From an uncultured Anaeromyxobacter sp. (GTDB lineage Bacteria; Myxococcota; Myxococcia; Myxococcales; Anaeromyxobacteraceae), in contig CAIOAK010000117.1 in NCBI GenBank assembly GCA_903855945.1, positions 1 to 64,000 of the forward strand: a DNA stretch of 64,000 bases, read 5' to 3'. Below the pieces are notes generated by a model. The model did not search any database, was not told the DNA's origin, and saw only the letters and a program-made list of their open reading frames with translations. This document shows positions 1-64,000 of the stretch, piece after piece; within the stretch, counting starts at the first letter, position 1; each line of letters opens with the position of its first letter. Position numbers and translations under genes: made by a program.

Positions 1-576
1 CACCCGAGCCGCCACGCGCTCCACGCGCGCCCCGTCGAGCCCGCCCTCGGCGAGCGCCCGGGGGAAGGCGTCGAGCTCGGCGGCGAGCCCCGCGCCACCC
101 GCACCGGCGAGCAGGCGCCTCCCGTAGAATCCGAGCTGGGTGGATGCCTCCAGGGCGGAGAAGTCGATGACCAGGGCGGCTCCCCGGAGCAGGCGGGCGA
201 GCAGACCGGCGTCCCCGTCGAGCGCGGCCCGGGCGAGCGGCGAGAGGCTCGGGGCGAGGCGTGCGAGGGTCATCGCCGCCATCGTCAGCTCGTCCCCCTC
301 GAGCGCACCGCTCTCCTCCAGGTCGCGCAGCACCGACCGCTCGAGCTCCTCGAAGACCCGCGCGAGCCCGGAGAAGAAGAGCTCGAAGAGCCGGTCGAAG
401 ATGGCCGCGTCGGCGCCGCGCTTCAGGAGCGTGGCCCGCAGCGCGGCGCGGAAGGTGTCCCGGTCGGCCACCCCGGCGAGCGCCACCGCGCGCACGGCGT
501 CCACGGCCTCCGCGGGGGAGACCCTGACCCCGTTCTGCCGGAGCAGCCGGGCGAACTCGACGATGCGCGCCTCCAC
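1..576 (-). CDS. CoxE-like VWA-domain protein, N-terminal part (runs off window)
   Basis: Reading from a GTG at 576 gives 192 codons without a stop to the window edge. The N-terminus reads VEARIVEFARLLRQNGVRVS and continues with a helical region containing a DRLFELFFSG stretch. This is the recognisable N-terminal part of CoxE-like proteins, which carry a von Willebrand A metal-binding domain in the C-terminal half (outside the window). Such proteins usually work with a MoxR-type AAA+ ATPase in maturing metalloenzymes such as CO dehydrogenase; the partner is not visible here. A TACAAT hexamer lies 6 nt before the GTG, a possible -10 of a leaderless message, but no matching -35 is seen. Divergent from the ABC ATPase gene at 647. 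Family assignment is fairly sure, target unknown. Confidence 0.72.
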   Translation of the reverse strand, partial: MEARIVEFARLLRQNGVRVSPAEAVDAVRAVALAGVADRDTFRAALRATLLKRGADAAIFDRLFELFFSGLARVFEELERSVLRDLEESGALEGDELTMAAMTLARLAPSLSPLARAALDGDAGLLARLLRGAALVIDFSALEASTQLGFYGRRLLAGAGGAGLAAELDAFPRALAEGGLDGARVERVAARV

Positions 577-646
577 CGGGCGATTGTACCGCGGCGGTGG
601 GCGGAACCGTGCCCGGACGGACTTGTCTCGCGGCGCCGCCTCGGGC

Positions 647-2176
647 ATGAAGTTCGCGTTGGGCCATCCCCTCGTCACCCTCGACGACGTAGACGTCCGG
701 CTCTGGGGCCGCACGCTCCTCGCGGGCGTCACCTTCGACCTCCGGGAGGGGGAGAGCTGGGCGGTGTTCGGAGGCAACGGCGCCGGCAAGAGCACGCTGC
801 TCCGGCTGCTGCGGGGCGACCTCTGGCCCCACCCGGCCAGCCGGGGGCGGCGCCTCTTCCACCTGGACGGCGCGACATCGGAGAGCCCCATCGGAGCCAG
901 GGAGCGGATCGCGCTCGTCTCCGCGGAGGCGCAGGACCTCTACCTTCGACGGGACCTCGACGTCCGGGTGGAGGACGTGGTGCGCAGCGGCTTCACCGAC
1001 GCGATCTGGCCGGGCGACCTGCTTCCGGCCCACGCCGAGCGGGCCGTGGACCGGGTCATGGGTTCGCTCGGCGTCGGCGAGCTGCGGCGCCGGAGCCTGC
1101 TCGAGATCTCGACCGGCGAGGCCCGCCGCGTGCTCCTCGCCCGGGCGCTGGCCCCGGGGCCCCGCGCGCTCCTTCTCGACGAGTTCGTGAACGGCCTGGA
1201 CGCGGCGTCGCGAGAGATCGTGCTCCGCGCCGTCTCGGAGCTGGCGCGTGGGGGCACGGCGACCCTCCTCGCCACGCACCGCCCCGAGGAGGTGATCCCG
1301 GAGGCACGCCGCGCGGCCATCCTGGAGGGTGGACGGATCGTGCGGATCGGCCCCCGAGACGAGGTCGAGGCCGCCTGGAGGGGAGAGCGACCGGGGGCCC
1401 CTTCCCCCCTGCCCGCGAACCTCCTCCGGACGGCTCCAGACCCCGTCTTCGCGCTGCGCGGCGACGTGCTCGTGGAGGGAAGGCTCGTGCTCCGCGATCT
1501 GAAGTGGCGGATGAGACCGGGGGAGGGATGGGTCGTCCGCGGCCCCAACGGCGCGGGCAAGTCCACCTTCCTCCGCCTCCTCCTCGGCGAGGAGCACCTG
1601 GCGCCGGGGGGTACGATCTCGCGCCTCGACCTCGGCCCCAGCCCCGACGTCCGGGACATCCGCGCCCGCGTGGGACTCGTGGCGCCCGACCTCCAGGCGC
1701 GCCACCGGGCCGACGCCGCCGGCCTCGAGGTGGTCCTCTCCGGCTTCGCGGGCAGCATCGGCCTGGGCGAGGAGATGAGCGGCGAACAGCGGGATGCGGC
1801 GCGCGCCTGCCTCTCCGCCGTGGGCGCGCTGCACCTCGCGGACCGGAGCATCCAGTCGATCTCCTACGGCGAGATGCGGCGGCTCCTCTTCGCCCGCGCG
1901 CTCGTCACCGACCCCGACGTGCTGCTCCTCGACGAGCCGTTCTCGGGGCTCGAGCCGCGCTCCCGCGCCGCGGCCATGGACCTGGTGGACCGGCTCGTCC
2001 GGGAGGGGCGCTCGGTGGTGCTCGTCACCCACCACGACGACGAGGTGGTCTCTTCCCTGACCCACGAGCTGCTGCTGCGGGGGGGGCGGGTGGAGCGAGC
2101 AGGGCCGCGAGCCACACCGCCGCCGCCGCCGACACCGGCAGGAGGGACCGGTGGACCGTGGTGTGGTTCAGGGTGA
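647..2176 (+). CDS. Duplicated ABC ATPase, ModF/PhrA-like
   Basis: A 509-residue cytoplasmic protein made of two fused ABC ATPase domains. The first has Walker A GGNGAGKST and an STGE signature followed by Walker B LLLDEF; the second has Walker A GPNGAGKST, a SYGE signature and LLLDEP. No membrane segments. This arrangement matches the ModF/PhrA type of tandem ATPase, sometimes linked to molybdate uptake but often without a permease, as here. ATG 647 was chosen because the N-terminus then begins just before the first ABC domain; the longer reading upstream runs antisense through the CoxE-like gene. No clear ribosome binding site. After the last ABC element the reading frame continues in a low-complexity Pro/Gly tail that overlaps the convergent membrane gene by 152 bp. 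Confidence 0.8.
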   Translation: MKFALGHPLVTLDDVDVRLWGRTLLAGVTFDLREGESWAVFGGNGAGKSTLLRLLRGDLWPHPASRGRRLFHLDGATSESPIGARERIALVSAEAQDLYLRRDLDVRVEDVVRSGFTDAIWPGDLLPAHAERAVDRVMGSLGVGELRRRSLLEISTGEARRVLLARALAPGPRALLLDEFVNGLDAASREIVLRAVSELARGGTATLLATHRPEEVIPEARRAAILEGGRIVRIGPRDEVEAAWRGERPGAPSPLPANLLRTAPDPVFALRGDVLVEGRLVLRDLKWRMRPGEGWVVRGPNGAGKSTFLRLLLGEEHLAPGGTISRLDLGPSPDVRDIRARVGLVAPDLQARHRADAAGLEVVLSGFAGSIGLGEEMSGEQRDAARACLSAVGALHLADRSIQSISYGEMRRLLFARALVTDPDVLLLDEPFSGLEPRSRAAAMDLVDRLVREGRSVVLVTHHDDEVVSSLTHELLLRGGRVERAGPRATPPPPPTPAGGTGGPWCGSG

Positions 2177-3446
2177 ACTCCGGGTAAAGCCAGATGGCGC
2201 TCGCGGCGGCCTGGGCGAGGAGGACCGCCAGGGCGGCGAGCGACAGCCCCTGCCTCTCCCCGCGGATCCGGGGAACGAGGAGCAGCACCGAGGGTACGAA
2301 TACCCACCAGAGGAGCCCCAGGTTGCCCTCGGTGAAGAGTGCCTGGAGGAAGAGGACGCCCGGGCCGAGTCCGCCCGCCGAGGGTGCCGCGGCCGCGGCG
2401 GCGGCAGGCGCGCCGCCAGCCATCTTCTGCCCCGCCGCCAGGAGGAACGGGACGGAGTTTCCGGATCCGAAGGCGACGAGGCGCGCGAGGAAGAGTGCGG
2501 CCCAGGCCCCCAGGATCGGGGCGAGCCGGAGCCACTTCCCCTTCCCGGCCGGCTCGCGCCAGGCGACCTGTGCGAGGAGCGCCGCGGCCACCGGGAGTGC
2601 CACCAGCTCCCCTTCCCGCTTCACCATCGCCGCCCCGAGCAGGAGCAGCAGGGTACGGGCCGCGTCTCCCGGCGACCCTCCCCGCCCGTGGGCGACGAGG
2701 AAGGCGAAGGCCGCCGCGAGGTAGCACGCCAGCCAGCCGTCGGCGTAGGTCGAGGTGGCGTGGTAGGCGAAGAGCGGCATGGACGTGAGCGCGAAGGCGC
2801 CACCCCATCCCGCCTCGGGCACGCCACGCGCGCTCCCCAGGCAGACGAGGAGTGCGAGCAGTGCCAGGAAGGTGAGGATCACCGTGGCGCTCACGTGGAT
2901 CGGATCGACCTCCGCGCCGAGGGTCCAGGCGAGCGCCGGGAGGTACGTGGGCACCGGCCCCGCCATCGCGACGACCGCGCGCGCCGGATCGCTCCAGTCG
3001 CCGGTGGCCGCGAGCACCGGAGCGTAGGCCCGGACGCGGTAGGAGTCGTCGGTGTGGATCGGAGTGCCGAGCCCGTGCAGGACCACCGCCGCGGCGACCA
3101 GCACCGTCCAGGCGGTCATGGGGACGAAGAGCCAGGCGGGGCGCGGGATCCAGCGGGGCGGAGGCGGCGGACCCTCGCCGGCCGTCTCCGGCGACGCGCT
3201 TCGCGTCCGGAGCCGGTGGGATGCCGCCCAGCCGGCGAAGGGGAGGAGCAGGACCGCGCCCGCGGTGACCGGTCCCGAAGGGATCCCGAGGAGGCCCCGG
3301 GCGACGAAGGACGCCCACCCGAGCCAGGCCGCGCCCACGAGCCAGGACAGCGGCGCGTCCACGGCGGGACGCACGGTGAGGCGCGTGGCCCGGAGCAGGG
3401 CGTATCCGGAGGCCGTCACGGCCAGGGCGGAGAGCAGGAAGATCAC
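2025..3446 (-). CDS. Polytopic membrane protein, GT-C glycosyltransferase-like
   Basis: 473 residues with roughly ten or more hydrophobic segments. An early loop holds HTDDSYRVRAY, and a later loop holds MVKREGE. An acidic DD motif in the first large loop and a K-x-E-G motif are typical of GT-C (ArnT/PMT-like) enzymes that transfer sugars from polyprenyl phosphates outside the cytoplasmic membrane; substrate unknown. GTG 3446 is used because it overlaps the upstream stop as GTGA, showing translational coupling with the membrane protein gene at 3443-4549. The last membrane segment ends near 2095 and the basic C-terminal tail runs antisense into the 3' end of the ABC gene. Family call is by motif and topology only. 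Confidence 0.65.
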   Translation of the reverse strand: MIFLLSALAVTASGYALLRATRLTVRPAVDAPLSWLVGAAWLGWASFVARGLLGIPSGPVTAGAVLLLPFAGWAASHRLRTRSASPETAGEGPPPPPRWIPRPAWLFVPMTAWTVLVAAAVVLHGLGTPIHTDDSYRVRAYAPVLAATGDWSDPARAVVAMAGPVPTYLPALAWTLGAEVDPIHVSATVILTFLALLALLVCLGSARGVPEAGWGGAFALTSMPLFAYHATSTYADGWLACYLAAAFAFLVAHGRGGSPGDAARTLLLLLGAAMVKREGELVALPVAAALLAQVAWREPAGKGKWLRLAPILGAWAALFLARLVAFGSGNSVPFLLAAGQKMAGGAPAAAAAAAPSAGGLGPGVLFLQALFTEGNLGLLWWVFVPSVLLLVPRIRGERQGLSLAALAVLLAQAAASAIWLYPEFTLNHTTVHRSLLPVSAAAAVWLAALLAPPAPPAAAARGSGKRPPRRRGG

Positions 3447-4549
3447 CGTCGCCGCGCCACGAAGGCCTCGGGGCCGAGCGACTCGGCCGGCCCGAAGCCC
3501 GGAAGGAGGGGAACACCGGCGTGGAGGTAGACCACCGCGTCGAGTTCGCCCGGGGTGAGGTGCTTCACGCCGGAGAGCCCCTCGTAGGTCGTCGCGCCCG
3601 GCACCACCTTCACGCAGGGTCGAGGGGCCAGGTGGAAGCAGATGGTCTCCCAGGCGAACCAGTCCGGCTCCTTCGCCTGCACCCCCACCCGATCGCCGGG
3701 GCGGAGCGACCGGCGCGCGAGCGCGGTCAGCTCCCCCAGCTCCGGGCCGAGGGCGAAGTCGTTCGCGAGCCGGTCCTCGGCGGCGAGCCGGGGCGGGAAG
3801 GCCAGCATGGGCCAGGCGCGCACCAGGAACACGCCATCGGCGGCGAGGGCGCACGCCACGCCGGCCACCGCCAGGAAGGGGGCCGGCCGCCACCGCTTCC
3901 GGAACCCGAGCCAGGCGAGCGCCCCTCCGACCGCGCCGACGAGGAACGCGATCCCCAGGACCAGGAGGAGGAGGACTCCGCGCGACGCCGTCCAGACCGG
4001 GGGGCCGAGACGGTTCACGGTGGCGTGGTCGAGGCGGATCGGCGACCAGCGGATGGCCTCGTCGAAGGAACGGGTGTCGGTCGCCGGGTCGCCCGTGGCG
4101 AGGCGAACGCGGACCCCCGTCACGGTGAACTCGCCGGACCCCTCGAGGAGGAAGTAGGGCAACCGGTCCGCGCGCCAGTGTGGGGTGGTCCGGAGGTCGA
4201 ACACCAGACGGCCGCGCCCCGGGGGGACACGCTCGTGGTGCCAGGGGGTCTCGAAGGGCGCGGGAGCGTGATCGACGGTGGTCGTGGTCCAGGTGATCTG
4301 GAGCGTGCCGGTGGAGCGGTACTGGATCTCCAGCGCCTCGACGCCGGGGAGCGGGATCACCAATCCGGTCTCGCCCTGCACCGGGAGCGCGATCCCGTCG
4401 GCGACCCGTCTCGAGGCCACGCTGGAGGCCAGCTGGCTCTCCAGCACGGGGATGGGGAGCTCCCGGGCCCGCTCGAGCGGCGCGGCGGCGAGGAGCATCG
4501 CCGACCAGGCGGCGGCCCGCCTTCCCCTCCCTCCCGGCGTCGTCGTCAC
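3443..4549 (-). CDS. Membrane protein with large extracytoplasmic domain, unknown function
   Basis: 368 residues. A signal-like hydrophobic stretch near the N-terminus is followed by about 180 residues that look beta-rich (alternating patterns such as LEIQYRSTGTLQITW), then two membrane segments around VLLLLVLGIAFLVGAVGGAL and the following FLAVAGVACALAADG, then a C-terminal soluble domain of about 130 residues. I do not recognise the family. It lies between the RlmD-like gene (GTGA overlap at its start) and the GT-C-like gene (GTGA overlap at its end), so it is probably made with the latter and may present or bind a saccharide; that role is inference. Confidence 0.6.
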   Translation of the reverse strand: MTTTPGGRGRRAAAWSAMLLAAAPLERARELPIPVLESQLASSVASRRVADGIALPVQGETGLVIPLPGVEALEIQYRSTGTLQITWTTTTVDHAPAPFETPWHHERVPPGRGRLVFDLRTTPHWRADRLPYFLLEGSGEFTVTGVRVRLATGDPATDTRSFDEAIRWSPIRLDHATVNRLGPPVWTASRGVLLLLVLGIAFLVGAVGGALAWLGFRKRWRPAPFLAVAGVACALAADGVFLVRAWPMLAFPPRLAAEDRLANDFALGPELGELTALARRSLRPGDRVGVQAKEPDWFAWETICFHLAPRPCVKVVPGATTYEGLSGVKHLTPGELDAVVYLHAGVPLLPGFGPAESLGPEAFVARRR

Positions 4550-5859
4550 GTGCGCTCCAGGAGCACCACCGCCTCCACGTGGTGGGTCTGGGGGAACATG
4601 TCCACGGGCTGCACCGTCGCCACCCGGTAGCCGGAACCCACCGCGGCACGGAGGTCGCGCGCCAGCGTGGCGGCGTCGCAGGAGACGTAGACCGCCCGCG
4701 GTGCGGCCAGGTCGCGGAGCAGGGGGCCCAGACCCTTCATCCCGTCGCGCGGCGGGTCGAGGAGCACCGCTCCGAAGCGCCGCCCCTCCCGCCCCAGGGC
4801 CGCCGCGAGCGCGAGCGCGTCGCCGGCATAGAAGCGCACGTTCGATCGGGCCAGGTCGGCCCGCGCCAGCTCGACCGCGGGTCCCAGACCCTCCACGGCG
4901 GCCACCGAGGCGGCCCGGCGGGCCAGCGGGCCGGTGAAGTTGCCGGCCCCGCAGAAGAGCTCCAGGACCTCCTCCCCGTCCGGACGGAGGAGCCCGGTCG
5001 CCGTCTCCACGAGCCGCGCGTTGGCGTGGCGATTCGCCTGCTGGAACACGTCGGGACGGCTCCGCGCCAGCCCGGCCGAGGGATCCCCGGGCACACGCTC
5101 CTGAAGCAGCACCGGGTTCCCCACGATCACGGCGGGTCGGCGCGAGCGCCCCTCCCCCTCCGACTCGAGCACCAGCCCCGCGAGCGTCGGGACCGATCCG
5201 AGCATCTCCTCGCACCGCCGCCGGACGCCCTCCCCCGCCTCGAGCCCTCGCAGGAGCACGGCCCCGCGACCGGCGTGGTCCGACCATTCCAGCGCCACCT
5301 CGGACGGTCGCAGGCGCGCCCGCGCCAGCGCCGGGCCCAGCGTCTCCCTCAGACCGTCGAGCCCTGGCGTCAAGAGGTGGCAGGACTGGATCCCCACCGG
5401 CTCGTGGGAGCGGCGCCGGAAGAAGACGAGCCGCGCTCCGGCCCGATCCACGTGGAACTTGGCACGGCACCGGTACCGGAGCGGCCGGGGCGACGGCAGG
5501 ATGGGCAGGAGCGGATAGCTCCCGGGCTCGAGCCGCCCGATGCGCCGCAGCGCCTCCACCAGCCCCCGCTCCTTCTCGCGAAGCTGCAACCCGTACTGCA
5601 AGTGAAGCCACTCGCAGCCCCCGCAACTCCGGTCCGGCCCGGGGCCGGGGCCGAAGTGGGGACAGGGCGCCTCCTGCCGATCGGGGCCGGGGCGGACGAC
5701 CCGCGTCCACGGAACGTGAACGACGTCGTCTCCCGGGGGCAGGTCCACCTCCAGCCGATCCCCGGGAGCCCCGAACGGGACGAAGATGGGCCGCTCCCCG
5801 AGCCGCGCCACCCCCTCGCCGCCGGGGGCGAGGTCGCCGATCTCGATCTCCGTGAGCAC
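4546..5859 (-). CDS. rlmD: 23S rRNA (uracil-C5)-methyltransferase, RlmD/TrmA family
   Basis: 437 residues from a GTG start. Domains in order: TRAM RNA-binding domain (about residues 1-58, with APGGEGVARLG); a cysteine cluster CPHFG ... CGGC that with a later Cys forms a 4Fe-4S site; and a class I SAM methyltransferase domain with LELFCGAGNFTGPLA, the substrate motif LLDPPRDG, and the catalytic cysteine motif YVSCDAATLARDL. These are the hallmarks of RNA m5U methyltransferases that modify 23S rRNA U1939 or U747, or tRNA U54. The Fe-S cluster favours the RlmD/RlmCD branch. First gene of a three-gene coupled operon. The exact target uridine cannot be told from sequence alone. Confidence 0.88.
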   Translation of the reverse strand: MLTEIEIGDLAPGGEGVARLGERPIFVPFGAPGDRLEVDLPPGDDVVHVPWTRVVRPGPDRQEAPCPHFGPGPGPDRSCGGCEWLHLQYGLQLREKERGLVEALRRIGRLEPGSYPLLPILPSPRPLRYRCRAKFHVDRAGARLVFFRRRSHEPVGIQSCHLLTPGLDGLRETLGPALARARLRPSEVALEWSDHAGRGAVLLRGLEAGEGVRRRCEEMLGSVPTLAGLVLESEGEGRSRRPAVIVGNPVLLQERVPGDPSAGLARSRPDVFQQANRHANARLVETATGLLRPDGEEVLELFCGAGNFTGPLARRAASVAAVEGLGPAVELARADLARSNVRFYAGDALALAAALGREGRRFGAVLLDPPRDGMKGLGPLLRDLAAPRAVYVSCDAATLARDLRAAVGSGYRVATVQPVDMFPQTHHVEAVVLLERT

Positions 5860-5871
5860 GCCCGGTGCGCC

Positions 5872-6228
5872 TCAGAAACCCAGCGCGCGGTGAAGTCGCG
5901 TCACCAGGGAATCGAGCTGCTCCCGCTTCGACGGATCGAGGTCGGTGAACTCGATCCCCATCCCGGGGGCGACGGTGCCCCCATCGGCGACGGGCACCAC
6001 GCGGGAGACCTTCCCGTTCAGTCCGATCGGAGATTCCGTCGTGGGGAGCTGGATCAGGATCTCGACCTCGGTTCCCACGGGCAGCGGCTTGCGGCTGTTG
6101 ATGAACATCCCACCCTGGCTGATGTTGATGGCCCAGTCGGTGAGGAAGCTGCCCACGGTCCGATACGCCACCGGCAACTCGTGCTCGAGCCGTCTCGACC
6201 GGCGCCTGTTCTCGGGTCCCTCGGTCAT
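5872..6228 (-). CDS. PilZ domain protein (Myxococcus-type)
   Basis: 118 residues, a single small domain: an RRxxR-type N-terminus (RRRSRR), NISQGGMFINS, then LPVGTEVEILIQLP and a closing PGMGIEFTDLD. The SxGGxF strand and the GTxVxxxxxLP pattern define PilZ domains, and the PGMGIxF ending is typical of the variant abundant in myxobacteria. PilZ proteins bind cyclic-di-GMP and act as effectors, though not every member of the myxobacterial variant binds it. The NxSxGG part of the ligand motif is present (NISQGG). It has its own candidate promoter just upstream. A diguanylate cyclase lies at 30507 in the same window but is not linked. Confidence 0.82.
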   Translation of the reverse strand: MTEGPENRRRSRRLEHELPVAYRTVGSFLTDWAINISQGGMFINSRKPLPVGTEVEILIQLPTTESPIGLNGKVSRVVPVADGGTVAPGMGIEFTDLDPSKREQLDSLVTRLHRALGF

Positions 6229-6269
6229 CGCCTGCGCGCGATGCTAGCAGGGCATGCAGGTCATGTCAC
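6228..6269 (-). promoter_or_regulatory. Candidate sigma-70-type promoter of the PilZ gene
   Basis: On the minus strand GTGACA (6269-6264) is followed after 17 bp by TAGCAT (6246-6241). The start codon at 6228 lies 12 nt further on, so the transcript leader would be only about 6 nt. The -35 overlaps the stop codon of the SAM hydrolase gene. Confidence 0.4.
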
Positions 6270-7058
6270 AGACGGGGCCGGAGGCCCGCCGAGCAGGGCC
6301 ACCACCGGGTCCCCCCGGGCGATCCCCCCGTCCCGGAGGGCGCTCCCCTCCCGGACCGCGATCTCGAGGCGGCCTCCGCTTCCCCAGAGCGCGAGCAGTT
6401 CACCCGGACGCCCCTCCCCGAAGGTGGTGACGAGACGCACCCGCCGGCCGGCGACCTGGACGCCCTCGATGACGGCCTCGCCCAGAACCGCACGCCGGAT
6501 GCTCGTCATGAGATTCCCGAACGGGTCCGCGGAGAGGCAGACCCCTTCCACCCGCTCCGGCCCGGGCACGGCCGAGAGCCCCGGGAGCTGGACCGGGTTC
6601 GTCACCCGTGGCCCGAGGCGGGTGGGATCGCCCCCCCCGGCGAGCCACGCCGCCACCGGCGCGAAGAGGTCGCGCCCGTGGAAGGTGGGGCTCGGGTCGC
6701 GGGGGACGATCTCCGGATCGGCGAGGAGGAAGACGGCCCCGGCCCCGAGGAACGGCGTGAAGAGGCCGTTGTCCGGCCCGACGAGGCGCCTCCCCTCGCC
6801 ATCGACGACGCAGACGGGCTGGCGCGCCGTCCCCACGCCGGGGTCGACCACAGCCACGTGAACGGCCGCCACCGGGAAGCGGGGGACGCAGGCCTCGAGC
6901 AGGAGCGCTCCGGCCACCAGGTCGAAGGGGGGCACGTCGTGGGAGAGATCCACGAGCGTCGCCTCCGGGAGGCGCGAGAGGACCGCCCCCTTCATCTGCG
7001 CCGGGTAACCCGACCCGGCGCCGAAGTCGGAGAGGAAGGTGACGATCGGCCGGCCCAA
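6261..7058 (-). CDS. SAM hydrolase / SAM-dependent halogenase-fold protein (DUF62)
   Basis: 265 residues with the diagnostic series FLSDFG, DLSHDVPPFD, VVDPGVGT and GPDNGLFTPF, followed by a C-terminal beta-barrel domain. The family includes fluorinase and chlorinase, but ordinary bacterial and archaeal members use water, cleaving S-adenosylmethionine to adenosine and methionine. The long halogenase insertion is not evident, so hydrolase activity is expected. A TTG at 7058 is the likely start: it sits 2 nt after the stop of the CoA-transferase beta gene and immediately before the first conserved strand; a CTG two codons earlier is possible. Its place as last gene of the thiolase/CoA-transferase operon is unexplained. 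Confidence 0.85.
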   Translation of the reverse strand: MGRPIVTFLSDFGAGSGYPAQMKGAVLSRLPEATLVDLSHDVPPFDLVAGALLLEACVPRFPVAAVHVAVVDPGVGTARQPVCVVDGEGRRLVGPDNGLFTPFLGAGAVFLLADPEIVPRDPSPTFHGRDLFAPVAAWLAGGGDPTRLGPRVTNPVQLPGLSAVPGPERVEGVCLSADPFGNLMTSIRRAVLGEAVIEGVQVAGRRVRLVTTFGEGRPGELLALWGSGGRLEIAVREGSALRDGGIARGDPVVALLGGPPAPSVT

Positions 7059-7060
7059 TC

Positions 7061-7717
<657 letters not shown>

Positions 7718-7720
7718 GGG

Positions 7721-8422
7721 TCAGCTCGCTCGGGGACGGACCGTGCGCCGCTCGATGGGCTTCTTCAGCCCCTGCGCCTGCACGATGCGCTTCACGTAGA
7801 TGGAAGGGACGTGGACCTGGGCCGGATCGATCTCGCCGACGGGAACGATGTGCTCGGCCTCCACGATGCAGACCTTGGCCGCCGCGCACATCATCGGGTT
7901 GAAGTTGGCCGCCGTCTTCCGGAAGACGAGGTTTCCCCAGGCGTCGGCCTTCCAGGCGTGGACGAGGGCGAAGTCGCCGCGGATGGGGAGCTCGAGCAGG
8001 TAGTCGCGGTCCCCGAAGCGGCGCACCTCCTTGCCGTCGGCCACCACCGTGCCCACGCCGGTGGCGGTGTAGAAGCCGGCGATGCCGGCCCCGCCCGCCC
8101 GGATGCGCTCGGCGAGCGTGCCCTGGGGAACGAGCTCGACCTCCAGCTCTCCCGAGAGGTACTGCTTCTCGAAGACCTTGTTCTCCCCCACGTAGGAGGA
8201 GACCATCTTCCGGATCTGGCGGGACTGGAGCAGCACCCCGAGCCCCTCCTCGGTGGTGCCGCAGTTGTTGGAGACGATGGTGAGGTCCTTCGTCCCCTTG
8301 CGATGCAGCGCCGTGATCAGGTTCTCCGGGTTGCCGCAGAGGCCGAACCCACCGACGAGGAGCGTCGCTCCGTCGGGGATGTCGGCCACCGCCGCCTCCG
8401 CGCTCGGGAAGAGCTTGTTCAT
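7721..8422 (-). CDS. scoA: 3-oxoacid CoA-transferase, alpha subunit
   Basis: 233 residues. The N-terminus has [20 protein letters not shown], the CoA-binding glycine-rich region of class I CoA-transferase alpha subunits, followed by SNNCGT and later [17 protein letters not shown] and [17 protein letters not shown], all typical of ScoA/AtoD. ATG 8422 overlaps the thiolase stop as ATGA, so the two are translationally coupled. Works as a heterooligomer with the beta subunit encoded next. Confidence 0.9.
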
Positions 8423-9603
8423 GGCCGCTCCACGAGCAGCGCCACCGCCTCGCCACCGCCGATGCAGAGGCTCGCCACGCCCCGGCGGGCCTTGCGCTCC
8501 TCCAGCGCGTGCACGAGCGTCACCAGGATGCGGGCCCCCGAGGCGCCGATGGGGTGGCCCAGGCAGACCGCGCCGCCGTTCACGTCCACGACGGCCGGGT
8601 CGAGGGAGAGGAGCTGCATGTTGGCGAGCGAGACCACCGCGAAGGCCTCGTTCAGCTCCCAGAGATCGACGTCCTTCGCGGCGAGCCCCACCTTCGCGAG
8701 GGTCTTCCGTATGGCATCCGCGGGCGCGATGGTGAACTCGACCGGGGCGCGCGCAGCGCCCCCCCAGGCGACGAGGCGCGCCAGGACCGGGCGCCCCTCC
8801 TTCTGGGCCCGCTCGGCGCTCATGAGCACGATCGCCGCAGCCCCGTCGTTGATGGAGGAGGCGTTGGCCGCGGTCACCGTCCCGTCCTTCTGGAATACCG
8901 GCTTCAGGGTCGGGATCTTGTCGGGGCGGGCGACCTTCGGCCCCTCGTCCTCCGAGACGACCGTCTTCTCCCCCTTCTTCCCCTCGATCTCGACCGGCGC
9001 GATCTCCTTCGCGAACCGCCCGGCCTTCTGGGCGTCGATGGCCCGGCGGGTGGACTCGATGGCGAAGGCGTCCTGCGCCTCCCGGGTGAGCCCGAACTTC
9101 TTGGCCGTCGCCTCGGCGCAGATGCCCATGTGGATGCCGTCGTAGGCGTCGGTGAGTCCGTCGTAGACCAGGCCGTCCACCAGCGTCACGTTGCCCATGC
9201 GGGCACCGGTGCGCTGCTTCAGGTCGTAGTAGGGGACGTTGGACATCGACTCCATGCCGCCCGCCACCACCACGTCGGCATCGCCGAGCGCGATGGCCTG
9301 CGCGGCGCTGATGACCGCCTTGAGCCCCGACCCGCAGACCTTGTTGAGCGTCCAGGCCGGCGTGCCGTCCGGGATCCCGGCGAAGCGTGCGGCCTGCCGC
9401 GCCGGCGCCTGCCCCACGGCGGCCTGCAGCACGTTGCCCATGATCACCTCGTCCACGGCCGAGGGATCGACTCCGGCACGTTGCAACGCCGCCCGGATGG
9501 CCACCGCTCCCAGGCGCGGGGCCGGGACGGCGGCGAGACTTCCGAGGAACGAACCGATCGGGGTGCGCGCGGCGCCCACGATGACCACTTCGCGTCCGGA
9601 CAT
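8419..9603 (-). CDS. atoB: Acetyl-CoA C-acetyltransferase (thiolase)
   Basis: 394 residues, the usual thiolase length. The nucleophile lies in [10 protein letters not shown] (Cys90); the second catalytic elements [10 protein letters not shown] (His) and CIGGGEAVA (Cys) are at the C-terminus. It condenses two acetyl-CoA, or cleaves acetoacetyl-CoA. First gene of the operon thiolase - scoA - scoB - SAM hydrolase. The start ATG is preceded by GGAGAG at good spacing, and a promoter is seen upstream. The CIGGGEA ending differs slightly from the more common CIGGGQG form. Biosynthetic (polyhydroxyalkanoate) versus degradative use cannot be decided; the linked CoA-transferase favours acetoacetate use. 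Confidence 0.92.
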
Positions 9604-9646
9604 GGCGAACTCTCCAGGATGGGGCCCCGGGACCGGGGCGTCCCAG

Positions 9647-9676
9647 ACGATACGGACGGGGCGGCGAGGCCGTCAA
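9647..9676 (-). promoter_or_regulatory. Candidate promoter of the thiolase/CoA-transferase operon
   Basis: On the minus strand TTGACG (9676-9671), an 18-bp spacer and TATCGT (9652-9647) form a good sigma-70-like promoter. Transcription would begin near 9640, giving a leader of about 37 nt that contains the GGAGAG ribosome binding site of the thiolase gene. Confidence 0.55.
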
Positions 9677-9688
9677 GGCGAGAAGCGC

Positions 9689-9716
9689 TTGCGAACGCCC
9701 GCGCAGCGGCTAGTCT
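9689..9716 (+). promoter_or_regulatory. Candidate promoter of the isoaspartyl peptidase gene
   Basis: TTGCGA (9689-9694), a 16-bp spacer and TAGTCT (9711-9716) precede the ATG at 9726. Predicted initiation near 9723 would give a leader of only a few bases. It lies back to back with the thiolase promoter. Confidence 0.35.
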
Positions 9717-9725
9717 CCGGCCGCC

Positions 9726-10634
9726 ATGATCTCCATTCCCGCGCCCGCCCTCGCCATCCACGGGGGCGCGGGCGCCCTCGACGATCCGGGAACCTCCGGA
9801 CTCGGCCCGGACGCCCCTCGCCAGGAGGGCGTAGGACGCGCCGCGGCTGCCGCGTGGGAACTGCTTCGGTCCGGGGGGAGCGCGCTCGACGCCGTGGTGC
9901 TCGCCGCCTCCATCCTGGAGGACGACCCCACCTTCAACGCCGGCACCGGGGCGACCCTCACCCGGGACGGCCACGTCGAGCTCGACGCCTCGCTGATGGA
10001 CGGCGCCACCCTCGGCGCAGGTGCGGTCGCCTGCGTGAAGGACGTGAGGAACCCGATCCTCCTCGCCCGGGCGGTGATGGAGCGCTCGGGACACGTGCTC
10101 CTGGTCGCCGAGGGGGCCTCGGGATTCGCCCGCGAGGTCGGCATCCCCGCCTGGCCGAACGACCGGCTCGTCACCCCGCACCAGCGAGCCCGCTTCGACG
10201 CCGCCCGCGGCGTGAAGCCCCCCGCGGTCGGGGGTGGAACCATCGGCGCCGTGGCCCGCGACCGGAACGGCCACCTGGCGGCGGCCACCTCCACCGGTGG
10301 CACCTTCCTGAAGCGCCCCGGGCGCGTGGGCGACTCCCCCATCATCGGCGCCGGCACCTATGCCGACGACCGGCTGGCCGCGGTCTCCTCCACCGGCCAC
10401 GGCGAGCCCATCATCCGGGTCACGCTCGCCCGCCTCGTCGCCGACCTGGTGGGTACGGGCCGGAGCGCCAGCGACGCCGCCGCGGAGGGCATCCGCATCC
10501 TGGGAGCTCGCGCCGCTGGCCAGGGAGGGGTCATCGTGGTGGGTCCGGCCGGCGAGGCCGGCTTCGCCTTCAACACGCCGGCGATGGCCCGCGCCTGGTC
10601 CGACGCCTCGGGAGCCATTCGCACGGCGGTGTAG
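9726..10634 (+). CDS. Isoaspartyl peptidase / plant-type L-asparaginase
   Basis: 302 residues. It begins with ALAIHGGAGAL and has FNAGTGATLTRDG and ELDASLMDG, the conserved front half of the N-terminal nucleophile (Ntn) asparaginase family. The autoproteolysis site is before Thr172 in GGGTIGAVARD, which becomes the catalytic N-terminal nucleophile of the beta subunit; STGG and GAGTYAD follow. The enzyme removes L-isoaspartyl residues from dipeptides and hydrolyses asparagine. No signal peptide, so cytoplasmic. Stands alone, convergent with the slipin gene. No Shine-Dalgarno sequence is evident. Confidence 0.9.
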   Translation: MISIPAPALAIHGGAGALDDPGTSGLGPDAPRQEGVGRAAAAAWELLRSGGSALDAVVLAASILEDDPTFNAGTGATLTRDGHVELDASLMDGATLGAGAVACVKDVRNPILLARAVMERSGHVLLVAEGASGFAREVGIPAWPNDRLVTPHQRARFDAARGVKPPAVGGGTIGAVARDRNGHLAAATSTGGTFLKRPGRVGDSPIIGAGTYADDRLAAVSSTGHGEPIIRVTLARLVADLVGTGRSASDAAAEGIRILGARAAGQGGVIVVGPAGEAGFAFNTPAMARAWSDASGAIRTAV

Positions 10635-10650
10635 CGCAGGCGACCCGCCC

Positions 10651-11403
10651 CTATTTCGTCTTCGACTCCAGGAACGGACGGATGAGGTCGAGGGGCAGCG
10701 GGAAGACGACGTTGGTGCCCTTGTCCGTGGAGATCTCGACGAGCGTCTGGAGGTAGCGGAGCTGCAGCGCCCCGGGGGAGCGGGCGATGATGTCGGCCGC
10801 CTCGCCCAGCTTGGTGGCCGCCTGGAGCTCGCCCTCGGCGTTGATGACCTTGGCGCGTCGCTCCCGCTCCGCCTCGGCCTGGCCGGCCATCGACCGGCGC
10901 ATCTCCTCGGGCAGGTCGATCTGCTTCACCTCCACCGCGGTGACCTTCACGCCCCACGGCTCGGTGTGCCGGTCGATGATCTCCTGGAGCTGCCGGTTGA
11001 TCTTGTCGCGCTGCGAGAGCAGCTCGTCGAGCTCCACCTGCCCGAGCACCGACCGCAGCGTGGTCTGGGCGAACTGGCTGGTGGCGAAGAGGAAGTCGGT
11101 GACCTGGAGGAAGGCCTTGCTGGCCTCGACGACGCGGAAGTAGATGACCGCGTTCACCTTGATCGAGACGTTGTCCCGGGTGATGACGTCCTGGGGCGGC
11201 ACCTGCTCGGCGGTCACGCGCATGTCGATGATGACCATGCGATCGACGAAGGGGACGATCCACTTCAGGCCGGCGGTGCGGATCCCCACGAAGCGGCCGA
11301 GCCGGAGGACCACCCCCTGCTCGTACTCGTTGATGATGCGGAGCCCCATGGCGAACCAGCCGGCCACGATGGCGACGGGGATGAGCAATCCGAGAGCAGG
11401 CAT
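10651..11403 (-). CDS. Slipin/stomatin-type SPFH membrane protein
   Basis: 250 residues: one N-terminal membrane segment (about residues 3-22), then an SPFH/Band 7 domain starting at [17 protein letters not shown] and running through [17 protein letters not shown], then a helical region rich in Glu/Ala ([17 protein letters not shown]). ATG 11403 is chosen over an earlier start 33 nt upstream because GGAGGAA lies just ahead of it. Slipins form oligomeric membrane scaffolds. The adjacent NfeD-type protease gene is the classic partner of bacterial and archaeal slipins, whose C-terminus the protease can cleave. Last gene of the coaBC operon. Confidence 0.9.
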
Positions 11404-11440
11404 CCGGGTTCCTCCTCGCCGGGCCGGGCCCGGCATTCAC

Positions 11441-12817
11441 TCAGGGTAAAATATCGCCGCGATCGGGCGCGGCCTCGACGTGGAGCACGAGCCCGTGGAT
11501 CTCGCGGACGCGGACGGCCGAACCGGCCGGGATGGCACGGGGCGAGCGGGCCGCCCAGATCTCGCCGTGGACGAAGGCCTCCCCGACCTCCGGGCCGATG
11601 CCGGTCGTGGCCTGCCCCACCTCGCCGATCATCCCGGGGGCGCCCACCCGGAGCTTCTCCCGCCTCGTCCGGGCCACCTTCCAGCCCACGAAGCCCAGGA
11701 TGGCCGCCAGCGCGAGCGGCGTGGGCCAGACCACCCAGGGGGAGAGAGACAGCAGCGCCGGGTCGAAGCGGTACTCCGGGGAGCTCCGGTCGATGAAGAA
11801 GAGCGTCCCGATGCCGAGGAGCGCGGCCCCCGCGACCCCGGCGATCCCGTGGGTGGTCACGTAGCCCTCCAGGACGAGCAGCGCCACGCCGGTCAGGATG
11901 AGGACGAGCGCCCCGACGTTCACCGGAATCACCTTCATGGAGAGGAAGGCGAGCAGCAGGAAGAAGGCCCCCAGCGCCCCCGGGACGATGCCGCCCGGAT
12001 GGTAGAACTCGAGCGCCACTCCGAGGGTGCCGAGCATCATGAGCACGGCGATGACGTTCGGGTCGGAGAGGAAGGCGAGCGTCCGCTGCCGCACGGTCAT
12101 CTCGCCCTGGTCGATCCGCGCCCCCGCGGCGCGGATCACGTGGGCCGTCCCCGACCGCGTCCAGGTGCGCCCGTCGGCGAAGGCGAGCGCAGCGGACATG
12201 TCGGGGACCACGGCGTCCACCACCCGGAGCTGGAGCGCCTCGGCGGCGGTCGCGGACACGCTCTCCCGGACCGCCTTCTCGGCCCAGGCGCCGTTCCGGC
12301 CGCGCGCCTCCGCGACCGTCCGGGCGAAGGCCGCGGTGTCGTTCTCGATCTTGCGGGCCATGTCCTTGCCCGCCTGCTTCTCCACGTCCTCGCCGCCCCC
12401 CAGCACCGGATGAGCCGCGCCGATGGCCGAGGTGGGATGCATGGCGGCCACGTCGGCGGCGAGCGTGAGGAACACGCCCGCCGAGCCGGCCCGCGCGCCT
12501 CCGGGTCCCACCCAGACCACCGTGGGAACGTCGCTCGCGAGCATCCGCTGGACGATCTCCCGGGTGGCCTCCAGGTGTCCGCCGGGGGTGTCGAGTGCGA
12601 TGGCCACCGCGGTGAACCCTTCCCGCTTCGCGCGGGCGAGCCCCGCCTCGACGTACTCGGCGGTTCCGGTGGTGATGGGCGCCCGGATCTCGAGGAGCAG
12701 CACGCGGGGCGGAGCCGCCTCGTCGGCGCCAGCGCCCTGCAGGACGCCGAGAGCCGCGGCGGCGAGGAGCAGCACCGTCGCACCCCTCCCGACACGGCGG
12801 AGGCCCCGGCCGGTCAT
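11441..12817 (-). CDS. nfeD: NfeD-family membrane-bound serine protease (long form)
   Basis: 458 residues. A signal/membrane segment (about residues 11-30) leads into a ClpP-class protease domain: [13 protein letters not shown], then [16 protein letters not shown] with the predicted nucleophile Ser, and [11 protein letters not shown]. Four to five membrane helices follow (about residues 255-380), then a soluble OB-fold NfeD domain ([24 protein letters not shown]). This is the long form of NfeD (1510-N type), which uses a Ser-Lys dyad and is encoded with its slipin partner, as here. It overlaps the preceding glycosylase gene by ATGA. Probable role: membrane protein quality control with the slipin. 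Confidence 0.9.
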
Positions 12818-13584
12818 GCGCCCCTCCCCGGCGGGAGCTTGCCGAACTCCTTCATGACGAGCTGGAGATCCTCCCAGGCCGCCTTCTTCTCGGGCGGGTT
12901 GCGGAGCAGGTAGGCAGGGTGGAAGGTGGGCATGAGCTTCACTCCCTCGTACTCCCTCCAGCGGCCGCGCTGCCGGCTAATCGGGGTGGTGTCCCGGAGC
13001 AGGGTCTGCACCGCGAACCGGCCGAGGGCCACGATGACGCGAGGCCGGATGGCGGCGATCTGGGCCTTCAGGAAGGGTTCGCAGGCCTCGATCTCGTCCG
13101 GTTCGGGGTCGCGGTTCCCGGGAGGCCGGCACTTCACGACGTTGGCGATGTGGACCTCGGAGCGGGCGAAGCCCATCGCCTCGATCATCTTGGTGAGGAG
13201 CTGCCCGGCCCGGCCGACGAAAGGCTCCCCCTGGAGATCCTCGTCCGCGCCCGGTCCCTCGCCGACGAAGAGGAGCTGCGCCGACGGATCTCCAACGCCG
13301 AAGACCAGCTTGGTTCGCCCGGAGTGGAGCTTGCAGCGCTGGCACTCCCCGAGCGAGGTCCGGATGGCGAGGAGAGGTTCGCTGCCGCACCCCTTGTCGG
13401 CGAGCGAGTAGGCGGAGGTCGGCACCGCTGCGGCCGCCGCGGCGGGCGCGGCGGGCGGAACCGGACGCCTCGGCCCCTCCGGCGAAAGTTCCCGCACTCC
13501 GGCATCCCGCAGCCACCAGAGGTGGCGCATGGCCTCGGCGGCCAGCTCGGCCGCCTCCGGGGAGCTCTTCGGGTCGCCGCTCAT
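12814..13584 (-). CDS. Uracil-DNA glycosylase, Fe-S type (family 4-like)
   Basis: 256 residues. Four cysteines place the 4Fe-4S cluster (Cys81, Cys84 in CQRC; Cys152 in [10 protein letters not shown]; Cys168 in EACEPF). The active-site motif [20 protein letters not shown] (about 108-127) and the leucine-loop motif HPAYLLRNP near the C-terminus match family 4 uracil-DNA glycosylases, which excise uracil from DNA. An Ala/Pro-rich N-terminal extension of about 60 residues precedes the catalytic domain. Coupled by ATGA overlaps both to coaBC before it and to nfeD after it. Confidence 0.92.
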
Positions 13585-14801
13585 GGCCTCGGACGCCGGG
13601 CGTCGAGGAGCGGAACCGCCCGGTCGAGGATGGCGTCGGCGACGGCCCCCTTCGTCCCCTCGACCTCCTCGACGCGGGCCGGACCGACGATGGAGACCTG
13701 GTTCCGTTCGCCACCGAAGCCGGCGCCGGGCGCGCCCACGCCGTTCGCCACGATTAGGTCGCAGCGTTTGCGACGCAGCTTCTCCCGCGCGTTCGCGACC
13801 ACGTCCTCGGTCTCGGCGGCGAACCCCACGAGGACCGGCGAGCGCTCCCGCCCGGCGAGCCGCTCCCCGAGGGTGGCCAGGATGTCGGTGGTCCGGTCGA
13901 GGAGCAGTGTCTCCGGCCCGTCCGCCTTCTTCTTCTTCGACTTCGAGGGGTCCCGGGGGCGGTAGTCGGAGACGGCGGCCGCGGCCACGAGGAGGTCCTG
14001 CTCTCCGGCGGCACCCAGGACCGCAGCGGCCATCTCCTCGGCGGTGCCCACGCGGACCACCCGCACGCCGTCCGGATCGCGGAGCGACGTGGGCCCGGTG
14101 ACGAGCAGGACGTCGGCACCGCGCCGGGCCGCGGCCCGGGCCACCTCGAAGCCCATCTTCCCGGTGGAGGGGTTGGAGAGATAGCGAACCGGGTCGATCG
14201 GCTCCCGGGTGGGACCCGCCGTCACGAGTACCCGCCTCCCGACGAGATCGCGGGGGCCGAGCAGGCGGGCCACCTCGGCCGCGATCTCGGGCGGGTCGGC
14301 GAGGCGCCCCTCTCCCACGTCGCCGTCGGCCAGCTCTCCGGAGGAGGGGCCGACGACGTGCCACCCCCGGCGGCGGAGCGCGGCCAGGTTCTCCTGCACC
14401 GCCTCCCCCTCCCACATCCGGGTGTTCATCGCCGGAGCCAGGAGGACCGGACAGGTGCAGGCGAGGGCCGTGGTGGTGACCGCGTCGTCCCCCATCCCGG
14501 CGCGCAGCCGCGCCAGCAGGTCGGCGGTCGCCGGCGCCACCACGAACAGGTCGGCCCGCCGGGCCAGCTCGAGGTGGCCGTAGGAGGCCTCGGAGGTGGG
14601 ATCGAGCAGGTCCACCAGGACAGGATGGCCGGAGAGTGCCTGGAAGGTGAGTGGTCCGACGAAGCGGGTGGCGTTGGGAGTCATGACGACGCGCACGTCG
14701 GCGCCCCCCTTCACGAGGAGGCGGACGAGCTCGCAGCCCTTGTAGGCGGCGATTCCCCCGCCCACCCCCAGGATCACGGTTCGGTCGCGAATGGTGCTCA
14801 T
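13581..14801 (-). CDS. coaBC: Bifunctional phosphopantothenoylcysteine decarboxylase/synthetase
   Basis: 406 residues from ATG 14801. The N-terminal CoaC flavoprotein domain has [10 protein letters not shown], the catalytic His region and PAMNTRMW; the C-terminal CoaB domain has [21 protein letters not shown], the KSKKKK lysine motif and VGFAAET. Together they convert phosphopantothenate to phosphopantetheine for coenzyme A. Odd point: in the CoaC active-site flap, where E. coli Dfp has ACGDIGPGR with Cys158, this protein reads ADGDVGEGR, with Asp in place of Cys. First gene of the operon coaBC - udg - nfeD - slipin; divergent from the CPBP gene with only 16 bp between starts. A longer N-terminus (ATG 14819) is possible. 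Confidence 0.92.
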
Positions 14802-14817
14802 CGGAACTTTCACTATC

Positions 14818-15777
14818 ATGTCCCCAATCGTGGAGAGCGGCCACACCGATATCGGGCCCCCGGCGCCCCCCCCCGAGAAGAGCGCACTCGGGTTCTTCTT
14901 CGTCCTCATGATCCTCTACGTGGGGCTCGGAGCGACGGCGCAGGCGCTCCACCCGGTCGCCGGCCTCCTCTGGACGGAGTTCTTCGTCTTCCTCCTGCCC
15001 CCGGCGATCGCGGCGGCCGGCTCCAACCTCCTCCCCGCCCCCTTCCTCCGGCTCTCTCGCCGTCCGTCGGCGCGCCAGATGTGGCTCGGCGCGGCCTCCG
15101 GCCTCGCCCTCTTCCTCGCCGCGGGGGGGATCATGTCGCTGACCAGCCAGCTCCTCCCGCGCTCCTGGGTGGAGCTCTTCGACGTCACCCGGCTCTTCGA
15201 GGGATCGAAGCGGCACCAGCTGGGGATGGCGCTCGTGGCCTCGGTGCTGGCGCCCTTCGCGGAGGAGGTCGCCTTCCGCGGCTACGTGCTCTCGGCGCTG
15301 CGGACGCGCCTCCCGGCGGGGGCGGCCATCGTCGGCTCGGCGGTCCTCTTCGCCTCCATGCACCTCGACCCGGTCCGCTTCCCGGCCGTGCTCTTCCTGG
15401 GGCTCTTCCTGGGCTGGTTCGCGTGGAGGTCGGGCTCGATCTGGCCGGCCGTGGTCGCCCACGGCGTCAACAACGGGCTCGGCTCGGCCATCGCGGTGGC
15501 GAGCGACACCGACGCGGGCGAAGGCTCGCTGGCGGCGAGCCTCGTCATCCTGGCGCTCGGGCTGGGTGCGCTCGCACCGCTGGCGGTCGCCTGGGTTCGC
15601 GCGACGCCGGAACCTCCGGCGTCATCGTCGGAGATCCTGCGGCGCGACGCCAACGATCCGTCCACCCGGTTCCGCTTCGCCGGTGTTCCGGCCGGGTGGA
15701 GGGCGCTCGCCGCACTGGGTGTGCTCCTCTACCTGGCCCTGGGGGTCCTCCGGTACCTTCAGGATGGGCGCCGGTAG
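14818..15777 (+). CDS. CPBP-family intramembrane metalloprotease (CAAX/ABI type)
   Basis: 319 residues with about eight membrane segments. The three catalytic motifs of the family are present: EEVAFRG (Glu149, Glu150, Arg154), FASMHLD (His182) and VVAHGVNN (His near 218, Asn). Bacterial CPBP proteins are thought to cleave substrates within the membrane; the substrate here is unknown. ATG 14818 gives a sensible hydrophilic N-terminus of about 20 residues before the first helix; ATG 14791 would overlap the divergent coaBC gene. The 3' end overlaps the convergent rlmI gene by 19 bp. Confidence 0.85.
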
Positions 15778-16961
15778 AAGCAGCACTTGAGGTAGCGCCC
15801 CTCGCGGAACTGCGGCGCCACCGGGTGGTCGGGGGGCTGGCGGCGGTCCTCGACGAGCTGCAGGTCGATGCGCGCCTTGAAGGCCGCCTCCTTCACCGCG
15901 TCCTGGAACTGCTCCGGCGAGACGCGCGCGCTGCAGCTCGACGTGACGAGGAGGCCACCCGGTGCCAGCACCTGGAGGGCGGCGCGGTTCAGCGCCGCGT
16001 AGCCGGCGATGGCGTTGTCCACCGCCTTCTGCGATTTGGCGAAGGCCGGCGGGTCGCAGATCACGAGGTCGAACCGGCGCCCCTGCGTCTTGTAGCGGCG
16101 CAGGATCTCGAAGGCGTCCTCGCTGGCGAAGGCGTGGTCGGCTGCGTCGAGACCGTTGGCGCGGAAGTTCTCCCGCGCCAGCACGATGGCGTCCCGGTCG
16201 ATGTCGATGGTCACCACGTGGCGCGCGCCCCCCAGGGCCGCCGCCACCGAGAAGCCGCCGGTGTAGCCGAACAGGTTGAGCGCGTCGCCGCGCCCGGACG
16301 ACATCTCGCGCACGAGTCGCCGGTTCTCCCGCTGGTCGAGGAAGAGGCCGGTCTTCTGCCCCAGCCGGACGTCCACGAGGAGCTTCATCCCGTGCTCCTC
16401 GATCTCGATCCGATCCGGCGGCTCCTCGCCCCAGAGGACGCGCCCCTGCGGCTTCGCGTCGTCCGAGTCCTCGTCCCGCGCCACCTCGTCCCGTCCGAAG
16501 ATCCCGGCCAGGCCCGGCACCTCGTGCCGGAGCGCCTCCACGATGAGGGGGCGGTGCACGGTGAGCCCCGCCGAGTAGAGCTTCAGGACGGCGAAGTCGC
16601 CGTAGCGGTCCACCACCACCCCCGGGAGTCCGTCGTTCTCGCCGTGGACGAGCCGGTAGCCGGTGGTGCCGTGCACGAGCTCGGAGCGGAGCGCCAGCGC
16701 CCGCCGCACCCGTCCGCGCCAGAAGGACTCGTCGATCGCCTCGGCCGGCTCCCGCGTGAGGATGCGCACCGTGATGGCCGAGTGCGGGTCGAGGTAGCCG
16801 CGGGCCACGAACCGACCCTCCTCGACCACGTCCACGATCGCCCCCGCCTCGAGCCCGCGCGGCGCCTTCTCGATGGCCTTGCGGAAGACCCAGGGATGAC
16901 CCGCGCGCAGGTGGCGCACGAGATCCTTGCGAAGCTCCAGCGTCGCCTCCACCTGACTCAT
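15759..16961 (-). CDS. rlmI: 23S rRNA m5C methyltransferase, RlmI-like
   Basis: 400 residues. An N-terminal PUA RNA-binding domain (about 1-75, with GHPWVFRKAIE) and an EEHGM-type beta-hairpin region precede a Rossmann methyltransferase domain: LNLFGYTGGFSVAA binds SAM, ICDPPAFAKS is motif IV, and SSCSARVS holds the catalytic cysteine. RlmI methylates C1962 of 23S rRNA on C5. Start ATG 16961 overlaps the stop of the radical SAM gene (ATGA), so they are co-translated. The usual LFCYTG or CFSYTG pattern reads LFGYTG here, a tolerated change. Confidence 0.9.
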   Translation of the reverse strand: MSQVEATLELRKDLVRHLRAGHPWVFRKAIEKAPRGLEAGAIVDVVEEGRFVARGYLDPHSAITVRILTREPAEAIDESFWRGRVRRALALRSELVHGTTGYRLVHGENDGLPGVVVDRYGDFAVLKLYSAGLTVHRPLIVEALRHEVPGLAGIFGRDEVARDEDSDDAKPQGRVLWGEEPPDRIEIEEHGMKLLVDVRLGQKTGLFLDQRENRRLVREMSSGRGDALNLFGYTGGFSVAAALGGARHVVTIDIDRDAIVLARENFRANGLDAADHAFASEDAFEILRRYKTQGRRFDLVICDPPAFAKSQKAVDNAIAGYAALNRAALQVLAPGGLLVTSSCSARVSPEQFQDAVKEAAFKARIDLQLVEDRRQPPDHPVAPQFREGRYLKCCFYRRPS

Positions 16962-18256
16962 GCCGCCCTCCCCCTCTCCGAGAGACCCCGTGCGAAGTTT
17001 CCGACGACGAGCCCGGCGCGCGCCCCCCGGAGTGCCCGCAGGAGCGCCGGGATCCCCAGGGCCCGCCCCCGGCCGCCGCGATCGCGTGCGATGTCCCAGT
17101 AGACGTCCGGGTCCATGGCGAGCGAGCGGGCCTGGACCTGGTCGGCCCCCACCCGCCGCACGAGCGCCACGAGCCGGTCCACCTCCTCCTCCCGGTCGGT
17201 CACGCCGGGGAAGACGAGGAGGTTCACCGCCAGGTAGAGCCCCTTCTCCCGGGCCACGCGCATCGAGCGCTCCACGTCGGCCAGGCCGTACCGCGCCGGA
17301 CGGTAGTAGGCGGCGTAGAGATCGGGCGACGCCGAGTTGAGGGAGACGCGCACCGCGTCGAGCCCCGCCTCGGCCAGCGCCGCCAGCGCGTCGGGCAGGG
17401 AGCCGTTCGTATTCACGTTGAGTGAACCACGCCCGGTCCGCGCCCGCATGAGCCGGATGGCGCGCGCGATCTCCTTCCAGCGGAGCAAGGGCTCCCCCTC
17501 GCACCCCTGGCCGAAGCTCACCATGGTCCGGCCGGTCGCCCGGGCGAGGTGCTCGGCCCCCACCTCCGCCATCTCCTCGGCGGTGGGGGCGCGGAGGATC
17601 CGCTCGTGGCTGGACGGGGGCATGCCGTCGGCGGTCTCGGACAGGCATCCCACGCAGCGGGCGTTGCAGGCGGCGGACGAGGGGATGGCCCCCTCGTCCC
17701 GCCCGTAGAATGTGTTCTGCGCCGTGAAGCAGGACCACGAGAGCGCGCAGCGGGCGAGCTGCCGGTACACCGGGTTGTCGGCGCGGGCGAGCCGCTCCTC
17801 CACCCGGCGCGGGAGGTCCGGGGTGGAGTGGCGGGCCGGGTCCCAGTGGTGCCGCCGGTCGGTGTGGAGCGCCCAGGCGACCGGCCCGTCCGGTCCCTGC
17901 GCAGCTGCGGTGTAGGCCCACTGGGGAAGGACCGGCGCCGCCAGCGTGGCGAGCGGCGGGGGAGCCGCCGCCGGGAGCAGCGTCCGGGTGAATCCCGGGG
18001 GAAGCGTCGCGCCCACCGCGACCGGAACGACCTTCCTCCGTCCGAGGCGGACCTCCCGAAGAACCACCTGCTCCCCGGTGTCGGGGTCGATGCCCACCGG
18101 AAGCCTACCGGGCAGCACGCAGAGCCCACCTCCGGGAGGAAGGGGCAACGTCCTTCCGGGAGGGCGCAGGATCTCCCCGCCCGACCGGGCGGCCGCGAGG
18201 AGGCTGGGGTGGTCGTAGACCACCCCCCGTTCGTCTGCAAAAAGGAGCCGGAACAT
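16958..18256 (-). CDS. Radical SAM protein with unassigned N-terminal domain
   Basis: 432 residues. The first 165 or so residues form a domain I do not recognise, rich in Pro, Gly and beta-like segments. The radical SAM cluster motif is Cys197-x3-Cys201-x2-Cys204 (ACNARCVGC), followed by [13 protein letters not shown] and NTNGS, the SAM-binding elements of PflA/MoaA-type enzymes. The wording [13 protein letters not shown] is shared with uncharacterised radical SAM proteins. No SPASM cluster is visible at the C-terminus. ATG 18256 is taken because the protein begins [11 protein letters not shown] after AAAGGAG-like divergent sequence; reading further upstream would cross the sigma-factor promoter. 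Co-translated with rlmI. Reaction unknown. Confidence 0.75.
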
Positions 18257-18277
18257 GGAGGGTTCGGCCGATTCATA

Positions 18278-18287
18278 CCACCGGTGG
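18278..18287. promoter_or_regulatory. Perfect 10-bp palindrome between divergent genes
   Basis: CCACCGGTGG reads the same on both strands and sits directly before the -35 of the ECF sigma promoter and about 22 bp upstream of the radical SAM start. It could be an operator, but only one copy is seen and short GC-rich palindromes arise easily at this base composition. Confidence 0.25.
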
Positions 18288-18288
18288 C

Positions 18289-18316
18289 TTGCCTTCGCCC
18301 TGCGCCTCCCTAGATT
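18289..18316 (+). promoter_or_regulatory. Candidate promoter of the ECF sigma factor gene
   Basis: TTGCCT (18289-18294), a 16-bp spacer and TAGATT (18311-18316) form a plausible housekeeping-type promoter. Transcription from about 18323 would leave a leader of about 43 nt ending in the strong ribosome binding site GGAGGGAGG at 18352-18360. Confidence 0.45.
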
Positions 18317-18365
18317 CGGGAACATATCCTTCTCGCCCCCCGTTCCACCCTGGAGGGAGGTCATC

Positions 18366-19013
18366 TTGTCGCCGAGCCGCGCCCCAGCCACGAGCCGCAC
18401 CGAGTTCGAGGCGCTCGCGCTGCCCCACCTCGACGGGCTCTACGCAGCCGCGCTCCGCCTCACCCGAAACCCGGGGGACGCCGAGGATCTGGTCCAGGAC
18501 GCGGTGCTCCGCGCCTACCGGTTCTTCGACAAGTTCGAGCGCGGCACCAACATCAAGGCCTGGCTCTACAAGATCCTCACCAACACCTTCATCAACAAGT
18601 ACCGACGCTCGACCAAGGAGCGGAACATCGTCGAGGACGAGCGGGACTCCGTTCAGGACCGGCTCGTCTCCCGGGACTCCGCCGACGAGGCCGCCGATCC
18701 GGAGCGGGCCTACTTCGACCGGCTCCTCTCCGACGACGTGCTCCGCGCCATCGACGCGGTTCCCCTCGATTTCCGGATGGCGGTGATCCTCGCCGACCTG
18801 CAGGACTTCTCCTACAAGGAGATCGCCGACATCCTCGACGTCCCCGTCGGGACCGTGATGAGCCGGCTGTTCCGCGGACGGAGGCTGCTCCAGAAGCAGC
18901 TCGCGGAATACGCGGCCTCCTCCGGGGTGTTGCAGTCGGGTGGAGGGGATGGGAGCATCCCCGACGAGAGCATCGACCTCGAGACATGGAAGCGGCGGCG
19001 CGACATCTCCTAG
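18366..19013 (+). CDS. ECF-family RNA polymerase sigma factor
   Basis: 215 residues. Sigma region 2 (about 15-85) reads [27 protein letters not shown]... with INKYRRS; region 4 (about 145-195) has the helix-turn-helix [34 protein letters not shown]. Start TTG 18366 is decided by GGAGGGAGG five bases upstream; the open frame further up has no such site and crosses the promoter. The gene is followed by a zinc-finger anti-sigma factor, the usual arrangement for ECF control. The regulon is unknown. Confidence 0.93.
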
Positions 19014-19041
19014 CGGCACCTCGCAGCGGCGGAACGGGTAC

Positions 19042-19875
19042 ATGACGCAGGGCGCGATCTCGAGAACCAGCTACGACTGCCAGGACGTCGGCCGTCTCGT
19101 CGAGCCGTACCTCGACGGCGAGTTCGGCCCCGACGACCGCGCCGCGTTCGAGACCCACCTGTCGGGCTGTTCCCCCTGCCGCGGCAGCGTCGCCTCGGCG
19201 ATGGCGTTCCGGTCCGCGCTCCGCGCCCGGCTGCGCGAGGCGTTCGCCCCGGGCGCCGCGCACACCACCGCTCCCGACTCCCTCCGCCGGCGCATCTCGG
19301 CGGCCCTCGACGCAGAGCCGGTGCGGGCCGCCCCCTGGTGGCGGCGCATCGTCGCCCCGCTGCCGGTGACGGCCATGGCAGCCTGCGTGGCCGGAGTCCT
19401 GGTGGTGCTCGCCGGGCATCGGGCCACCGACCCGCTCGTCGAGGAGGCCGTCCTCAAGCACGCGCGGGACCTCCCCCTCGAGCTCAGCACCGCGTCGATC
19501 GCTCCCGAGATGATCCCCGGGATGCTCGCCTCCAAGCTCGATTTCCACCCCAGGCCCCCGGCGCTCCGCGGCGACGGCGTTCGGCTCATGGGCGCCCGCC
19601 TCACCCAGCTGCGGGAGTGGCCGGCCGCGTACATGCGCTACGAGACGCGCCAGGGAGGGCGGCTCGGGCTCTTCATCATCGACGACCCCCAGCGGCGCGT
19701 CGCCGACGAGGGGCACGCGGTGCGGACGGGGCCCGACACCATCTGGGTGATGAACATGCGCGGCTACAACGTGGCCGTCTGGCGGCGAAACGAGATCGTC
19801 TACTCGCTCGTGTCCGATCTGGACGAGGCGGATCTCGTCCGGCTCGTCGAGTCCGCGCAGCCCGCCGAACGGTAG
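19042..19875 (+). CDS. Zinc-finger anti-sigma factor (membrane-anchored)
   Basis: 277 residues. The N-terminal anti-sigma domain has an early Cys (YDCQDVGRLVEPYLDGE) and the zinc motif HLSGCSPC (His-x3-Cys-x2-Cys). One membrane segment (about 110-130, VTAMAACVAGVLVVLAG) separates it from an extracytoplasmic domain of about 145 residues ending in EIVYSLVSDLDEADLVRLV, resembling the sensing domains of RsgI/RseA-like regulators in delta-proteobacteria. It likely holds the ECF sigma factor inactive until a signal at the cell surface. Start ATG 19042 lies 28 bp after the sigma stop. Confidence 0.9.
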   Translation: MTQGAISRTSYDCQDVGRLVEPYLDGEFGPDDRAAFETHLSGCSPCRGSVASAMAFRSALRARLREAFAPGAAHTTAPDSLRRRISAALDAEPVRAAPWWRRIVAPLPVTAMAACVAGVLVVLAGHRATDPLVEEAVLKHARDLPLELSTASIAPEMIPGMLASKLDFHPRPPALRGDGVRLMGARLTQLREWPAAYMRYETRQGGRLGLFIIDDPQRRVADEGHAVRTGPDTIWVMNMRGYNVAVWRRNEIVYSLVSDLDEADLVRLVESAQPAER

Positions 19876-19941
19876 CGTCGGCGCGCGCCGCGATCCATCC
19901 GTCCTTTGACTTCGCTCCGGGCGGCCTTTAAGGATCCCCGG

Positions 19942-20862
19942 ATGCGGAAGAACGTCCTGCTCATCGAGAGCGATCCGGTCCTCGCGAGCGCCCTGGCCAC
20001 GACGCTGTCCACCCGCGGATTCGGGGTCCAGACCAGCCCGGACGGCAAGGAGGGCTTCGACCTGGCCCGGGTGCAGCGCCCCGACTGCATCGTCCTCTGC
20101 GTCGAGCTGCCGGGGCTCTCCGGCTACTCCTGGTGCAACAAGCTGAAGAAGGACCCCGATCTCCGGGAAACCCCGCTCGTCATCACCAGCTCCGAGGCCA
20201 CCCCGGAGACCTTCGAGCAGCACCGGAAGCTGAAGACCCACGCCGAGGACTACCTCCGCAAGCCCTTCCCGCCGGGGGTCCTGGCCGACCGGATCGAGGC
20301 CCTGGTCGGTCCTCCGGACGCGCCTTCCGACGACGAGTTCCTCACGCTCGAGGACGTGGAGCTGGAGGACGCTCCGGACACGAAGGCCCCTCCCCCTCCC
20401 CCTCCCCCCGTGCCCGGGCTGGAGGCGGACGACGACCTCCGGGCGCTCGACGACGCCTTCGACGCCATCAGCCGAGGCGCGGACGAGCGCGCCGACCCGG
20501 CGTCGGGCGCTCCGTTCCACGAGCCCCCCATCACCCTTCTTCCGGAGGCCGACGAGCTCCCCGCCCTTTCCGACCTGGACCGGGAGATGGCGGCCGAGCT
20601 GGCGTCGATCGCCCGGCAGGCCGAGGAGGTGCCGGCCGAGCCGGTCGTCGTCGTTCCGGCCGTCGTCGTTCCGGACGGCTTCGCCCCGGACGAGGCGGCC
20701 GAGCTGCGCGCCGAGCTCGCGGCCGTCCGGGAGGAGCTGGCCCGGTTGCGGGAGGAGACGCACCGCCGGATGGAGGAGCTCGCAGCCGGGGCGGCGCGGC
20801 TGCGCGAGTCCACGCGGCGCGCGCTCCTGCTCGTGGCCCGGGAGCTGGAGGAGCCGCGGTAG
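19942..20862 (+). CDS. FrzS-like pseudo-receiver protein with Pro-rich linker and coiled coil
   Basis: 306 residues. Residues 4-120 form a receiver-like fold very like FrzS of Myxococcus: VLLIESDPVLAS, DGKEGFD, NKLKKDPDL and QHRKLKTHAEDYLRKP. The phospho-acceptor position, four residues before the Pro of VELPG, is Cys53 rather than Asp, so ordinary phosphorylation is not possible. A Pro run (PPPPPPPVPG) and an acidic linker lead to a coiled coil (about 255-300, rich in Glu/Arg/Ala/Leu heptads). In M. xanthus FrzS is a polarity and motility protein; this gene may do a similar scaffold job. Start at ATG 19942, 66 bp after the anti-sigma stop. The poly-Pro tract is encoded by C-rich near-repeats that could slip. 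Confidence 0.8.
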   Translation: MRKNVLLIESDPVLASALATTLSTRGFGVQTSPDGKEGFDLARVQRPDCIVLCVELPGLSGYSWCNKLKKDPDLRETPLVITSSEATPETFEQHRKLKTHAEDYLRKPFPPGVLADRIEALVGPPDAPSDDEFLTLEDVELEDAPDTKAPPPPPPPVPGLEADDDLRALDDAFDAISRGADERADPASGAPFHEPPITLLPEADELPALSDLDREMAAELASIARQAEEVPAEPVVVVPAVVVPDGFAPDEAAELRAELAAVREELARLREETHRRMEELAAGAARLRESTRRALLLVARELEEPR

Positions 20863-20883
20863 CGCTTCGCCGGACGAGCCCGA

Positions 20884-22452
20884 TCAGCGGCGGCGGCGGC
20901 GCCGGAACGCCGAGCCGACCTCACCGAGCTCCCGCACGCCCAGGACGCGCGCGGCGGCGAAGTAGGCCACCGCGCCGGCCGCGATGGGCACGAGCGCGAG
21001 CGGAGCCTGCCGCAGGAGCCCGCCGGCCGGGAGCATCGGCGCCACGCCCGCCTTCGCCAGGAGGACGGCCACCACCATCACCGCCGAGGCGAGCAGCGTG
21101 CGGGCGAGCTGCCCGGAGATCCCCGCTCCCCCGAGCCCGCCGTGGCGCAGCTTCCAGGCCAGCGCGAGCACGGCGAAGTTCGCCGTGGCCGCGAGCGCCG
21201 TGCCGAGCGCGATGCCGCGGAATCCGAGCAGCGGATGGAGCAGCAGCACGAGGACGACGTTCGACGCCATGCCCACCACGCTGCCGATCACCGGAATGCG
21301 CGGCTCGTCGAGCGCGTAGAAGGCCGGGGCGAGCACCTTCACCGCCGAGTAGCCGTAGAGCCCCACCGCGTAGAATACCAGCGCGTCGGCGGTGGCCGAG
21401 GCATCGGCGGCCGAGAACCGCCCGTGCTCGTAGACGAGCGAGATGATGGGGGTCGCGAGCGTGATGAGCCCCACCGAGGCGGGCACGTTCAGGAAGGCCA
21501 CGAGGCGCAGCGCCGACCCGAGCGTCTCCTTCACGCCGTCCATGTCGCCCGCGGCGACCCGCTGCGCCACGCCGGCGCCGGCCACCGTGGCGATGGCCAC
21601 CCCGAAGACGCCGAGCGGCAACTGCATGAGCCGGAAGGCCATCATGAGCCAGGTGTTCGCCCCCACCTCGTGGGAGGCGAAGACGGTGTTGACGAGGATG
21701 TTCACCTGCGTCGCCGACAGGCCGATCACCGAGGCCGCCATGAGCCGGCCGATCCGCCGGATGCCCGGGTCGGCGAACACGGACCGGCCGAAGCCCGGTC
21801 GCAGGCGGAAGCCGAGCGCGCGCAGGCTGGGCCACTGGGCGAGCAGCTGCATCGTCCCGCCCACCAGCGTACCGATCGCCCAGCCCACCGCCGCGGCGCG
21901 CGGCCCCTGACCCGTGGCCCACAGCCAGACCCCCACCGCGATGGCGCCCACGTTGAAGAGGGCCGGGGCCAGGGCGGGCGCGGTGAAGCGCGACTGCGCG
22001 TTCAGCATGCCCATGGCCACGGCCGACAGGGAGACGAGCAGCAGGAACGGCATCATGAGTCGGGTGAGGAAGGCGGCGAACTCCGCCTCTTCCGGGCCGA
22101 ACCCCGGGGCGAGCAGCCGGACGATCTCCGGAGCGGCGAGCAGCCCGACGAGGACGATGCTTCCCACCACGAGGAGCACGAGCCCCACGAGCCCGTTCGC
22201 GAGCGCATGGGCGTCGTCCCGGCCCCGCCGGGCGTGGGCCTCCGCGAAGGTGGGGACGAACGCGGAGGAGAGCGCCCCCTCGGCGAAGAGGTCGCGAAGC
22301 AGGTTGGGGATGCGGAAGGCCACCACGAAGGCGTCCGACCACCGGTTGGCTCCGACGAGCGCCGCGAAGAGCTGGTCGCGGACGAGCCCCAGGACCCGCG
22401 ACGTCATGGTCGCCGCGGAGAGCCAGATGGCACGCCCCATCCGGATCGTCAT
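20884..22452 (-). CDS. murJ: Lipid II flippase MurJ
   Basis: 522 residues with about fourteen hydrophobic segments. The N-terminus has SRVLGLVRDQLFAALVGA and SDAFVVAFRIPNLLRDLFAEGALSSAFVP, a signature of the MurJ/MviN family, including conserved Arg residues lining the cavity; GMLNAQSRFTAPALAP and LPLGVFGVAIATV also match. It flips lipid II across the cytoplasmic membrane for peptidoglycan synthesis. ATG overlaps the previous stop as TGATG. Ends in a run of Arg. Last gene of the valS - murJ operon. Confidence 0.95.
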   Translation of the reverse strand: MTIRMGRAIWLSAATMTSRVLGLVRDQLFAALVGANRWSDAFVVAFRIPNLLRDLFAEGALSSAFVPTFAEAHARRGRDDAHALANGLVGLVLLVVGSIVLVGLLAAPEIVRLLAPGFGPEEAEFAAFLTRLMMPFLLLVSLSAVAMGMLNAQSRFTAPALAPALFNVGAIAVGVWLWATGQGPRAAAVGWAIGTLVGGTMQLLAQWPSLRALGFRLRPGFGRSVFADPGIRRIGRLMAASVIGLSATQVNILVNTVFASHEVGANTWLMMAFRLMQLPLGVFGVAIATVAGAGVAQRVAAGDMDGVKETLGSALRLVAFLNVPASVGLITLATPIISLVYEHGRFSAADASATADALVFYAVGLYGYSAVKVLAPAFYALDEPRIPVIGSVVGMASNVVLVLLLHPLLGFRGIALGTALAATANFAVLALAWKLRHGGLGGAGISGQLARTLLASAVMVVAVLLAKAGVAPMLPAGGLLRQAPLALVPIAAGAVAYFAAARVLGVRELGEVGSAFRRRRRR

Positions 22453-23588
22453 CAGTGCTTCCCGCCGACACCACCCCGGTTGGCGGCATCCCGCTTGATC
22501 ATCCAGGCCTTGGCCTGCGCCTGCACCGTCGCCGGAACGTTCCGGTCCCGGGCCAGGTCCTTGATGTCCTTCTCCTGGAGCGTGGGGAGGAACTTGAGCG
22601 CGGTGGGGAGCGGCACCTTGGGATTCTTCACCAGCGCGTGGCGGAGCGGGTAGATCTTCAGGAAGTCCCGCTTCTCGTAGATGTACCGGAGCACGTCGGC
22701 GTTGGCGGTCCGGGAGTTGGCGAGCGACAGGATCTCCCCGTCCGTGATGCGGGGGCTCTGGGCGGCGGCCAGGCTGACGAGCCGGTTGGAGTCGCGCAGG
22801 AGCAGTGTCCGGGCCTCCCGGTTCCCCAGCGTGGCCAGCTTGATCTTCTGGGCCACCGACATCCGGAGGACCCGCTGCGTCATCGTGAGTCGCTTCTCCT
22901 CCTGCTCCGGCGTGGCGCGCTCCGCCGCGGAGGCCTCCTCCGCGTCCCGGGCCAGCTCCTCCCCGTACTCCACCATCAAGGTCGCCGCCGAATCCTCCGA
23001 CTGGAGCCGGGCCGGATCGACGCCGTGGATGCGCCGGTGCGCCTCGACGAGCTGCGGGACGTCGAGCAGCACCAGCCCGTTGCGCACGCAGAAGTCGCAG
23101 GCCCCGTCGATGGTGGAGGCGGGGACGTTCGGGTTCCGGCACAGCCCGCGCACGATGTCGTCGCAGCGCAGGAGCCGCAGCTCGTTCTGCCGGATGATCT
23201 CGGCGAGCGGCGCGGGCACCACCGGCGCCAGCCGGGCCACCGTCTCGTCCGAGGTGGCCGGGTTGAGCAGGATGGCCTGGAGGGCGCCGGGGGACGCGGC
23301 GAGCAGGCCCGCCACCCAGTCGAGGACCGGTGCCTCGACCTCCTCGGAACGGAGCGCCGTGGACCAGATCCGCTCGGGCAGCGCAGCCGCCGACCGCTCG
23401 GAGGCCTCGCGCACGCCGGCGTCCTCGTCGAAGGCGAGGAAGAAGAGCATCGTCAGCAGGTCGCCGGGGGCGACCGCCGGGACGAGCCCCTTCGCCCCCA
23501 TCATCCGGATGGGGAGCGGCGCCTTCGCATCGACGTGCTTGCGAAGGGCCGGGGAGAGCGCCTCGAGGGGAAGCGGGCAGCCGGGCAA
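22452..23588 (-). CDS. Helical-repeat protein of unknown function
   Basis: 378 residues from a TTG start 3 bp after the TPR gene; GAGGAG lies upstream. Mostly alpha-helical with HEAT-like repeats such as AILLNPATSDETVARLAPVV, LCRNPNVPASTID and LLLRDSNRLVSLAAAQ, and a C-terminal NPKVPLPTALKFLP repeat: short NP-x-V/T-P turns between helices recur about every 30-40 residues. An RNxN-type motif pattern hints at a protein-binding solenoid. No membrane segment, no catalytic motif. I do not recognise the family. Coupled to murJ by TGATG, so a role in envelope growth is possible but unproven. Confidence 0.6.
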   Translation of the reverse strand: MPGCPLPLEALSPALRKHVDAKAPLPIRMMGAKGLVPAVAPGDLLTMLFFLAFDEDAGVREASERSAAALPERIWSTALRSEEVEAPVLDWVAGLLAASPGALQAILLNPATSDETVARLAPVVPAPLAEIIRQNELRLLRCDDIVRGLCRNPNVPASTIDGACDFCVRNGLVLLDVPQLVEAHRRIHGVDPARLQSEDSAATLMVEYGEELARDAEEASAAERATPEQEEKRLTMTQRVLRMSVAQKIKLATLGNREARTLLLRDSNRLVSLAAAQSPRITDGEILSLANSRTANADVLRYIYEKRDFLKIYPLRHALVKNPKVPLPTALKFLPTLQEKDIKDLARDRNVPATVQAQAKAWMIKRDAANRGGVGGKH

Positions 23589-23591
23589 GGG

Positions 23592-24116
23592 CTACTCCTC
23601 CCCGCGCGTCCGCGGTTCCGCCCCGGACGCCGGATGCTGCTTCATCCACCGGTGGTGGATGCGCCCGAACATCCGGTTGAACCAGTTGCTCCGGGAGAGG
23701 AAGGGGACGACCGGACGCTGGCGGGTCCCGAGCGCGGCGCGGGCGTCGGCGATGCGGGTGTCGCCCGGGTGCGTGACGAGCCCGCGATCGAGGGCCCGGA
23801 CGGCGCGGGCCCGCTGGCCGAGCGCCATGGCCACGCGCGCCTGGTTGATGATCTGCTCGGGGTCATCCCGGCCGAAGCGGACGGCCCGATCGACCAGCAC
23901 CACGCCGAGGTTGGAGTTCCGCTCGACGAGCACGAGCGTGAGCCCGTACCAGGACTGCACCCGAGGATCGGAGGGGGCCTGCCGGTAGGCCCGGCCGAAG
24001 GCCTGGTGCGCGCCCTCTCGATCGCCGGCCTCGAAGAGGCGCACGCCTTCCGCCAGCGTCTCGGCCACCTCCGAAGGCAGGGCTCGCCCGCCCGGCTCCG
24101 GACCGGCCGCGCTCAT
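23592..24116 (-). CDS. Small TPR-like protein
   Basis: 174 residues. Two or three tetratricopeptide-type helices are visible: LAEGVRLFEAGDREGAHQAFGRAYRQAPSDPRVQSWYG and a weaker copy ending AVRALDRGLVTHPGDTRIADARAAL. The C-terminal 40 residues are basic and aromatic (RSNWFNRMFGRIHHRWMKQ). No signal peptide. It overlaps coaX by ATGA and is followed by the helical-repeat gene, so both repeat proteins are probably made together. Function unknown; TPR proteins usually mediate protein contacts. Confidence 0.65.
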   Translation of the reverse strand: MSAAGPEPGGRALPSEVAETLAEGVRLFEAGDREGAHQAFGRAYRQAPSDPRVQSWYGLTLVLVERNSNLGVVLVDRAVRFGRDDPEQIINQARVAMALGQRARAVRALDRGLVTHPGDTRIADARAALGTRQRPVVPFLSRSNWFNRMFGRIHHRWMKQHPASGAEPRTRGEE

Positions 24117-24877
24117 GCGTTCCTCTCGTGGATGATCCGGAGCCCGTCGAGGGTCAGGTGCTCGTCCACCTCGGAGATGGCCTTCGAGAGCCCGGCCACC
24201 AGCGGAGCCAGCCCCCCGGTGGCCACCACGAGCGCCGGGAAGGGGAGCTCGGCCTGCATGCGCTCGCAGATGCCGTCCACGAGCCCCACGTATCCGAAGA
24301 CGATCCCGCTCTGCATGCTGGCCACCGTGTTCTTGCCCACCACGTGGGCCGGCCGGGCGAACTCGACCCGCGGCAGCTTGGATGCGTTCCGGAAGAGCGC
24401 CTCCATGGAGATGGAGACGCCGGGCGCGATGGCCCCGCCCAGGTACTCGCCCCGCGGCGAGACGGCGTCGAAGGTGGTGGCCGTGCCGAAGTCGACCACG
24501 ATGAGCCCCCGCTGGAATCGGGCGTAGGCGGCCACCGCGTTCACCACCCGGTCGGCCCCCACCTCGCGCGGGTTGTCGTAGAGGATGGGCAGGCCCGTCT
24601 TCACGCCGGGTCCCACGAAGAGCGGCTTCTTCCCGAAATAGCGCTGCGACATCTGCTCGAGCGCGAAGGCGAGCGGCGGGACGACGCTGGAGATGGCGAT
24701 GGCCGCCACCCGCGCCGGGTCCAGTCCCACCGAGGCGAAGAGCTGGCGCACCAGGATGCCCCACTCGTCGTGGGTGCGGCTCTGGGAGGTCTCCACGCGC
24801 CACTGGTGGCGCAGCGAGGCCCCCTCGAAGGCACCCAGGACGGTGTTGGTATTGCCTACGTCGATGGCGAGCAGCAC
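24113..24877 (-). CDS. coaX: Type III pantothenate kinase
   Basis: 254 residues from a GTG start. The phosphate-binding motif DVGNTNTVLG is at the N-terminus; GADRVVNAVAAY and VVDFGTATTFD, which bind pantothenate and nucleotide in the ASKHA fold, follow. It phosphorylates pantothenate as the first step to coenzyme A and is insensitive to CoA feedback. It completes a pathway pair with coaBC at 13.6-14.8 kb. Located between birA and the TPR gene, an order seen in many bacteria where birA and coaX are linked. Confidence 0.95.
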   Translation of the reverse strand: MLLAIDVGNTNTVLGAFEGASLRHQWRVETSQSRTHDEWGILVRQLFASVGLDPARVAAIAISSVVPPLAFALEQMSQRYFGKKPLFVGPGVKTGLPILYDNPREVGADRVVNAVAAYARFQRGLIVVDFGTATTFDAVSPRGEYLGGAIAPGVSISMEALFRNASKLPRVEFARPAHVVGKNTVASMQSGIVFGYVGLVDGICERMQAELPFPALVVATGGLAPLVAGLSKAISEVDEHLTLDGLRIIHERNA

Positions 24878-24892
24878 GGGCGGAGGGTAACG

Positions 24893-25900
24893 TCAGCCCC
24901 CCGCCGGGTCAACGCGAGCGACGAGCCGGACGTCGCCACTCACGACCCGCACGATCCCGGCTCGGGTGCGCACGAGCAGCGCCCCGGACGCGTCGATGTC
25001 CTCGGCGATCCCGGTGGTCTCGCCCGCCTCGCCGTCCATGCGGACCTCCCTCCCCAGCGTGACCGACCGCTCCCGCCACGCCTCGCGGATGGGCTCGAAC
25101 CCCTCCGCCGCGTGCCGGTCGAGCCAGTGCTCCATCTCCGCGAGCAGCGCCGCCGCGAAGAGCGCACGCGGCACGGGTTGCCCCCGCTCGACGGCGATGC
25201 TCGTGGCGACGTCCCGCAGCTCGGGCGGGAGGTCGTCCGGGCCGGCGTTCAGGTTCACGCCGATCCCCACCACGACCCAGTGGATCTGGTCCAGCTCCGC
25301 GGAGAGCTCGGTGAGGATCCCCGCCACCTTGCGGCCGCGGACGAGCAGGTCGTTGGGCCACTTGATCCCCGCCTCCACGCCGGCCTTCCGGCAGGCCTCG
25401 CAGGCGGCCACCGACGCGACGAGCGTCAGCTCGGGCGCCCGCTGCGGGGGCAGGTCCGGCCGCAGGATGGCGGACAGGTGGAGGTTCTTCCCGGGCGGGG
25501 ACGACCAGGCGCGCCCCCGCCGGCCCCGCCCCGCGGTCTGGCTCTCCGCCACCACCACCTCGCCGTGCAGAGCGCCCTCCTCCGCGAGCTCGCGCGCCCG
25601 GTCGTTCGTGGAGGGGAGCTCCTCGGCGCAGTGGAGCACCTGACCCAGGTCGTGGGTGTTGAGGAGCGGTCCGATCTCCAGCGCGCCCAGCCGGTCGGGG
25701 ATGGAGGCGAGACGGTAGCCGCGCGCGGGAACGGCCTCGATCCCGTACCCCTGGCGGCGGAGCGCTTCGACGTGCTTCCACACCGCGGCCCGCGAGAGCC
25801 CGAGCTTGCCGCTGATCGCCTCGCCGGAGACGAAGTCATCGGCCGCCTCGGCGAGGAACGCGAGGACCAGTTCCTCGCTCCCCGGTGGGAGCTCGCCCAT
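24893..25900 (-). CDS. birA: Biotin protein ligase / biotin operon repressor, BirA
   Basis: 335 residues from ATG 25900. An N-terminal winged helix-turn-helix (about 8-65, with SGKLGLSRAAVWKHVEALRRQGY) precedes the catalytic domain: ESQTAGRGRRGRAWSSPPG is the biotinyl-AMP loop, KWPNDLLV and GRKVAGILTE bind biotin, and VVVGIGVNLN follows; a small C-terminal SH3-like domain ends the protein. It biotinylates acetyl-CoA carboxylase and, with the DNA-binding domain, may repress biotin genes. A TTG at 25936 that extends the frame is better read as part of a TTGACA promoter box. No ribosome binding site precedes ATG 25900. Confidence 0.93.
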   Translation of the reverse strand: MGELPPGSEELVLAFLAEAADDFVSGEAISGKLGLSRAAVWKHVEALRRQGYGIEAVPARGYRLASIPDRLGALEIGPLLNTHDLGQVLHCAEELPSTNDRARELAEEGALHGEVVVAESQTAGRGRRGRAWSSPPGKNLHLSAILRPDLPPQRAPELTLVASVAACEACRKAGVEAGIKWPNDLLVRGRKVAGILTELSAELDQIHWVVVGIGVNLNAGPDDLPPELRDVATSIAVERGQPVPRALFAAALLAEMEHWLDRHAAEGFEPIREAWRERSVTLGREVRMDGEAGETTGIAEDIDASGALLVRTRAGIVRVVSGDVRLVARVDPAGG

Positions 25901-25907
25901 GCCGACG

Positions 25908-25936
25908 ATTCTCGGGGCGCTCTCCGGGTGTGTCAA
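25908..25936 (-). promoter_or_regulatory. Candidate leaderless promoter of birA
   Basis: On the minus strand TTGACA (25936-25931) is followed after exactly 17 bp by GAGAAT (25913-25908). The ATG at 25900 begins 7 nt after the -10, where transcription itself should start, so the mRNA would have little or no leader. Confidence 0.5.
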
Positions 25937-25949
25937 ACGGTCCGGTGGG

Positions 25950-26795
25950 TCAGACCGCCGGCTCGACCTCGAAGGAGATGTCCACGCCCCGGGCTCCGTG
26001 CGTCAGCGCCCCCATGGAGACGAAGTCGACGCCGGTGGCGGCGACCCGCGGCAGCCGGTCCAGCGTCATGTTCCCGCTCGCCTCGAGGAGCACGCGCCCC
26101 GCGGCCCGGCGGACCGCCTCGGCCATCGCCGCGTCCGTCATGTTGTCGAGCAGGACGATGTCGGCACCGGCGCCGATGGCCTCGTCGAGACCCGGAAGGT
26201 CCACCACCTCCACCTCGACACGGAGCATGGCGTTGCCCCGTGCGCGCGCGCGCCGGACCGCCTCCCCCACCCCGCCGCAGGCGGCGACGTGGTTGTCCTT
26301 CACCAGGATGCCGTCTCCCAGAGAGAAGCGATGGTTCGCTCCGCCGCCCGCCCGCACGGCGTCCTTCTCGAGCCGCCTCCAGCCGGGTGTCGTCTTGCGG
26401 GTGTCGAGCAGCCGGGTGCGCCCACCTCCCGCCGCGAGCGCGTCCACCGCCCGGCGGGTCCCGGTGGCCACCCCGGAGAGTCGCTGGAGGAAGTTGAGCG
26501 AGGTACGCTCCGCCGCGAGCAGCGCCCGCATCGGCCCCTCGGCCTCGCCGAAGGTCTCGCCGCGAGCCACGCGGTCGCCGTCGGCGCGTCCGAAGGCGCA
26601 GCGGGCGCCCAGACGCTCGAAGACCCGGGCCGACACGGCCGTACCGGCGAGCACGAGATCCTCCTTCGCCAGGAAGACGCCCCGTCCGAGCGCTTCGGCC
26701 GGGATGGTGGCCTCGCTCGTCACGTCCCCGAGCGAGAGGTCCTCCTCGAGCGCCAGGTCGATGAGCCGCTCGACGGCCCAGGTGAGGCCGGCCAC
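25950..26795 (-). CDS. nadC: Nicotinate-nucleotide pyrophosphorylase (carboxylating), NadC
   Basis: 281 residues from GTG 26795. Quinolinate and PRPP are joined by residues in DTRKTTPGWRRLEKDAVRAG and GGANHRFSLGDGILVKDNH, both intact; the C-terminal barrel has EVEVVDLPGLDEA, VLLDNM and EASGNM, then FVSMGALTH. This is the last step of de novo nicotinate mononucleotide synthesis, which pairs with NadD at 35.2-35.7 kb. The start lies 2 bp after the valS stop. 49 bp downstream lies birA with its own promoter. Confidence 0.95.
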   Translation of the reverse strand: MAGLTWAVERLIDLALEEDLSLGDVTSEATIPAEALGRGVFLAKEDLVLAGTAVSARVFERLGARCAFGRADGDRVARGETFGEAEGPMRALLAAERTSLNFLQRLSGVATGTRRAVDALAAGGGRTRLLDTRKTTPGWRRLEKDAVRAGGGANHRFSLGDGILVKDNHVAACGGVGEAVRRARARGNAMLRVEVEVVDLPGLDEAIGAGADIVLLDNMTDAAMAEAVRRAAGRVLLEASGNMTLDRLPRVAATGVDFVSMGALTHGARGVDISFEVEPAV

Positions 26796-26797
26796 GG

Positions 26798-29518
26798 TCA
26801 GCCCCTCCCCTGCGCCGGCGCGCCGAGGAGATCCCGGTGGGCCTCCAGCTTGCGGCGCCGATCCCCCAGCTCGGCGACCCGCGCCCGCGCCTCCTCGACC
26901 ACCTCGGGAGGCGCCCGATCGACGAAGCTGGGATTGGCGAGACGCTTCGCCACGCCGTCCACCTCGGCGGCCAGCTTGGCGAGCTCCTTGTCCACCCGGG
27001 CCGTCTCCGCGGCCATGTCCACCGCCCCGGCGAGCGGGACGAGCACCTCGAACCCCTCGCCCACCGAGACGGCGCACTGCGGGCGGCGCCCGGCCGGTCG
27101 CCCCGCCTCGTGGAGGACGAGACCCTTCACGTTCCCGAGCCGCTCCACCCGGGCCTGCTCGGCGCGGAGCGTGACGAGCGCCTCGGCGGAGAGCGCCCCC
27201 ACCTCGACCCCCTGCAGGACCGTCTTCCAGGGGATGTTCATCTCGCCCCGCACGTTGCGGATGGCCTCGATGACCCCGAGCACCGGTCCGAAGCTCCGCT
27301 CCGCCGCCTCGTCCACCGGACGGCGTGCCGGGTAGGAGGCCTCGAGGAGCGAGCGTCCCCAGGTCCCGCCGCCGACCTTCTGCCCGAGCATCTGCCAGAG
27401 CTCCTCGGTGACGAAGGGCATCATGGGATGCAAGAGGCGCATGGCGGTGTCGAGCGCGTGGGCCAGCACGGCCTGGGCTCCCCGCTTCGCCTCGGCGTCG
27501 TCGCCGTAGAGCGCCTCCTTGGCGAGCTCGATGTACCAGTCGCAGAGGTCGTTCCAGGTGAACCGGTAGATGGTGCTGGCGGCCTCGTCGAAGCGGAAGG
27601 CCTCCAGCGCATCGACAGTGGAGTTCACTGCGCGTGAAAGTCGGGCGAGGAGCCACCGGTCGGCGGGGCTGCGGGCCAGCTCGGCGGCGCGCGACGGGTC
27701 GGGCGCACCCTCCAGGTTCATGAGCGCGAAGCGGGTGGCGTTCCAGAGCTTGTTCGCGAAGGCCCGGAACCCCTCGATCCGGTCCTTGGCGAGCTTGATG
27801 TCGCGCCCCTGCGCGCTCGTGAGCGCGGCCAGCGTGAAGCGGAGCGCGTCGGCGCCGTACTTCTCCGTGATGTCCAGGGGGTCGATGACGTTCCCCTTGG
27901 TCTTGGACATCTTCTGCCCCTTCTCGTCCCGCACCATGGGGTGCAGGAAGACGGTGCGGAAGGGGACGTCGCCCATGAAGTGGATGCCCATCATCATCAT
28001 CCGGGCCACCCAGAAGAAGATGATGTCGTGCCCGGTCTCCATCACCGAGGTCGGGTAGAAGGTCTCGAGCTCCTTCGTCCGCTCCGGCCAGCCGAGGGTG
28101 GAGAAGGGCCACAGCGCCGACGAGAACCAGGTGTCGAGGACGTCCTCGTCCTGGCGCAGCGCCCGCTCGCCGCAGGTGGCGCAGGCCTCCGGTGCGGTGC
28201 GGGCCACCGTGACGTGGCCGGCGGGGCAGTACCAGGCCGGGATCTGGTGGCCCCACCAGAGCTGGCGGGAGATGCACCAGTCGTGGATGTTGCGCATCCA
28301 CGCCATGTAGGTGTTGGTCCAGCCCTCGGGGATGAAGCGGGTCCGCCCCTCCTCGACCGCGGCGATGGCCGGCCGCGCGAGCGGCTCGATCTTCACGTAC
28401 CACTGGTCGGAGAGCAAGGGCTCGAGCACCGTCTCGCAGCGCTGGCAGCGGCCGAGCGGCAGCGGGTGAGGCTGCGACCCGCGGTCGAGCCCCTTCTCGG
28501 CGAGGAATGCCTTCACCGCCTTGCGGGCCTCGAAGCGGTCCATGCCGGCGAACGGCCCCGCCTCCGCGGTCATGCGCCCGTCCGGACCGATGACGGAGAG
28601 CAGCGGAAGTCCGTGGCGCTCCCCCACCGCGAAGTCGTTGAAGTCGTGGGCCGGCGTGACCTTGACGGCGCCGGTCCCGAACGTGGGGTCTACGAGGATG
28701 GCGTCGGCCACCACCGGGAAGGTGCGGCCGGTGACCGGGTGACGGACGTCCTTGCCGACGACCGCGCGCCAGCGCTCGTCCTCCGGGTGGACCGCCACGG
28801 CGGTGTCGCCGAGCATGGTCTCGGGGCGCGTCGTGGCCACCACGATCTCGCCGGAACCGTCGGCGAGCGGGTAGGCGAAGCTCCAGAGCTCGCCCGGGTG
28901 GTTCTCCTCGTGGTTCACCTCGAGATCGGAGAGGGCGGTGTGGCAGCGGGGGCACCAGTTGATGAGCTTCTTCGCCCGGTAGACGAGCCCCTCCTCCCAG
29001 AGCCGGACGAAGACCTCCCGGACCGCACGGGAGAGCCCCTCGTCCATGGTGAAGCGCTCCCGCTCCCAGTCGAGGGAGGCGCCGAGCGCCTGGTGCTGGA
29101 CGCCGATGCGGGAGCCGTACTGCTCCTTCCAGGCCCAGACACGCTGCAGGAACGCCTCGCGCCCCAGGTCGTGGCGACTCTTCTTCTCGGTGCGCTGGAG
29201 CTCCTTCTCCACCACCATCTGGGTGGCGATGCCTGCGTGGTCGGTGCCGGGCAGCCAGAGCACGTTGAAGCCGCTCATGCGCTTCCAGCGGATGAGCACG
29301 TCCTGGATGGTGGCGGTGAGCGCGTGACCGAGGTGGAGCGAGCCGGTGACGTTGGGCGGGGGCAGGACGATGGAGAAGGCCGGGCGAGACCGATCGTCGG
29401 CGTCGGCGTGGAAGTAGCCGCGCTCGAGCCAGGTCCGGTACCAGCGGGGCTCCACGTCGCGGTGGTCGTAGGCCTTCGACAGCTCGGTCGAGGGCGGGCT
29501 CTGGCGTTCGTCGGACAC
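26798..29518 (-). CDS. valS: Valyl-tRNA synthetase
   Basis: 906 residues from GTG 29518, preceded by GGAGAG at good spacing. Class I signatures: PPPNVTGSLHLGHALT (HIGH) near residue 45-60 and KMSKTKGNVIDP (KMSKS). The editing (CP1) domain lies between, with WYVKIEPLA and CISRQLWWGHQIP typical of Val/Ile/Leu enzymes; zinc-type cysteine pairs (CPRC, CQRC, CATC) occur in the insert. The anticodon-binding domain and a C-terminal coiled coil (ELAKLAAEVDGVAKRL) complete it. Head of the operon valS - nadC - (birA - coaX - TPR - repeat protein - murJ). Confidence 0.97.
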   Translation of the reverse strand: MSDERQSPPSTELSKAYDHRDVEPRWYRTWLERGYFHADADDRSRPAFSIVLPPPNVTGSLHLGHALTATIQDVLIRWKRMSGFNVLWLPGTDHAGIATQMVVEKELQRTEKKSRHDLGREAFLQRVWAWKEQYGSRIGVQHQALGASLDWERERFTMDEGLSRAVREVFVRLWEEGLVYRAKKLINWCPRCHTALSDLEVNHEENHPGELWSFAYPLADGSGEIVVATTRPETMLGDTAVAVHPEDERWRAVVGKDVRHPVTGRTFPVVADAILVDPTFGTGAVKVTPAHDFNDFAVGERHGLPLLSVIGPDGRMTAEAGPFAGMDRFEARKAVKAFLAEKGLDRGSQPHPLPLGRCQRCETVLEPLLSDQWYVKIEPLARPAIAAVEEGRTRFIPEGWTNTYMAWMRNIHDWCISRQLWWGHQIPAWYCPAGHVTVARTAPEACATCGERALRQDEDVLDTWFSSALWPFSTLGWPERTKELETFYPTSVMETGHDIIFFWVARMMMMGIHFMGDVPFRTVFLHPMVRDEKGQKMSKTKGNVIDPLDITEKYGADALRFTLAALTSAQGRDIKLAKDRIEGFRAFANKLWNATRFALMNLEGAPDPSRAAELARSPADRWLLARLSRAVNSTVDALEAFRFDEAASTIYRFTWNDLCDWYIELAKEALYGDDAEAKRGAQAVLAHALDTAMRLLHPMMPFVTEELWQMLGQKVGGGTWGRSLLEASYPARRPVDEAAERSFGPVLGVIEAIRNVRGEMNIPWKTVLQGVEVGALSAEALVTLRAEQARVERLGNVKGLVLHEAGRPAGRRPQCAVSVGEGFEVLVPLAGAVDMAAETARVDKELAKLAAEVDGVAKRLANPSFVDRAPPEVVEEARARVAELGDRRRKLEAHRDLLGAPAQGRG

Positions 29519-29588
29519 GTCGTTCTCTCCATGGCGCGCGGCGGCCCGGCGAGCCCGCGGCTCGGTTCCCGGGAGTGCGCGCACCCGT

Positions 29589-30380
29589 TCAGCGCTTCTG
29601 GCGCTCGTTCACGAGCCGTTCCACGTGCTCGCGGATGATCACCTCCGCGAGTTGCGGCACCACCTCCCAGGCGATCCGCTCCACGACCTCGCGGGACGCC
29701 TGCGAGATGGCGAGGCGGAGGGCGGCCTCGCCGCCGTCGATCGGCGAAGGCGGGGCCACCTCGATGGAATCGGGCGGCGGCGGCGGCAGGGGCGGAGCCG
29801 GAGCCCAGACCGCCGGGGGCGCGACGGGGGTCGGCCGTGGGCGCACCATTCCTGCCCGGAGGGGATGGCCCGGCGGCGGAAGCGGCGGCGGCACCAACCG
29901 GCGGATGGGCGCGGCCGGCGGCGCCACCGGGGCAGGTCGGAGGACCGGTGCCGGAGGCGGCGCGGGCGTAGGTACCGCCCGTGGATAGGAGAGCGGCAGA
30001 GGCGCGGGGGTCACGCCCTCCACCAGTTCGCGGACCCGCGCGAGCAGGGTCTGGCTGTCGAAGGGTTTGGCGAGCGCCCCGTCGGCGCCGGCCGCAAGCC
30101 CCCTCGCCTCGTCGTAGGGCGAGGAAGGGCCGGTGAGGAGGAGGACGGGCACGTCCTTCAGACCGGGGTCGCCCCGGAGCGCCTGGCAGAGCTGGTAGCC
30201 GTCCGGGGAGGGCATGGAGACGTCCGCGAGGATCACGTCGGGGCGCTCCTCCCGCACCAGGCGAAGCGCCTCCTCCCCGTCGGACGCCGCGGTCACGCGG
30301 TACCCCTCGCCCGCGAAGACGATGCCCACGGCCTTCTGGATGGTGACGGAATCGTCGGCGACGAGCAGGCTCTTGGACAT
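29589..30380 (-). CDS. Response regulator with Pro-rich linker and conserved C-terminal helix domain
   Basis: 263 residues. The receiver domain (about 3-120) is complete: acidic pair DD at 9-10, phospho-acceptor Asp53 (ILADVSMP), Thr at LLLTG, Lys in LAKPF. A Pro-rich linker (about 125-215, many PxPPP) joins it to a C-terminal helical segment, ISQASREVVERIAWEVVPQLAEVIIREHVERL. This architecture recurs among myxobacterial regulators; the helix domain has no known enzymatic role. Divergent from the REC-GGDEF gene across 126 bp. A TTGACA at 30438-30433 may be its -35, though the matching -10 is weak. Confidence 0.82.
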   Translation of the reverse strand: MSKSLLVADDSVTIQKAVGIVFAGEGYRVTAASDGEEALRLVREERPDVILADVSMPSPDGYQLCQALRGDPGLKDVPVLLLTGPSSPYDEARGLAAGADGALAKPFDSQTLLARVRELVEGVTPAPLPLSYPRAVPTPAPPPAPVLRPAPVAPPAAPIRRLVPPPLPPPGHPLRAGMVRPRPTPVAPPAVWAPAPPLPPPPPDSIEVAPPSPIDGGEAALRLAISQASREVVERIAWEVVPQLAEVIIREHVERLVNERQKR

Positions 30381-30432
30381 GGTTTTTCCGGACGCGCTTG
30401 CAGCGGGAGAGGTAACGCGCCGATCTCGCGAA

Positions 30433-30438
30433 TGTCAA
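30433..30438 (-). promoter_or_regulatory. Possible -35 box for the 29589-30380 regulator
   Basis: A perfect TTGACA on the minus strand lies in the 126-bp gap between two divergent signalling genes. The sequence at 17-18 bp spacing (TTACCT/TACCTC) is only a weak -10, so the call is tentative. The rest of the gap shows no clear repeat. Confidence 0.3.
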
Positions 30439-30506
30439 TCTTCCTCGCAACTTGTACCGCATCGGGTGGCGAGAACCCGCGCCGCCGCCGTGGTATAGGA
30501 GCGGGG

Positions 30507-31862
30507 ATGCAGGCCTCGGTCCTCCTCGTGGACGACGAGCGCTTCGCGCGCACGCTCTACGCCGACTACCTTCGGGTCGCCGGCTACGACGTCGAGGTGG
30601 CGGAGAGCGCCCCCGCCGCGCTCCGGATCCTGCAGGGGCGTCGCTTCGACGTCCTCCTCACCGACCTCGTCATGCCCGGGGGCGACGGCCTCCAGCTCCT
30701 CGCGGACGCCAAGCGTCTCGACCCGGACGTGCAGGTGGTCGTCATCACCGCCCTCGACCGGGTCGACCCGGCGGTTCGGGCGATGCGGGCCGGGGCCTCC
30801 GACTACCTTGTGAAGCCGGTCACCCCGGAGACCCTGCAACTGTCGGTGCAGCGTTCCCTCTCCACGCGGGCGCTCCTCGCCGAGAACTCCGCGCTCCGCG
30901 AGCACGTGAACCTCTTCGAGACCTGCCAGCGCATCACCGGCACGCTGGAGCGGGAGAAGGTGGTCCCGCTGGCGCTCCCTGCCCTCGCATCGGAATGCCA
31001 CGCCCGGGCCGCTGCGCTCCTCGAGCGGGACGGCGAGGGATGGCGGCTCACCGGCGTGCACGGGATCTCCTCCGAGGAGGCCGGGGAGCTGCTCGCCCCC
31101 GCCCTCCCCCGCCTGGCCGACCTGGCTCTCGACGCCACGCTCCTCCTCGACCTCGGCGGGGGCGATCCCGGTCCGGTCCGGTGCCTCTGCCTGCCGGTCC
31201 CGGAAGGTCCGGAGATCCTGGGGATCGTCTGCCTGGTCCTCGACGGTCCCTTCGAGGCGGAGCGGGCCGGCCGAGCCGCCTTCATCTGCCGCCACCTGGG
31301 CACCGCGCTGCGCGCCCTCGGTCGGATGTCCCAGGTCGAGCAGCTCGCCTTCGTGGACGACCTCACCAAGCTCTACAACAACCGGTTCCTCGACGTGGCC
31401 CTCGACCGGGAGATCAAGGGCGGGCGCCCCTTCACGCTCCTCTTCATGGACCTCGATCGGTTCAAGCAGGTGAACGATCGACATGGCCACCTCATGGGAT
31501 CGGCGCTCCTCGCCGAGTTCGGGCACGTGTTGCGCGCCTGCATCCGGGACGACGACGACGTGCTCGTCCGCTACGGCGGGGACGAGTTCGTCGCCATCCT
31601 CAGCGGGATCGACTCGGGCGGCGGCCTCAAGGTGGCGGAGCGTCTCCGCCGTTCCGTCGAGGATCGCCGGTTCCTGTCCCGCGAGGGGTTGTCGGTCCGG
31701 CTCACCGTGTCCATCGGGCTCGCCAGCCACCCCGAGCACGCCCTCGGCAAGGCCTCCCTCCTCGACCTGGCCGACCGGGCGATGTACCGGGGCAAGGAGA
31801 GCACCCGCAACGTCGTCTACATCGCCACGGCCGAGAAGCCTCCGGCCTCCGGATCGGCCTGA
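30507..31862 (+). CDS. Response regulator diguanylate cyclase (REC - GAF-like - GGDEF)
   Basis: 451 residues. Receiver domain 1-120 with DD, Asp53 (LLTDLVMP) and Lys in VKPV; a middle region of about 150 residues that looks GAF-like; then a GGDEF domain beginning VDDLTKLYNNRF, with the catalytic motif intact at 357-361 (RYGGDEF) and LDRFKQVNDRHGH for GTP. It should make cyclic-di-GMP under control of a sensor kinase not present here. The product-inhibition site is not canonical: the Arg of RxxD is displaced by one residue (RDDDDVLVRY). ATG 30507 follows GGAGCGGGG. The stop overlaps the next start as TGATG. Confidence 0.92.
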   Translation: MQASVLLVDDERFARTLYADYLRVAGYDVEVAESAPAALRILQGRRFDVLLTDLVMPGGDGLQLLADAKRLDPDVQVVVITALDRVDPAVRAMRAGASDYLVKPVTPETLQLSVQRSLSTRALLAENSALREHVNLFETCQRITGTLEREKVVPLALPALASECHARAAALLERDGEGWRLTGVHGISSEEAGELLAPALPRLADLALDATLLLDLGGGDPGPVRCLCLPVPEGPEILGIVCLVLDGPFEAERAGRAAFICRHLGTALRALGRMSQVEQLAFVDDLTKLYNNRFLDVALDREIKGGRPFTLLFMDLDRFKQVNDRHGHLMGSALLAEFGHVLRACIRDDDDVLVRYGGDEFVAILSGIDSGGGLKVAERLRRSVEDRRFLSREGLSVRLTVSIGLASHPEHALGKASLLDLADRAMYRGKESTRNVVYIATAEKPPASGSA

Positions 31863-32695
31863 TGGGTCGCAGCCTCACCGCCGGGTCGCTGCTCGACGAG
31901 TCGCTCGATGCCCTCGAGGCCGGGGATGCGGAACGGGCTCTCGACCTCGCCATCGAGGGTTCCCGCCTGGCCGGGCGCGGCGACGACCTGGAGCTCTCCG
32001 CACGGCTCGCCTTCGCGGAGGGGCAGGCCCGCCTCGCGCTCGGCGACTCCCCCGCCGCGCTCCTGCGCATCCGCACCGCGCTCGAAGCCTTCCCCGACGA
32101 CCTCGACGTGCGGGTCGAGGAGGCGAGCGCGCTCCACGAGCTGTCCCGCTTCGAGGAGGCCGCCGACCGGCTCACCCGCATCCTCGAGGAGTACCCGGAG
32201 GACGCCGGTGCCCGCTGGCTCCTGGGGCTCTGCCTGGAGCGGCTGGGGCGCGCCGCGGAGGCCGAGCGGCAGCTCGAACGGGCTCGGCACCTCGCTCCCG
32301 ACGATTTCCCGCCACCGGTCACCCTCTCGCCCGACGCCTTCGAGGCGGTGGTGGAGGAGGCGCTCGCCGAGCTTCCGGAGCCGGTGCGCGCCTGGCTGTC
32401 GAACGTGGCCGTGACGGTCGAGGATCTCCCCGAGACCGAGGAGCTCCTCGGCTCCGATCCTCCTCACTCCCCGTCGATCCTGGGCATCTTCCGGGGCTCC
32501 CCGCTCGGCCAGAAGGCCTCCATGGATCCCTGGAGCCACTTCCCGTCCTCCATCGCCCTCTTCCAGCGCAACCTGGAGCGGATGGCGCTCGACCGGGAGG
32601 AGCTGCTGGCCGAGATCCGGGTGACCCTCCTGCACGAGGTGGGGCACTTCCTGGGGCTGGACGAGGACGAACTGCGGTCGATGGGGCTCGATTGA
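31862..32695 (+). CDS. TPR - zincin-like metallopeptidase fusion
   Basis: 277 residues. The first 145 residues are TPR-like helices (ARLAFAEGQARLALGDSPAALLRIRTAL, ...WLLGLCLERLGRAAEAERQLERA). The C-terminal 120 residues match the minimal zincin fold: FEAVVEEALAELPEPV, ILGIFRG and the metal site LLHEVGHFLGLDEDEL (HExxHxxGxxE). No signal peptide, so it probably acts in the cytoplasm; substrates are unknown. Overlaps the diguanylate cyclase stop by one base, which suggests a shared function, and is followed by the ClpA-like gene. Confidence 0.85.
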   Translation: MGRSLTAGSLLDESLDALEAGDAERALDLAIEGSRLAGRGDDLELSARLAFAEGQARLALGDSPAALLRIRTALEAFPDDLDVRVEEASALHELSRFEEAADRLTRILEEYPEDAGARWLLGLCLERLGRAAEAERQLERARHLAPDDFPPPVTLSPDAFEAVVEEALAELPEPVRAWLSNVAVTVEDLPETEELLGSDPPHSPSILGIFRGSPLGQKASMDPWSHFPSSIALFQRNLERMALDREELLAEIRVTLLHEVGHFLGLDEDELRSMGLD

Positions 32696-32705
32696 CGCCG
32701 AAATA

Positions 32706-32734
32706 TTGACCCGATCTGCGCGATATCGCATCGT
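32706..32734 (+). promoter_or_regulatory. Candidate promoter of the ClpA-like gene
   Basis: TTGACC (32706-32711), a 17-bp spacer and CATCGT (32729-32734) precede ATG 32743 by 8 nt, which would make the message nearly leaderless. The -10 is weak (three of six). No ribosome binding site precedes the ATG. Confidence 0.3.
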
Positions 32735-32742
32735 GCAGCGCA

Positions 32743-35163
32743 ATGGCCGTCATCGAGTCGATGGAGCTCGCGCAGGTCCTCTCCGAAGCGGGCGACATCG
32801 CGCGGAACGTGAACCAGCGCCTCACGAGCGCGCACCTCCTCCTCGCCTTCTTCGTCGTCCCCAACCGCGCGGAGATGCTGCTCCGGGAACGTGGCGTGGA
32901 CGAGGACCGGATCCTGCTCGCCATGCCCGGCGCGCCCGAGGAGCCGGAAGGGCTGGAGCGCGAGCTGCGCGATCGGGCACGGCAGGTCGCCGAGGGGCTC
33001 CGGGCCGACGAGGTGGACTGCATCCACCTCCTCATCGCCATGACCCGCGTGCGCCCCTGCTCGGCCCACCAGCTGCTCTCGGCCTGCGGCCTGGAGCTGG
33101 CTGCGCTGCGCAACGTGGCCCTCTCCTACTACACCGCCGGCATGCCGCGCCGGCTGCGCCGGGTGCCCCAGCCGGCCACGCGCGCCCCCGCTCCCCCGCC
33201 GCGCCGCACCGCCGCACCGATGCCCGCCGACCCGGTGGGCCTCGACCTCGGCGGTGAGCCGATCGAGGACGACGAGCCGGCGTCGGGCGTCCTCGACCTG
33301 TCGCCCCGCCCCACCGTCCTCGCCGCTGCCGCCCTGCGCCCTTCACCGGCCTCCTCCGCGGCAACCCCCCACCGCCCCGCCTCCGCCCACGCGCTCGACC
33401 CGGCCGACTTCCCCTGGCTCTCCCAGCTCGGGAGGAACCTCACGGAGCTGGCCGCCACGGGACGCCTCGACCCTCTCATCGGGCGCGAGGTGGAGGTGGA
33501 GCAGGCCCTCGACGTGCTCGGGAAGCGGCGCACGAACAACCCGCTGCTCGTCGGCGAGGCCGGCGTCGGCAAGACCGCCATCGTCGAGGGCATGGCCCAG
33601 AAGCTGCTCGCCCAGGGCTCCGGACGCGTCATCGTCGAGCTGGACATGGCGAGCGTCCTCTCGGGCACGCAGCTGCGCGGCTCCTTCTCCGAGAAGCTGC
33701 GGGGGATCCAGGACGAGGTCCGGAACGCCGAGGGTCGGGTCGTGGTCTTCATCGACGAGGTGCACACGGTCATGGGTGCCGGGTCCACCGGCGAGGGGCC
33801 CCAGGACGCCGCCAACGAGCTCAAGGCCAGCCTGGCGCGCGGCGAGTTCCCCTGCATCGGCGCCACCACGCACGACGAGTACCGCAAGCACATCGAGAAG
33901 GACCCCGCGCTGGAACGGCGCTTCACGCCGGTGCTGGTCCGGGAGCCGTCGGTCGCCGACACCGTCCGCATCCTCGAGGGGATCCTCCCTCGCTACGAGC
34001 AGCACCACTCGGTTCGCTTCGCCCCCGATGCCGTCGAGGCGGCCGCCGCGCTCACCTCCCGCCACGTCCGGGACCGCTTCCTCCCCGACAAGGCGGTGGC
34101 GGCCATGGATCTCGCCGGCTCGCGCGCCCGGAGGCAGGGCGTCGGCGCGGTCACCGCCACCGACGTCGCCCGGGTGGTCGCACAGATGGCGGGGATTCCA
34201 GAGGCCCGGCTCGTCGCCGGCGACCGGGAGCGGCTCCTCGGACTCGAGGACGCGCTCTCGGCCCGGATCGTGGGGCACCCGGAGACCATCGCGCGCGTCG
34301 CGAGGGTCCTGCGGCGCAACTACGCAGGCTTCTCCTCCCGCCGCCCGATGGGGAGCTTCCTCTTCCTCGGCCCCACCGGGGTGGGGAAGACGGAGCTCGC
34401 CCGGGCGCTCGCCGACGTGCTCTTCGGCAGCGACCAGTCGCTCATCCGTCTCGACATGAGCGAGTGCAGCGAACCCACCGGCGTGGCCCGGCTCGTGGGC
34501 GCAGCCCCGGGTTACGTCGGGTACGGCGAGGGCGGACAGCTCACCGATGCGGTGCGACGCCGGCCCGCCAGCGTCGTGGTCCTCGACGAGATCGACAAGG
34601 CGCACCGGGACGTGCTCCTCCTTCTTCTCCAGGTTCTCGAGGAGGGGCGGCTCACCGACGGGCGCGGCCGGCAGGTCGACTTCTCCTCCACGGTGGTGGT
34701 CCTCACCACCAACCTGGGTGGTCAGGAGGCCACGCGCGCCGCCACCGGCGTCATGGGCTTCGGCGCGTCCGACTCCGCGCCCGGTCGGGAGGACCGCGCC
34801 GGGCAGGCCGCCCGCGCCGCGCTCCCTCCGGAGCTCTGGAACCGGCTCGACGAGCGGCTCGTCTTCCCCGCCCTCTCCCGGGAGGACCTCGCCCACATCG
34901 GGTCGCTGCTCCTGCAGCAGTCCTCCGACCGGCTCGCCGCCGACCGGCGGATCCGCTACTTCGCCGGCGAGGACGTGGTGGCCCACCTCCTCCAGAACGG
35001 CGGCTTCGACCCGTCCCTGGGCGCCCGCCCCCTGCGCGGCGCGGTCCAGCGACTCGTCGAGGGGCCCATCGCCGAGCGCATCCTCGCCGGCGAGCTCATG
35101 CCCGGAGACGAGGTGGAGGTCGCGGTCGAGGCGGGCGCGCTGGTCTTCCGGCGCATCGGCTGA
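32743..35163 (+). CDS. clpA: ClpA-like AAA+ unfoldase with ClpP-binding loop
   Basis: 806 residues. A Clp N domain (about 1-130) is joined by an Ala/Pro-rich linker (about 145-215) to the first AAA+ module (Walker A GEAGVGKT, Walker B VVFIDEVHTV) and the second (Walker A GPTGVGKTE, Walker B VVVLDEIDKAH, sensor-2 region GARPLRGAVQ). No ClpB/ClpC coiled-coil M domain. In the loop where ClpA has IGL and ClpC VGF, this protein has MGF (GVMGFGAS), so ClpP binding is likely. It would feed unfolded proteins to ClpP. clpP and clpS are not in the window. The long linker is unusual for ClpA. Confidence 0.88.
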   Translation: MAVIESMELAQVLSEAGDIARNVNQRLTSAHLLLAFFVVPNRAEMLLRERGVDEDRILLAMPGAPEEPEGLERELRDRARQVAEGLRADEVDCIHLLIAMTRVRPCSAHQLLSACGLELAALRNVALSYYTAGMPRRLRRVPQPATRAPAPPPRRTAAPMPADPVGLDLGGEPIEDDEPASGVLDLSPRPTVLAAAALRPSPASSAATPHRPASAHALDPADFPWLSQLGRNLTELAATGRLDPLIGREVEVEQALDVLGKRRTNNPLLVGEAGVGKTAIVEGMAQKLLAQGSGRVIVELDMASVLSGTQLRGSFSEKLRGIQDEVRNAEGRVVVFIDEVHTVMGAGSTGEGPQDAANELKASLARGEFPCIGATTHDEYRKHIEKDPALERRFTPVLVREPSVADTVRILEGILPRYEQHHSVRFAPDAVEAAAALTSRHVRDRFLPDKAVAAMDLAGSRARRQGVGAVTATDVARVVAQMAGIPEARLVAGDRERLLGLEDALSARIVGHPETIARVARVLRRNYAGFSSRRPMGSFLFLGPTGVGKTELARALADVLFGSDQSLIRLDMSECSEPTGVARLVGAAPGYVGYGEGGQLTDAVRRRPASVVVLDEIDKAHRDVLLLLLQVLEEGRLTDGRGRQVDFSSTVVVLTTNLGGQEATRAATGVMGFGASDSAPGREDRAGQAARAALPPELWNRLDERLVFPALSREDLAHIGSLLLQQSSDRLAADRRIRYFAGEDVVAHLLQNGGFDPSLGARPLRGAVQRLVEGPIAERILAGELMPGDEVEVAVEAGALVFRRIG

Positions 35164-35175
35164 GCGGGCCGGATT

Positions 35176-35730
35176 TCACTCTAAGTAAAGTTCGCGCTCC
35201 TTCAGGTAGGCGAGGACTCCGGTGGGCACGAGGGACGACACGTCCTCCCCCCGGGCGAGCCGCTCCCGCACCACCGTGGAGGAGACGTCGGGGAGCACCG
35301 GACCGTCGCCGAAGGCGGCCTCGCCGGCCCTCCCGACCACGATCACCCGCGCCAGCTCCCGGACCCGATCGAACCGGTACCACCTGGGCGTGTCGGCCAC
35401 GATGTCGGCTCCCACCACCAGCGTGAAGCGCCGGTCGGGGTGCTTCTCCACCAGGTACTCGAGCGTCCGCGCCGTCTTGCCCACCAGCGGATCGTCCTTC
35501 AGGTCGGCCTCGGCCGTGCACACGTGCAGGCCGCGGAGCGGCGCCGCGGCCAGCTCGCACATGCGCACCCGGTCCTCGAAGGGAGCGAGCACCTTTCCGA
35601 ACGGATGGCGGTAGGACGGAAGCATCCAGACCTCCGACACGCCCTGGGTGGCGAGCGTCCAGTAGGCGGCCATCACGTGCGCCACGTGCGGCGGGTTGAA
35701 GGAGCCCCCGAGGATCGCGGTCTGTCTCAT
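35176..35730 (-). CDS. nadD: Nicotinate-nucleotide adenylyltransferase
   Basis: 184 residues from ATG 35730. GGSFNPPHVAH is the nucleotide-transferase T/HxGH-type motif at the N-terminus, and SSTVVRERL near the C-terminus is the second ATP-binding signature (SxTxxR). It adenylates nicotinate mononucleotide in NAD synthesis. Convergent with the ClpA-like gene (12 bp apart), and 27 bp after namZ, with which it may be co-transcribed. An earlier in-frame start 18 nt upstream is less likely. Confidence 0.94.
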   Translation of the reverse strand: MRQTAILGGSFNPPHVAHVMAAYWTLATQGVSEVWMLPSYRHPFGKVLAPFEDRVRMCELAAAPLRGLHVCTAEADLKDDPLVGKTARTLEYLVEKHPDRRFTLVVGADIVADTPRWYRFDRVRELARVIVVGRAGEAAFGDGPVLPDVSSTVVRERLARGEDVSSLVPTGVLAYLKERELYLE

Positions 35731-35757
35731 CGCCCCATCCTGCCCCAAACCCAGGGC

Positions 35758-36966
35758 TCAGTCGCGGTAGCGAAGGAACCGGGCCCGGCGGCGTTCGAAG
35801 GCCCGCTCCTCCCCGGCGAAGGCCCGGGCGAGCTGCCGCGCGCCGTCCCCGGCCTCGATGGCACGCCGCTCCCGGTCGGAGCCGCAGAGCAGGTCGAAGG
35901 CCGGGATCCCCTCGACGAACTCGTAGCGCTCGGTTCGCCAGGCGAACCGGTCGGGGTCCTGCGCACGGGCCACCGCCACGCAGGCGAGCCCGGTCCGGAA
36001 CGGGCGGAACGCCGCCGCGTCGTGAACGTGCAGCTCGACCCCGTGGCAGAGCCGCCCCGCGTGCTTGTCCCAGGTGGGGGTGAACCCGGCCGCGCGGAAC
36101 CGGACGCCGGGGAGCCGCTCCGCCGTGAGGTCGGCGGCGAGCTGGAGCGCGTCGAGCCACGGCGCGCCGAAGAGGTGGAAGGGTCGGGTCGTTCCCCTTC
36201 CCTCCGAGAGGTTGGTCCCCTCGAGGAGGCACATGCCCGGGTAGACGAGGGCCGCCTCCGGGGTGGGCATGTTGGGGGAAGGCAGCACCCAGGGCAGACC
36301 CGTCTCGCCGAAGGAGATCCGCCGCCGCCAGCCCTCGCAGGGCACCACCTCGAGGTCGAGGTCGAACCCGCGCTCCTCCCGGAAGAGCGCGGCCAGCTCG
36401 CCGACCGTCATCCCGTGGCGCACGGACAGATCGTGCATCCCGCAGAAGCTCTCGAATCCGCTCCGGAGCGCGGGCCCCTCCACCAGCTGCCCGCCGATGG
36501 GGTTGGGCCGGTCGAGGACGACGAAGCGAAGCCCCGCCTCGGCGGCCGCCTCCATGCAGAGCATCATGGTGGCCTGGTAGGTGTAGAAGCGGGTCCCCAC
36601 GTCCTGCACGTCGAAGACCAGCGCGTCGAGTCCGGCGAGCTGCGACCGGCGGGGGCGGAGCGACTCGGGAGCCGACCCGTACAGGGAGTGAACGGGAAGC
36701 CCCGTGACCCGGTCCCGGCCGTCCCCCACCGCCTCCATGTACTGGACGTCGCCCCGGACCCCGTGCTCCGGGCCGAAGAGCGCCGTCAGCCGGACCCGGG
36801 GGGCGGCGGACAGGATGTCGGCGGCGTGGCGGAGCCGGCGATCGACCGCCGTGGGGTTGCACACCAGCCCCACGCGGAGACCCCGGAGCGGCGCGAACCT
36901 CCGCCGCGCGAGCACCTCCAGCCCGGGCACCACCTCGGTCGCACGCCTCCGCGGCATGCCCCGCAT
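35758..36966 (-). CDS. NamZ-like exo-beta-N-acetylmuramidase (DUF1343)
   Basis: 402 residues. Conserved blocks of the family are present: GLVCNPTAVD, LFGPEHGVRGD, YGSAPESLRP, FDVQDVGTRFYTYQATM, LDRPNPIGG and LEGTNLSEGRGTTRPF. Characterised members (NamZ, family GH171) remove N-acetylmuramic acid from the ends of peptidoglycan fragments for recycling. No signal peptide is evident here, unlike many secreted members. ATG 36966 is preceded by GGAAGGA; ATG 36957 is also possible. A role in cell-wall recycling fits but is inferred from family. Confidence 0.85.
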   Translation of the reverse strand: MRGMPRRRATEVVPGLEVLARRRFAPLRGLRVGLVCNPTAVDRRLRHAADILSAAPRVRLTALFGPEHGVRGDVQYMEAVGDGRDRVTGLPVHSLYGSAPESLRPRRSQLAGLDALVFDVQDVGTRFYTYQATMMLCMEAAAEAGLRFVVLDRPNPIGGQLVEGPALRSGFESFCGMHDLSVRHGMTVGELAALFREERGFDLDLEVVPCEGWRRRISFGETGLPWVLPSPNMPTPEAALVYPGMCLLEGTNLSEGRGTTRPFHLFGAPWLDALQLAADLTAERLPGVRFRAAGFTPTWDKHAGRLCHGVELHVHDAAAFRPFRTGLACVAVARAQDPDRFAWRTERYEFVEGIPAFDLLCGSDRERRAIEAGDGARQLARAFAGEERAFERRRARFLRYRD

Positions 36967-37036
36967 CTTACCCGTCCTTCCCCCGGCTGCGGGGACCTGT
37001 GGCAAACTCCCCCGCCACGAAAGGAGGCGCGGGTCC

Positions 37037-37465
37037 ATGGCGAGAAGCTGGAAAGCGGGCGGCGTGGCCCTGTTCCTCGCGGCATGGGGCGCGAACCTGG
37101 CCTTCGACGCGCTGTACTGGGTGGTTCCCCTCCTGGCGCCGCCCCACCTCCTCCACGACCACATGCCCGAGGCCATCCGGCTCATGGTCTCCCCGGCGGT
37201 GCTCGCACCGGTGACCTCGGCGGTGCTGGCCGCCATCGCGCTGCTGGTGCTCTCCCTGGTGCCGCCGGGAACGGCGAGGCGGGTGTGGCGCCTCACCGCG
37301 TGGCTCCTCTTCTTCTGGTTCCTCTCGGAGGGGCTGCTCGCCTGGGTGTGGCTCGACGCGCCGGGAACGGTGGTGGCCGCCTCGCTCGCCGCCGGAGTGG
37401 TGCGGAGCCTCGCCATGGCCGGACTCCTCGTCTGGCTCCAGGGGTCGCCCGCGGGGGACCGTTGA
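37037..37465 (+). CDS. Small four-helix membrane protein, unknown
   Basis: 142 residues with four predicted membrane helices (about 10-30, 50-75, 82-105, 110-132) and a His-rich loop PPHLLHDHMPE after the first. AAGGAGG lies 9 bases before ATG 37037. Its stop overlaps the TTG start of mutS2 (TTGA), so the two are co-translated. I do not recognise the family. The loop with three His residues between helices 1 and 2 could bind metal or heme, which is speculation. Confidence 0.7.
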   Translation: MARSWKAGGVALFLAAWGANLAFDALYWVVPLLAPPHLLHDHMPEAIRLMVSPAVLAPVTSAVLAAIALLVLSLVPPGTARRVWRLTAWLLFFWFLSEGLLAWVWLDAPGTVVAASLAAGVVRSLAMAGLLVWLQGSPAGDR

Positions 37466-39855
37466 CCGCCCACGCGCGAACGCTGGAGGAGCTCGGATGG
37501 CCGCGCATCCTGGATGCGCTGTCGGCGCGATGCCGGACGGCCGGAGGGAAGGCACGAGCCGCCGGGCTCCCCTTCCTCGACGGCCCCGCCGAGGTCCGCG
37601 AGGCGCTCGCGCGGATGGGCGAGGCGCGCGCCCTCTCCGAGTCCCGCACCACGCTCCCCATCTCCACGCCGGGGGAACCGGCCGCGGCGCTCGAGCGGGC
37701 CGGCAAGGGTGGCGTGCTCGAACCTCTCGCGCTGCGCGACGTGGCGGCGCTGGCACGCTCGGCGGCCCGGACCCGGGCCGCGCTCTCCTCCCGCCAGGCC
37801 GAGATGCCGCGCCTCTGGGCGCTCGCCGAGCCGCTCTCGGACGGGGAGCGGCTGGCCGACCGGATCGACGCCGCCATCGAGCCATCGGGGGTCGTCTCCG
37901 AGCGGGCCAGCCCGGAGCTGTCGCGGCTCCGGGACCGGGCGCGCGGCCTGCACCGGAGCATGAAGGTCCGCATCGAGGAGCTGCTCGTCGACGACGGGGT
38001 CTCCCGTCACCTGAGGGACGGCTACTTCACCATCCGGAACGAGCGGTACGTGCTCCCGGTCCTGGCGAGCTCCCGGGCGGCGGTTCCGGGCATCGTCCAC
38101 AACGCATCCCAGTCCGGCCAGACCCTCTTCGTGGAGCCCGACGGCATGGTGGAGATGGGCAACGAGCTCGCCATCGCGAACGCCATGGCCGCGGAGGAGG
38201 AGGAGCGCATCCTGCGCGACCTCACCGAGGGCGTCACCGCCCGGGCGGCCGAGCTGACCCGCGACCTGGCCATCCTCTCGGGGCTCGACCTGCTGGAAGG
38301 GCAGGCGCTGTTCGCCTCCGACCTCGACGCCACGGCGCCCGAGGTGGTCGCGCCGGGCGAGGGGATCGCGCTCCGCGACCTGCGCCATCCCATCCTCGTC
38401 CTGCAGAAGAAGAAGGTGGTGTCGAGCGACCTCCGGCTCGAACCGCCGGCGCGGACGCTCGTGGTCTCCGGCCCGAATGGCGGCGGCAAGACGGTGGCGG
38501 TCACGGCGGTGGGTCTGTCGGCGCTCCTGCTCAAGGCCGGGTTGCCCATCGCGGCCGGCGCTGGGTCCCGGCTCCCCTTCTACCCGTCGGTGCGGGCGGC
38601 GGTGGAGGAGCACGGCGACCTGGCGCGCGACCTCTCCACCTTCACGGCCCACCTCACGGCGGTGCGGGACATCTGCGAGGTCGCGAGCCCCGGCGCGCTG
38701 GTGCTGGTGGACGAGATCGCCGCCGACACCGACCCGCGCGAGGGAGCCGCGCTCGCCGCCGCCCTGCTCGAGGACCTCCTCGAGCGCGGCGCCACGGTGC
38801 TCGTCACCACCCACCTCGACGAGCTGAAGGCACTCGCCCTCTCCGACCCCCGCTACGCGAACGCCCGGGTGGGGTTCGATCCGGAACGGCTCGCCCCCAC
38901 CTTCCAGCTCCACCTGGGAAGCCCGGGGAGCTCCTCGGCCATCGAGGTGGCCCGCCGGGTCGGGCTCCCGGAGAAGGTGATCGAGCGGGCCCGCGCATCC
39001 CTGTCCGGCCGCGGCGGGGCGCTGGGCGAGGCGCTCCGCTCGCTGTCGGCCGAGCGGTCGGCGCTGGAGGCGCAGCGCGCCGAGCTGGCCCGGGAGGCGG
39101 AGGGCGCCCACCGGCGGGAGGAGGCGGCCCGGCGCAGGGAGGAGGGCGCGTTCCGCGCCGAGAAGGAGGCGGCGGCGCGTGTCGCCTCCTCGCTCGCGGA
39201 GGAGGTCGAGGAGGCGCGCGACGAGGTGCGGCGCGTGCTCGCCGCGCTGCACTCTGCACCCACGGTGAAGAAGGCCAGCGAGACGGCACGGCAGCTCGAG
39301 GAGTGGGCCGGGTCGCTGGAGAGGTCGTCCCGCGTGGCCGCCTCCCAGGCGGCCGCCGCCCCCGAGGCCGCGCCGGACGGGGCTCTGGAGCCCGGTGTCC
39401 GGGTCCGCGTCGCCTCGCTCGGCCAGGAGGGTGAGGTGCTGGAGCTCCAGGGGGACGAGGCGGTGGTCCAGCTCGGAGCGCTCCGGATCCGCAGGCCCCG
39501 GAGCGATCTCCTCCCGCTGCGGGGGAAGGCCCGCGCCGCACCGCTGGCCCGCTCCCGGCAGGATCGGATGCGGGCCGCAGAGGAGTCGCGCCCGGCTCCG
39601 GTGACGAGCACCTCGAATCGCCTGGACGTGCGCGGGATGCGCGCCGAGGAGATGCTGCGGGAGGTGGAGCGCTTCCTCGACCGGGTCGTCACCGAGGGTG
39701 CGATGGAGGTGTTTGTCCTACATGGGCACGGGACCGGCGCACTCAAAGAGTCTCTCAGAGTGTACCTCCGAGAATCGCCTTATGTTGCCGAGTTTCGAAA
39801 AGGGAACTTCCATGAAGGGGGCGATGCGGTTACCCTCCTGACCCTTCGACGCTGA
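37462..39855 (+). CDS. mutS2: MutS2 (endonuclease / ribosome-collision ATPase)
   Basis: 797 residues from TTG 37462, which overlaps the upstream stop. A MutS-like core and clamp (about 1-300, including VLASSRAAVPGIVHNASQSG and FVEPDGMVEMGNEL) lead to the ABC-type ATPase with Walker A SGPNGGGKTV and Walker B VLVDEIAADTDPREGAAL; a long charged coiled coil (about 520-610) follows, then a KOW-like segment and a C-terminal Smr nuclease domain with LDVRGMR and LHGHGTGALKE. MutS2 proteins suppress recombination in some species and split stalled ribosomes in others. Walker B flank reads DEIAAD where many homologues have DELGAG. Confidence 0.94.
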   Translation: MTAHARTLEELGWPRILDALSARCRTAGGKARAAGLPFLDGPAEVREALARMGEARALSESRTTLPISTPGEPAAALERAGKGGVLEPLALRDVAALARSAARTRAALSSRQAEMPRLWALAEPLSDGERLADRIDAAIEPSGVVSERASPELSRLRDRARGLHRSMKVRIEELLVDDGVSRHLRDGYFTIRNERYVLPVLASSRAAVPGIVHNASQSGQTLFVEPDGMVEMGNELAIANAMAAEEEERILRDLTEGVTARAAELTRDLAILSGLDLLEGQALFASDLDATAPEVVAPGEGIALRDLRHPILVLQKKKVVSSDLRLEPPARTLVVSGPNGGGKTVAVTAVGLSALLLKAGLPIAAGAGSRLPFYPSVRAAVEEHGDLARDLSTFTAHLTAVRDICEVASPGALVLVDEIAADTDPREGAALAAALLEDLLERGATVLVTTHLDELKALALSDPRYANARVGFDPERLAPTFQLHLGSPGSSSAIEVARRVGLPEKVIERARASLSGRGGALGEALRSLSAERSALEAQRAELAREAEGAHRREEAARRREEGAFRAEKEAAARVASSLAEEVEEARDEVRRVLAALHSAPTVKKASETARQLEEWAGSLERSSRVAASQAAAAPEAAPDGALEPGVRVRVASLGQEGEVLELQGDEAVVQLGALRIRRPRSDLLPLRGKARAAPLARSRQDRMRAAEESRPAPVTSTSNRLDVRGMRAEEMLREVERFLDRVVTEGAMEVFVLHGHGTGALKESLRVYLRESPYVAEFRKGNFHEGGDAVTLLTLRR

Positions 39856-39923
39856 ACCGGACCGCCATGCTTCCGCCACGCATTCTTCACCGACGGCGGC
39901 CCCGGGATGACGTACACATGACC

Positions 39924-39944
39924 GGCCTCCCGATGGAGGCCTTT
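39924..39944 (+). terminator. Hairpin downstream of mutS2, possible terminator
   Basis: GGCCTCC (39924-39930) and GGAGGCC (39935-39941) form a perfect 7-bp stem with a CGAT loop, followed by only TTT. Self-complementary CCCGGG blocks lie at 39901-39906 and 39945-39950. It is 68 bp after the mutS2 stop and 37 bp before the porin start, so it could be a weak terminator or sit in the porin leader. Confidence 0.4.
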
Positions 39945-39981
39945 CCCGGGCACCCCCGCCCGAACCATGGAGCCTAAGCTG

Positions 39982-41334
39982 ATGCGAACCACTTCCGCTC
40001 TCGGAGCCGCGGCGTTGCTGGCCGTCCTCCCCGTCGCCGTTCACGCCCAGACCGCCACCGCCACCGAGTCGGTGACCGAGAAGAACACCACCATCGTCAT
40101 CAAGGAGGCGCCGAAGCCGTCGCCGGTCACCTTCACGCCGTACGGGTTCGTCCTCCTCAACGCCTTCTTCAACGACTCCGCCGGCGCCCGCAATTACCCC
40201 TTCCCGAGCGTCTGCACCGGTGGCGCCCAGTGCGAGGGCAACATCCTCATGGACGTCCGCCAGTCCCGGGTCGGCACCCGCCTCGCGTTCAACGACAAGG
40301 CCGGCTGGACCGGCGCAACCCTCTCCGCCCTCCTCGAGATCGACTTCCAGGGCGGCTACAACGGCACGCCCACCGGTTCGTTCGGCTTCTACAGCCCGAT
40401 CGTCCGGCTCCGGAAGGCCTACATGGATGCGGCCTGGGGCACCGAGTCGAAGTTCACCATCCGCGCCGGCCAGGACGACATCCTCACCTCGCAGCTCCGC
40501 CCGGTCTCGCTCGCCTACATCGCGAACCCGCTCTTCCAGTACGCCGGCGATCTCAACGGCCGCTCGCCGATGATCGCGCTGCGCTACGACCTCACCCCGA
40601 AGAACGGCCTCAACGTCTCGGCCGCTGTCGCCATCGCCAACCCCCAGGACAACACCTCGGCCGACTACGGCTCCCAGCCGGGCGCCGCCATCGACCTCGG
40701 CGCCGGCAACCGGTCCCGCATGCCTTCGTTCCAGGGGCGGGTGGGCGCGGGCTTCGCGAAGGACGGCAAGCAGATCGCCTTCGTGAACGTGTGGGGCGGT
40801 CTCCAGAAGGAGCGCTTCGTCCAGACGAGCGATGACACCGCGGTGGACACCACCGCCAGCATCATCGGCGGTGACCTCACCCTGAACCTCTGGATGTTCC
40901 AGGCCCTCGCCTCGGGCTACAGCGCCAAGGGCTGGGACCAGCCGGGCGCGCTCGGCGCCAGCCAGGGCATCCTCCCCTCGGCGACGCTCGTCCCGGGCAA
41001 GACCACCTACACCATCAACAGCCTGACCGCGGCGCAGGCGCTGGGCGGCTGGTTCCAGCTCTCGGTTCGCCCCATCGAGGCGGTGCAGATCTACGGCGGC
41101 TGGGGCGGCACGCAGAGCGGCGACAACCAGTACGCCGGCACCATCTTCCAGAGCACGGCGGCCACCGTAGCCGCCACCCGCGTCCAGAACTTCACCTGGG
41201 CGGCCGGCCTCATCGGCTACGCGGGCAAGAACTGGCGCTTCTCGGCCGAGTACGCCCGCTCCACCAGCTACTTCCTGAGCAGCGCCTCCTTCTCTCAGGG
41301 TCAGTTCTCGATCAACTCGCAGATCGTCTTCTAG
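39982..41334 (+). CDS. Outer-membrane porin-like beta-barrel protein
   Basis: 450 residues. A clear signal peptide MRTTSALGAAALLAVLPVAV-HAQ is followed by a charged linker and about 390 residues of alternating strands with aromatic girdles (FTPYGFVLLNAFFND, ...FRLRKAYMD-like strands). The last residue is Phe (SINSQIVF), the C-terminal signature for insertion by BamA. One Cys pair (VCTGGAQCEG) may form a disulfide. ATG 39982 is preferred over 39967 because GGAG lies 8-9 bases before it. Its place just ahead of the Liv transporter suggests it may admit amino acids or similar solutes, but a strong terminator separates them. Confidence 0.82.
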   Translation: MRTTSALGAAALLAVLPVAVHAQTATATESVTEKNTTIVIKEAPKPSPVTFTPYGFVLLNAFFNDSAGARNYPFPSVCTGGAQCEGNILMDVRQSRVGTRLAFNDKAGWTGATLSALLEIDFQGGYNGTPTGSFGFYSPIVRLRKAYMDAAWGTESKFTIRAGQDDILTSQLRPVSLAYIANPLFQYAGDLNGRSPMIALRYDLTPKNGLNVSAAVAIANPQDNTSADYGSQPGAAIDLGAGNRSRMPSFQGRVGAGFAKDGKQIAFVNVWGGLQKERFVQTSDDTAVDTTASIIGGDLTLNLWMFQALASGYSAKGWDQPGALGASQGILPSATLVPGKTTYTINSLTAAQALGGWFQLSVRPIEAVQIYGGWGGTQSGDNQYAGTIFQSTAATVAATRVQNFTWAAGLIGYAGKNWRFSAEYARSTSYFLSSASFSQGQFSINSQIVF

Positions 41335-41388
41335 AAGCGGTTGCCGGCCTCCGGCAGCTCCCGGATCCCGAGCAACTCTGTGCAAGGC

Positions 41389-41425
41389 AAAAAGCCGGGG
41401 CCCCCACGGGTCCCGGCTTTTTTTT
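41389..41425 (+). terminator. Strong intrinsic terminator after the porin gene
   Basis: AAAAAGCCGGG (41389-41399) pairs with CCCGGCTTTTT (41412-41422), an 11-bp stem with a 12-nt loop, and the T-run continues to 41425. This is the clearest rho-independent terminator in the window. It ends porin transcription about 55 bp after its stop; the A-rich left arm would also work, less well, from the other strand. Confidence 0.9.
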
Positions 41426-41495
41426 CGCCATTCGCGTGTGCTATGAGTCAATGTTCGAGAAGCGCTCCAGACCGCGTCCCCCGCCCCGGAGATAC

Positions 41496-42653
41496 ATGAC
41501 GATGACTCGGCTTCCCCTCGTGGTCCTCGCTGCCCTGCTGCTCGCCCCTTCCACCGCATTCGCCCAGGTCAAGATCGGCGTCATCAACTCGATGACCGGA
41601 CCTCAGGCCCCCATCGGCGAGAACCTCACGAACGGCATCAAGCTCGCCGAGGAAGATCTCAAGGCGAAGGGCATCTCGGTCCAGCTCGTCTGGGAGGACG
41701 ACACCGGCAAGCCGCAGGTCGGCCTCTCGGCCATGGACAAGCTCGCCACCCGCGACCGGGTCGCCGGCGTGGTCGGCGCCTACACCTCGGCGGTCACCAA
41801 CGCGGTCGCCAAGAAGGCCGAGGAGTACAAGGTCCCGCTCGTGAACCCCGTCGCCTCCAAGGAGGAGATCACGCGGCAGGGCTACAAGTACGTGTTCCGC
41901 GTCTCGGCCACCACCGGCGACTACGCCTCCATCCTCCTCGACATGGCGACCACGCTCGGCAAGCCGAAGACCATCGCCATCCTCTCCGAGAACACCGACT
42001 TCGGGGTCTCCGGCGCGAAGAGCGCCAAGGCCTACGCGGAGAAGAAGGGCATCAAGGTGGTCTTCGAGGAGGCCTACTCCCCCGGCTCCCCCGACTACCG
42101 CTCCACGCTCGTGAAGGTGAAGGGCTCGAACCCCGACATCATGTTCATGGTCTCCTACGTGGCCGACGCCATCACCCTCATGCGCCAGTCCCGCGAGCTG
42201 CAGCTCACCCCCATGGCCTTCCTCGGCGCCGGCGCCGGCTTCTCCACCGCCCAGTTCGCGAGCGAGAAGAACATCTCCAACTCGGTCTTTTCCTCCACCC
42301 AGTGGACGCCGGACGTGAGCTGGAAGGGCTCCAAGGCCTTCGGTGATCGATACCAGAAGCGCTTCGGGAAGGAGCCCACCTACCACGCCGCGAATGCCTA
42401 CACCGCCATGATGATCATGGGCGAGGTGGCCTCGAAGGCGGCCGGCGATCGCGAGAAGGTCGCGGCCGGACTTCGCGCCGGCAACTGGGACGGCCTCTTC
42501 GGGCCGGTGAAGTTCGAGGACTTCGACGGCTACCAGAACCAGAACAAGCACCAGATGCTGGTCGAGCAGGTCCAGGACGGCAAGTACGCCACCGTCTGGC
42601 CGCCCGCCCTCCAGAGCGGCAAGCCCATCTGGCCGTTCCCCGGCTGGAAGTGA
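41496..42653 (+). CDS. livK: Branched-chain amino acid ABC transporter, periplasmic binding protein
   Basis: 385 residues. Signal peptide (MTRLPLVVLAALLLAPSTAFA-Q), then a type I periplasmic-binding fold: VKIGVINSMTGPQAPIGENLTNGIKLA, the domain-hinge stretch VPLVNPVASKEEITRQGY and SPGSPDYRSTLVKVKGSNPD. Typical of LivJ/LivK and urea/amide-binding relatives. ATG 41496 or 41502 can be the start; GGAG at 41488 favours either about equally. First gene of livKHMGF. The exact ligand (Leu/Ile/Val or another small amino acid or amide) cannot be read. Confidence 0.9.
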   Translation: MTMTRLPLVVLAALLLAPSTAFAQVKIGVINSMTGPQAPIGENLTNGIKLAEEDLKAKGISVQLVWEDDTGKPQVGLSAMDKLATRDRVAGVVGAYTSAVTNAVAKKAEEYKVPLVNPVASKEEITRQGYKYVFRVSATTGDYASILLDMATTLGKPKTIAILSENTDFGVSGAKSAKAYAEKKGIKVVFEEAYSPGSPDYRSTLVKVKGSNPDIMFMVSYVADAITLMRQSRELQLTPMAFLGAGAGFSTAQFASEKNISNSVFSSTQWTPDVSWKGSKAFGDRYQKRFGKEPTYHAANAYTAMMIMGEVASKAAGDREKVAAGLRAGNWDGLFGPVKFEDFDGYQNQNKHQMLVEQVQDGKYATVWPPALQSGKPIWPFPGWK

Positions 42654-42672
42654 TCGACCGGGGACCCGGCCG

Positions 42673-43539
42673 ATGACCATCTTCCTGCAGTCGCTGCTCT
42701 CGGGGATCCTGATCGGAGGGGCCTACGCTCTCATCGGCGTGGGTCTCACCATCATCTTCGGCGTGATGCGCATCATCAACTTCGCCCACGGCGACCTGGT
42801 GATGCTGGGGATGTACGCCTCGTACTTCCTCTTCACGCTGGGGAACGTCGACCCATTCGTGTCGATCGTGTTCGTCTTCCCCCTGCTCTTCCTCTTCGGC
42901 GCCATCCTGCAAAAGACCGTCATCAACCGGGTCCTGAACGCCCTCCCGCAGAACCAGATCCTGCTCACCATCGGCATCGGGCTCATCCTGAGCAACACGA
43001 TGATGCTGCTCTTCACCTCCGACTACCGGATCATCTCGACCAGCTACTCCTCGGGAAGCTTCCGCCTCGGCGAGATCTCGGTCTCCACACCGCTGCTCCT
43101 CTCCTTCGGGATCACCGGGCTGGTGACGGCCATCCTCTACTGGTTCCTCCTGAAGACCGACACCGGGCAGGCCATCCGCGCCACCGCGCAGGACCGGGAC
43201 GCCGCGCAGCTCATGGGCGTGAACGTGAAGCGGATGAGCGTGCTCGCCACCGGTCTCGGGGCGGGGCTGGCGGCCGTGGCCGGCGCGCTCATCTCGCCCA
43301 CCTACTACATCTTCCCGCAGGTCGGGCAGCCGTTCACCCTCAAGGCCTTCGTCATCGTGGTCCTCGGCGGCATGGGCAGCGTGATGGGGGCCACGGTGGG
43401 CGGGATCATCATCGGAGCCACCGAGTCGCTGGCCGGCGCCTACATCAGCTCCGGGTTGAAGGACCTCGTGGTCTACGTCCTCTTCCTCCTCATCCTCCTC
43501 TTCAAGCCTGCCGGTCTCTTCGGAAAGTCGCGGGTCTAG
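42673..43539 (+). CDS. livH: Branched-chain amino acid ABC transporter permease LivH
   Basis: 288 residues with eight or so membrane helices. Family markers: GILIGGAYALIGVGLTIIFGVMRIINFAHGDLVMLGMY at the start (typical LivH N-terminus), RATAQDRDAAQLMGVNVKRM as the cytoplasmic coupling (EAA-like) loop, and VIVVLGGMGSVMGATVGGIIIG near the end. Forms the inner-membrane channel with LivM. It starts 19 bp after livK. Confidence 0.95.
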   Translation: MTIFLQSLLSGILIGGAYALIGVGLTIIFGVMRIINFAHGDLVMLGMYASYFLFTLGNVDPFVSIVFVFPLLFLFGAILQKTVINRVLNALPQNQILLTIGIGLILSNTMMLLFTSDYRIISTSYSSGSFRLGEISVSTPLLLSFGITGLVTAILYWFLLKTDTGQAIRATAQDRDAAQLMGVNVKRMSVLATGLGAGLAAVAGALISPTYYIFPQVGQPFTLKAFVIVVLGGMGSVMGATVGGIIIGATESLAGAYISSGLKDLVVYVLFLLILLFKPAGLFGKSRV

Positions 43540-43542
43540 CGC

Positions 43543-44640
43543 ATGCCCCCCCGAACCCGAACCCGAACTCGAGCGCGCGGCCTCTCCGCCTTCTCGATCG
43601 TCGCCTTCATCGCGGCGGTGGTGCTGCTGGCGCTCTTCCCGAAATTCGTGGAGAACCCGTACGCGGTCCACCTCATGGTCACCTTCTTCCTGGCCGTCAT
43701 CATGGGTGAGGCCTGGAACCTCATCGGCGGCTACGGCGGGCAGTACTCGGTCGGACACGCCGCCTACTTCGGCATCGGCGCCTACACGGTACTCGTCCTC
43801 CTGCAGACGAACGGCGTGGCTCCCTGGTGGGGCCTCCTCCCGGCGCTCGCCCTGGCGCTGGGGGTGGCCGCCATCGTGGGGAGCATCACCTTCCGCCTGC
43901 GCGGCCCCTACTTCGTGCTCGCCTCCATCGCGGTGGCCGAGATCTTCCGGCTCGTGGCCCTGAACTGGAAGTCGGCGACCAACGGAGCGGAGGGGATCCT
44001 GCTCTCCGGCGTACCCCCCATCGTCATCGGCGGCACGGAGATCGTGAACTTCAGCTCCAAGGTGCCCTTCTACTACATGGGGCTCGCACTGGCCGTGTTG
44101 ACGGTGCTCGTCACCGTCTGGTTCCAGGGCTCCAAGCTGGGCTACTACCTCCAGGCCATCCGCGAGGACCAGGACGCGGCGAACTCGCTCGGCATCCCGC
44201 TCACCTTCTACAAGAACATCGCCCTCATGATCTCGGCCTTCTTCACCGCCTGGGCCGGGGCGCTCTACGGACTCTACGTGGGATTCATCGATCCCCAGAC
44301 CGCGGTGGGGCTCGACATCTCGGTCCAGATCGTCCTCACCGCCATCATCGGCGGCATCGGGACGGTGTTCGGGCCCGTGGTCGGCGCCGCGATCCTCGTC
44401 GCCCTCTCCGAGGCGCTCCGCTCCAACGCCATCACCGATCTCCTGGTGGCCGGCGGCCTGGTGAGCGAGACGTCCTCCATCGGGATCTTCCTGAAGGACC
44501 ACCTCTCCCACGCCCACATGCTCATCTACGGGTTCCTGGTGGCGATCGTCATCCTCTTCATGCCCGACGGCGTGCTGGGTGCGGTGAACAACGCCGCGCG
44601 ACGGCGTCGTGCCCGGGCGGCGGCGGGAGGTGCCCGATGA
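43543..44640 (+). CDS. livM: Branched-chain amino acid ABC transporter permease LivM
   Basis: 365 residues, about nine membrane helices after an Arg-rich N-terminus ([12 protein letters not shown]). Markers are [23 protein letters not shown], the coupling loop [22 protein letters not shown] and [19 protein letters not shown]. Partner permease of LivH. It starts 3 bp after livH and overlaps livG by ATGA. The alternating Arg-Thr start is encoded by tandem cgaacccga-type repeats. Confidence 0.95.
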
Positions 44641-45371
44641 GCGAGACCGACAGCCCCATCCTGGACATCCAGCACGTCAGCAAGCAGTTCGGGGGCCTGG
44701 CGGCCAACTCCGACGTTTCCTTCTCGATGACCGAGGGGATGATCCTGGGGCTCATCGGGCCGAACGGCGCCGGCAAGACCACCCTCTTCAACTGCATCAC
44801 CGGCTACTACCCGCCCACCAAGGGCGACGTGATCTTCAAGGGAAAGCGGCTCAACGGCATGACCCCTGACCAGGTCTGCAAGCTGGGCATGGTTCGCACC
44901 TGGCAGAAGGTCCGCCCCCTCGCCAAGCTCTCGGTGATCGACAACGTGGTGGTCGGAGCGCTGGTCCGCACCGGCTCCGTGCCCGAGGCCAGGGAGATCG
45001 CCCGGGAGCAACTCCACGTGGTGAAGCTGGCCCACAAGGCAGACTTCCTCGCGGGCGGGCTCCCCATCGGCGAGCGAAAGAAGCTGGAGGTGGCCCGCGT
45101 CCTCGCCACCAAGCCCGACCTGCTCCTGCTCGACGAGGTCATGGGTGGCCTCAATCCAGCCGAGAGCGAGGACATCATCCAGCTCATCCTGGAGATCAAG
45201 CAGCGCGGCCTCACCCAGATGGTCATCGAACACGACATGAAGGCCATCATGCGCATCTCCGATCGGATCGTGGTGCTCAACTCGGGCGAGAAGCTGGCCG
45301 AGGGTGCGCCGCTGGAGATCGTATCCAACCCCGAGGTGGTCACCGCCTATCTGGGCGAGGCCCACACCTGA
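44637..45371 (+). CDS. livG: Branched-chain amino acid ABC transporter ATP-binding protein LivG
   Basis: 244 residues. Walker [11 protein letters not shown]-loop region, a LivG-type signature [17 protein letters not shown] replacing the usual LSGGQ (LPIGE), Walker [14 protein letters not shown] and switch His in [10 protein letters not shown]. Energises uptake with LivF. Start ATG overlaps the livM stop (ATGA). Confidence 0.96.
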
Positions 45372-45382
45372 CCGAGGAACCC

Positions 45383-46087
45383 GTGCTCCGGATCGCGAAC
45401 CTCGATTTCAGCTATGGCGACCTCCAGGTCCTCTGGGACGTTTCACTCGACGTGAAGCAGGGGGAGATCGTCACCGTCCTCGGCGCGAACGGCGCCGGCA
45501 AGTCCACCACGCTCAAGAACGTCTCCCGGCTCGTGCGCCCGAGCAAGGGCTCCATCACCTTCGATGGGCACGACCTGTGCGCCCTCGAATCGCACCAGGT
45601 GGTGGAACTGGGCGTGGTGCAGGTGCCGGAGGGGCGCCGGATCTTCCCCGAGATGACGGTCCTCGAGAACCTGCGCATGGGGTCGTTCCTCAAGTCCACG
45701 CGCCCCGACCGGCAGCGCAACATCGAGCGAGCCTTCACCCTCTTCCCCCGGCTCGCCGAGCGGCAGAAGCAGCTGGGAGGCACCCTCTCCGGAGGCGAGC
45801 AGCAGATGCTCGCCATCGGGCGGGGGCTCATGACCAACCCGCGGCTCATGCTCCTGGACGAGCCCTCGCTCGGGCTCTCGCCGCTCTTCGTGAGGAACAT
45901 CTTCGAGATCATCAAGGAGATCAACAAGCAAGGAACCACGATCCTCCTCGTGGAGCAGAACGTTTTCCAGTCCCTGCGCATCTCTCATCGAGCCTTCGTC
46001 CTGGAGACCGGAAGGGTGGTACTCTCGGGCACAGGTGAAGAGCTGCTCGGCAACGAGCATGTGAAGAAGGCGTTCCTGGGAGCCTGA
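45383..46087 (+). CDS. livF: Branched-chain amino acid ABC transporter ATP-binding protein LivF
   Basis: 234 residues from a GTG start 11 bp after livG. Walker A GANGAGKST, the LivF hallmark VPEGRRIFPEMTVLENL, signature LSGGEQQMLAIGRGL, Walker B LMLLDEPSLGLSP and switch His region LLVEQN (Gln-Asn, as usual for LivF). Second ATPase of the transporter. Confidence 0.96.
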   Translation: MLRIANLDFSYGDLQVLWDVSLDVKQGEIVTVLGANGAGKSTTLKNVSRLVRPSKGSITFDGHDLCALESHQVVELGVVQVPEGRRIFPEMTVLENLRMGSFLKSTRPDRQRNIERAFTLFPRLAERQKQLGGTLSGGEQQMLAIGRGLMTNPRLMLLDEPSLGLSPLFVRNIFEIIKEINKQGTTILLVEQNVFQSLRISHRAFVLETGRVVLSGTGEELLGNEHVKKAFLGA

Positions 46088-46094
46088 GCGAACC

Positions 46095-46538
46095 ATGACC
46101 AACGATCCGAGCATGACCAAGGTCCGGCGGTGGATGACGCCGAGCCCGATGACCATCGACGACGGCGCGAGCATCGTGGAGGCGATCCACAAGCTCAAGG
46201 AGAAGAACATCCGGCGGCTGCCGGTGATGCACGGCGGCAAGGTCGTCGGCGTGGTCACCGAGAAGATGCTGAAGGACTTCACCCCGAGCAAGGCGACCAG
46301 CCTCGACACCTGGGAGGTGCACTACCTCCTCGCCCGCACCCCCGTCACCTCGGCCATGAATTCCGCGCCGCACAAGGTCAGCCCGGACGACGAGATCGCC
46401 GACGTGGCGAAGCTCATGGAAGACCGGAAGCTGAACGGCGTGCTCGTGGTGGACGAAAAGGGGGGTCTCGTCGGGATCCTCACCACCACGAACTGCCTCG
46501 AGGCCCTCATCGGCTTCGCCAAGGCCTTCGCGAAGTAG
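46095..46538 (+). CDS. CBS-domain pair protein
   Basis: 147 residues forming one Bateman module. The first CBS motif begins VRRWMTPSPMTIDDGASIVEA and ends IRRLPVMHGGKVVGVVTEKMLKDF; the second begins TSAMNSAPHKVSPDDEIADVAKLM and ends GVLVVDEKGGLVGILTTTNCLEAL. Such pairs bind adenosine nucleotides or SAM and act as energy sensors; AcuB is a well-known relative. It starts 7 bp after livF, so it is co-transcribed with the transporter and may tune it, though direct regulation of Liv ATPases by a free CBS protein is inference. Confidence 0.9.
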   Translation: MTNDPSMTKVRRWMTPSPMTIDDGASIVEAIHKLKEKNIRRLPVMHGGKVVGVVTEKMLKDFTPSKATSLDTWEVHYLLARTPVTSAMNSAPHKVSPDDEIADVAKLMEDRKLNGVLVVDEKGGLVGILTTTNCLEALIGFAKAFAK

Positions 46539-46567
46539 CCCTCGCGGGCATCGACCGAGGAGGCACG

Positions 46568-46798
46568 ATGCGTATCGCCTCTCACGACCGGGGCGAGATC
46601 CTCGCCCTGGCCGGCTTCCAGCACCTCTCCCCCGCGATCCGGGACGGCAAGGCCGTCCTGGTCGGCGAGGGGGAGAACACGGGGCGCGTCGGCTGGGACC
46701 TCTTCTTCGCCTCGCTCGACCGGGCCGGTCTCGAACTGGCCTGGGACACCGAGGACGCGGCTTCGGTGGCGGCGATGCGGGGCGGCAAGGCCGCCTAA
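46568..46798 (+). CDS. Small conserved-looking protein of unknown function
   Basis: 76 residues, starting MRIASHDRGEILALAGFQHL and ending in an Ala/Gly-rich tail. GAGGAGG stands 4 bases before the ATG at 46568, a strong ribosome binding site, and codon use fits the neighbours. It has a mixed alpha/beta look with WDLFFASLDRAGLELAWD in the middle, and no known motif. Last gene of the liv operon, 29 bp after the CBS gene. Its TAA overlaps the TAG of the convergent RNase R gene (46795-46798). Confidence 0.65.
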   Translation: MRIASHDRGEILALAGFQHLSPAIRDGKAVLVGEGENTGRVGWDLFFASLDRAGLELAWDTEDAASVAAMRGGKAA

Positions 46799-49071
46799 CG
46801 CCTCCGGCGCTTGCTTCCCTTGCCCTTCGCGGCAGGACGCTCCCGACCCGCCTTCCGTCCACGTGCCCCGCGCCCCGCTGGCGCCGGGCGCTTCTCGCCC
46901 ACGACCCCCACGAGGGTGAGGTCGATCCGGCGTCGAACCGGGTCGGCGGCCTGCACCTCCACCTCGACGTCGTCCCCGACCCGGTAGGATCGCCCGCTGC
47001 GGGGCTCGACGAGCGCGTGCCCCTCCTTGTCGAGGACGAAGCCCTCGCCCAGGTCCTCGGCCTTCACGAGCCCCTCCACGTGCCATCGGCCCAGCGAGAC
47101 GAAGAGTCCGAACTCCACCACCGCCGAGACCGTGCCCGGGCTCCGCTCCCCCACCCGTTCGGCCATGAAGAGGGCCGCGTAGTAGGCGGAGATGTCGCGC
47201 TCCGCCTTCATGGCGGCCCGCTCCCGGTCGGACGCAACCATGGCGATCTGCTCCAGCTCCCCGGCGCGCGGGCGCCGGCCCGGCGCCGCCTGCAGCGCGT
47301 CCCGCAGCAGCCGGTGCACGACCAGGTCGGGGTAGCGCCGGATGGGGGAGGTGAAGTGGAGGTAGTGCTCGGCCGCGAGGCCGAAGTGGCCGATGTTCTC
47401 CGGGCTGTAGACCGCCTGCATCATGGCCCGCAGGAGCAGCTGGTTGAGCGCGCGCTGCTGGGCGTGCCCCGCGAGCCGTTCGAGCAGGTCGGCGATGGCG
47501 AGCGGACCGGTCTCACCCTCCGGCACCTCGAAACCCTGGGCGCGGGCCAGGTCGAGGAAGGCCCCCAGCTTGTCCTCGTCGGGAAGGCCGTGGACCCGGT
47601 AGATGGTGGGCAGGTCCCGGTCGCCGAACCACCGCGCGACGGACTCGTTGGCCGCCAGCATGAACTCCTCCACGATGCGGTGGGCCCGGTTGCGGGGCCG
47701 CTGCTCGATGGCGAGCACCTTCCCGTCGTCCCCGAGGACGATCCGGGACTCCGGGAGGTCGAAGTCGATCGACCCGCGGCGGCGACGGACGCCTCCCAGG
47801 ATCTCCTGGAGCTCGCCCATGCGGACGAAGGCCTCCCGAAGGAACTCGCGGTGCGGCACCCGATCTCCGTCGAGCATGCGCGCCACCTCGGTGTAGGTGC
47901 AGCGCGCAGCCGACCGCATCACGGCGGGATACACCTCGACGGGGCCGGGGGTACCCGATGCGTCGAAGCGCATGTCGGACACCATGCAGAGCCGCTCCAC
48001 CTCCGGGTTGAGGGAGCAGATCCCGTTGGAGAGCCGCTCGGGGAGCATCGGCAGCACGGTGCCCGGGAAGTAGACGCTCGTCCCGCGGCGCAGGGCCTCC
48101 CCGTCGAGGGGGCGTCCCGGCCGGACGTAGTGGGAGACGTCGGCGATGGCGACCACCAGCCGGTAGCCGCGCCCGGGGAGCTTCTCGACGAAGACCGCGT
48201 CGTCGAAGTCGCGGGCATCCTCGCCGTCGATGGTGACGAGCGGGAGCCCGGTCAGGTCGCGCCGACCGGTGCGGTCCTCGGGGCGAACCCGGTCCGGAAT
48301 CTGCTCGGCCTCGGCCACCACCTCCGGCGGGAAGATGTCTGCGAATCCGTGGGCGTAGGCGCTGCGGAGCACCTCGACCGAGGGCGCCTCGGGGTTCGTG
48401 ATCCGGTCCACCACCCGCCCGGCGAGCGGACCTTCACCCGACTCGAGCCAGACCTTGGCCACCTCCCCGTCGCGGACGAGCCGGGTCTCGGGAACGGGCA
48501 CGACCGGCGGAAGCTGATCGTCCACGGGGACGACGAAGCTCTTCGCGCCGCGGGCGGCGTAGGCGCCGATGAGCATCCGGCGCCCCCGCTTCACCACCTC
48601 CACCACGCGCGCCTGGTCGCCGCGCCGGCCGGAGAAGACCTCGAATCGCACCACGTCGCCGTCCACGCCCCCGCCTCCGTCGCCGGGGGCTACGAAGAGG
48701 TCGGGCCCCTGCCGGTCGAGCCGGGCCAGGAATCCGAAACCTTCCCGGTGGCGCGTGTAGAGCCCCACGAGCCCCTTTCCCGCCTGCTCCGCGCCGCCCG
48801 CCCGGCGCACGGGGGTCCCTCCCCGCTCCCGACGACCCGCGGGCGTTGGCGCCGCCGCTCGAGTCACCGGGATCGCGAAGCGGCCGCCCATCTCCGCGAC
48901 CGCGCCTTCCCGGACGAGCCGCTTCATCACCCGCGAGGCGGCGCGGCGGGCCTTGGGATGGGTTCCCAGGCGCGACAGGAGGTCGGGGAGCGAGACGGCC
49001 TTCCCCCCGGCGCGGCGGAGCTCGGCGACGAGCGCCTCGGGGCGCACCTCGGGGACGGGGCGTTCGGGCAT
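46795..49071 (-). CDS. rnr: Ribonuclease R
   Basis: 758 residues. An N-terminal winged-helix region (about 10-65) and two cold-shock domains lead to the RNB exonuclease domain with LVTIDGEDARDFDDAVFVE, whose Asp residues bind the catalytic metals; ADVSHYVRPG and the later NQLLLRAM region match. An S1 domain (GTVSAVVEFGLFVSLGRWHVEGLV) and a Lys/Arg-rich tail (GRGARGRKAGRE..., KGKGSKRRRR) end the protein. It degrades structured RNA 3' to 5'. Monocistronic, facing the liv operon with overlapping stops. Confidence 0.95.
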   Translation of the reverse strand: MPERPVPEVRPEALVAELRRAGGKAVSLPDLLSRLGTHPKARRAASRVMKRLVREGAVAEMGGRFAIPVTRAAAPTPAGRRERGGTPVRRAGGAEQAGKGLVGLYTRHREGFGFLARLDRQGPDLFVAPGDGGGGVDGDVVRFEVFSGRRGDQARVVEVVKRGRRMLIGAYAARGAKSFVVPVDDQLPPVVPVPETRLVRDGEVAKVWLESGEGPLAGRVVDRITNPEAPSVEVLRSAYAHGFADIFPPEVVAEAEQIPDRVRPEDRTGRRDLTGLPLVTIDGEDARDFDDAVFVEKLPGRGYRLVVAIADVSHYVRPGRPLDGEALRRGTSVYFPGTVLPMLPERLSNGICSLNPEVERLCMVSDMRFDASGTPGPVEVYPAVMRSAARCTYTEVARMLDGDRVPHREFLREAFVRMGELQEILGGVRRRRGSIDFDLPESRIVLGDDGKVLAIEQRPRNRAHRIVEEFMLAANESVARWFGDRDLPTIYRVHGLPDEDKLGAFLDLARAQGFEVPEGETGPLAIADLLERLAGHAQQRALNQLLLRAMMQAVYSPENIGHFGLAAEHYLHFTSPIRRYPDLVVHRLLRDALQAAPGRRPRAGELEQIAMVASDRERAAMKAERDISAYYAALFMAERVGERSPGTVSAVVEFGLFVSLGRWHVEGLVKAEDLGEGFVLDKEGHALVEPRSGRSYRVGDDVEVEVQAADPVRRRIDLTLVGVVGEKRPAPAGRGARGRKAGRERPAAKGKGSKRRRR

Positions 49072-49080
49072 GAACGGATG

Positions 49081-49110
49081 TTGTCACGGACGCGTCCGGC
49101 CCGCTAGAAC
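49081..49110 (+). promoter_or_regulatory. Candidate leaderless promoter of moeA
   Basis: TTGTCA (49081-49086), an 18-bp spacer and TAGAAC (49105-49110) precede the GTG at 49117 by 6 nt, so transcription is predicted to begin at or next to the start codon. The GGAGG directly abutting the GTG is too close to serve as a ribosome binding site, and a TAG in frame at 49105 rules out an earlier start. Confidence 0.45.
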
Positions 49111-49116
49111 CGGAGG

Positions 49117-50325
49117 GTGCTCTCGCCCACGGAAGCGCTGTCCCGGATCCTCGCTGGCCTCGCCGACGTGGCCCCCCTGCCCCCGGAGCGGGTCCCGCTC
49201 CAGGCCGCCCTGGGGAGGGCGCTCGCCGAGGACGTGCGGGCCGAGCGCCCCCTGCCCCCGTTCGACAACGCCCAGATGGACGGGTATGCCCTGCGCGCCT
49301 CCGACGCGCCCCGATCCGGCGCCCGGCTGCCGGTGGCCTTCGAGATCTTCGCGGGCGACGACCGCTCCCGCCCGCTCCCCGCGGGAGCGTGCGCGCGGAT
49401 CTTCACCGGGGCGCCGCTCCCTCCTGGCGCCGACTGCGTGGAGATGCAGGAGGAGGTGGTCCGCAGCGGTTCCCGCGCCCGGTTCCGCCGGGCCGGCGAG
49501 ACGGGCCGATTCGTCCGCCGCGCCGGCGCCGACGTGGCCCGGGGCTCGGTGGCGCTCCCGGCCGGCCTCGAGGTGGATGCCGGAGCCATCGGCATGGCGG
49601 CCGCCCTGGGACTCCCCGAGCTCCCCGTGCACCGGCGGCCGCGCGTCGGGATCCTCGCCACCGGGGACGAGATCGTCCCGCTGGGCCGCACGCCGGGCCC
49701 CGGCCAGATCTTCGAGTCGAACGGACACCAGCTGGCGGCCGCCTGCGCCGAGGCCGGAGCCATCCCGGTGCGGCTTCCCCTGGCCGGCGACGACCCGGCA
49801 TCGCTCCGACGGTCCCTGGCCGCGGCGGGGGGCCTGGATGCGCTCGTCTCCATCGGAGGGGTCTCGGTGGGCGACCGGGACCTGGTCCGGGACGGGCTGA
49901 CCCGCGCCGGCGCGCGCCTCGACTTCTGGAAGGTCGCGATGCGCCCGGGGAAGCCGGTGACCTTCGGACGCTGGGGGCGCATGGCCGTCTTCGGGCTGCC
50001 CGGGAATCCGGCCAGCTCGCTCGTCACCTTCGAGCTCCTCGTGCGCCCCGCACTCCGGGCGCTGGCGGGCCTGCGCGGAACCGGCCGGATGGTGCTGCGC
50101 GCCCGGCTCGGCGCGGCGGAGGAGAAGCCGGCCGGCCTCACGCTCTACCTCCGGTGCCGCCTTCGGCGCACGGGCGACGCACTCTGGGTAGACGGACTTC
50201 GCACCCAGCAGAGCGGCCACCTCACCTCGGTGGTGGGGGTGGAGGGGCTCGCGGTCCTCCCGGCCCGCGCCACCCGCCTGGCACGCGGACGATGGGTGGA
50301 TGTGATCCTGGTGCGACCCCCGTAG
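49117..50325 (+). CDS. moeA: Molybdopterin molybdenumtransferase MoeA
   Basis: 402 residues from a GTG. Family markers: PPFDNAQMDGYALRASD near the N-terminus, ARIFTGAPLPPGADCVEMQE, the MPT-binding domain with GDEIVPLG and SNGHQLAA, SIGGVSVGDRDLV and the closing GLPGNPASSLVTFE. It inserts molybdate into adenylated molybdopterin. A molybdenum-dependent enzyme, for example a formate dehydrogenase, is therefore expected elsewhere. MoeA is followed by an inverted-repeat cluster and the XRE gene. Confidence 0.95.
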   Translation: MLSPTEALSRILAGLADVAPLPPERVPLQAALGRALAEDVRAERPLPPFDNAQMDGYALRASDAPRSGARLPVAFEIFAGDDRSRPLPAGACARIFTGAPLPPGADCVEMQEEVVRSGSRARFRRAGETGRFVRRAGADVARGSVALPAGLEVDAGAIGMAAALGLPELPVHRRPRVGILATGDEIVPLGRTPGPGQIFESNGHQLAAACAEAGAIPVRLPLAGDDPASLRRSLAAAGGLDALVSIGGVSVGDRDLVRDGLTRAGARLDFWKVAMRPGKPVTFGRWGRMAVFGLPGNPASSLVTFELLVRPALRALAGLRGTGRMVLRARLGAAEEKPAGLTLYLRCRLRRTGDALWVDGLRTQQSGHLTSVVGVEGLAVLPARATRLARGRWVDVILVRPP

Positions 50326-50362
50326 GGGGGTCACCGGGGGTCTACCGTTTTGCTCGACCCCC
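50315..50362. repeat. Four alternating complementary 7-mers (nested inverted repeats)
   Basis: GACCCCC (50315-50321), GGGGGTC (50326-50332), GGGGGTC (50336-50342) and GACCCCC (50356-50362). Arms 1-2 form a hairpin with loop GTAG containing the moeA stop; arms 3-4 form another with a 13-nt loop; 1-3 and 2-4 pairings are also possible. Located just upstream of the XRE regulator gene, where an operator or an attenuator would lie. Confidence 0.6.
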
Positions 50363-50392
50363 GCTCCGGGCAATGTTAGAGAACAGTCCGCC

Positions 50393-50620
50393 ATGGCCAA
50401 AACCAAGACTCGTCGTGCATCGCTCTCCGAGAAGTTCGCCGCCAACCTGAAGTCCGAGCGGATCCGCCGCAAGCTCTCCCAGGAGATCCTTGCGAAGAAG
50501 GCGGGGCTCTCGGTCTCCTACATCTCGATGCTGGAGCGCGGCCAGCGCTCCCCGCCGCTCGACACGCTCGAGGCCCTCGCGAAGGCGCTCAGCGTCTCGC
50601 CGGCCTCGCTCATCGCCTAG
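50393..50620 (+). CDS. Small XRE-family transcriptional regulator
   Basis: 75 residues, consisting of a single helix-turn-helix_3 domain: [48 protein letters not shown], preceded by a basic N-terminus. No ligand domain. Such one-domain regulators usually dimerise and bind short palindromes, often their own promoter; the inverted repeats at 50315-50362 lie immediately upstream. It is followed by the YggX-like gene at 20 bp and the radical SAM selenoprotein gene. Confidence 0.9.
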
Positions 50621-50639
50621 CCCCGTCCGGACCGTTTCC

Positions 50640-50918
50640 ATGGACCGGATGGTGCAGTGCAAGAAGCTCGGCAGGGAGCTTCCTGGGCTCGCGTACCCGC
50701 CGTTTCCGAACGAGCTCGGCCAGCGCATCTTCGACTCCATCTCCCAGGAGGCCTGGAAGATGTGGCTCGAGCACTTCAAGATGATCCTGAACGAGTACCG
50801 GCTGGCACCGGGCGATCCCAAGACCAACCAGATCCTGTTCCAGCAGGCGGAGCAGTTCTTCTTCGGCGCGGGGGCACAGCTCCCGCCCGAGTTCGTCCCT
50901 CCGCCGCGCAAGGGCTAG
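50640..50918 (+). CDS. Fe(II)-trafficking protein, YggX family
   Basis: 92 residues. The N-terminus [17 protein letters not shown] aligns directly with the family pattern M-x-R-x-V-x-C-x-K-L-G-K-E-x-x-GL, with the single conserved Cys7; [34 protein letters not shown] and a C-terminal EQFFFG also match. YggX proteins protect Fe-S clusters from oxidants and move ferrous iron. ATG 50640 is chosen by that alignment over ATG 50649. The next gene, 3 bp downstream, makes an Fe-S radical SAM enzyme, which fits a supporting role. Confidence 0.92.
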
Positions 50919-50921
50919 TGC

Positions 50922-52343
50922 GTGCGGGGCGAGGGCGAGGTCCTCCTCGTCTCCACGTACGAGCTGGGGCACTCGCCCCAGGGCATCGCCTCCCCGGCCG
51001 CGTTCCTGGTGCGCGCCGGATTCCGTCCGGCCGCCCTCGATCTGTCGCTGGAGCCGCTCGACCCGCAGCGCATCCGCCGCGCGCGCCTCGTCCTCCTCTC
51101 CGTCCCCATGCACACCGCGCTCCGGCTCGGGCTGGACGCGGCAGCCCGCATCCGGTCCCTCCATCCCGGAGCGCTCCTCGCCTTCCACGGGACGTACGCC
51201 CCGCTCCACGCGCCCCTGCTCCTCGAGGCGGGAGCCTCCGCGGTGCTGGGCGGGGAGTGCGAGGAGGAGATCGTGTCGCTCGCCCGGGCCATCGAGCGGG
51301 GCGAGGACCTGTCCCGCTTCACGCAGCACGGCGGTGCGGAGGCGTCGCTCACTCGGCTCGACCTCCCCGTCCCGCTCCGCGACCTCCTCCCCGCGCCGGA
51401 CCGCTACGCGCGGCTCCGGGAGGTGGACGGAACCGAGCGAACGGCCGGCTACCTGGAGGCGACACGCGGCTGCCTGCACCGATGCAGGCACTGCCCGATC
51501 CCGGCGGTGTACGGGGGGCGCTTCTTCGCGGTCCCCGCCGACGTGGTCCTCGCCGACGCCGCATGGCAGGTGTCGCGAGGGGTGAGCCACTTCACCTTCG
51601 GCGACCCCGACTTCCTGAACGGTCCCGGCCACGCCACCCGCATCGCCCGGGAGCTCCACCGTCGCTTCCCTTCCGTGACCTTCGACTTCACCGCCAAGGT
51701 CGAGCACCTGGTGCGCCACGCGCCGCTCCTGCCGGAGCTCGCGGAGCACGGGGCGATCTTCGCCGTCTCGGCGGTGGAGTCCCTCAGCGAGCGGGTCCTC
51801 GCCAAGCTCGAGAAGGGGCACACGCGGGAGGATGTCTTCCAGGCCTTCGACGCCTGCGACCGGGCCGGCCTCCCGCTTCGCCCGACGCTGGTCCCCTTCA
51901 CGCCGTGGGAGACCCTGGACGGCTACCTCGACCTGCTCTCGACGTTCGAGGAGCGCGGCTGGATGGGACGGCTCGATCCGGTCCAGCTCTCCCTGCGCCT
52001 CCTCGTCCCGCCCGGATCCCTCCTCCTCGGAGATCCCGACTTCCCGGTGGAGACGCTCGACCCGGCCGCGCTCACCTGGCGCTGGCGCAACCCCGATCCC
52101 CGGATGGACGAGCTCCAGGCCCGCGTGGCCGCGCGGGTGGAGGCCGGGGCCAGCCGGGGGGAGGACCCGGCGACCACCGTGGCGGACGTGAAGGCCCTGG
52201 CCCTCGCCGCGGCCGGGCGCGCCCACGTCCACGTGGCACGCCCCTTCTCCACCAGCGGGACTCCGCGCCTCACCGAGAGCTGGTTCTGCTGAGCGGAGCC
52301 GACGGCGGGGCAGTTGGCTCCGCGAGAAGGCGACCCGCGATAG
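50922..52343 (+). CDS. B12-binding radical SAM selenoprotein, CUAEP-tail family (Sec at 457, TGA 52290-52292)
   Basis: 473 residues if the in-frame TGA at 52290-52292 is read as selenocysteine, 456 if it is a stop. Order: cobalamin-binding-like domain (about 5-135, VLLVSTYELGHSPQGIASPA, with AFHGTYAPLHAPLLLEAGASAVLGG); radical SAM core with Cys184-x3-Cys188-x2-Cys191 (GCLHRCRHC); a C-terminal helical part ending LTESWFC. The next codons are TGA GCG GAG CCG, giving Cys-Sec-Ala-Glu-Pro, the tail that names the CUAEP/CCAEP radical SAM family, in which this position is Sec or Cys. Reading goes on for 16 more codons to TAG 52341-52343. A stem-loop follows the TGA at once. Starts at GTG 50922, 3 bp after the YggX-like gene. 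The reaction is unknown. The tail overlaps the convergent spoIID-like gene by 74 bp. selA, selB, selC and selD are not in the window. Confidence 0.85.
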
Positions 52344-53418
52344 GGGATGGCGCGGCGAGCCGAGCCCCGGGGAAGTAGTGGCGCAGGATCCGCTCGTACC
52401 CCTCCCCGGCCCCGGCGCGACGGATCGAGCCCGCCTGGCACAGCCCGACGCCGTGTCCGATCCCGCTGCCGGAGAGGAGCAGATCCTCCCCGCCGCCGGA
52501 GATGCCGAACCGGGCGCTGCGAACCTTTCCGTGGCCGAGCGCCCGGTCGAGGGCGCGGGTGAACGCCTCCCCGCCGACCGATGCCTCACCATCGGTGACA
52601 CGGACCACGACGCCGCCCTGGCCTCGCTGGAAGCGGAGTTCCGAGGCGACCGGAACTTCCCGGGAACTCCCCGCGGCAGCGAGCTCGCGACTCGCCACCC
52701 TCGCGAACAGCCGAGCCGGGACGGTGGTCCGCCAGGGGGCCGCGGGGCAGGTCGGGTCGGGGACGGCGGCCGCTCCCGTCCCCTCGCCCCCGAAGACCTC
52801 CCGAGGATCGGCGGTGTGCCCTCCGCACGCGGCGTGGAAGGGTGCGGCGGCGATCGCGCCATCCGGGAGACGGAGCACCTCCCCTCGGGTGGCCCGGGCG
52901 GCCGCACGCGCGGAGGCCCGATGCGCTCCGGGCGCCTCCGTCCCCAGGACCTGGCAGTGGGCGAGGTCGCACAGGTCGGCGTCGGCGTGCCGTCCGCGGG
53001 CCGAGGCGGCGTAGGATCGGGCGACCACCGCGAGCGCCTTCAGGGCCTCCATCGGCGTTCCACCCTCGGTCTCGGCCGCCACCACCGAGGCCACGTGATC
53101 CTCGATCGCCATCCGGACCCCGATGGCCAGCTCGTCGCGATCGACCGCCAGGGAGACCGACCCCTGGTACTCCCTCGGGGGCGCGCCACGGACCGACAGG
53201 CGCCAGAGCGAGGCCGGGAAGACCCGGGTGCCCTCCACGGGCCGGCCGTCGAGCAGGAGCCGTCCTCCCTCCACGGAGGCGACGTGCGACTCGCCCGGGC
53301 GGGAGAGCCGAAGGAGCTGCGGGTGGTGCCGGCCGAGGACGCGGACCGTCACCTCCTCGGGCATGGCGGCCGGAGCCGCCGAGAGGAGGAGCAGGATCGC
53401 GGCGAACGCCCCCGTCAC
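52270..53418 (-). CDS. SpoIID/LytB-domain protein (peptidoglycan lytic transglycosylase-like)
   Basis: 382 residues from GTG 53418, which overlaps the pbpC stop (GTGA). A signal peptide (about 1-20, FAAILLLLSAAPAAMP) precedes the SpoIID domain: the catalytic Glu lies in VVAAETEGGTPMEALKALAVVARSYA, then DLCDLAHCQVLG, FHAACGGHT and the C-terminal GHGVGLCQAGS. SpoIID enzymes cleave glycan strands stripped of stem peptides; outside sporulators the domain serves in cell-wall remodelling. Third gene of the cluster A2M - pbpC - spoIID. Its last 25 codons are antisense to the selenoprotein tail. Confidence 0.88.
   Translation of the reverse strand: MTGAFAAILLLLSAAPAAMPEEVTVRVLGRHHPQLLRLSRPGESHVASVEGGRLLLDGRPVEGTRVFPASLWRLSVRGAPPREYQGSVSLAVDRDELAIGVRMAIEDHVASVVAAETEGGTPMEALKALAVVARSYAASARGRHADADLCDLAHCQVLGTEAPGAHRASARAAARATRGEVLRLPDGAIAAAPFHAACGGHTADPREVFGGEGTGAAAVPDPTCPAAPWRTTVPARLFARVASRELAAAGSSREVPVASELRFQRGQGGVVVRVTDGEASVGGEAFTRALDRALGHGKVRSARFGISGGGEDLLLSGSGIGHGVGLCQAGSIRRAGAGEGYERILRHYFPGARLAAPSPIAGRLLAEPTAPPSAPLSRTSSR
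52290..52323 (+). promoter_or_regulatory. UGA codon with bacterial SECIS-like stem-loop
   Basis: Directly after the TGA (52290-52292), GCGGAGCCGAC (52293-52303) pairs with GTTGGCTCCGC (52313-52323): 11 bp with one G-U wobble and a 9-nt loop GGCGGGGCA (52304-52312) that starts with G. Bacterial SECIS elements need a stem-loop just 3' of UGA with a G in the first loop positions. There is no T-run, so it is not an intrinsic terminator. Confidence 0.75.
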
Positions 53419-55745
53419 GGTTCGCCGCCGCGCACCCGGTAGGTGGCGACCGAGAGCGGGGCCACGCCGCCCGGCACCCAGAGCTCCACGCGATGGCGCC
53501 CGGCGACCACCGGGAGGCGCGACGCGAAGGGGGCCTCGAGGCGCAGCACCGTGCCGTCGTCGGCCCGGAGCTCCACCCGGTGGGCACCGGCCGGCGGGCG
53601 GACGCGCACCGGGATCGACTGCGATCGAAGCGGGATCCCGGCGTCGAGCAGGTACTCGTCCCCGTCGCCCGGCAGCACGATCCGGCCGGGCTCCTGGTCC
53701 GCGGGCGCGGCCAGGGAGCGGGGGCCGCCGTCGATCCCCTCGGCGGCCGCCCAGCCGTAGAACTCGGGGCCGACGTCGAGTCCGCCCGCCCCCTCGTGCC
53801 GGTGCATGGCGCAACCCGCCCGGGGCGCCGTCCCCGGCAGGAAGATCTCCTCGACCGAGCCTGGACAGGCCGGCCCCGCCCTGCCCCCGGAGAGGACGCA
53901 CACCCGCGCGTGCTCGAACCGGCTCCGGTCCACGAGCGGCGCGGGTTCGATCCCCCGCATGGACCGGGCCATCACCCGCGCGAAGATCGGGGCGGCGCCC
54001 GAGATCCCGGAGACCCCGCGCATGGGCCGCCCGTCGAAGTTTCCCGCCCAGATCGCGACGGTCCGCTCGGCCGTGTACCCCACCGTCCAGTTGTCCACGA
54101 AGGCGTGGCTCGTTCCGGTCTTGGCCGCCACCGGGAAGGGGAGCCGGAGCGCGTTGTCGAGCCCGAAGGCGGGGGCCCGGGCGCCCTCGTCGGAGAGGAT
54201 GTCGGTGAGGAGCGCCACCGCGTCGGGCGGGAGGAAGCGTCCCGGCTCGACGTCCTGGGTGGGCGCGACCGGGCGCCCCGCGCCGTCCCATGCGGCGCGG
54301 ACCTCGCGAAGCGGCTCGAGCCGCCCTCCCCGGGCCAGCCCCCGATAGGCCCGGACGAGTTCACGCAGAGTGACATCCCCGTTCCCGAGCACGATCCCGG
54401 CGCCGTAGACGTCCACCCCGTCCCGCAACGAGCCGAACCCGGCACGGCGCAGGACGTCGAGCACCCGGTCGGGTCCGAGCCGGTCGGCGAGGCGGACCGC
54501 CGGCACGTTGTAGCTGTTGGCGAGCGCGGCCCGCAGCCGCACCGGACCGTGGACCTTCCGGTCGTAGTTCCGGGGGATCCAGCGCCCCGACGCCGTCTGG
54601 AGCTCCACCTCGACGTCGGAGAGCAGCGTCGCCGTCGTGAGGCCGTCGGCGAGGGCCAGCCCGTAGGCGAACGGCTTGAGGGCGCTGCCCGGCTGCCGGG
54701 CCGACCGGGCGCCGTCGTTCTGCCCCAGCCGGTCCTCATCGTCGAAGTCGGCCGATCCGGCGTAGGCGAGGACCTCACCGGAGAGGTTGTCCACGACGAG
54801 GACCGCCGCCTGCTGCACGCGCGGGTCGGTCGAGACCTGCTCCCGGAGGATCGCCTCCACGTCGCCCTGGAGCGCCTCGTCGAGGGTGGTCTCGACCCGC
54901 ACGGCCCGGCCCAGCCCCTGCTCCTCCCGGTGGGCGGCGAGCCAGGTGGTGAGATGCGGCGCGCCGAACGGGCGCGACGGCGCCACGAGGTCGAGCGGCG
55001 CTCCTGCCGCCTCCGCGGCCTCCGCCTCCGTGGCCGCTCCGGCGCGGACCATCCGGCGCAGCACGAGGTGCATCCTCGCGGCTGCGGCCTCCGGGCGTCG
55101 GCGCGGGTCGAAGCGGGCCGGGGATCCGGCCATCCCGGCGAGCATGGCCGACTGGCCGAGGGAGAGTGCCGCGGCAGGCCTTCCGAAGTACCCCTGTGCA
55201 GCCGACTCCACGCCCCGGAGGTCGTTCCCGAGGGCGATGCGGTCGAGGTAGGCGCGAAGACGCTCCTCCGTCGGGAGGTGAACCGTCAGGCGGAGGGCCC
55301 AGAGGGCCTCCTGGACCTTCCCGGCGAGGGTGCGCGGCCGCGGGACGAGCAGGCGCGCCAGCTGCTGCGCCACCGTGGAGCCGCCGCTCACGATCCGGCG
55401 TGCGCGGAGGTTCTCCCGCACCGCCCGTGCGACCGCCAGCGGGTCCACGCCGGGGTGGGACCCGAATCGCCGATCCTCCGTGGCGAGGAAGGCCCGGACG
55501 ACCCGAGGAGGCAGCGGTTCCGCGGCGGGAAGGCTGATCCGGCGGCCATCCGCGCCGTCGTTCAGGTCCCGCAGCGGTCTCCCGTCCCGCCAGGTGAAGC
55601 GGAGCGTCTCCCGAGGAGTCCGGTCGAGGATGTCCCCGGGGAGCGGCGCCGCCACGAAGGCCACCGCCGACGCCACAGCGACGGAGGCGACGGTGATCGC
55701 GGAGAGGGCCGCCCGGCGCAGCCAGATGTGGCGACCGCGCGTCAC
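53415..55745 (-). CDS. pbpC: Penicillin-binding protein 1C
   Basis: 776 residues from GTG 55745. One N-terminal membrane segment (about 12-35); a GT51 transglycosylase domain with TEDRRFGSHPGVDPLA (catalytic Glu), GGSTVAQQLAR and KVQEALWALRL; a transpeptidase domain with the nucleophile in GSALKPF (SxxK), SYN (ANSYNVPA) and KTGTS; and a C-terminal BiPBP_C domain (about 690-776). PBP1C polymerises glycan and is usually encoded beside an alpha-2-macroglobulin, as here, with a GTGA overlap. Confidence 0.95.
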   Translation of the reverse strand: MTRGRHIWLRRAALSAITVASVAVASAVAFVAAPLPGDILDRTPRETLRFTWRDGRPLRDLNDGADGRRISLPAAEPLPPRVVRAFLATEDRRFGSHPGVDPLAVARAVRENLRARRIVSGGSTVAQQLARLLVPRPRTLAGKVQEALWALRLTVHLPTEERLRAYLDRIALGNDLRGVESAAQGYFGRPAAALSLGQSAMLAGMAGSPARFDPRRRPEAAAARMHLVLRRMVRAGAATEAEAAEAAGAPLDLVAPSRPFGAPHLTTWLAAHREEQGLGRAVRVETTLDEALQGDVEAILREQVSTDPRVQQAAVLVVDNLSGEVLAYAGSADFDDEDRLGQNDGARSARQPGSALKPFAYGLALADGLTTATLLSDVEVELQTASGRWIPRNYDRKVHGPVRLRAALANSYNVPAVRLADRLGPDRVLDVLRRAGFGSLRDGVDVYGAGIVLGNGDVTLRELVRAYRGLARGGRLEPLREVRAAWDGAGRPVAPTQDVEPGRFLPPDAVALLTDILSDEGARAPAFGLDNALRLPFPVAAKTGTSHAFVDNWTVGYTAERTVAIWAGNFDGRPMRGVSGISGAAPIFARVMARSMRGIEPAPLVDRSRFEHARVCVLSGGRAGPACPGSVEEIFLPGTAPRAGCAMHRHEGAGGLDVGPEFYGWAAAEGIDGGPRSLAAPADQEPGRIVLPGDGDEYLLDAGIPLRSQSIPVRVRPPAGAHRVELRADDGTVLRLEAPFASRLPVVAGRHRVELWVPGGVAPLSVATYRVRGGEP

Positions 55746-58700
55746 CGGCTCCCCGGCGCCTCGGGGACACGAACCTGGAAGGTGCCTCCATCGGATCGGC
55801 CGAACACCTCGGGGGCGTACATCTCCTCGGCCTGTGCGGGCTTCGAGAGGAACGTTCCCGGCGTGGTGGCGCGGGCGATGAACGTGGCCTCGTGGATCCC
55901 GGGAGGCAGTTCGTCGGCGAAGAGGATGACCCGGTCGTCCCGCCGCTCCACGTGGCCGAACGGGCTCCAGGGCTGCGTTCCCGGCTCCTCGCCGGCGCGC
56001 GCCTGCGCCGAGGAGGCGAGGGAGGTATCGACCACCTCGAGCCCCGCCGGCACCGCGACGTCCACCGCGACGTCCCGGCGGGCCATCGGCGTCCCCACCC
56101 GCACCCGGACGCGGACCAGATCGCCGGCGCGGACCGCCCGCACCTGCCCTCCCCCGCTCCAGGGCTCGAACCATCGCTGCACGAACATCCCGCGGTCGAG
56201 CGGATCCACCGGCATCCGCTCGGGCGCGTAGCGCAAGAGCGCTCCGTAGTAGAGGACTCCCGCCCGACCGTCGCGCCGGAACTCGAGCGGCAGCCGCGCA
56301 TCCCCCTTCCCGAGCTCCCCGATCGGCACCCGGCTGCGGGAGAGCGCCAGCGACCTCCCGTGGAAGGGGACCTCCGCGAGCGTGCGATCCCCCAGGACCG
56401 CCCTCCCGGTGAAGTCGGGGACGTCCCGCTCCTTCGTCCGGACCACCTCCGCCATGGCCGAGAGGGCGAAGGCGGCCTCCTGGGTGTTCCGGAACCGGCC
56501 GTCCCTGCCGCGCGCCCCGACGAGCCAGGTGGCCATCCGCCCCACGAAGGGGTGGTCCGGCGCCACGTCGGTCAGGGTCTGGAGGACGATGGCGGTCGTC
56601 CGGACGTCGGAGGACCATCGAGCCCGACCGCCCTCCGGCCCGTCCTCCATGTGGACCTCCCGGGGGGAGACCCGTGCCTGGCCGAGCACCTCGTCGAGCG
56701 TGGAGCGGGCGAGCGCCCGGCTCCCGCCGCCCACGAACATGGCGTCGGCGAGCATGGCCCGCGCGAAGAGCGGGAGCTCGTTCCGCTCCGCGTGAAGCGA
56801 CGGATAGAACGAGCCCTTCGGCGCTCCCGTCCGCGCCAGCGCCCAGACGGCGAAGACGCGGGTGGAGGGGGACGGGGGGCGGCAACCCCACCCGCAGTCG
56901 GTGCACTTTCCGGCCGCCACGGTACCGGCGAGGTAGGCCTGGGCGCGCTGGAGCGCGGCCGCGTCCACCGGGAATCCGAGGCGGGCCGCCCGGCCCAGCG
57001 CGACCACCGCATAGGCCGACGCGAGCTCGTCGGAGCAACCGCTCCCGGGCCAGTAGCGGTAGCCGCCGTCCGGGTTCTGGAGCCCCTCGATCGCCTTCAC
57101 CGTCCGCCGGATGATCTCGTCGGGATCCTTGGCCTGGAGGATGCGGAGCGAGTCCTCGCCCACCCAGTCGAGCATCCAGTCCGGAGCCGCCGGCGCCTTG
57201 GGGGTCGTGGCGGCCACGCCGAACCGCGCCTGGATCTCGCGGAGCGCGGTGAACGGCACGAGGCGGGAGGAGAGCTGCTCGAGGCACCCGTACGGATAGT
57301 CAACGAGCTGCCTCATGCTCTCCTGGAGCCCGGAGAGCGCCGTGGAGGACATCGTCATCTCGAGTCCTCCCACGCCGGGGCGCACGCCCGTGGGCGTGAC
57401 GAGCGCCTCGCGCCCCACCTCGCGAGTGTCCCCGGCGACGGCGACCGCCTCCTGCGCCACGGGCAGGATCACCGGGATCCGCTGCTCGATCCCGTCCGAT
57501 TCGCCACCTCCGCTGACCGTGAACCGGAAGACCGCCTCGCCCGCCTTCTCGGCGCGGAATCGGAACCGGATCTCCTGCGCCTTGCCGGCGACGACGTCCA
57601 CCGTCCGGCGCGCCGCGCCCTCGAGCACGAGCCCGCTGGCCGACCCGTTCACCTCCACACGCCCCACCTTCCCGCCGGGTGCGTGCACCACCACGCCCGC
57701 CTCGAAGGAATCCCCCACGCGGGCCAGCCGCGGCAAGGCCGGGAGGACGAGGAGCGGCTTGGCGACGGTCACGCGGGTCTCGCCGCTCCCGCTCCGATCG
57801 CCGCGCGTGATCGCGAGGGCCATGATCCGGAAGGTGGTGAGGTTGTCCGGGAGGACGAACTCGACCTGCGCCCTCCCCTGCGCGTCGGTCAGGACCTCCG
57901 GGAGGAACACGGCCGTGGTCTTGAAGTTGGCGCGGAACGCCGCACCGGCCGGATCGAATCCTCCGCTTCCGCCGCTCGTGAGCCCCTTGTCGCCGTAGAC
58001 CTTGCGCATCACCAGATGGACGAGCGACTCGGCCACGCGCACCGAGAGTCCGCGGAGCGGGTGGATCGCCTCCACCGGGTCGGGAACCTTGTAGCCGGTG
58101 AGGCGCAGGACGCCGTCGTCCACCGCCCACAGCGTCACCTCGGCCGCGACTCCCTGGCCGCCCGCGTCCTTCACCTGGATGTCCACCTTCACCTTGTCCC
58201 GGGGGCGCTTCTCCGGGGCGTCCACCGACAGCGCCACCTGGAGCCGCTTCCCCTTCTTCTCCACCTTGAGCTGGGTGTAGCCGATGCGGACGGCCGGGCG
58301 CCCCGGGTCGTCCTTCGCGCTCACCGGCATCCCCGCCTGGCGCCCTCGAACCACGACGACGCTCGCGAAGACGTTGGGCACCGCGGCCTCGGTGATGGGG
58401 ATCTCGAGCGTGGTGGCGGCGCCGGGGAGCCGGACCCTCCGGTGCTCGAGCACCCCTTCCCGCTCCACGGTGAGGAGGGCCTCCGCGTCGGGGAACGGGC
58501 TCTTCACGAGCACCCGCGCCACCTGACCCGGCTCGTAGACCTCCCGGTCGGCGACCATCTCGATCCGGTCGGTGTCGTCGCGGTTCCAGGAGACCCAGCC
58601 GCTCCCCACGACGTAGAAGGCGCTGCGGGTCACCTGTCGGCGACCCCTGTCGTCCGTCACCGTCGCCTCGGCCACGTGGAGCCCCGGCGCGGGAGGCGTG

Positions 58701-61564
58701 AAGACGCAGTTCCCGGGCTCGGCCGCCGCGCGGGCTCGGCACTGCCCCACCGCCTCCTCCACCGGTTCGGTGACCGTGATCCAGCGGTCGCCGATGACCT
58801 TCTTCTTCACCGAGCGCCACTCCCGCCGCTTCAGCGAGACCTCCACCTCCGCGCTCCTCCGCTCCCCCGCCGGCGTCACGGCCACCAGTTCGAGGGAGAG
58901 TGGCTTGCGCGCCTCGGCGAAGCCGCCACCCGTCCTGCGCACACCCGCGTAGAGCGCCGCCGGGTGCACGATCACGGTGGCCCGGTCGGCGACCCTCTGC
59001 CGGTTCACGTCGGCCACCTCGGCCTCGACCACGACCTCCCAGGTGCGCCCCCGGGGAGCTTCGGCGCGTCCGGCGTCGATCGCGAAGGAGCCCCTGGCGT
59101 CGGTGCGCCCCTTGCCCGAGGCCGCAACCTCCCGGATCTCCCCCGGCTCCCGGTCCCCCCACCAGCCCATCTCGTTTCCGAAGGCGAACCCGTCGTTGCG
59201 GGGCGGACGGAAGTCGAGCGTGGAGCGGTTGGCCGTCCAGGCCACCTCGGCGTCGGACATCGCCCCCCCGAAGAGGTAGCGGGCCACCACCGAGGCCCGG
59301 ATCGGATCGTCGGCCACCAGGTTCCGCTCGGCGACCGCGACGTCCACCCGGAACTGCGGCGTCCGGTACTCCTCCACCCGGAAGGTGCCTCCGTACTGGA
59401 TCTCGGAGCCCCCCACCTTTCCGGTCGCCGTCACACCGTAGGTGCCGAGCGGAACGTCCCTGGCGAGATCGAAGCTCGCGGAGAAGGTCCCGAAGGGGGT
59501 CGTCTCGACGTCGCGGGAGAGGATCTCGACACCGCGGGAGGAGGTCACGCGCAGGCGCATCCGGGTTCCTGCGGCGGGCGTCTCGATCTTCCCGAGCTTC
59601 CGGTAGCGGGAGAGCCCCTTCAGGAACACGGTCTGGCCGGGGCGGTAGACGCCCCGCTCCGGCGTCAGGAGGCCCAGGCTGGTCGGGGTCGTCCCGTCCC
59701 AGTCGCCGTCCATCCCGAAGAACCAGGGCTGGAAGGAGCCGGACCAGCTCGACAGCGTCACGCCGGTGTCCTCGCCGACGGTGGCCGCCACGAGCCAACC
59801 CTTGCCGGCCTGGCGCACCGACCACTCGTCGGCCCCGCCCAGCCCGGGCACCGGGCAGACGCCACCGGCGTCGGCCTTCCCGCTCCAGAGGAGCTTTCCG
59901 GAGGCGTCGTGGATGGTGATCGACGCACCCCCGGCCGGCGTGCCGTCGGAGAGGCGGGTCACCCAGACCACCCCGCTCGTCGCGCCGAGCTTGGCGTGGA
60001 CCGCGAGGTCGGTGATCTGCCCCAGGACCTCGGCCGGCTCGGAGCGCTTTCCACCGAGCTCCGGCGCGCGCACGCGCGCGAAGAAGAGGGCCGACCGCGC
60101 TCCACCCAGGATCTCCCGCACCGGGATGGGGCGGGTCTTGGTGACGTTCCGCTCGTTGCCGAGCGACACGGTGCGGGTGGAGGAACGGGCCGGGAGGGGA
60201 AGATCCTTCCGCTTCGGTGCAGCCTGGACCGCGAGCACCCGAGCCGCCTCGGCGGGGGTGAGCTTCCACACCGTCACGTCGAGCCTGCGGAGGTTCTCCG
60301 CTTCAACTGGCAGTGAACCATCTCCGCCCGCCTCGAGCAGCGCGGCGCCGCGCGCCATCTCGAACCCGGGCTGCAGGTCGCTCGTCCGGGCCCGGACCCG
60401 GGCCTCGGGGGCCGCCTGCCGGAAGGTGTCCGAGATGCCGGCGGCGAGGGTCACCCGGTACTCGACGCCCGGGCGGTACCGGCCGGGCACCGCGAAATGG
60501 GGCGTCCACTTGTCGTCCCACTCGGAGGGCTCGCTCACCTGGACGCGGTCCCAGTCGATCTCCACCTTCGGCTCGACCTGGACGCGTCCCTTCAGGGTCT
60601 CGAGCTCGGCGGGGTTGCTGGTCCGGATCAGGATGGGGCCGTACGGGCATCGATCCACGCCGGCGCAGGCCTGCGCCCCCAGGACCTTCATCGGACCGTA
60701 GGTGCGGAAGCTCCAGCGAGCCGGCTCCCCGATCGGCAGCGGCCCCTCCTTCCCGTGCAGCTCGGCGGAGAGCGCCAGATCGACGGGCGAATCGAGCGGC
60801 AGGGCCCTGGACGGGGTCAGCTCGTAGCGGATCCTGCGGTCCTCGAAGCCCGGCTGCGGAGGCTCCTCCGTCCCCTCCCAGCCCTCGGCCCGGCGCTGCG
60901 CCCTCTCCTCCTCGGCCACCGAGAACTCGCCGGTCACGCGCAGCGGGATCGCCTCGCCGCCCGCCTGGAGCACGAGGTGGCTCGCCAGATCCGCCACCGG
61001 GCGGTCGAAGGTGAGGGAGATGCGCGAGGTGGGCGTGAGCCAGCCCCATCCGTTCCGCGGATCGATCCGCACGAGACGGGGGCGACGCGTCTCGAACGAG
61101 GAGACGAAGGTCTCGGCCAGCGAGGAGCCGTCCACCGCCCGCAGGCCGGCCGGCACGGTCACGGTGAACCGTGTCCCGTCCGGGAACGGTGCGCGGGCCA
61201 CGAACTCCAGGCTGGCCGAGCCCACCCAGCGCCACTCGCCGGCCACCGGCGGGGAGAGGGATGCCGGCGGCGCGAGGGAGCGCTCCGAGGCCACGGTCCC
61301 GAGCGCCACCATCGGCTTCGAGAAGGTGATCTGGGGCAGCACCGGTCCCACCGCCTTCCCCTGGGGCGCGGCCGCCACCACCGCGAGCGATCCGTCCGCG
61401 CCCGGAAGCGACTCCGGTGCGATCCGGAGCGGGGGCGGCTCCGGGATCGGCGCGAGGTCGATCGGCTCCGCCTCCCGCGTCGCGGTGACCGGCGCCCGCG
61501 GCGTGCAGGCCGCGGGGAGGAGGAGGAACGTGGCGAGGAGTGCAGCTGCGGTTCGGCGCGTCAT
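55742..61564 (-). CDS. Bacterial alpha-2-macroglobulin with thioester
   Basis: 1940 residues. The N-terminus MTRRTAAALLATFLLLPAAC resembles a lipoprotein signal with Cys20, although Pro at -3 is not typical. Many macroglobulin beta-sandwich domains follow; an MG2-type region begins near FLKGLSRYRKLGK. The thioester motif is intact in YPYGCLEQLSSRL (Cys-x-x-Gln, about residue 1427), followed by the helical thioester domain and a receptor-binding-like end. It traps attacking proteases in the periplasm and covers for damage by working with PBP1C. Extra cysteines CTDCGWGC (about 1555) sit in the thioester domain. Length is larger than the 1530-1650 of E. coli YfhM. Confidence 0.94.
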   Translation of the reverse strand: MTRRTAAALLATFLLLPAACTPRAPVTATREAEPIDLAPIPEPPPLRIAPESLPGADGSLAVVAAAPQGKAVGPVLPQITFSKPMVALGTVASERSLAPPASLSPPVAGEWRWVGSASLEFVARAPFPDGTRFTVTVPAGLRAVDGSSLAETFVSSFETRRPRLVRIDPRNGWGWLTPTSRISLTFDRPVADLASHLVLQAGGEAIPLRVTGEFSVAEEERAQRRAEGWEGTEEPPQPGFEDRRIRYELTPSRALPLDSPVDLALSAELHGKEGPLPIGEPARWSFRTYGPMKVLGAQACAGVDRCPYGPILIRTSNPAELETLKGRVQVEPKVEIDWDRVQVSEPSEWDDKWTPHFAVPGRYRPGVEYRVTLAAGISDTFRQAAPEARVRARTSDLQPGFEMARGAALLEAGGDGSLPVEAENLRRLDVTVWKLTPAEAARVLAVQAAPKRKDLPLPARSSTRTVSLGNERNVTKTRPIPVREILGGARSALFFARVRAPELGGKRSEPAEVLGQITDLAVHAKLGATSGVVWVTRLSDGTPAGGASITIHDASGKLLWSGKADAGGVCPVPGLGGADEWSVRQAGKGWLVAATVGEDTGVTLSSWSGSFQPWFFGMDGDWDGTTPTSLGLLTPERGVYRPGQTVFLKGLSRYRKLGKIETPAAGTRMRLRVTSSRGVEILSRDVETTPFGTFSASFDLARDVPLGTYGVTATGKVGGSEIQYGGTFRVEEYRTPQFRVDVAVAERNLVADDPIRASVVARYLFGGAMSDAEVAWTANRSTLDFRPPRNDGFAFGNEMGWWGDREPGEIREVAASGKGRTDARGSFAIDAGRAEAPRGRTWEVVVEAEVADVNRQRVADRATVIVHPAALYAGVRRTGGGFAEARKPLSLELVAVTPAGERRSAEVEVSLKRREWRSVKKKVIGDRWITVTEPVEEAVGQCRARAAAEPGNCVFTPPAPGLHVAEATVTDDRGRRQVTRSAFYVVGSGWVSWNRDDTDRIEMVADREVYEPGQVARVLVKSPFPDAEALLTVEREGVLEHRRVRLPGAATTLEIPITEAAVPNVFASVVVVRGRQAGMPVSAKDDPGRPAVRIGYTQLKVEKKGKRLQVALSVDAPEKRPRDKVKVDIQVKDAGGQGVAAEVTLWAVDDGVLRLTGYKVPDPVEAIHPLRGLSVRVAESLVHLVMRKVYGDKGLTSGGSGGFDPAGAAFRANFKTTAVFLPEVLTDAQGRAQVEFVLPDNLTTFRIMALAITRGDRSGSGETRVTVAKPLLVLPALPRLARVGDSFEAGVVVHAPGGKVGRVEVNGSASGLVLEGAARRTVDVVAGKAQEIRFRFRAEKAGEAVFRFTVSGGGESDGIEQRIPVILPVAQEAVAVAGDTREVGREALVTPTGVRPGVGGLEMTMSSTALSGLQESMRQLVDYPYGCLEQLSSRLVPFTALREIQARFGVAATTPKAPAAPDWMLDWVGEDSLRILQAKDPDEIIRRTVKAIEGLQNPDGGYRYWPGSGCSDELASAYAVVALGRAARLGFPVDAAALQRAQAYLAGTVAAGKCTDCGWGCRPPSPSTRVFAVWALARTGAPKGSFYPSLHAERNELPLFARAMLADAMFVGGGSRALARSTLDEVLGQARVSPREVHMEDGPEGGRARWSSDVRTTAIVLQTLTDVAPDHPFVGRMATWLVGARGRDGRFRNTQEAAFALSAMAEVVRTKERDVPDFTGRAVLGDRTLAEVPFHGRSLALSRSRVPIGELGKGDARLPLEFRRDGRAGVLYYGALLRYAPERMPVDPLDRGMFVQRWFEPWSGGGQVRAVRAGDLVRVRVRVGTPMARRDVAVDVAVPAGLEVVDTSLASSAQARAGEEPGTQPWSPFGHVERRDDRVILFADELPPGIHEATFIARATTPGTFLSKPAQAEEMYAPEVFGRSDGGTFQVRVPEAPGSR

Positions 61565-61594
61565 CGTGACCCCGGGTGTCAGGGTGGGACGGGG

Positions 61595-62869
61595 CTACTT
61601 CATCGTGGGAAGCGGAGGGCGGATCTCGAAGGCCAGGCGTCGGTGGGACTCCCGGAGGGCGGCCTCGACCTCTGCCGGGGAGTCGCACCGGGCGAAGGCG
61701 AAGCCGAGATAGGCGTCCCCCTCGGGGAGCGGGACGACCTCCCGCCCGTCGGGCGCCGTGATGACCACGTCCTCGATGCCCGGGACATCCCTGGCCGACG
61801 CGAGACCGGTGACGCCGTGCAGGACCCCGGCGCGCGGGATGGGGAGCATCATGACCCCCGAGGCCCGCGACTCGCGCCGCACCGAGGAGAGCGGCATCCC
61901 GACCGCGTGGGCGACCACGATCTCCTCCAGGGAGGCGCCCGCGCCGAACCGGAGGCTCCGGGCGCAGAGGCCGCCGATGGTCCGGGCGGCCACCTCGAGG
62001 ATCACCGGACCGGCCGGGCCGAGCCGGGCCTCCGCGTGGATCGGCCCCTCCCGGAGGCCGAGCGCCTCGGCGGCCGCGGCAACGGTTCGAAGGACCGTGT
62101 CCTGCAGCGGCTGCGGGTGGCGCGACGGCGTCACGTAGATCGTCTCCTCGAAGAAGGGGCCGTCGAGCGGGTCTGGCTTGTCGAAGAGCGCGAGCAGCTC
62201 CATCTGGCCGCCGCGGAGGAGCCCCTCGAGCGCCACCTCCGGACCGGGCACGAAGCCCTCCACCAGGATCCGGCTCCCCTCCCCCTCCGTCCGGGCCTTC
62301 CGGTCGGTGCGGGCGGTGGAGAGGATGGCGACCACGCGGTCCCAGGCCGCCCGGAAAGAGCCTGGGGCGTCGGCCCGGATGACGCCGCGGCTGCCGGACA
62401 GTCCGAGGGGCTTCAGCACGCAGGGATACGGGACCTCGCCCGAGGGGCCATCGGGACCGCCTGCGATGGGGAAGGCGCGGAACCAGGGCACCGGGAGACC
62501 CGCGGCCCCCAGAGCCTCCCGCTGGGCGAGCTTGCTCGCGGTCCGCCGCGCCGCGGCCGGCGGGTTGCGCGGCAGGCCCAGACGCTCCGCCGCCAGCGCC
62601 GCGATCACCGCGGTTCCGTCGTCCCCCGGAACCAGGCCCGCGATGGGCTCCAGCGCCGCCGCCCGGACGATCTCCTCGGCCGCCTCCTCGGGCTTGCGAT
62701 AGTCGATGGAGAGGAGCCCCTCGGTCGCCCCGAAGGCGTCCTCGATCCGGTGGCAGCGGTCGGTGCCCACCAGGACCGGTACGCCGAGGCGGCGGGCCGC
62801 GGCGAGGAAGTCGTCGGCCCGGTAGCTCTGGGTCGGGACGAGCAGGAGGAGGCGCCCCGGGCGGGTCAT
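61595..62869 (-). CDS. ATP-grasp ligase-like protein
   Basis: 424 residues. An N-terminal Rossmann-like domain (LLLLVPTQSYRADDFLAAARRLGVPVLVGTD) precedes an ATP-grasp fold: VLKPLGLSGSRGVIRAD is the ATP phosphate and lysine region, ILVEGFVPGPEVALEGL the grasp strand, and EVAARTIGGLCARS the metal-binding end (Glu, Asn-equivalent Arg). Its closest look is to BL00235/carbamoyl-phosphate-like ATP-grasp proteins such as those that ligate amino acids. It lies 6 bp after purQ and 30 bp before the A2M gene; its substrate is not known and a purine role is not implied. Confidence 0.8.
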   Translation of the reverse strand: MTRPGRLLLLVPTQSYRADDFLAAARRLGVPVLVGTDRCHRIEDAFGATEGLLSIDYRKPEEAAEEIVRAAALEPIAGLVPGDDGTAVIAALAAERLGLPRNPPAAARRTASKLAQREALGAAGLPVPWFRAFPIAGGPDGPSGEVPYPCVLKPLGLSGSRGVIRADAPGSFRAAWDRVVAILSTARTDRKARTEGEGSRILVEGFVPGPEVALEGLLRGGQMELLALFDKPDPLDGPFFEETIYVTPSRHPQPLQDTVLRTVAAAAEALGLREGPIHAEARLGPAGPVILEVAARTIGGLCARSLRFGAGASLEEIVVAHAVGMPLSSVRRESRASGVMMLPIPRAGVLHGVTGLASARDVPGIEDVVITAPDGREVVPLPEGDAYLGFAFARCDSPAEVEAALRESHRRLAFEIRPPLPTMK

Positions 62870-62875
62870 GGGGGC

Positions 62876-63676
62876 CTACGTCCCTTCGACGCCCGCCCGG
62901 AAGATCGCCAGCCCACCCGCCTCGCGGGACTCGATCTCGCTCCGCCGGCGGGCCCAGTCGGGATGGTGCCACGGGTAGAGGAAGGCGTCGGGATGGGGCA
63001 TGAGCCCCAGGATGCGCCCGCTCGCGTCGCAGACCCCGGCCACGCCCAGCGCCGAGCCGTTGGGATTCTCGGGCCAGCGCTCGGCCATCCGTCCCGCGGC
63101 GTCCACGTAGCGGAAGGGGAGCTGGCCCCGCGCGTCGAGCGCCCCGAGCGCGGCGTCGCTCTCGGCGACGAAGCGCCCCTCGCCGTGGCGGGACGGAAGC
63201 TCCACCGTCTCGACCCCCCGGGTCCAGACCGAGTGGCTGCGCGGATCGGGCGCCACCCGCACCCAGGCGTCGCGGTAACCGAGCCGCTCGTTGTGGGTGA
63301 GGGTTGCACGAGGAGTGAAATCGGGAACGCCCGAATCCGGACCGGGGAGCAGCCCCAGCCGGGTGAGCGCCTGGAAGCCGTTGCAGATGCCGAGCACCCG
63401 CCCCCCGGCTGCCAGGAAGGCGGCCAGGTCGGCCTTCAGGTGGGCACGGATCCGCGTGGCGAGCACCAGGCCGCCCGCCACGTGGTCGCCGTAGGAGAAC
63501 CCCCCCACCAGGGCGAGCACCTGGTAGTCGGCGATGCGGCGCGGGTGGCGGTGCGCGAAGAGGTCGGTGAGGTGAACCAGCTCCACCTCGGCCCCCACCA
63601 TGCGGAAGGCCTGGGCGGTCTCGTCCTCGCAGTTGAGGCCGAACCCCACCGGGAGGAGCACGCGGACCGGCTTCAC
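62876..63676 (-). CDS. purQ: Phosphoribosylformylglycinamidine synthase subunit PurQ
   Basis: 266 residues from GTG 63676. A class I glutamine amidotransferase: nucleophile in GICNGFQAL, catalytic His and Glu region in MPHPDAFLYP, and GGFSYGDHVAGG for the oxyanion loop. It supplies ammonia to PurL for FGAM synthesis in purine synthesis. The length is longer than the 220-230 residues of the common small PurQ, matching the longer variant. GGGGGGAGG lies just before the GTG, and the start overlaps the purL stop (GTGA). Confidence 0.95.
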   Translation of the reverse strand: MKPVRVLLPVGFGLNCEDETAQAFRMVGAEVELVHLTDLFAHRHPRRIADYQVLALVGGFSYGDHVAGGLVLATRIRAHLKADLAAFLAAGGRVLGICNGFQALTRLGLLPGPDSGVPDFTPRATLTHNERLGYRDAWVRVAPDPRSHSVWTRGVETVELPSRHGEGRFVAESDAALGALDARGQLPFRYVDAAGRMAERWPENPNGSALGVAGVCDASGRILGLMPHPDAFLYPWHHPDWARRRSEIESREAGGLAIFRAGVEGT

Positions 63677-64000
63677 GACCTCCCCCCTTCCCGCTTCCAG
63701 GCGAGGGCCAGCGCACCGACCTCGTCGTCCACGACGAGCGACCGGCCCACCGAGATGCGCAGGCGCCCGGTGGAATCGAAGGCCCCGATCCGGGCGAAGG
63801 GCGCCCCCGCGAGCCTCGCCTCGAGCTTGGACGCCCGATCCGGGCGAACCGCGAGCAGGAAGCGCCCCGCCGACTCGGAGAAGAGGAGCCCCTCCCATCC
63901 CGGCTGGCCGACGGCGGGGGCGAGCGAGAGATCGACCGAGAGGCCGAGCCCGGCCGCCCGCGCGAGCAGGAAGAGGGAGCGGGCGAGCCCGCCGCGCCCG
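63673..64000 (-). CDS. purL: Phosphoribosylformylglycinamidine synthase subunit PurL, C-terminal end (partial)
   Basis: The last 109 codons of a minus-strand gene entering from beyond the window. It reads GRGGLARSLFLLARAAGLGL, then ...WEGLLFSESAGRFLLAVRP and FARIGAF, ending WKREGGRS before TGA (63675-63673). The FSESAGRFLLAV segment and the following iG motif are typical of the C-terminal AIRS domain of PurL. It overlaps purQ by GTGA, so the two subunits are co-translated. The N-terminal part, including the FGAR and ATP sites, is outside. Confidence 0.9.
   Translation of the reverse strand, partial: GRGGLARSLFLLARAAGLGLSVDLSLAPAVGQPGWEGLLFSESAGRFLLAVRPDRASKLEARLAGAPFARIGAFDSTGRLRISVGRSLVVDDEVGALALAWKREGGRS

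Follow-up and report, generated by a model that had tools for sequence, protein, structure and literature searches.

The window, a stretch of 64,000 nucleotides from the genome of an uncultured Anaeromyxobacter sp. (assembly GCA_903855945.1, contig CAIOAK010000117.1), contains a radical SAM gene that is interrupted by an in-frame TGA codon close to its 3' end (Table 1). Its assumed GTG start codon lies 3 nt past the end of a YggX-like gene. A gene caller using translation table 11 ends the radical SAM gene at the TGA, and the conventional ORF (50922-52292) has 456 residues. The TGA is directly 3' of TGG TTC TGC, which encodes W-F-C. When the TGA is read as selenocysteine (Sec, U), translation continues with the peptide U-A-E-P-T-A-G-Q-L-A-P-R-E-G-D-P-R until a TAG codon. 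The original prediction placed the TGA right after WFC, a Cys-Sec-Ala-Glu-Pro sequence in the read-through product and the next stop 16 codons on; all of these were confirmed by translation, which gives the tail WFC-U-AEP. The 3' end of a SpoIID-domain gene on the minus strand (stop codon 52270-52272) is convergent with the radical SAM gene and overlaps the Sec codon, the SECIS element and the radical SAM tail by ~74 nt (52270-52343).

Table 1. Features of the radical SAM locus and the ATP-grasp gene in the window.
Feature	Positions	Strand	Description
YggX-like Fe(II) trafficking / oxidative damage protection protein gene	50640..50918	+	PF04362
CUAEP-tail radical SAM selenoprotein gene (predicted)	50922..52343	+	473 aa with Sec457; GTG start assumed
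TGA, putative Sec codon	52290..52292	+	Residue 457; same column in orthologues
11-bp stem-loop of the original prediction (alternative fold)	52293..52323	+	Arms 52293-52303 / 52313-52323; 9-nt loop GGCGGGGCA
Conserved bSECIS hairpin (predicted)	52305..52323	+	Stem 52305-52311 GCGGGGC / 52317-52323 GCTCCGC; loop 52312-52316 AGTTG
True stop codon, TAG	52341..52343	+	Translation with TGA as U
L-amino-acid-ligase-type ATP-grasp gene	61595..62869	-	ATPgrasp_N, ATP-grasp_4 and LAL_C2, over gathering scores

The protein belongs to the CUAEP/CCAEP radical SAM family, as originally proposed. It scored 628 bits with the tail and 607 bits without the tail against NF040546, the NCBIfam model for CUAEP/CCAEP-tail radical SAM (seleno)proteins, whose curated cut-off is 500 bits. 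The match covers positions 1-467 of the 468 positions of the profile. A profile search also detected the Radical_SAM domain (PF04055). In 36 aligned sequences, the three cysteines of the CxxxCxxC motif (C184, C188, and C191) are invariant, and so are E452, W454, C456, [C/U]457, A458, E459, and P460. The whole-length match, the CxxxCxxC motif and the C-U-AEP tail are all shared with NF040546, and there is no difference of substance.

Since NF040546 is already named for its selenocysteine, this selenoprotein family is already catalogued in NCBIfam and the gene is a new member of it. The claim that a standard pipeline would end the gene at 456 residues holds for the gene caller, but the key residue is not missed everywhere, as the NCBI family model exists and is used in annotation. 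No published function was found for NF040546 in the literature searched, and the family is absent from the selenoprotein list of a review of bacterial selenoproteins (PMC13188914). The in-frame UGA, the downstream bSECIS and SelABCD are shared with other bacterial selenoproteins that have Sec at the C-terminus or in the tail (PMC13188914). The present analysis adds a structure for the SECIS, an ATP-grasp partner gene and the distribution of Sec and Cys; the SECIS or the link to ATP-grasp may have been published earlier.

A sequence search of the PDB with the radical SAM protein found no relative, and therefore a fold search was done with its AlphaFold model. The mean pLDDT of the model is 93.7, with lower values of 68-78 for residues 431-470. 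The best fold matches with Foldseek were AprD4 (PDB 6fd2), a radical SAM 1,2-diol dehydratase, and TsrM, along with other cobalamin-domain radical SAM enzymes (E-values of 5e-19 and 5e-16, TM about 0.55-0.66). The likeness to these enzymes is one of fold, with sequence identity of 19% or less, and the group has no stated counterpart of the CUAEP tail.

The genome encodes the machinery for selenocysteine insertion. The gene for tRNA-Sec (selC) was detected at 78.5 bits, with the anticodon TCA (ARAGORN). selA is present as two pieces in one frame, with 486 bits together, and selB (298 bits) and selD (381 bits) were also found; all three are over their curated cut-offs. A working Sec system had been predicted for this genome, and the lack of selA, selB, selC or selD had been named as a result that would speak against the selenocysteine; all four are present. 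selD (locus L019, C194:45568-46494 of the same genome) itself has an in-frame TGA at its own catalytic Sec site, SHGAG-U-ACK. A stable bSECIS-like hairpin with the loop AGGUC is found 3' of that TGA. selD is a second predicted selenoprotein of the genome and has a loop motif in common with the radical SAM gene. The Sec machinery would thus serve at least one gene besides the radical SAM gene.

The family was observed in 34 of 195 genomes surveyed in the same phylum, over the cut-off in 30. In 29 of these 30 full orthologues, the column of residue 457 is occupied by TGA and [AST]EP follows directly; the remaining one (locus L128 in genome G026) has TGC. The tail is also reached by two of the partial matches, both with TGA there. 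Together with the rise in the NF040546 score, this conservation puts the tail far outside what chance would give. Among the 31 genomes with TGA, tRNA-Sec was found in 25 and selA in all other 6. No selA or tRNA-Sec turned up in G026 or in its congener G027. In orthologues from other lineages (Chloroflexota, Nitrospirota, Actinomycetota, and others), the residue is Cys (TGC or TGT) in 80 of 80 sequences, with the tail WFC-C-AEP, which should not be read as a frequency because the retrieval pattern for these named orthologues included CCAE and biased the set to Cys. Close homologues with an ordinary stop at this position and no AEP behind it had also been named as contrary evidence; the close homologues have TGA or Cys together with AEP, and selenocysteine is therefore favoured. 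In the tree of 107 members and two ArsL sequences, Sec and Cys forms are interleaved, and well-supported branches force at least two changes between them. Two metagenome bins (L060 and L064) are titled Dehalococcoides mccartyi and Bifidobacterium breve. Their copies group with those from Chloroflexi and Acidimicrobiia-type bins, and the titles look wrong.

In the bSECIS model, a stem of 4-16 bp carries a loop of 3-9 nt with G in one of the first two loop positions, the distance from the UGA is 16-37 nt, and the minimum free energy (MFE) is -7.5 kcal/mol or lower (PMC13188914). The predicted SECIS is the 7-bp hairpin, which lies within every one of these ranges: its 5-nt loop is AGUUG, its spacing from the UGA is 19 nt, and its energy is about -11.8 to -13.4 kcal/mol. 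Across 29 Sec sequences, 87% of the cells of the stem pair. None of 2000 arm swaps reached this value (maximum 75%), and a shift of the 3' arm by 1-3 nt reduced pairing to 35-54%. Compensatory changes are seen at six of the seven pairs, and the consensus of the loop is AG[U/G]U. At the same positions in the Cys orthologues, pairing is 36%. The rules of the model are satisfied without a bulge by 26 of 29 Sec sequences vs. 12 of 80 Cys sequences. Among the apparent exceptions, L111 and L118 have the same hairpin in a shifted register, and L107 and L114 form it with a bulge.

The tail matched no RNA family in Rfam; to our knowledge, Rfam has no suitable model for bacterial SECIS elements. Folding energy is a poor discriminator on its own. 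The mean MFE z-score of the tails is -1.06 for Sec and -0.37 for Cys, as GC-rich sequences fold anyway. In contrast, covariation in a fixed register did separate the Sec tails from the Cys tails.

Three other explanations for the TGA and its surroundings were weighed. One accepts the insertion of Sec but assigns the signal to the 11-bp stem with the 9-nt loop, whose shape the original prediction took as the one that a bacterial SECIS must have. This stem is present, and it appears in the MFE fold of a 57-nt stretch (-27.3 kcal/mol, z-score of -2.45 against dinucleotide shuffles). Its own energy is -22.8 kcal/mol, which makes it more stable than the 7-bp hairpin in the window sequence by 9-11 kcal/mol. 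It shows 10-11 of 11 pairs in 4 of the 29 Sec sequences, but only 3-9 pairs in the other 25. Overall, 62% of its cells pair, a value reached by 607 of 2000 arm swaps, and there is no covariation. The UGA and the start of its loop are only 11 nt apart, whereas the range of the bSECIS model is 16-37 nt, and the stem therefore does not have the required form and is probably not the SECIS. Complementarity between the Ala-Glu-Pro codons, GCGGAGCC, and the 3' arm of the SECIS, GGCTCCGC, gives rise to the long stem. Since the 11-bp stem is the more stable fold in the window sequence, the conserved hairpin must win on the translating ribosome. From the known ribosome footprint, the 5' arm of the 11-bp stem, which is formed by the 11 nt next to the UGA, is expected to be in the mRNA channel during decoding of the UGA, which would leave the 7-bp hairpin free. 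A role of the 11-bp stem as the signal is improbable.

Another explanation is that the TGA is an ordinary stop, as the table 11 gene caller takes it, and that the AEP codons are not translated or are what remains of a Cys form after decay. Against it, 29 orthologues from several families keep the AEP-T..Q tail intact after the TGA, the SECIS covaries, TGA co-occurs with Sec genes, and G026, where no Sec genes were detected, has TGC. An ordinary stop is thus very hard to reconcile with these data. Least credible of all is a sequencing or assembly error, or a recent mutation of a TGC codon. TGC and TGA differ by one base, and the genome is a draft of 213 contigs, but the orthologues refute this idea: the same TGA is found in 29 independent genomes, four of which are single-contig (G031, G032, G033, and G042), and the SECIS covaries among them. 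It is very likely, judging from the sequences, that TGA 52290 is decoded as Sec by means of the 7-bp hairpin, giving a CUAEP-tail radical SAM enzyme. The tail, the SECIS, the Sec machinery, the conservation and the partner gene described below are what the sequences show directly.

When the UGA is in the A site of the ribosome, SelB with its bound Sec-tRNA(Sec) would attach to the 7-bp hairpin, which starts 12 nt downstream. Sec would be inserted after Cys456, and translation would run through to the TAG. The product would combine an N-terminal fold like that of cobalamin domains, a [4Fe-4S] site at CxxxCxxC, and a Cys-Sec tail at the C-terminus.

The dominant partner of the radical SAM gene in the clustering of neighbours is an ATP-grasp family, with a member at most about 8 kb away in 57 of 101 loci. 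The orders and strands vary; in Actinomycetota, the ATP-grasp gene is often 17-45 nt upstream. Of the 34 genomes of the same phylum that have the radical SAM gene, 33 also have the ATP-grasp gene, vs. 2 of the 161 that lack the radical SAM gene (Fisher p = 8e-34, a test that ignores relatedness), and the pairing spans five families. Both genomes that have ATP-grasp without the radical SAM gene are fragmented and incomplete. The domain composition of the partner in the window is that of L-amino-acid ligases, and the protein stayed below the cut-off of every curated NCBIfam equivalog. The gene is 9 kb from the radical SAM gene and adjoins a probable purQ (62876 on). The YggX-like gene is directly upstream on the same strand as the radical SAM gene in 35 of 101 loci. 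The Cys-type members (L086, L100, L034, and relatives) have recurrent neighbours of their own: a NifU/NfuA-like protein in 23 loci, mainly in Actinomycetota, and a DUF169 protein in 15 loci, mainly in Nitrospira.

The second-best family for the radical SAM protein is ArsL (NF040542), with 256 bits and an E-value of 5e-76, below the ArsL cut-off of 450. ArsL functions in the biosynthesis of arsinothricin, where its proposed role is to attach the 3-amino-3-carboxypropyl group from SAM to As(III) (PMC8552651). The two proteins share the domain order and are 32% identical over 416 residues (residues 6-412). Their homology stops near residue 412. ArsL ends with a vicinal Cys pair in RCCLKC (KRCCLKC), whereas the protein from the window lacks RCCLKC and has the C-U-AEP tail.

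An ATP-grasp gene is also present within about 4 kb in all four plasmid ArsL loci (L157, L158, L159, and L160), and arsM in three of the four. Most of these plasmid loci include an MFS transporter. The ATP-grasp protein at the Alicyclobacillus ArsL locus matches LAL_C2 below the gathering score. ATP-grasp proteins of CUAEP and ArsL loci are 24-26% identical. In contrast to the ArsL loci with their arsM, MFS transporter and arsN-type genes, the identified recurrent neighbours of CUAEP genes include none of these. No paper searched mentioned ATP-grasp together with arsinothricin.

ArsL is the closest characterised relative, its tail also has a vicinal Cys pair, and an ATP-grasp gene is nearby in both systems. 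By analogy, the enzyme may make a non-protein amino acid from SAM as ArsL does, and the ATP-grasp enzyme may ligate the product through an amide bond. The Cys-Sec pair would be located at the active site, where it may hold the substrate atom or act as a soft-metal or redox site. This function is plausible, if somewhat short of probable; the score below the ArsL cut-off, the lack of RCCLKC and the low identity of the ATP-grasp proteins count against it. A serious rival, which we regard as a fair possibility rather than the expected outcome, is that Cys and Sec in the tail act as a redox pair and form a C-terminal selenenylsulfide, for example to re-reduce an intermediate of the enzyme, and have no relation to metalloid binding or ArsL chemistry. 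There is precedent for a C-terminal selenenylsulfide in thioredoxin reductase. The vicinal Cys-Sec lies at a C-terminus that is flexible in the model, the YggX and NfuA-like neighbours suggest iron-sulfur or oxidative stress care, and Sec in bacteria is mostly redox (PMC9312934). However, the vicinal Cys pair of ArsL, the closest family, belongs to an enzyme that works on arsenic (PMC8552651), and the ATP-grasp partner points to biosynthesis over redox care.

A wider reading of the ArsL-like function is speculative and unlikely as it stands. It holds that the CUAEP/CCAEP radical SAM enzyme and ATP-grasp constitute a widespread two-gene pathway for an arsinothricin-like amino acid, in which a metalloid or chalcogen atom would be held by Cys-Sec and the product capped as an amide or dipeptide. 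Such a pathway would be distributed in Myxococcota-type bacteria, Chloroflexota, Nitrospirota, Actinomycetota, and others.

Gene callers that stop at the TGA drop the residue for which the family is named, and the protein record would lose its most conserved end. The split between Sec and Cys inside one phylum, with Cys where Sec genes were not found, indicates that the tail tolerates both residues and shows that Sec is an improvement, not a necessity. The near-perfect co-occurrence with ATP-grasp, which is common to ArsL clusters, offers a testable hypothesis of two-enzyme biosynthesis for a family of unknown function.
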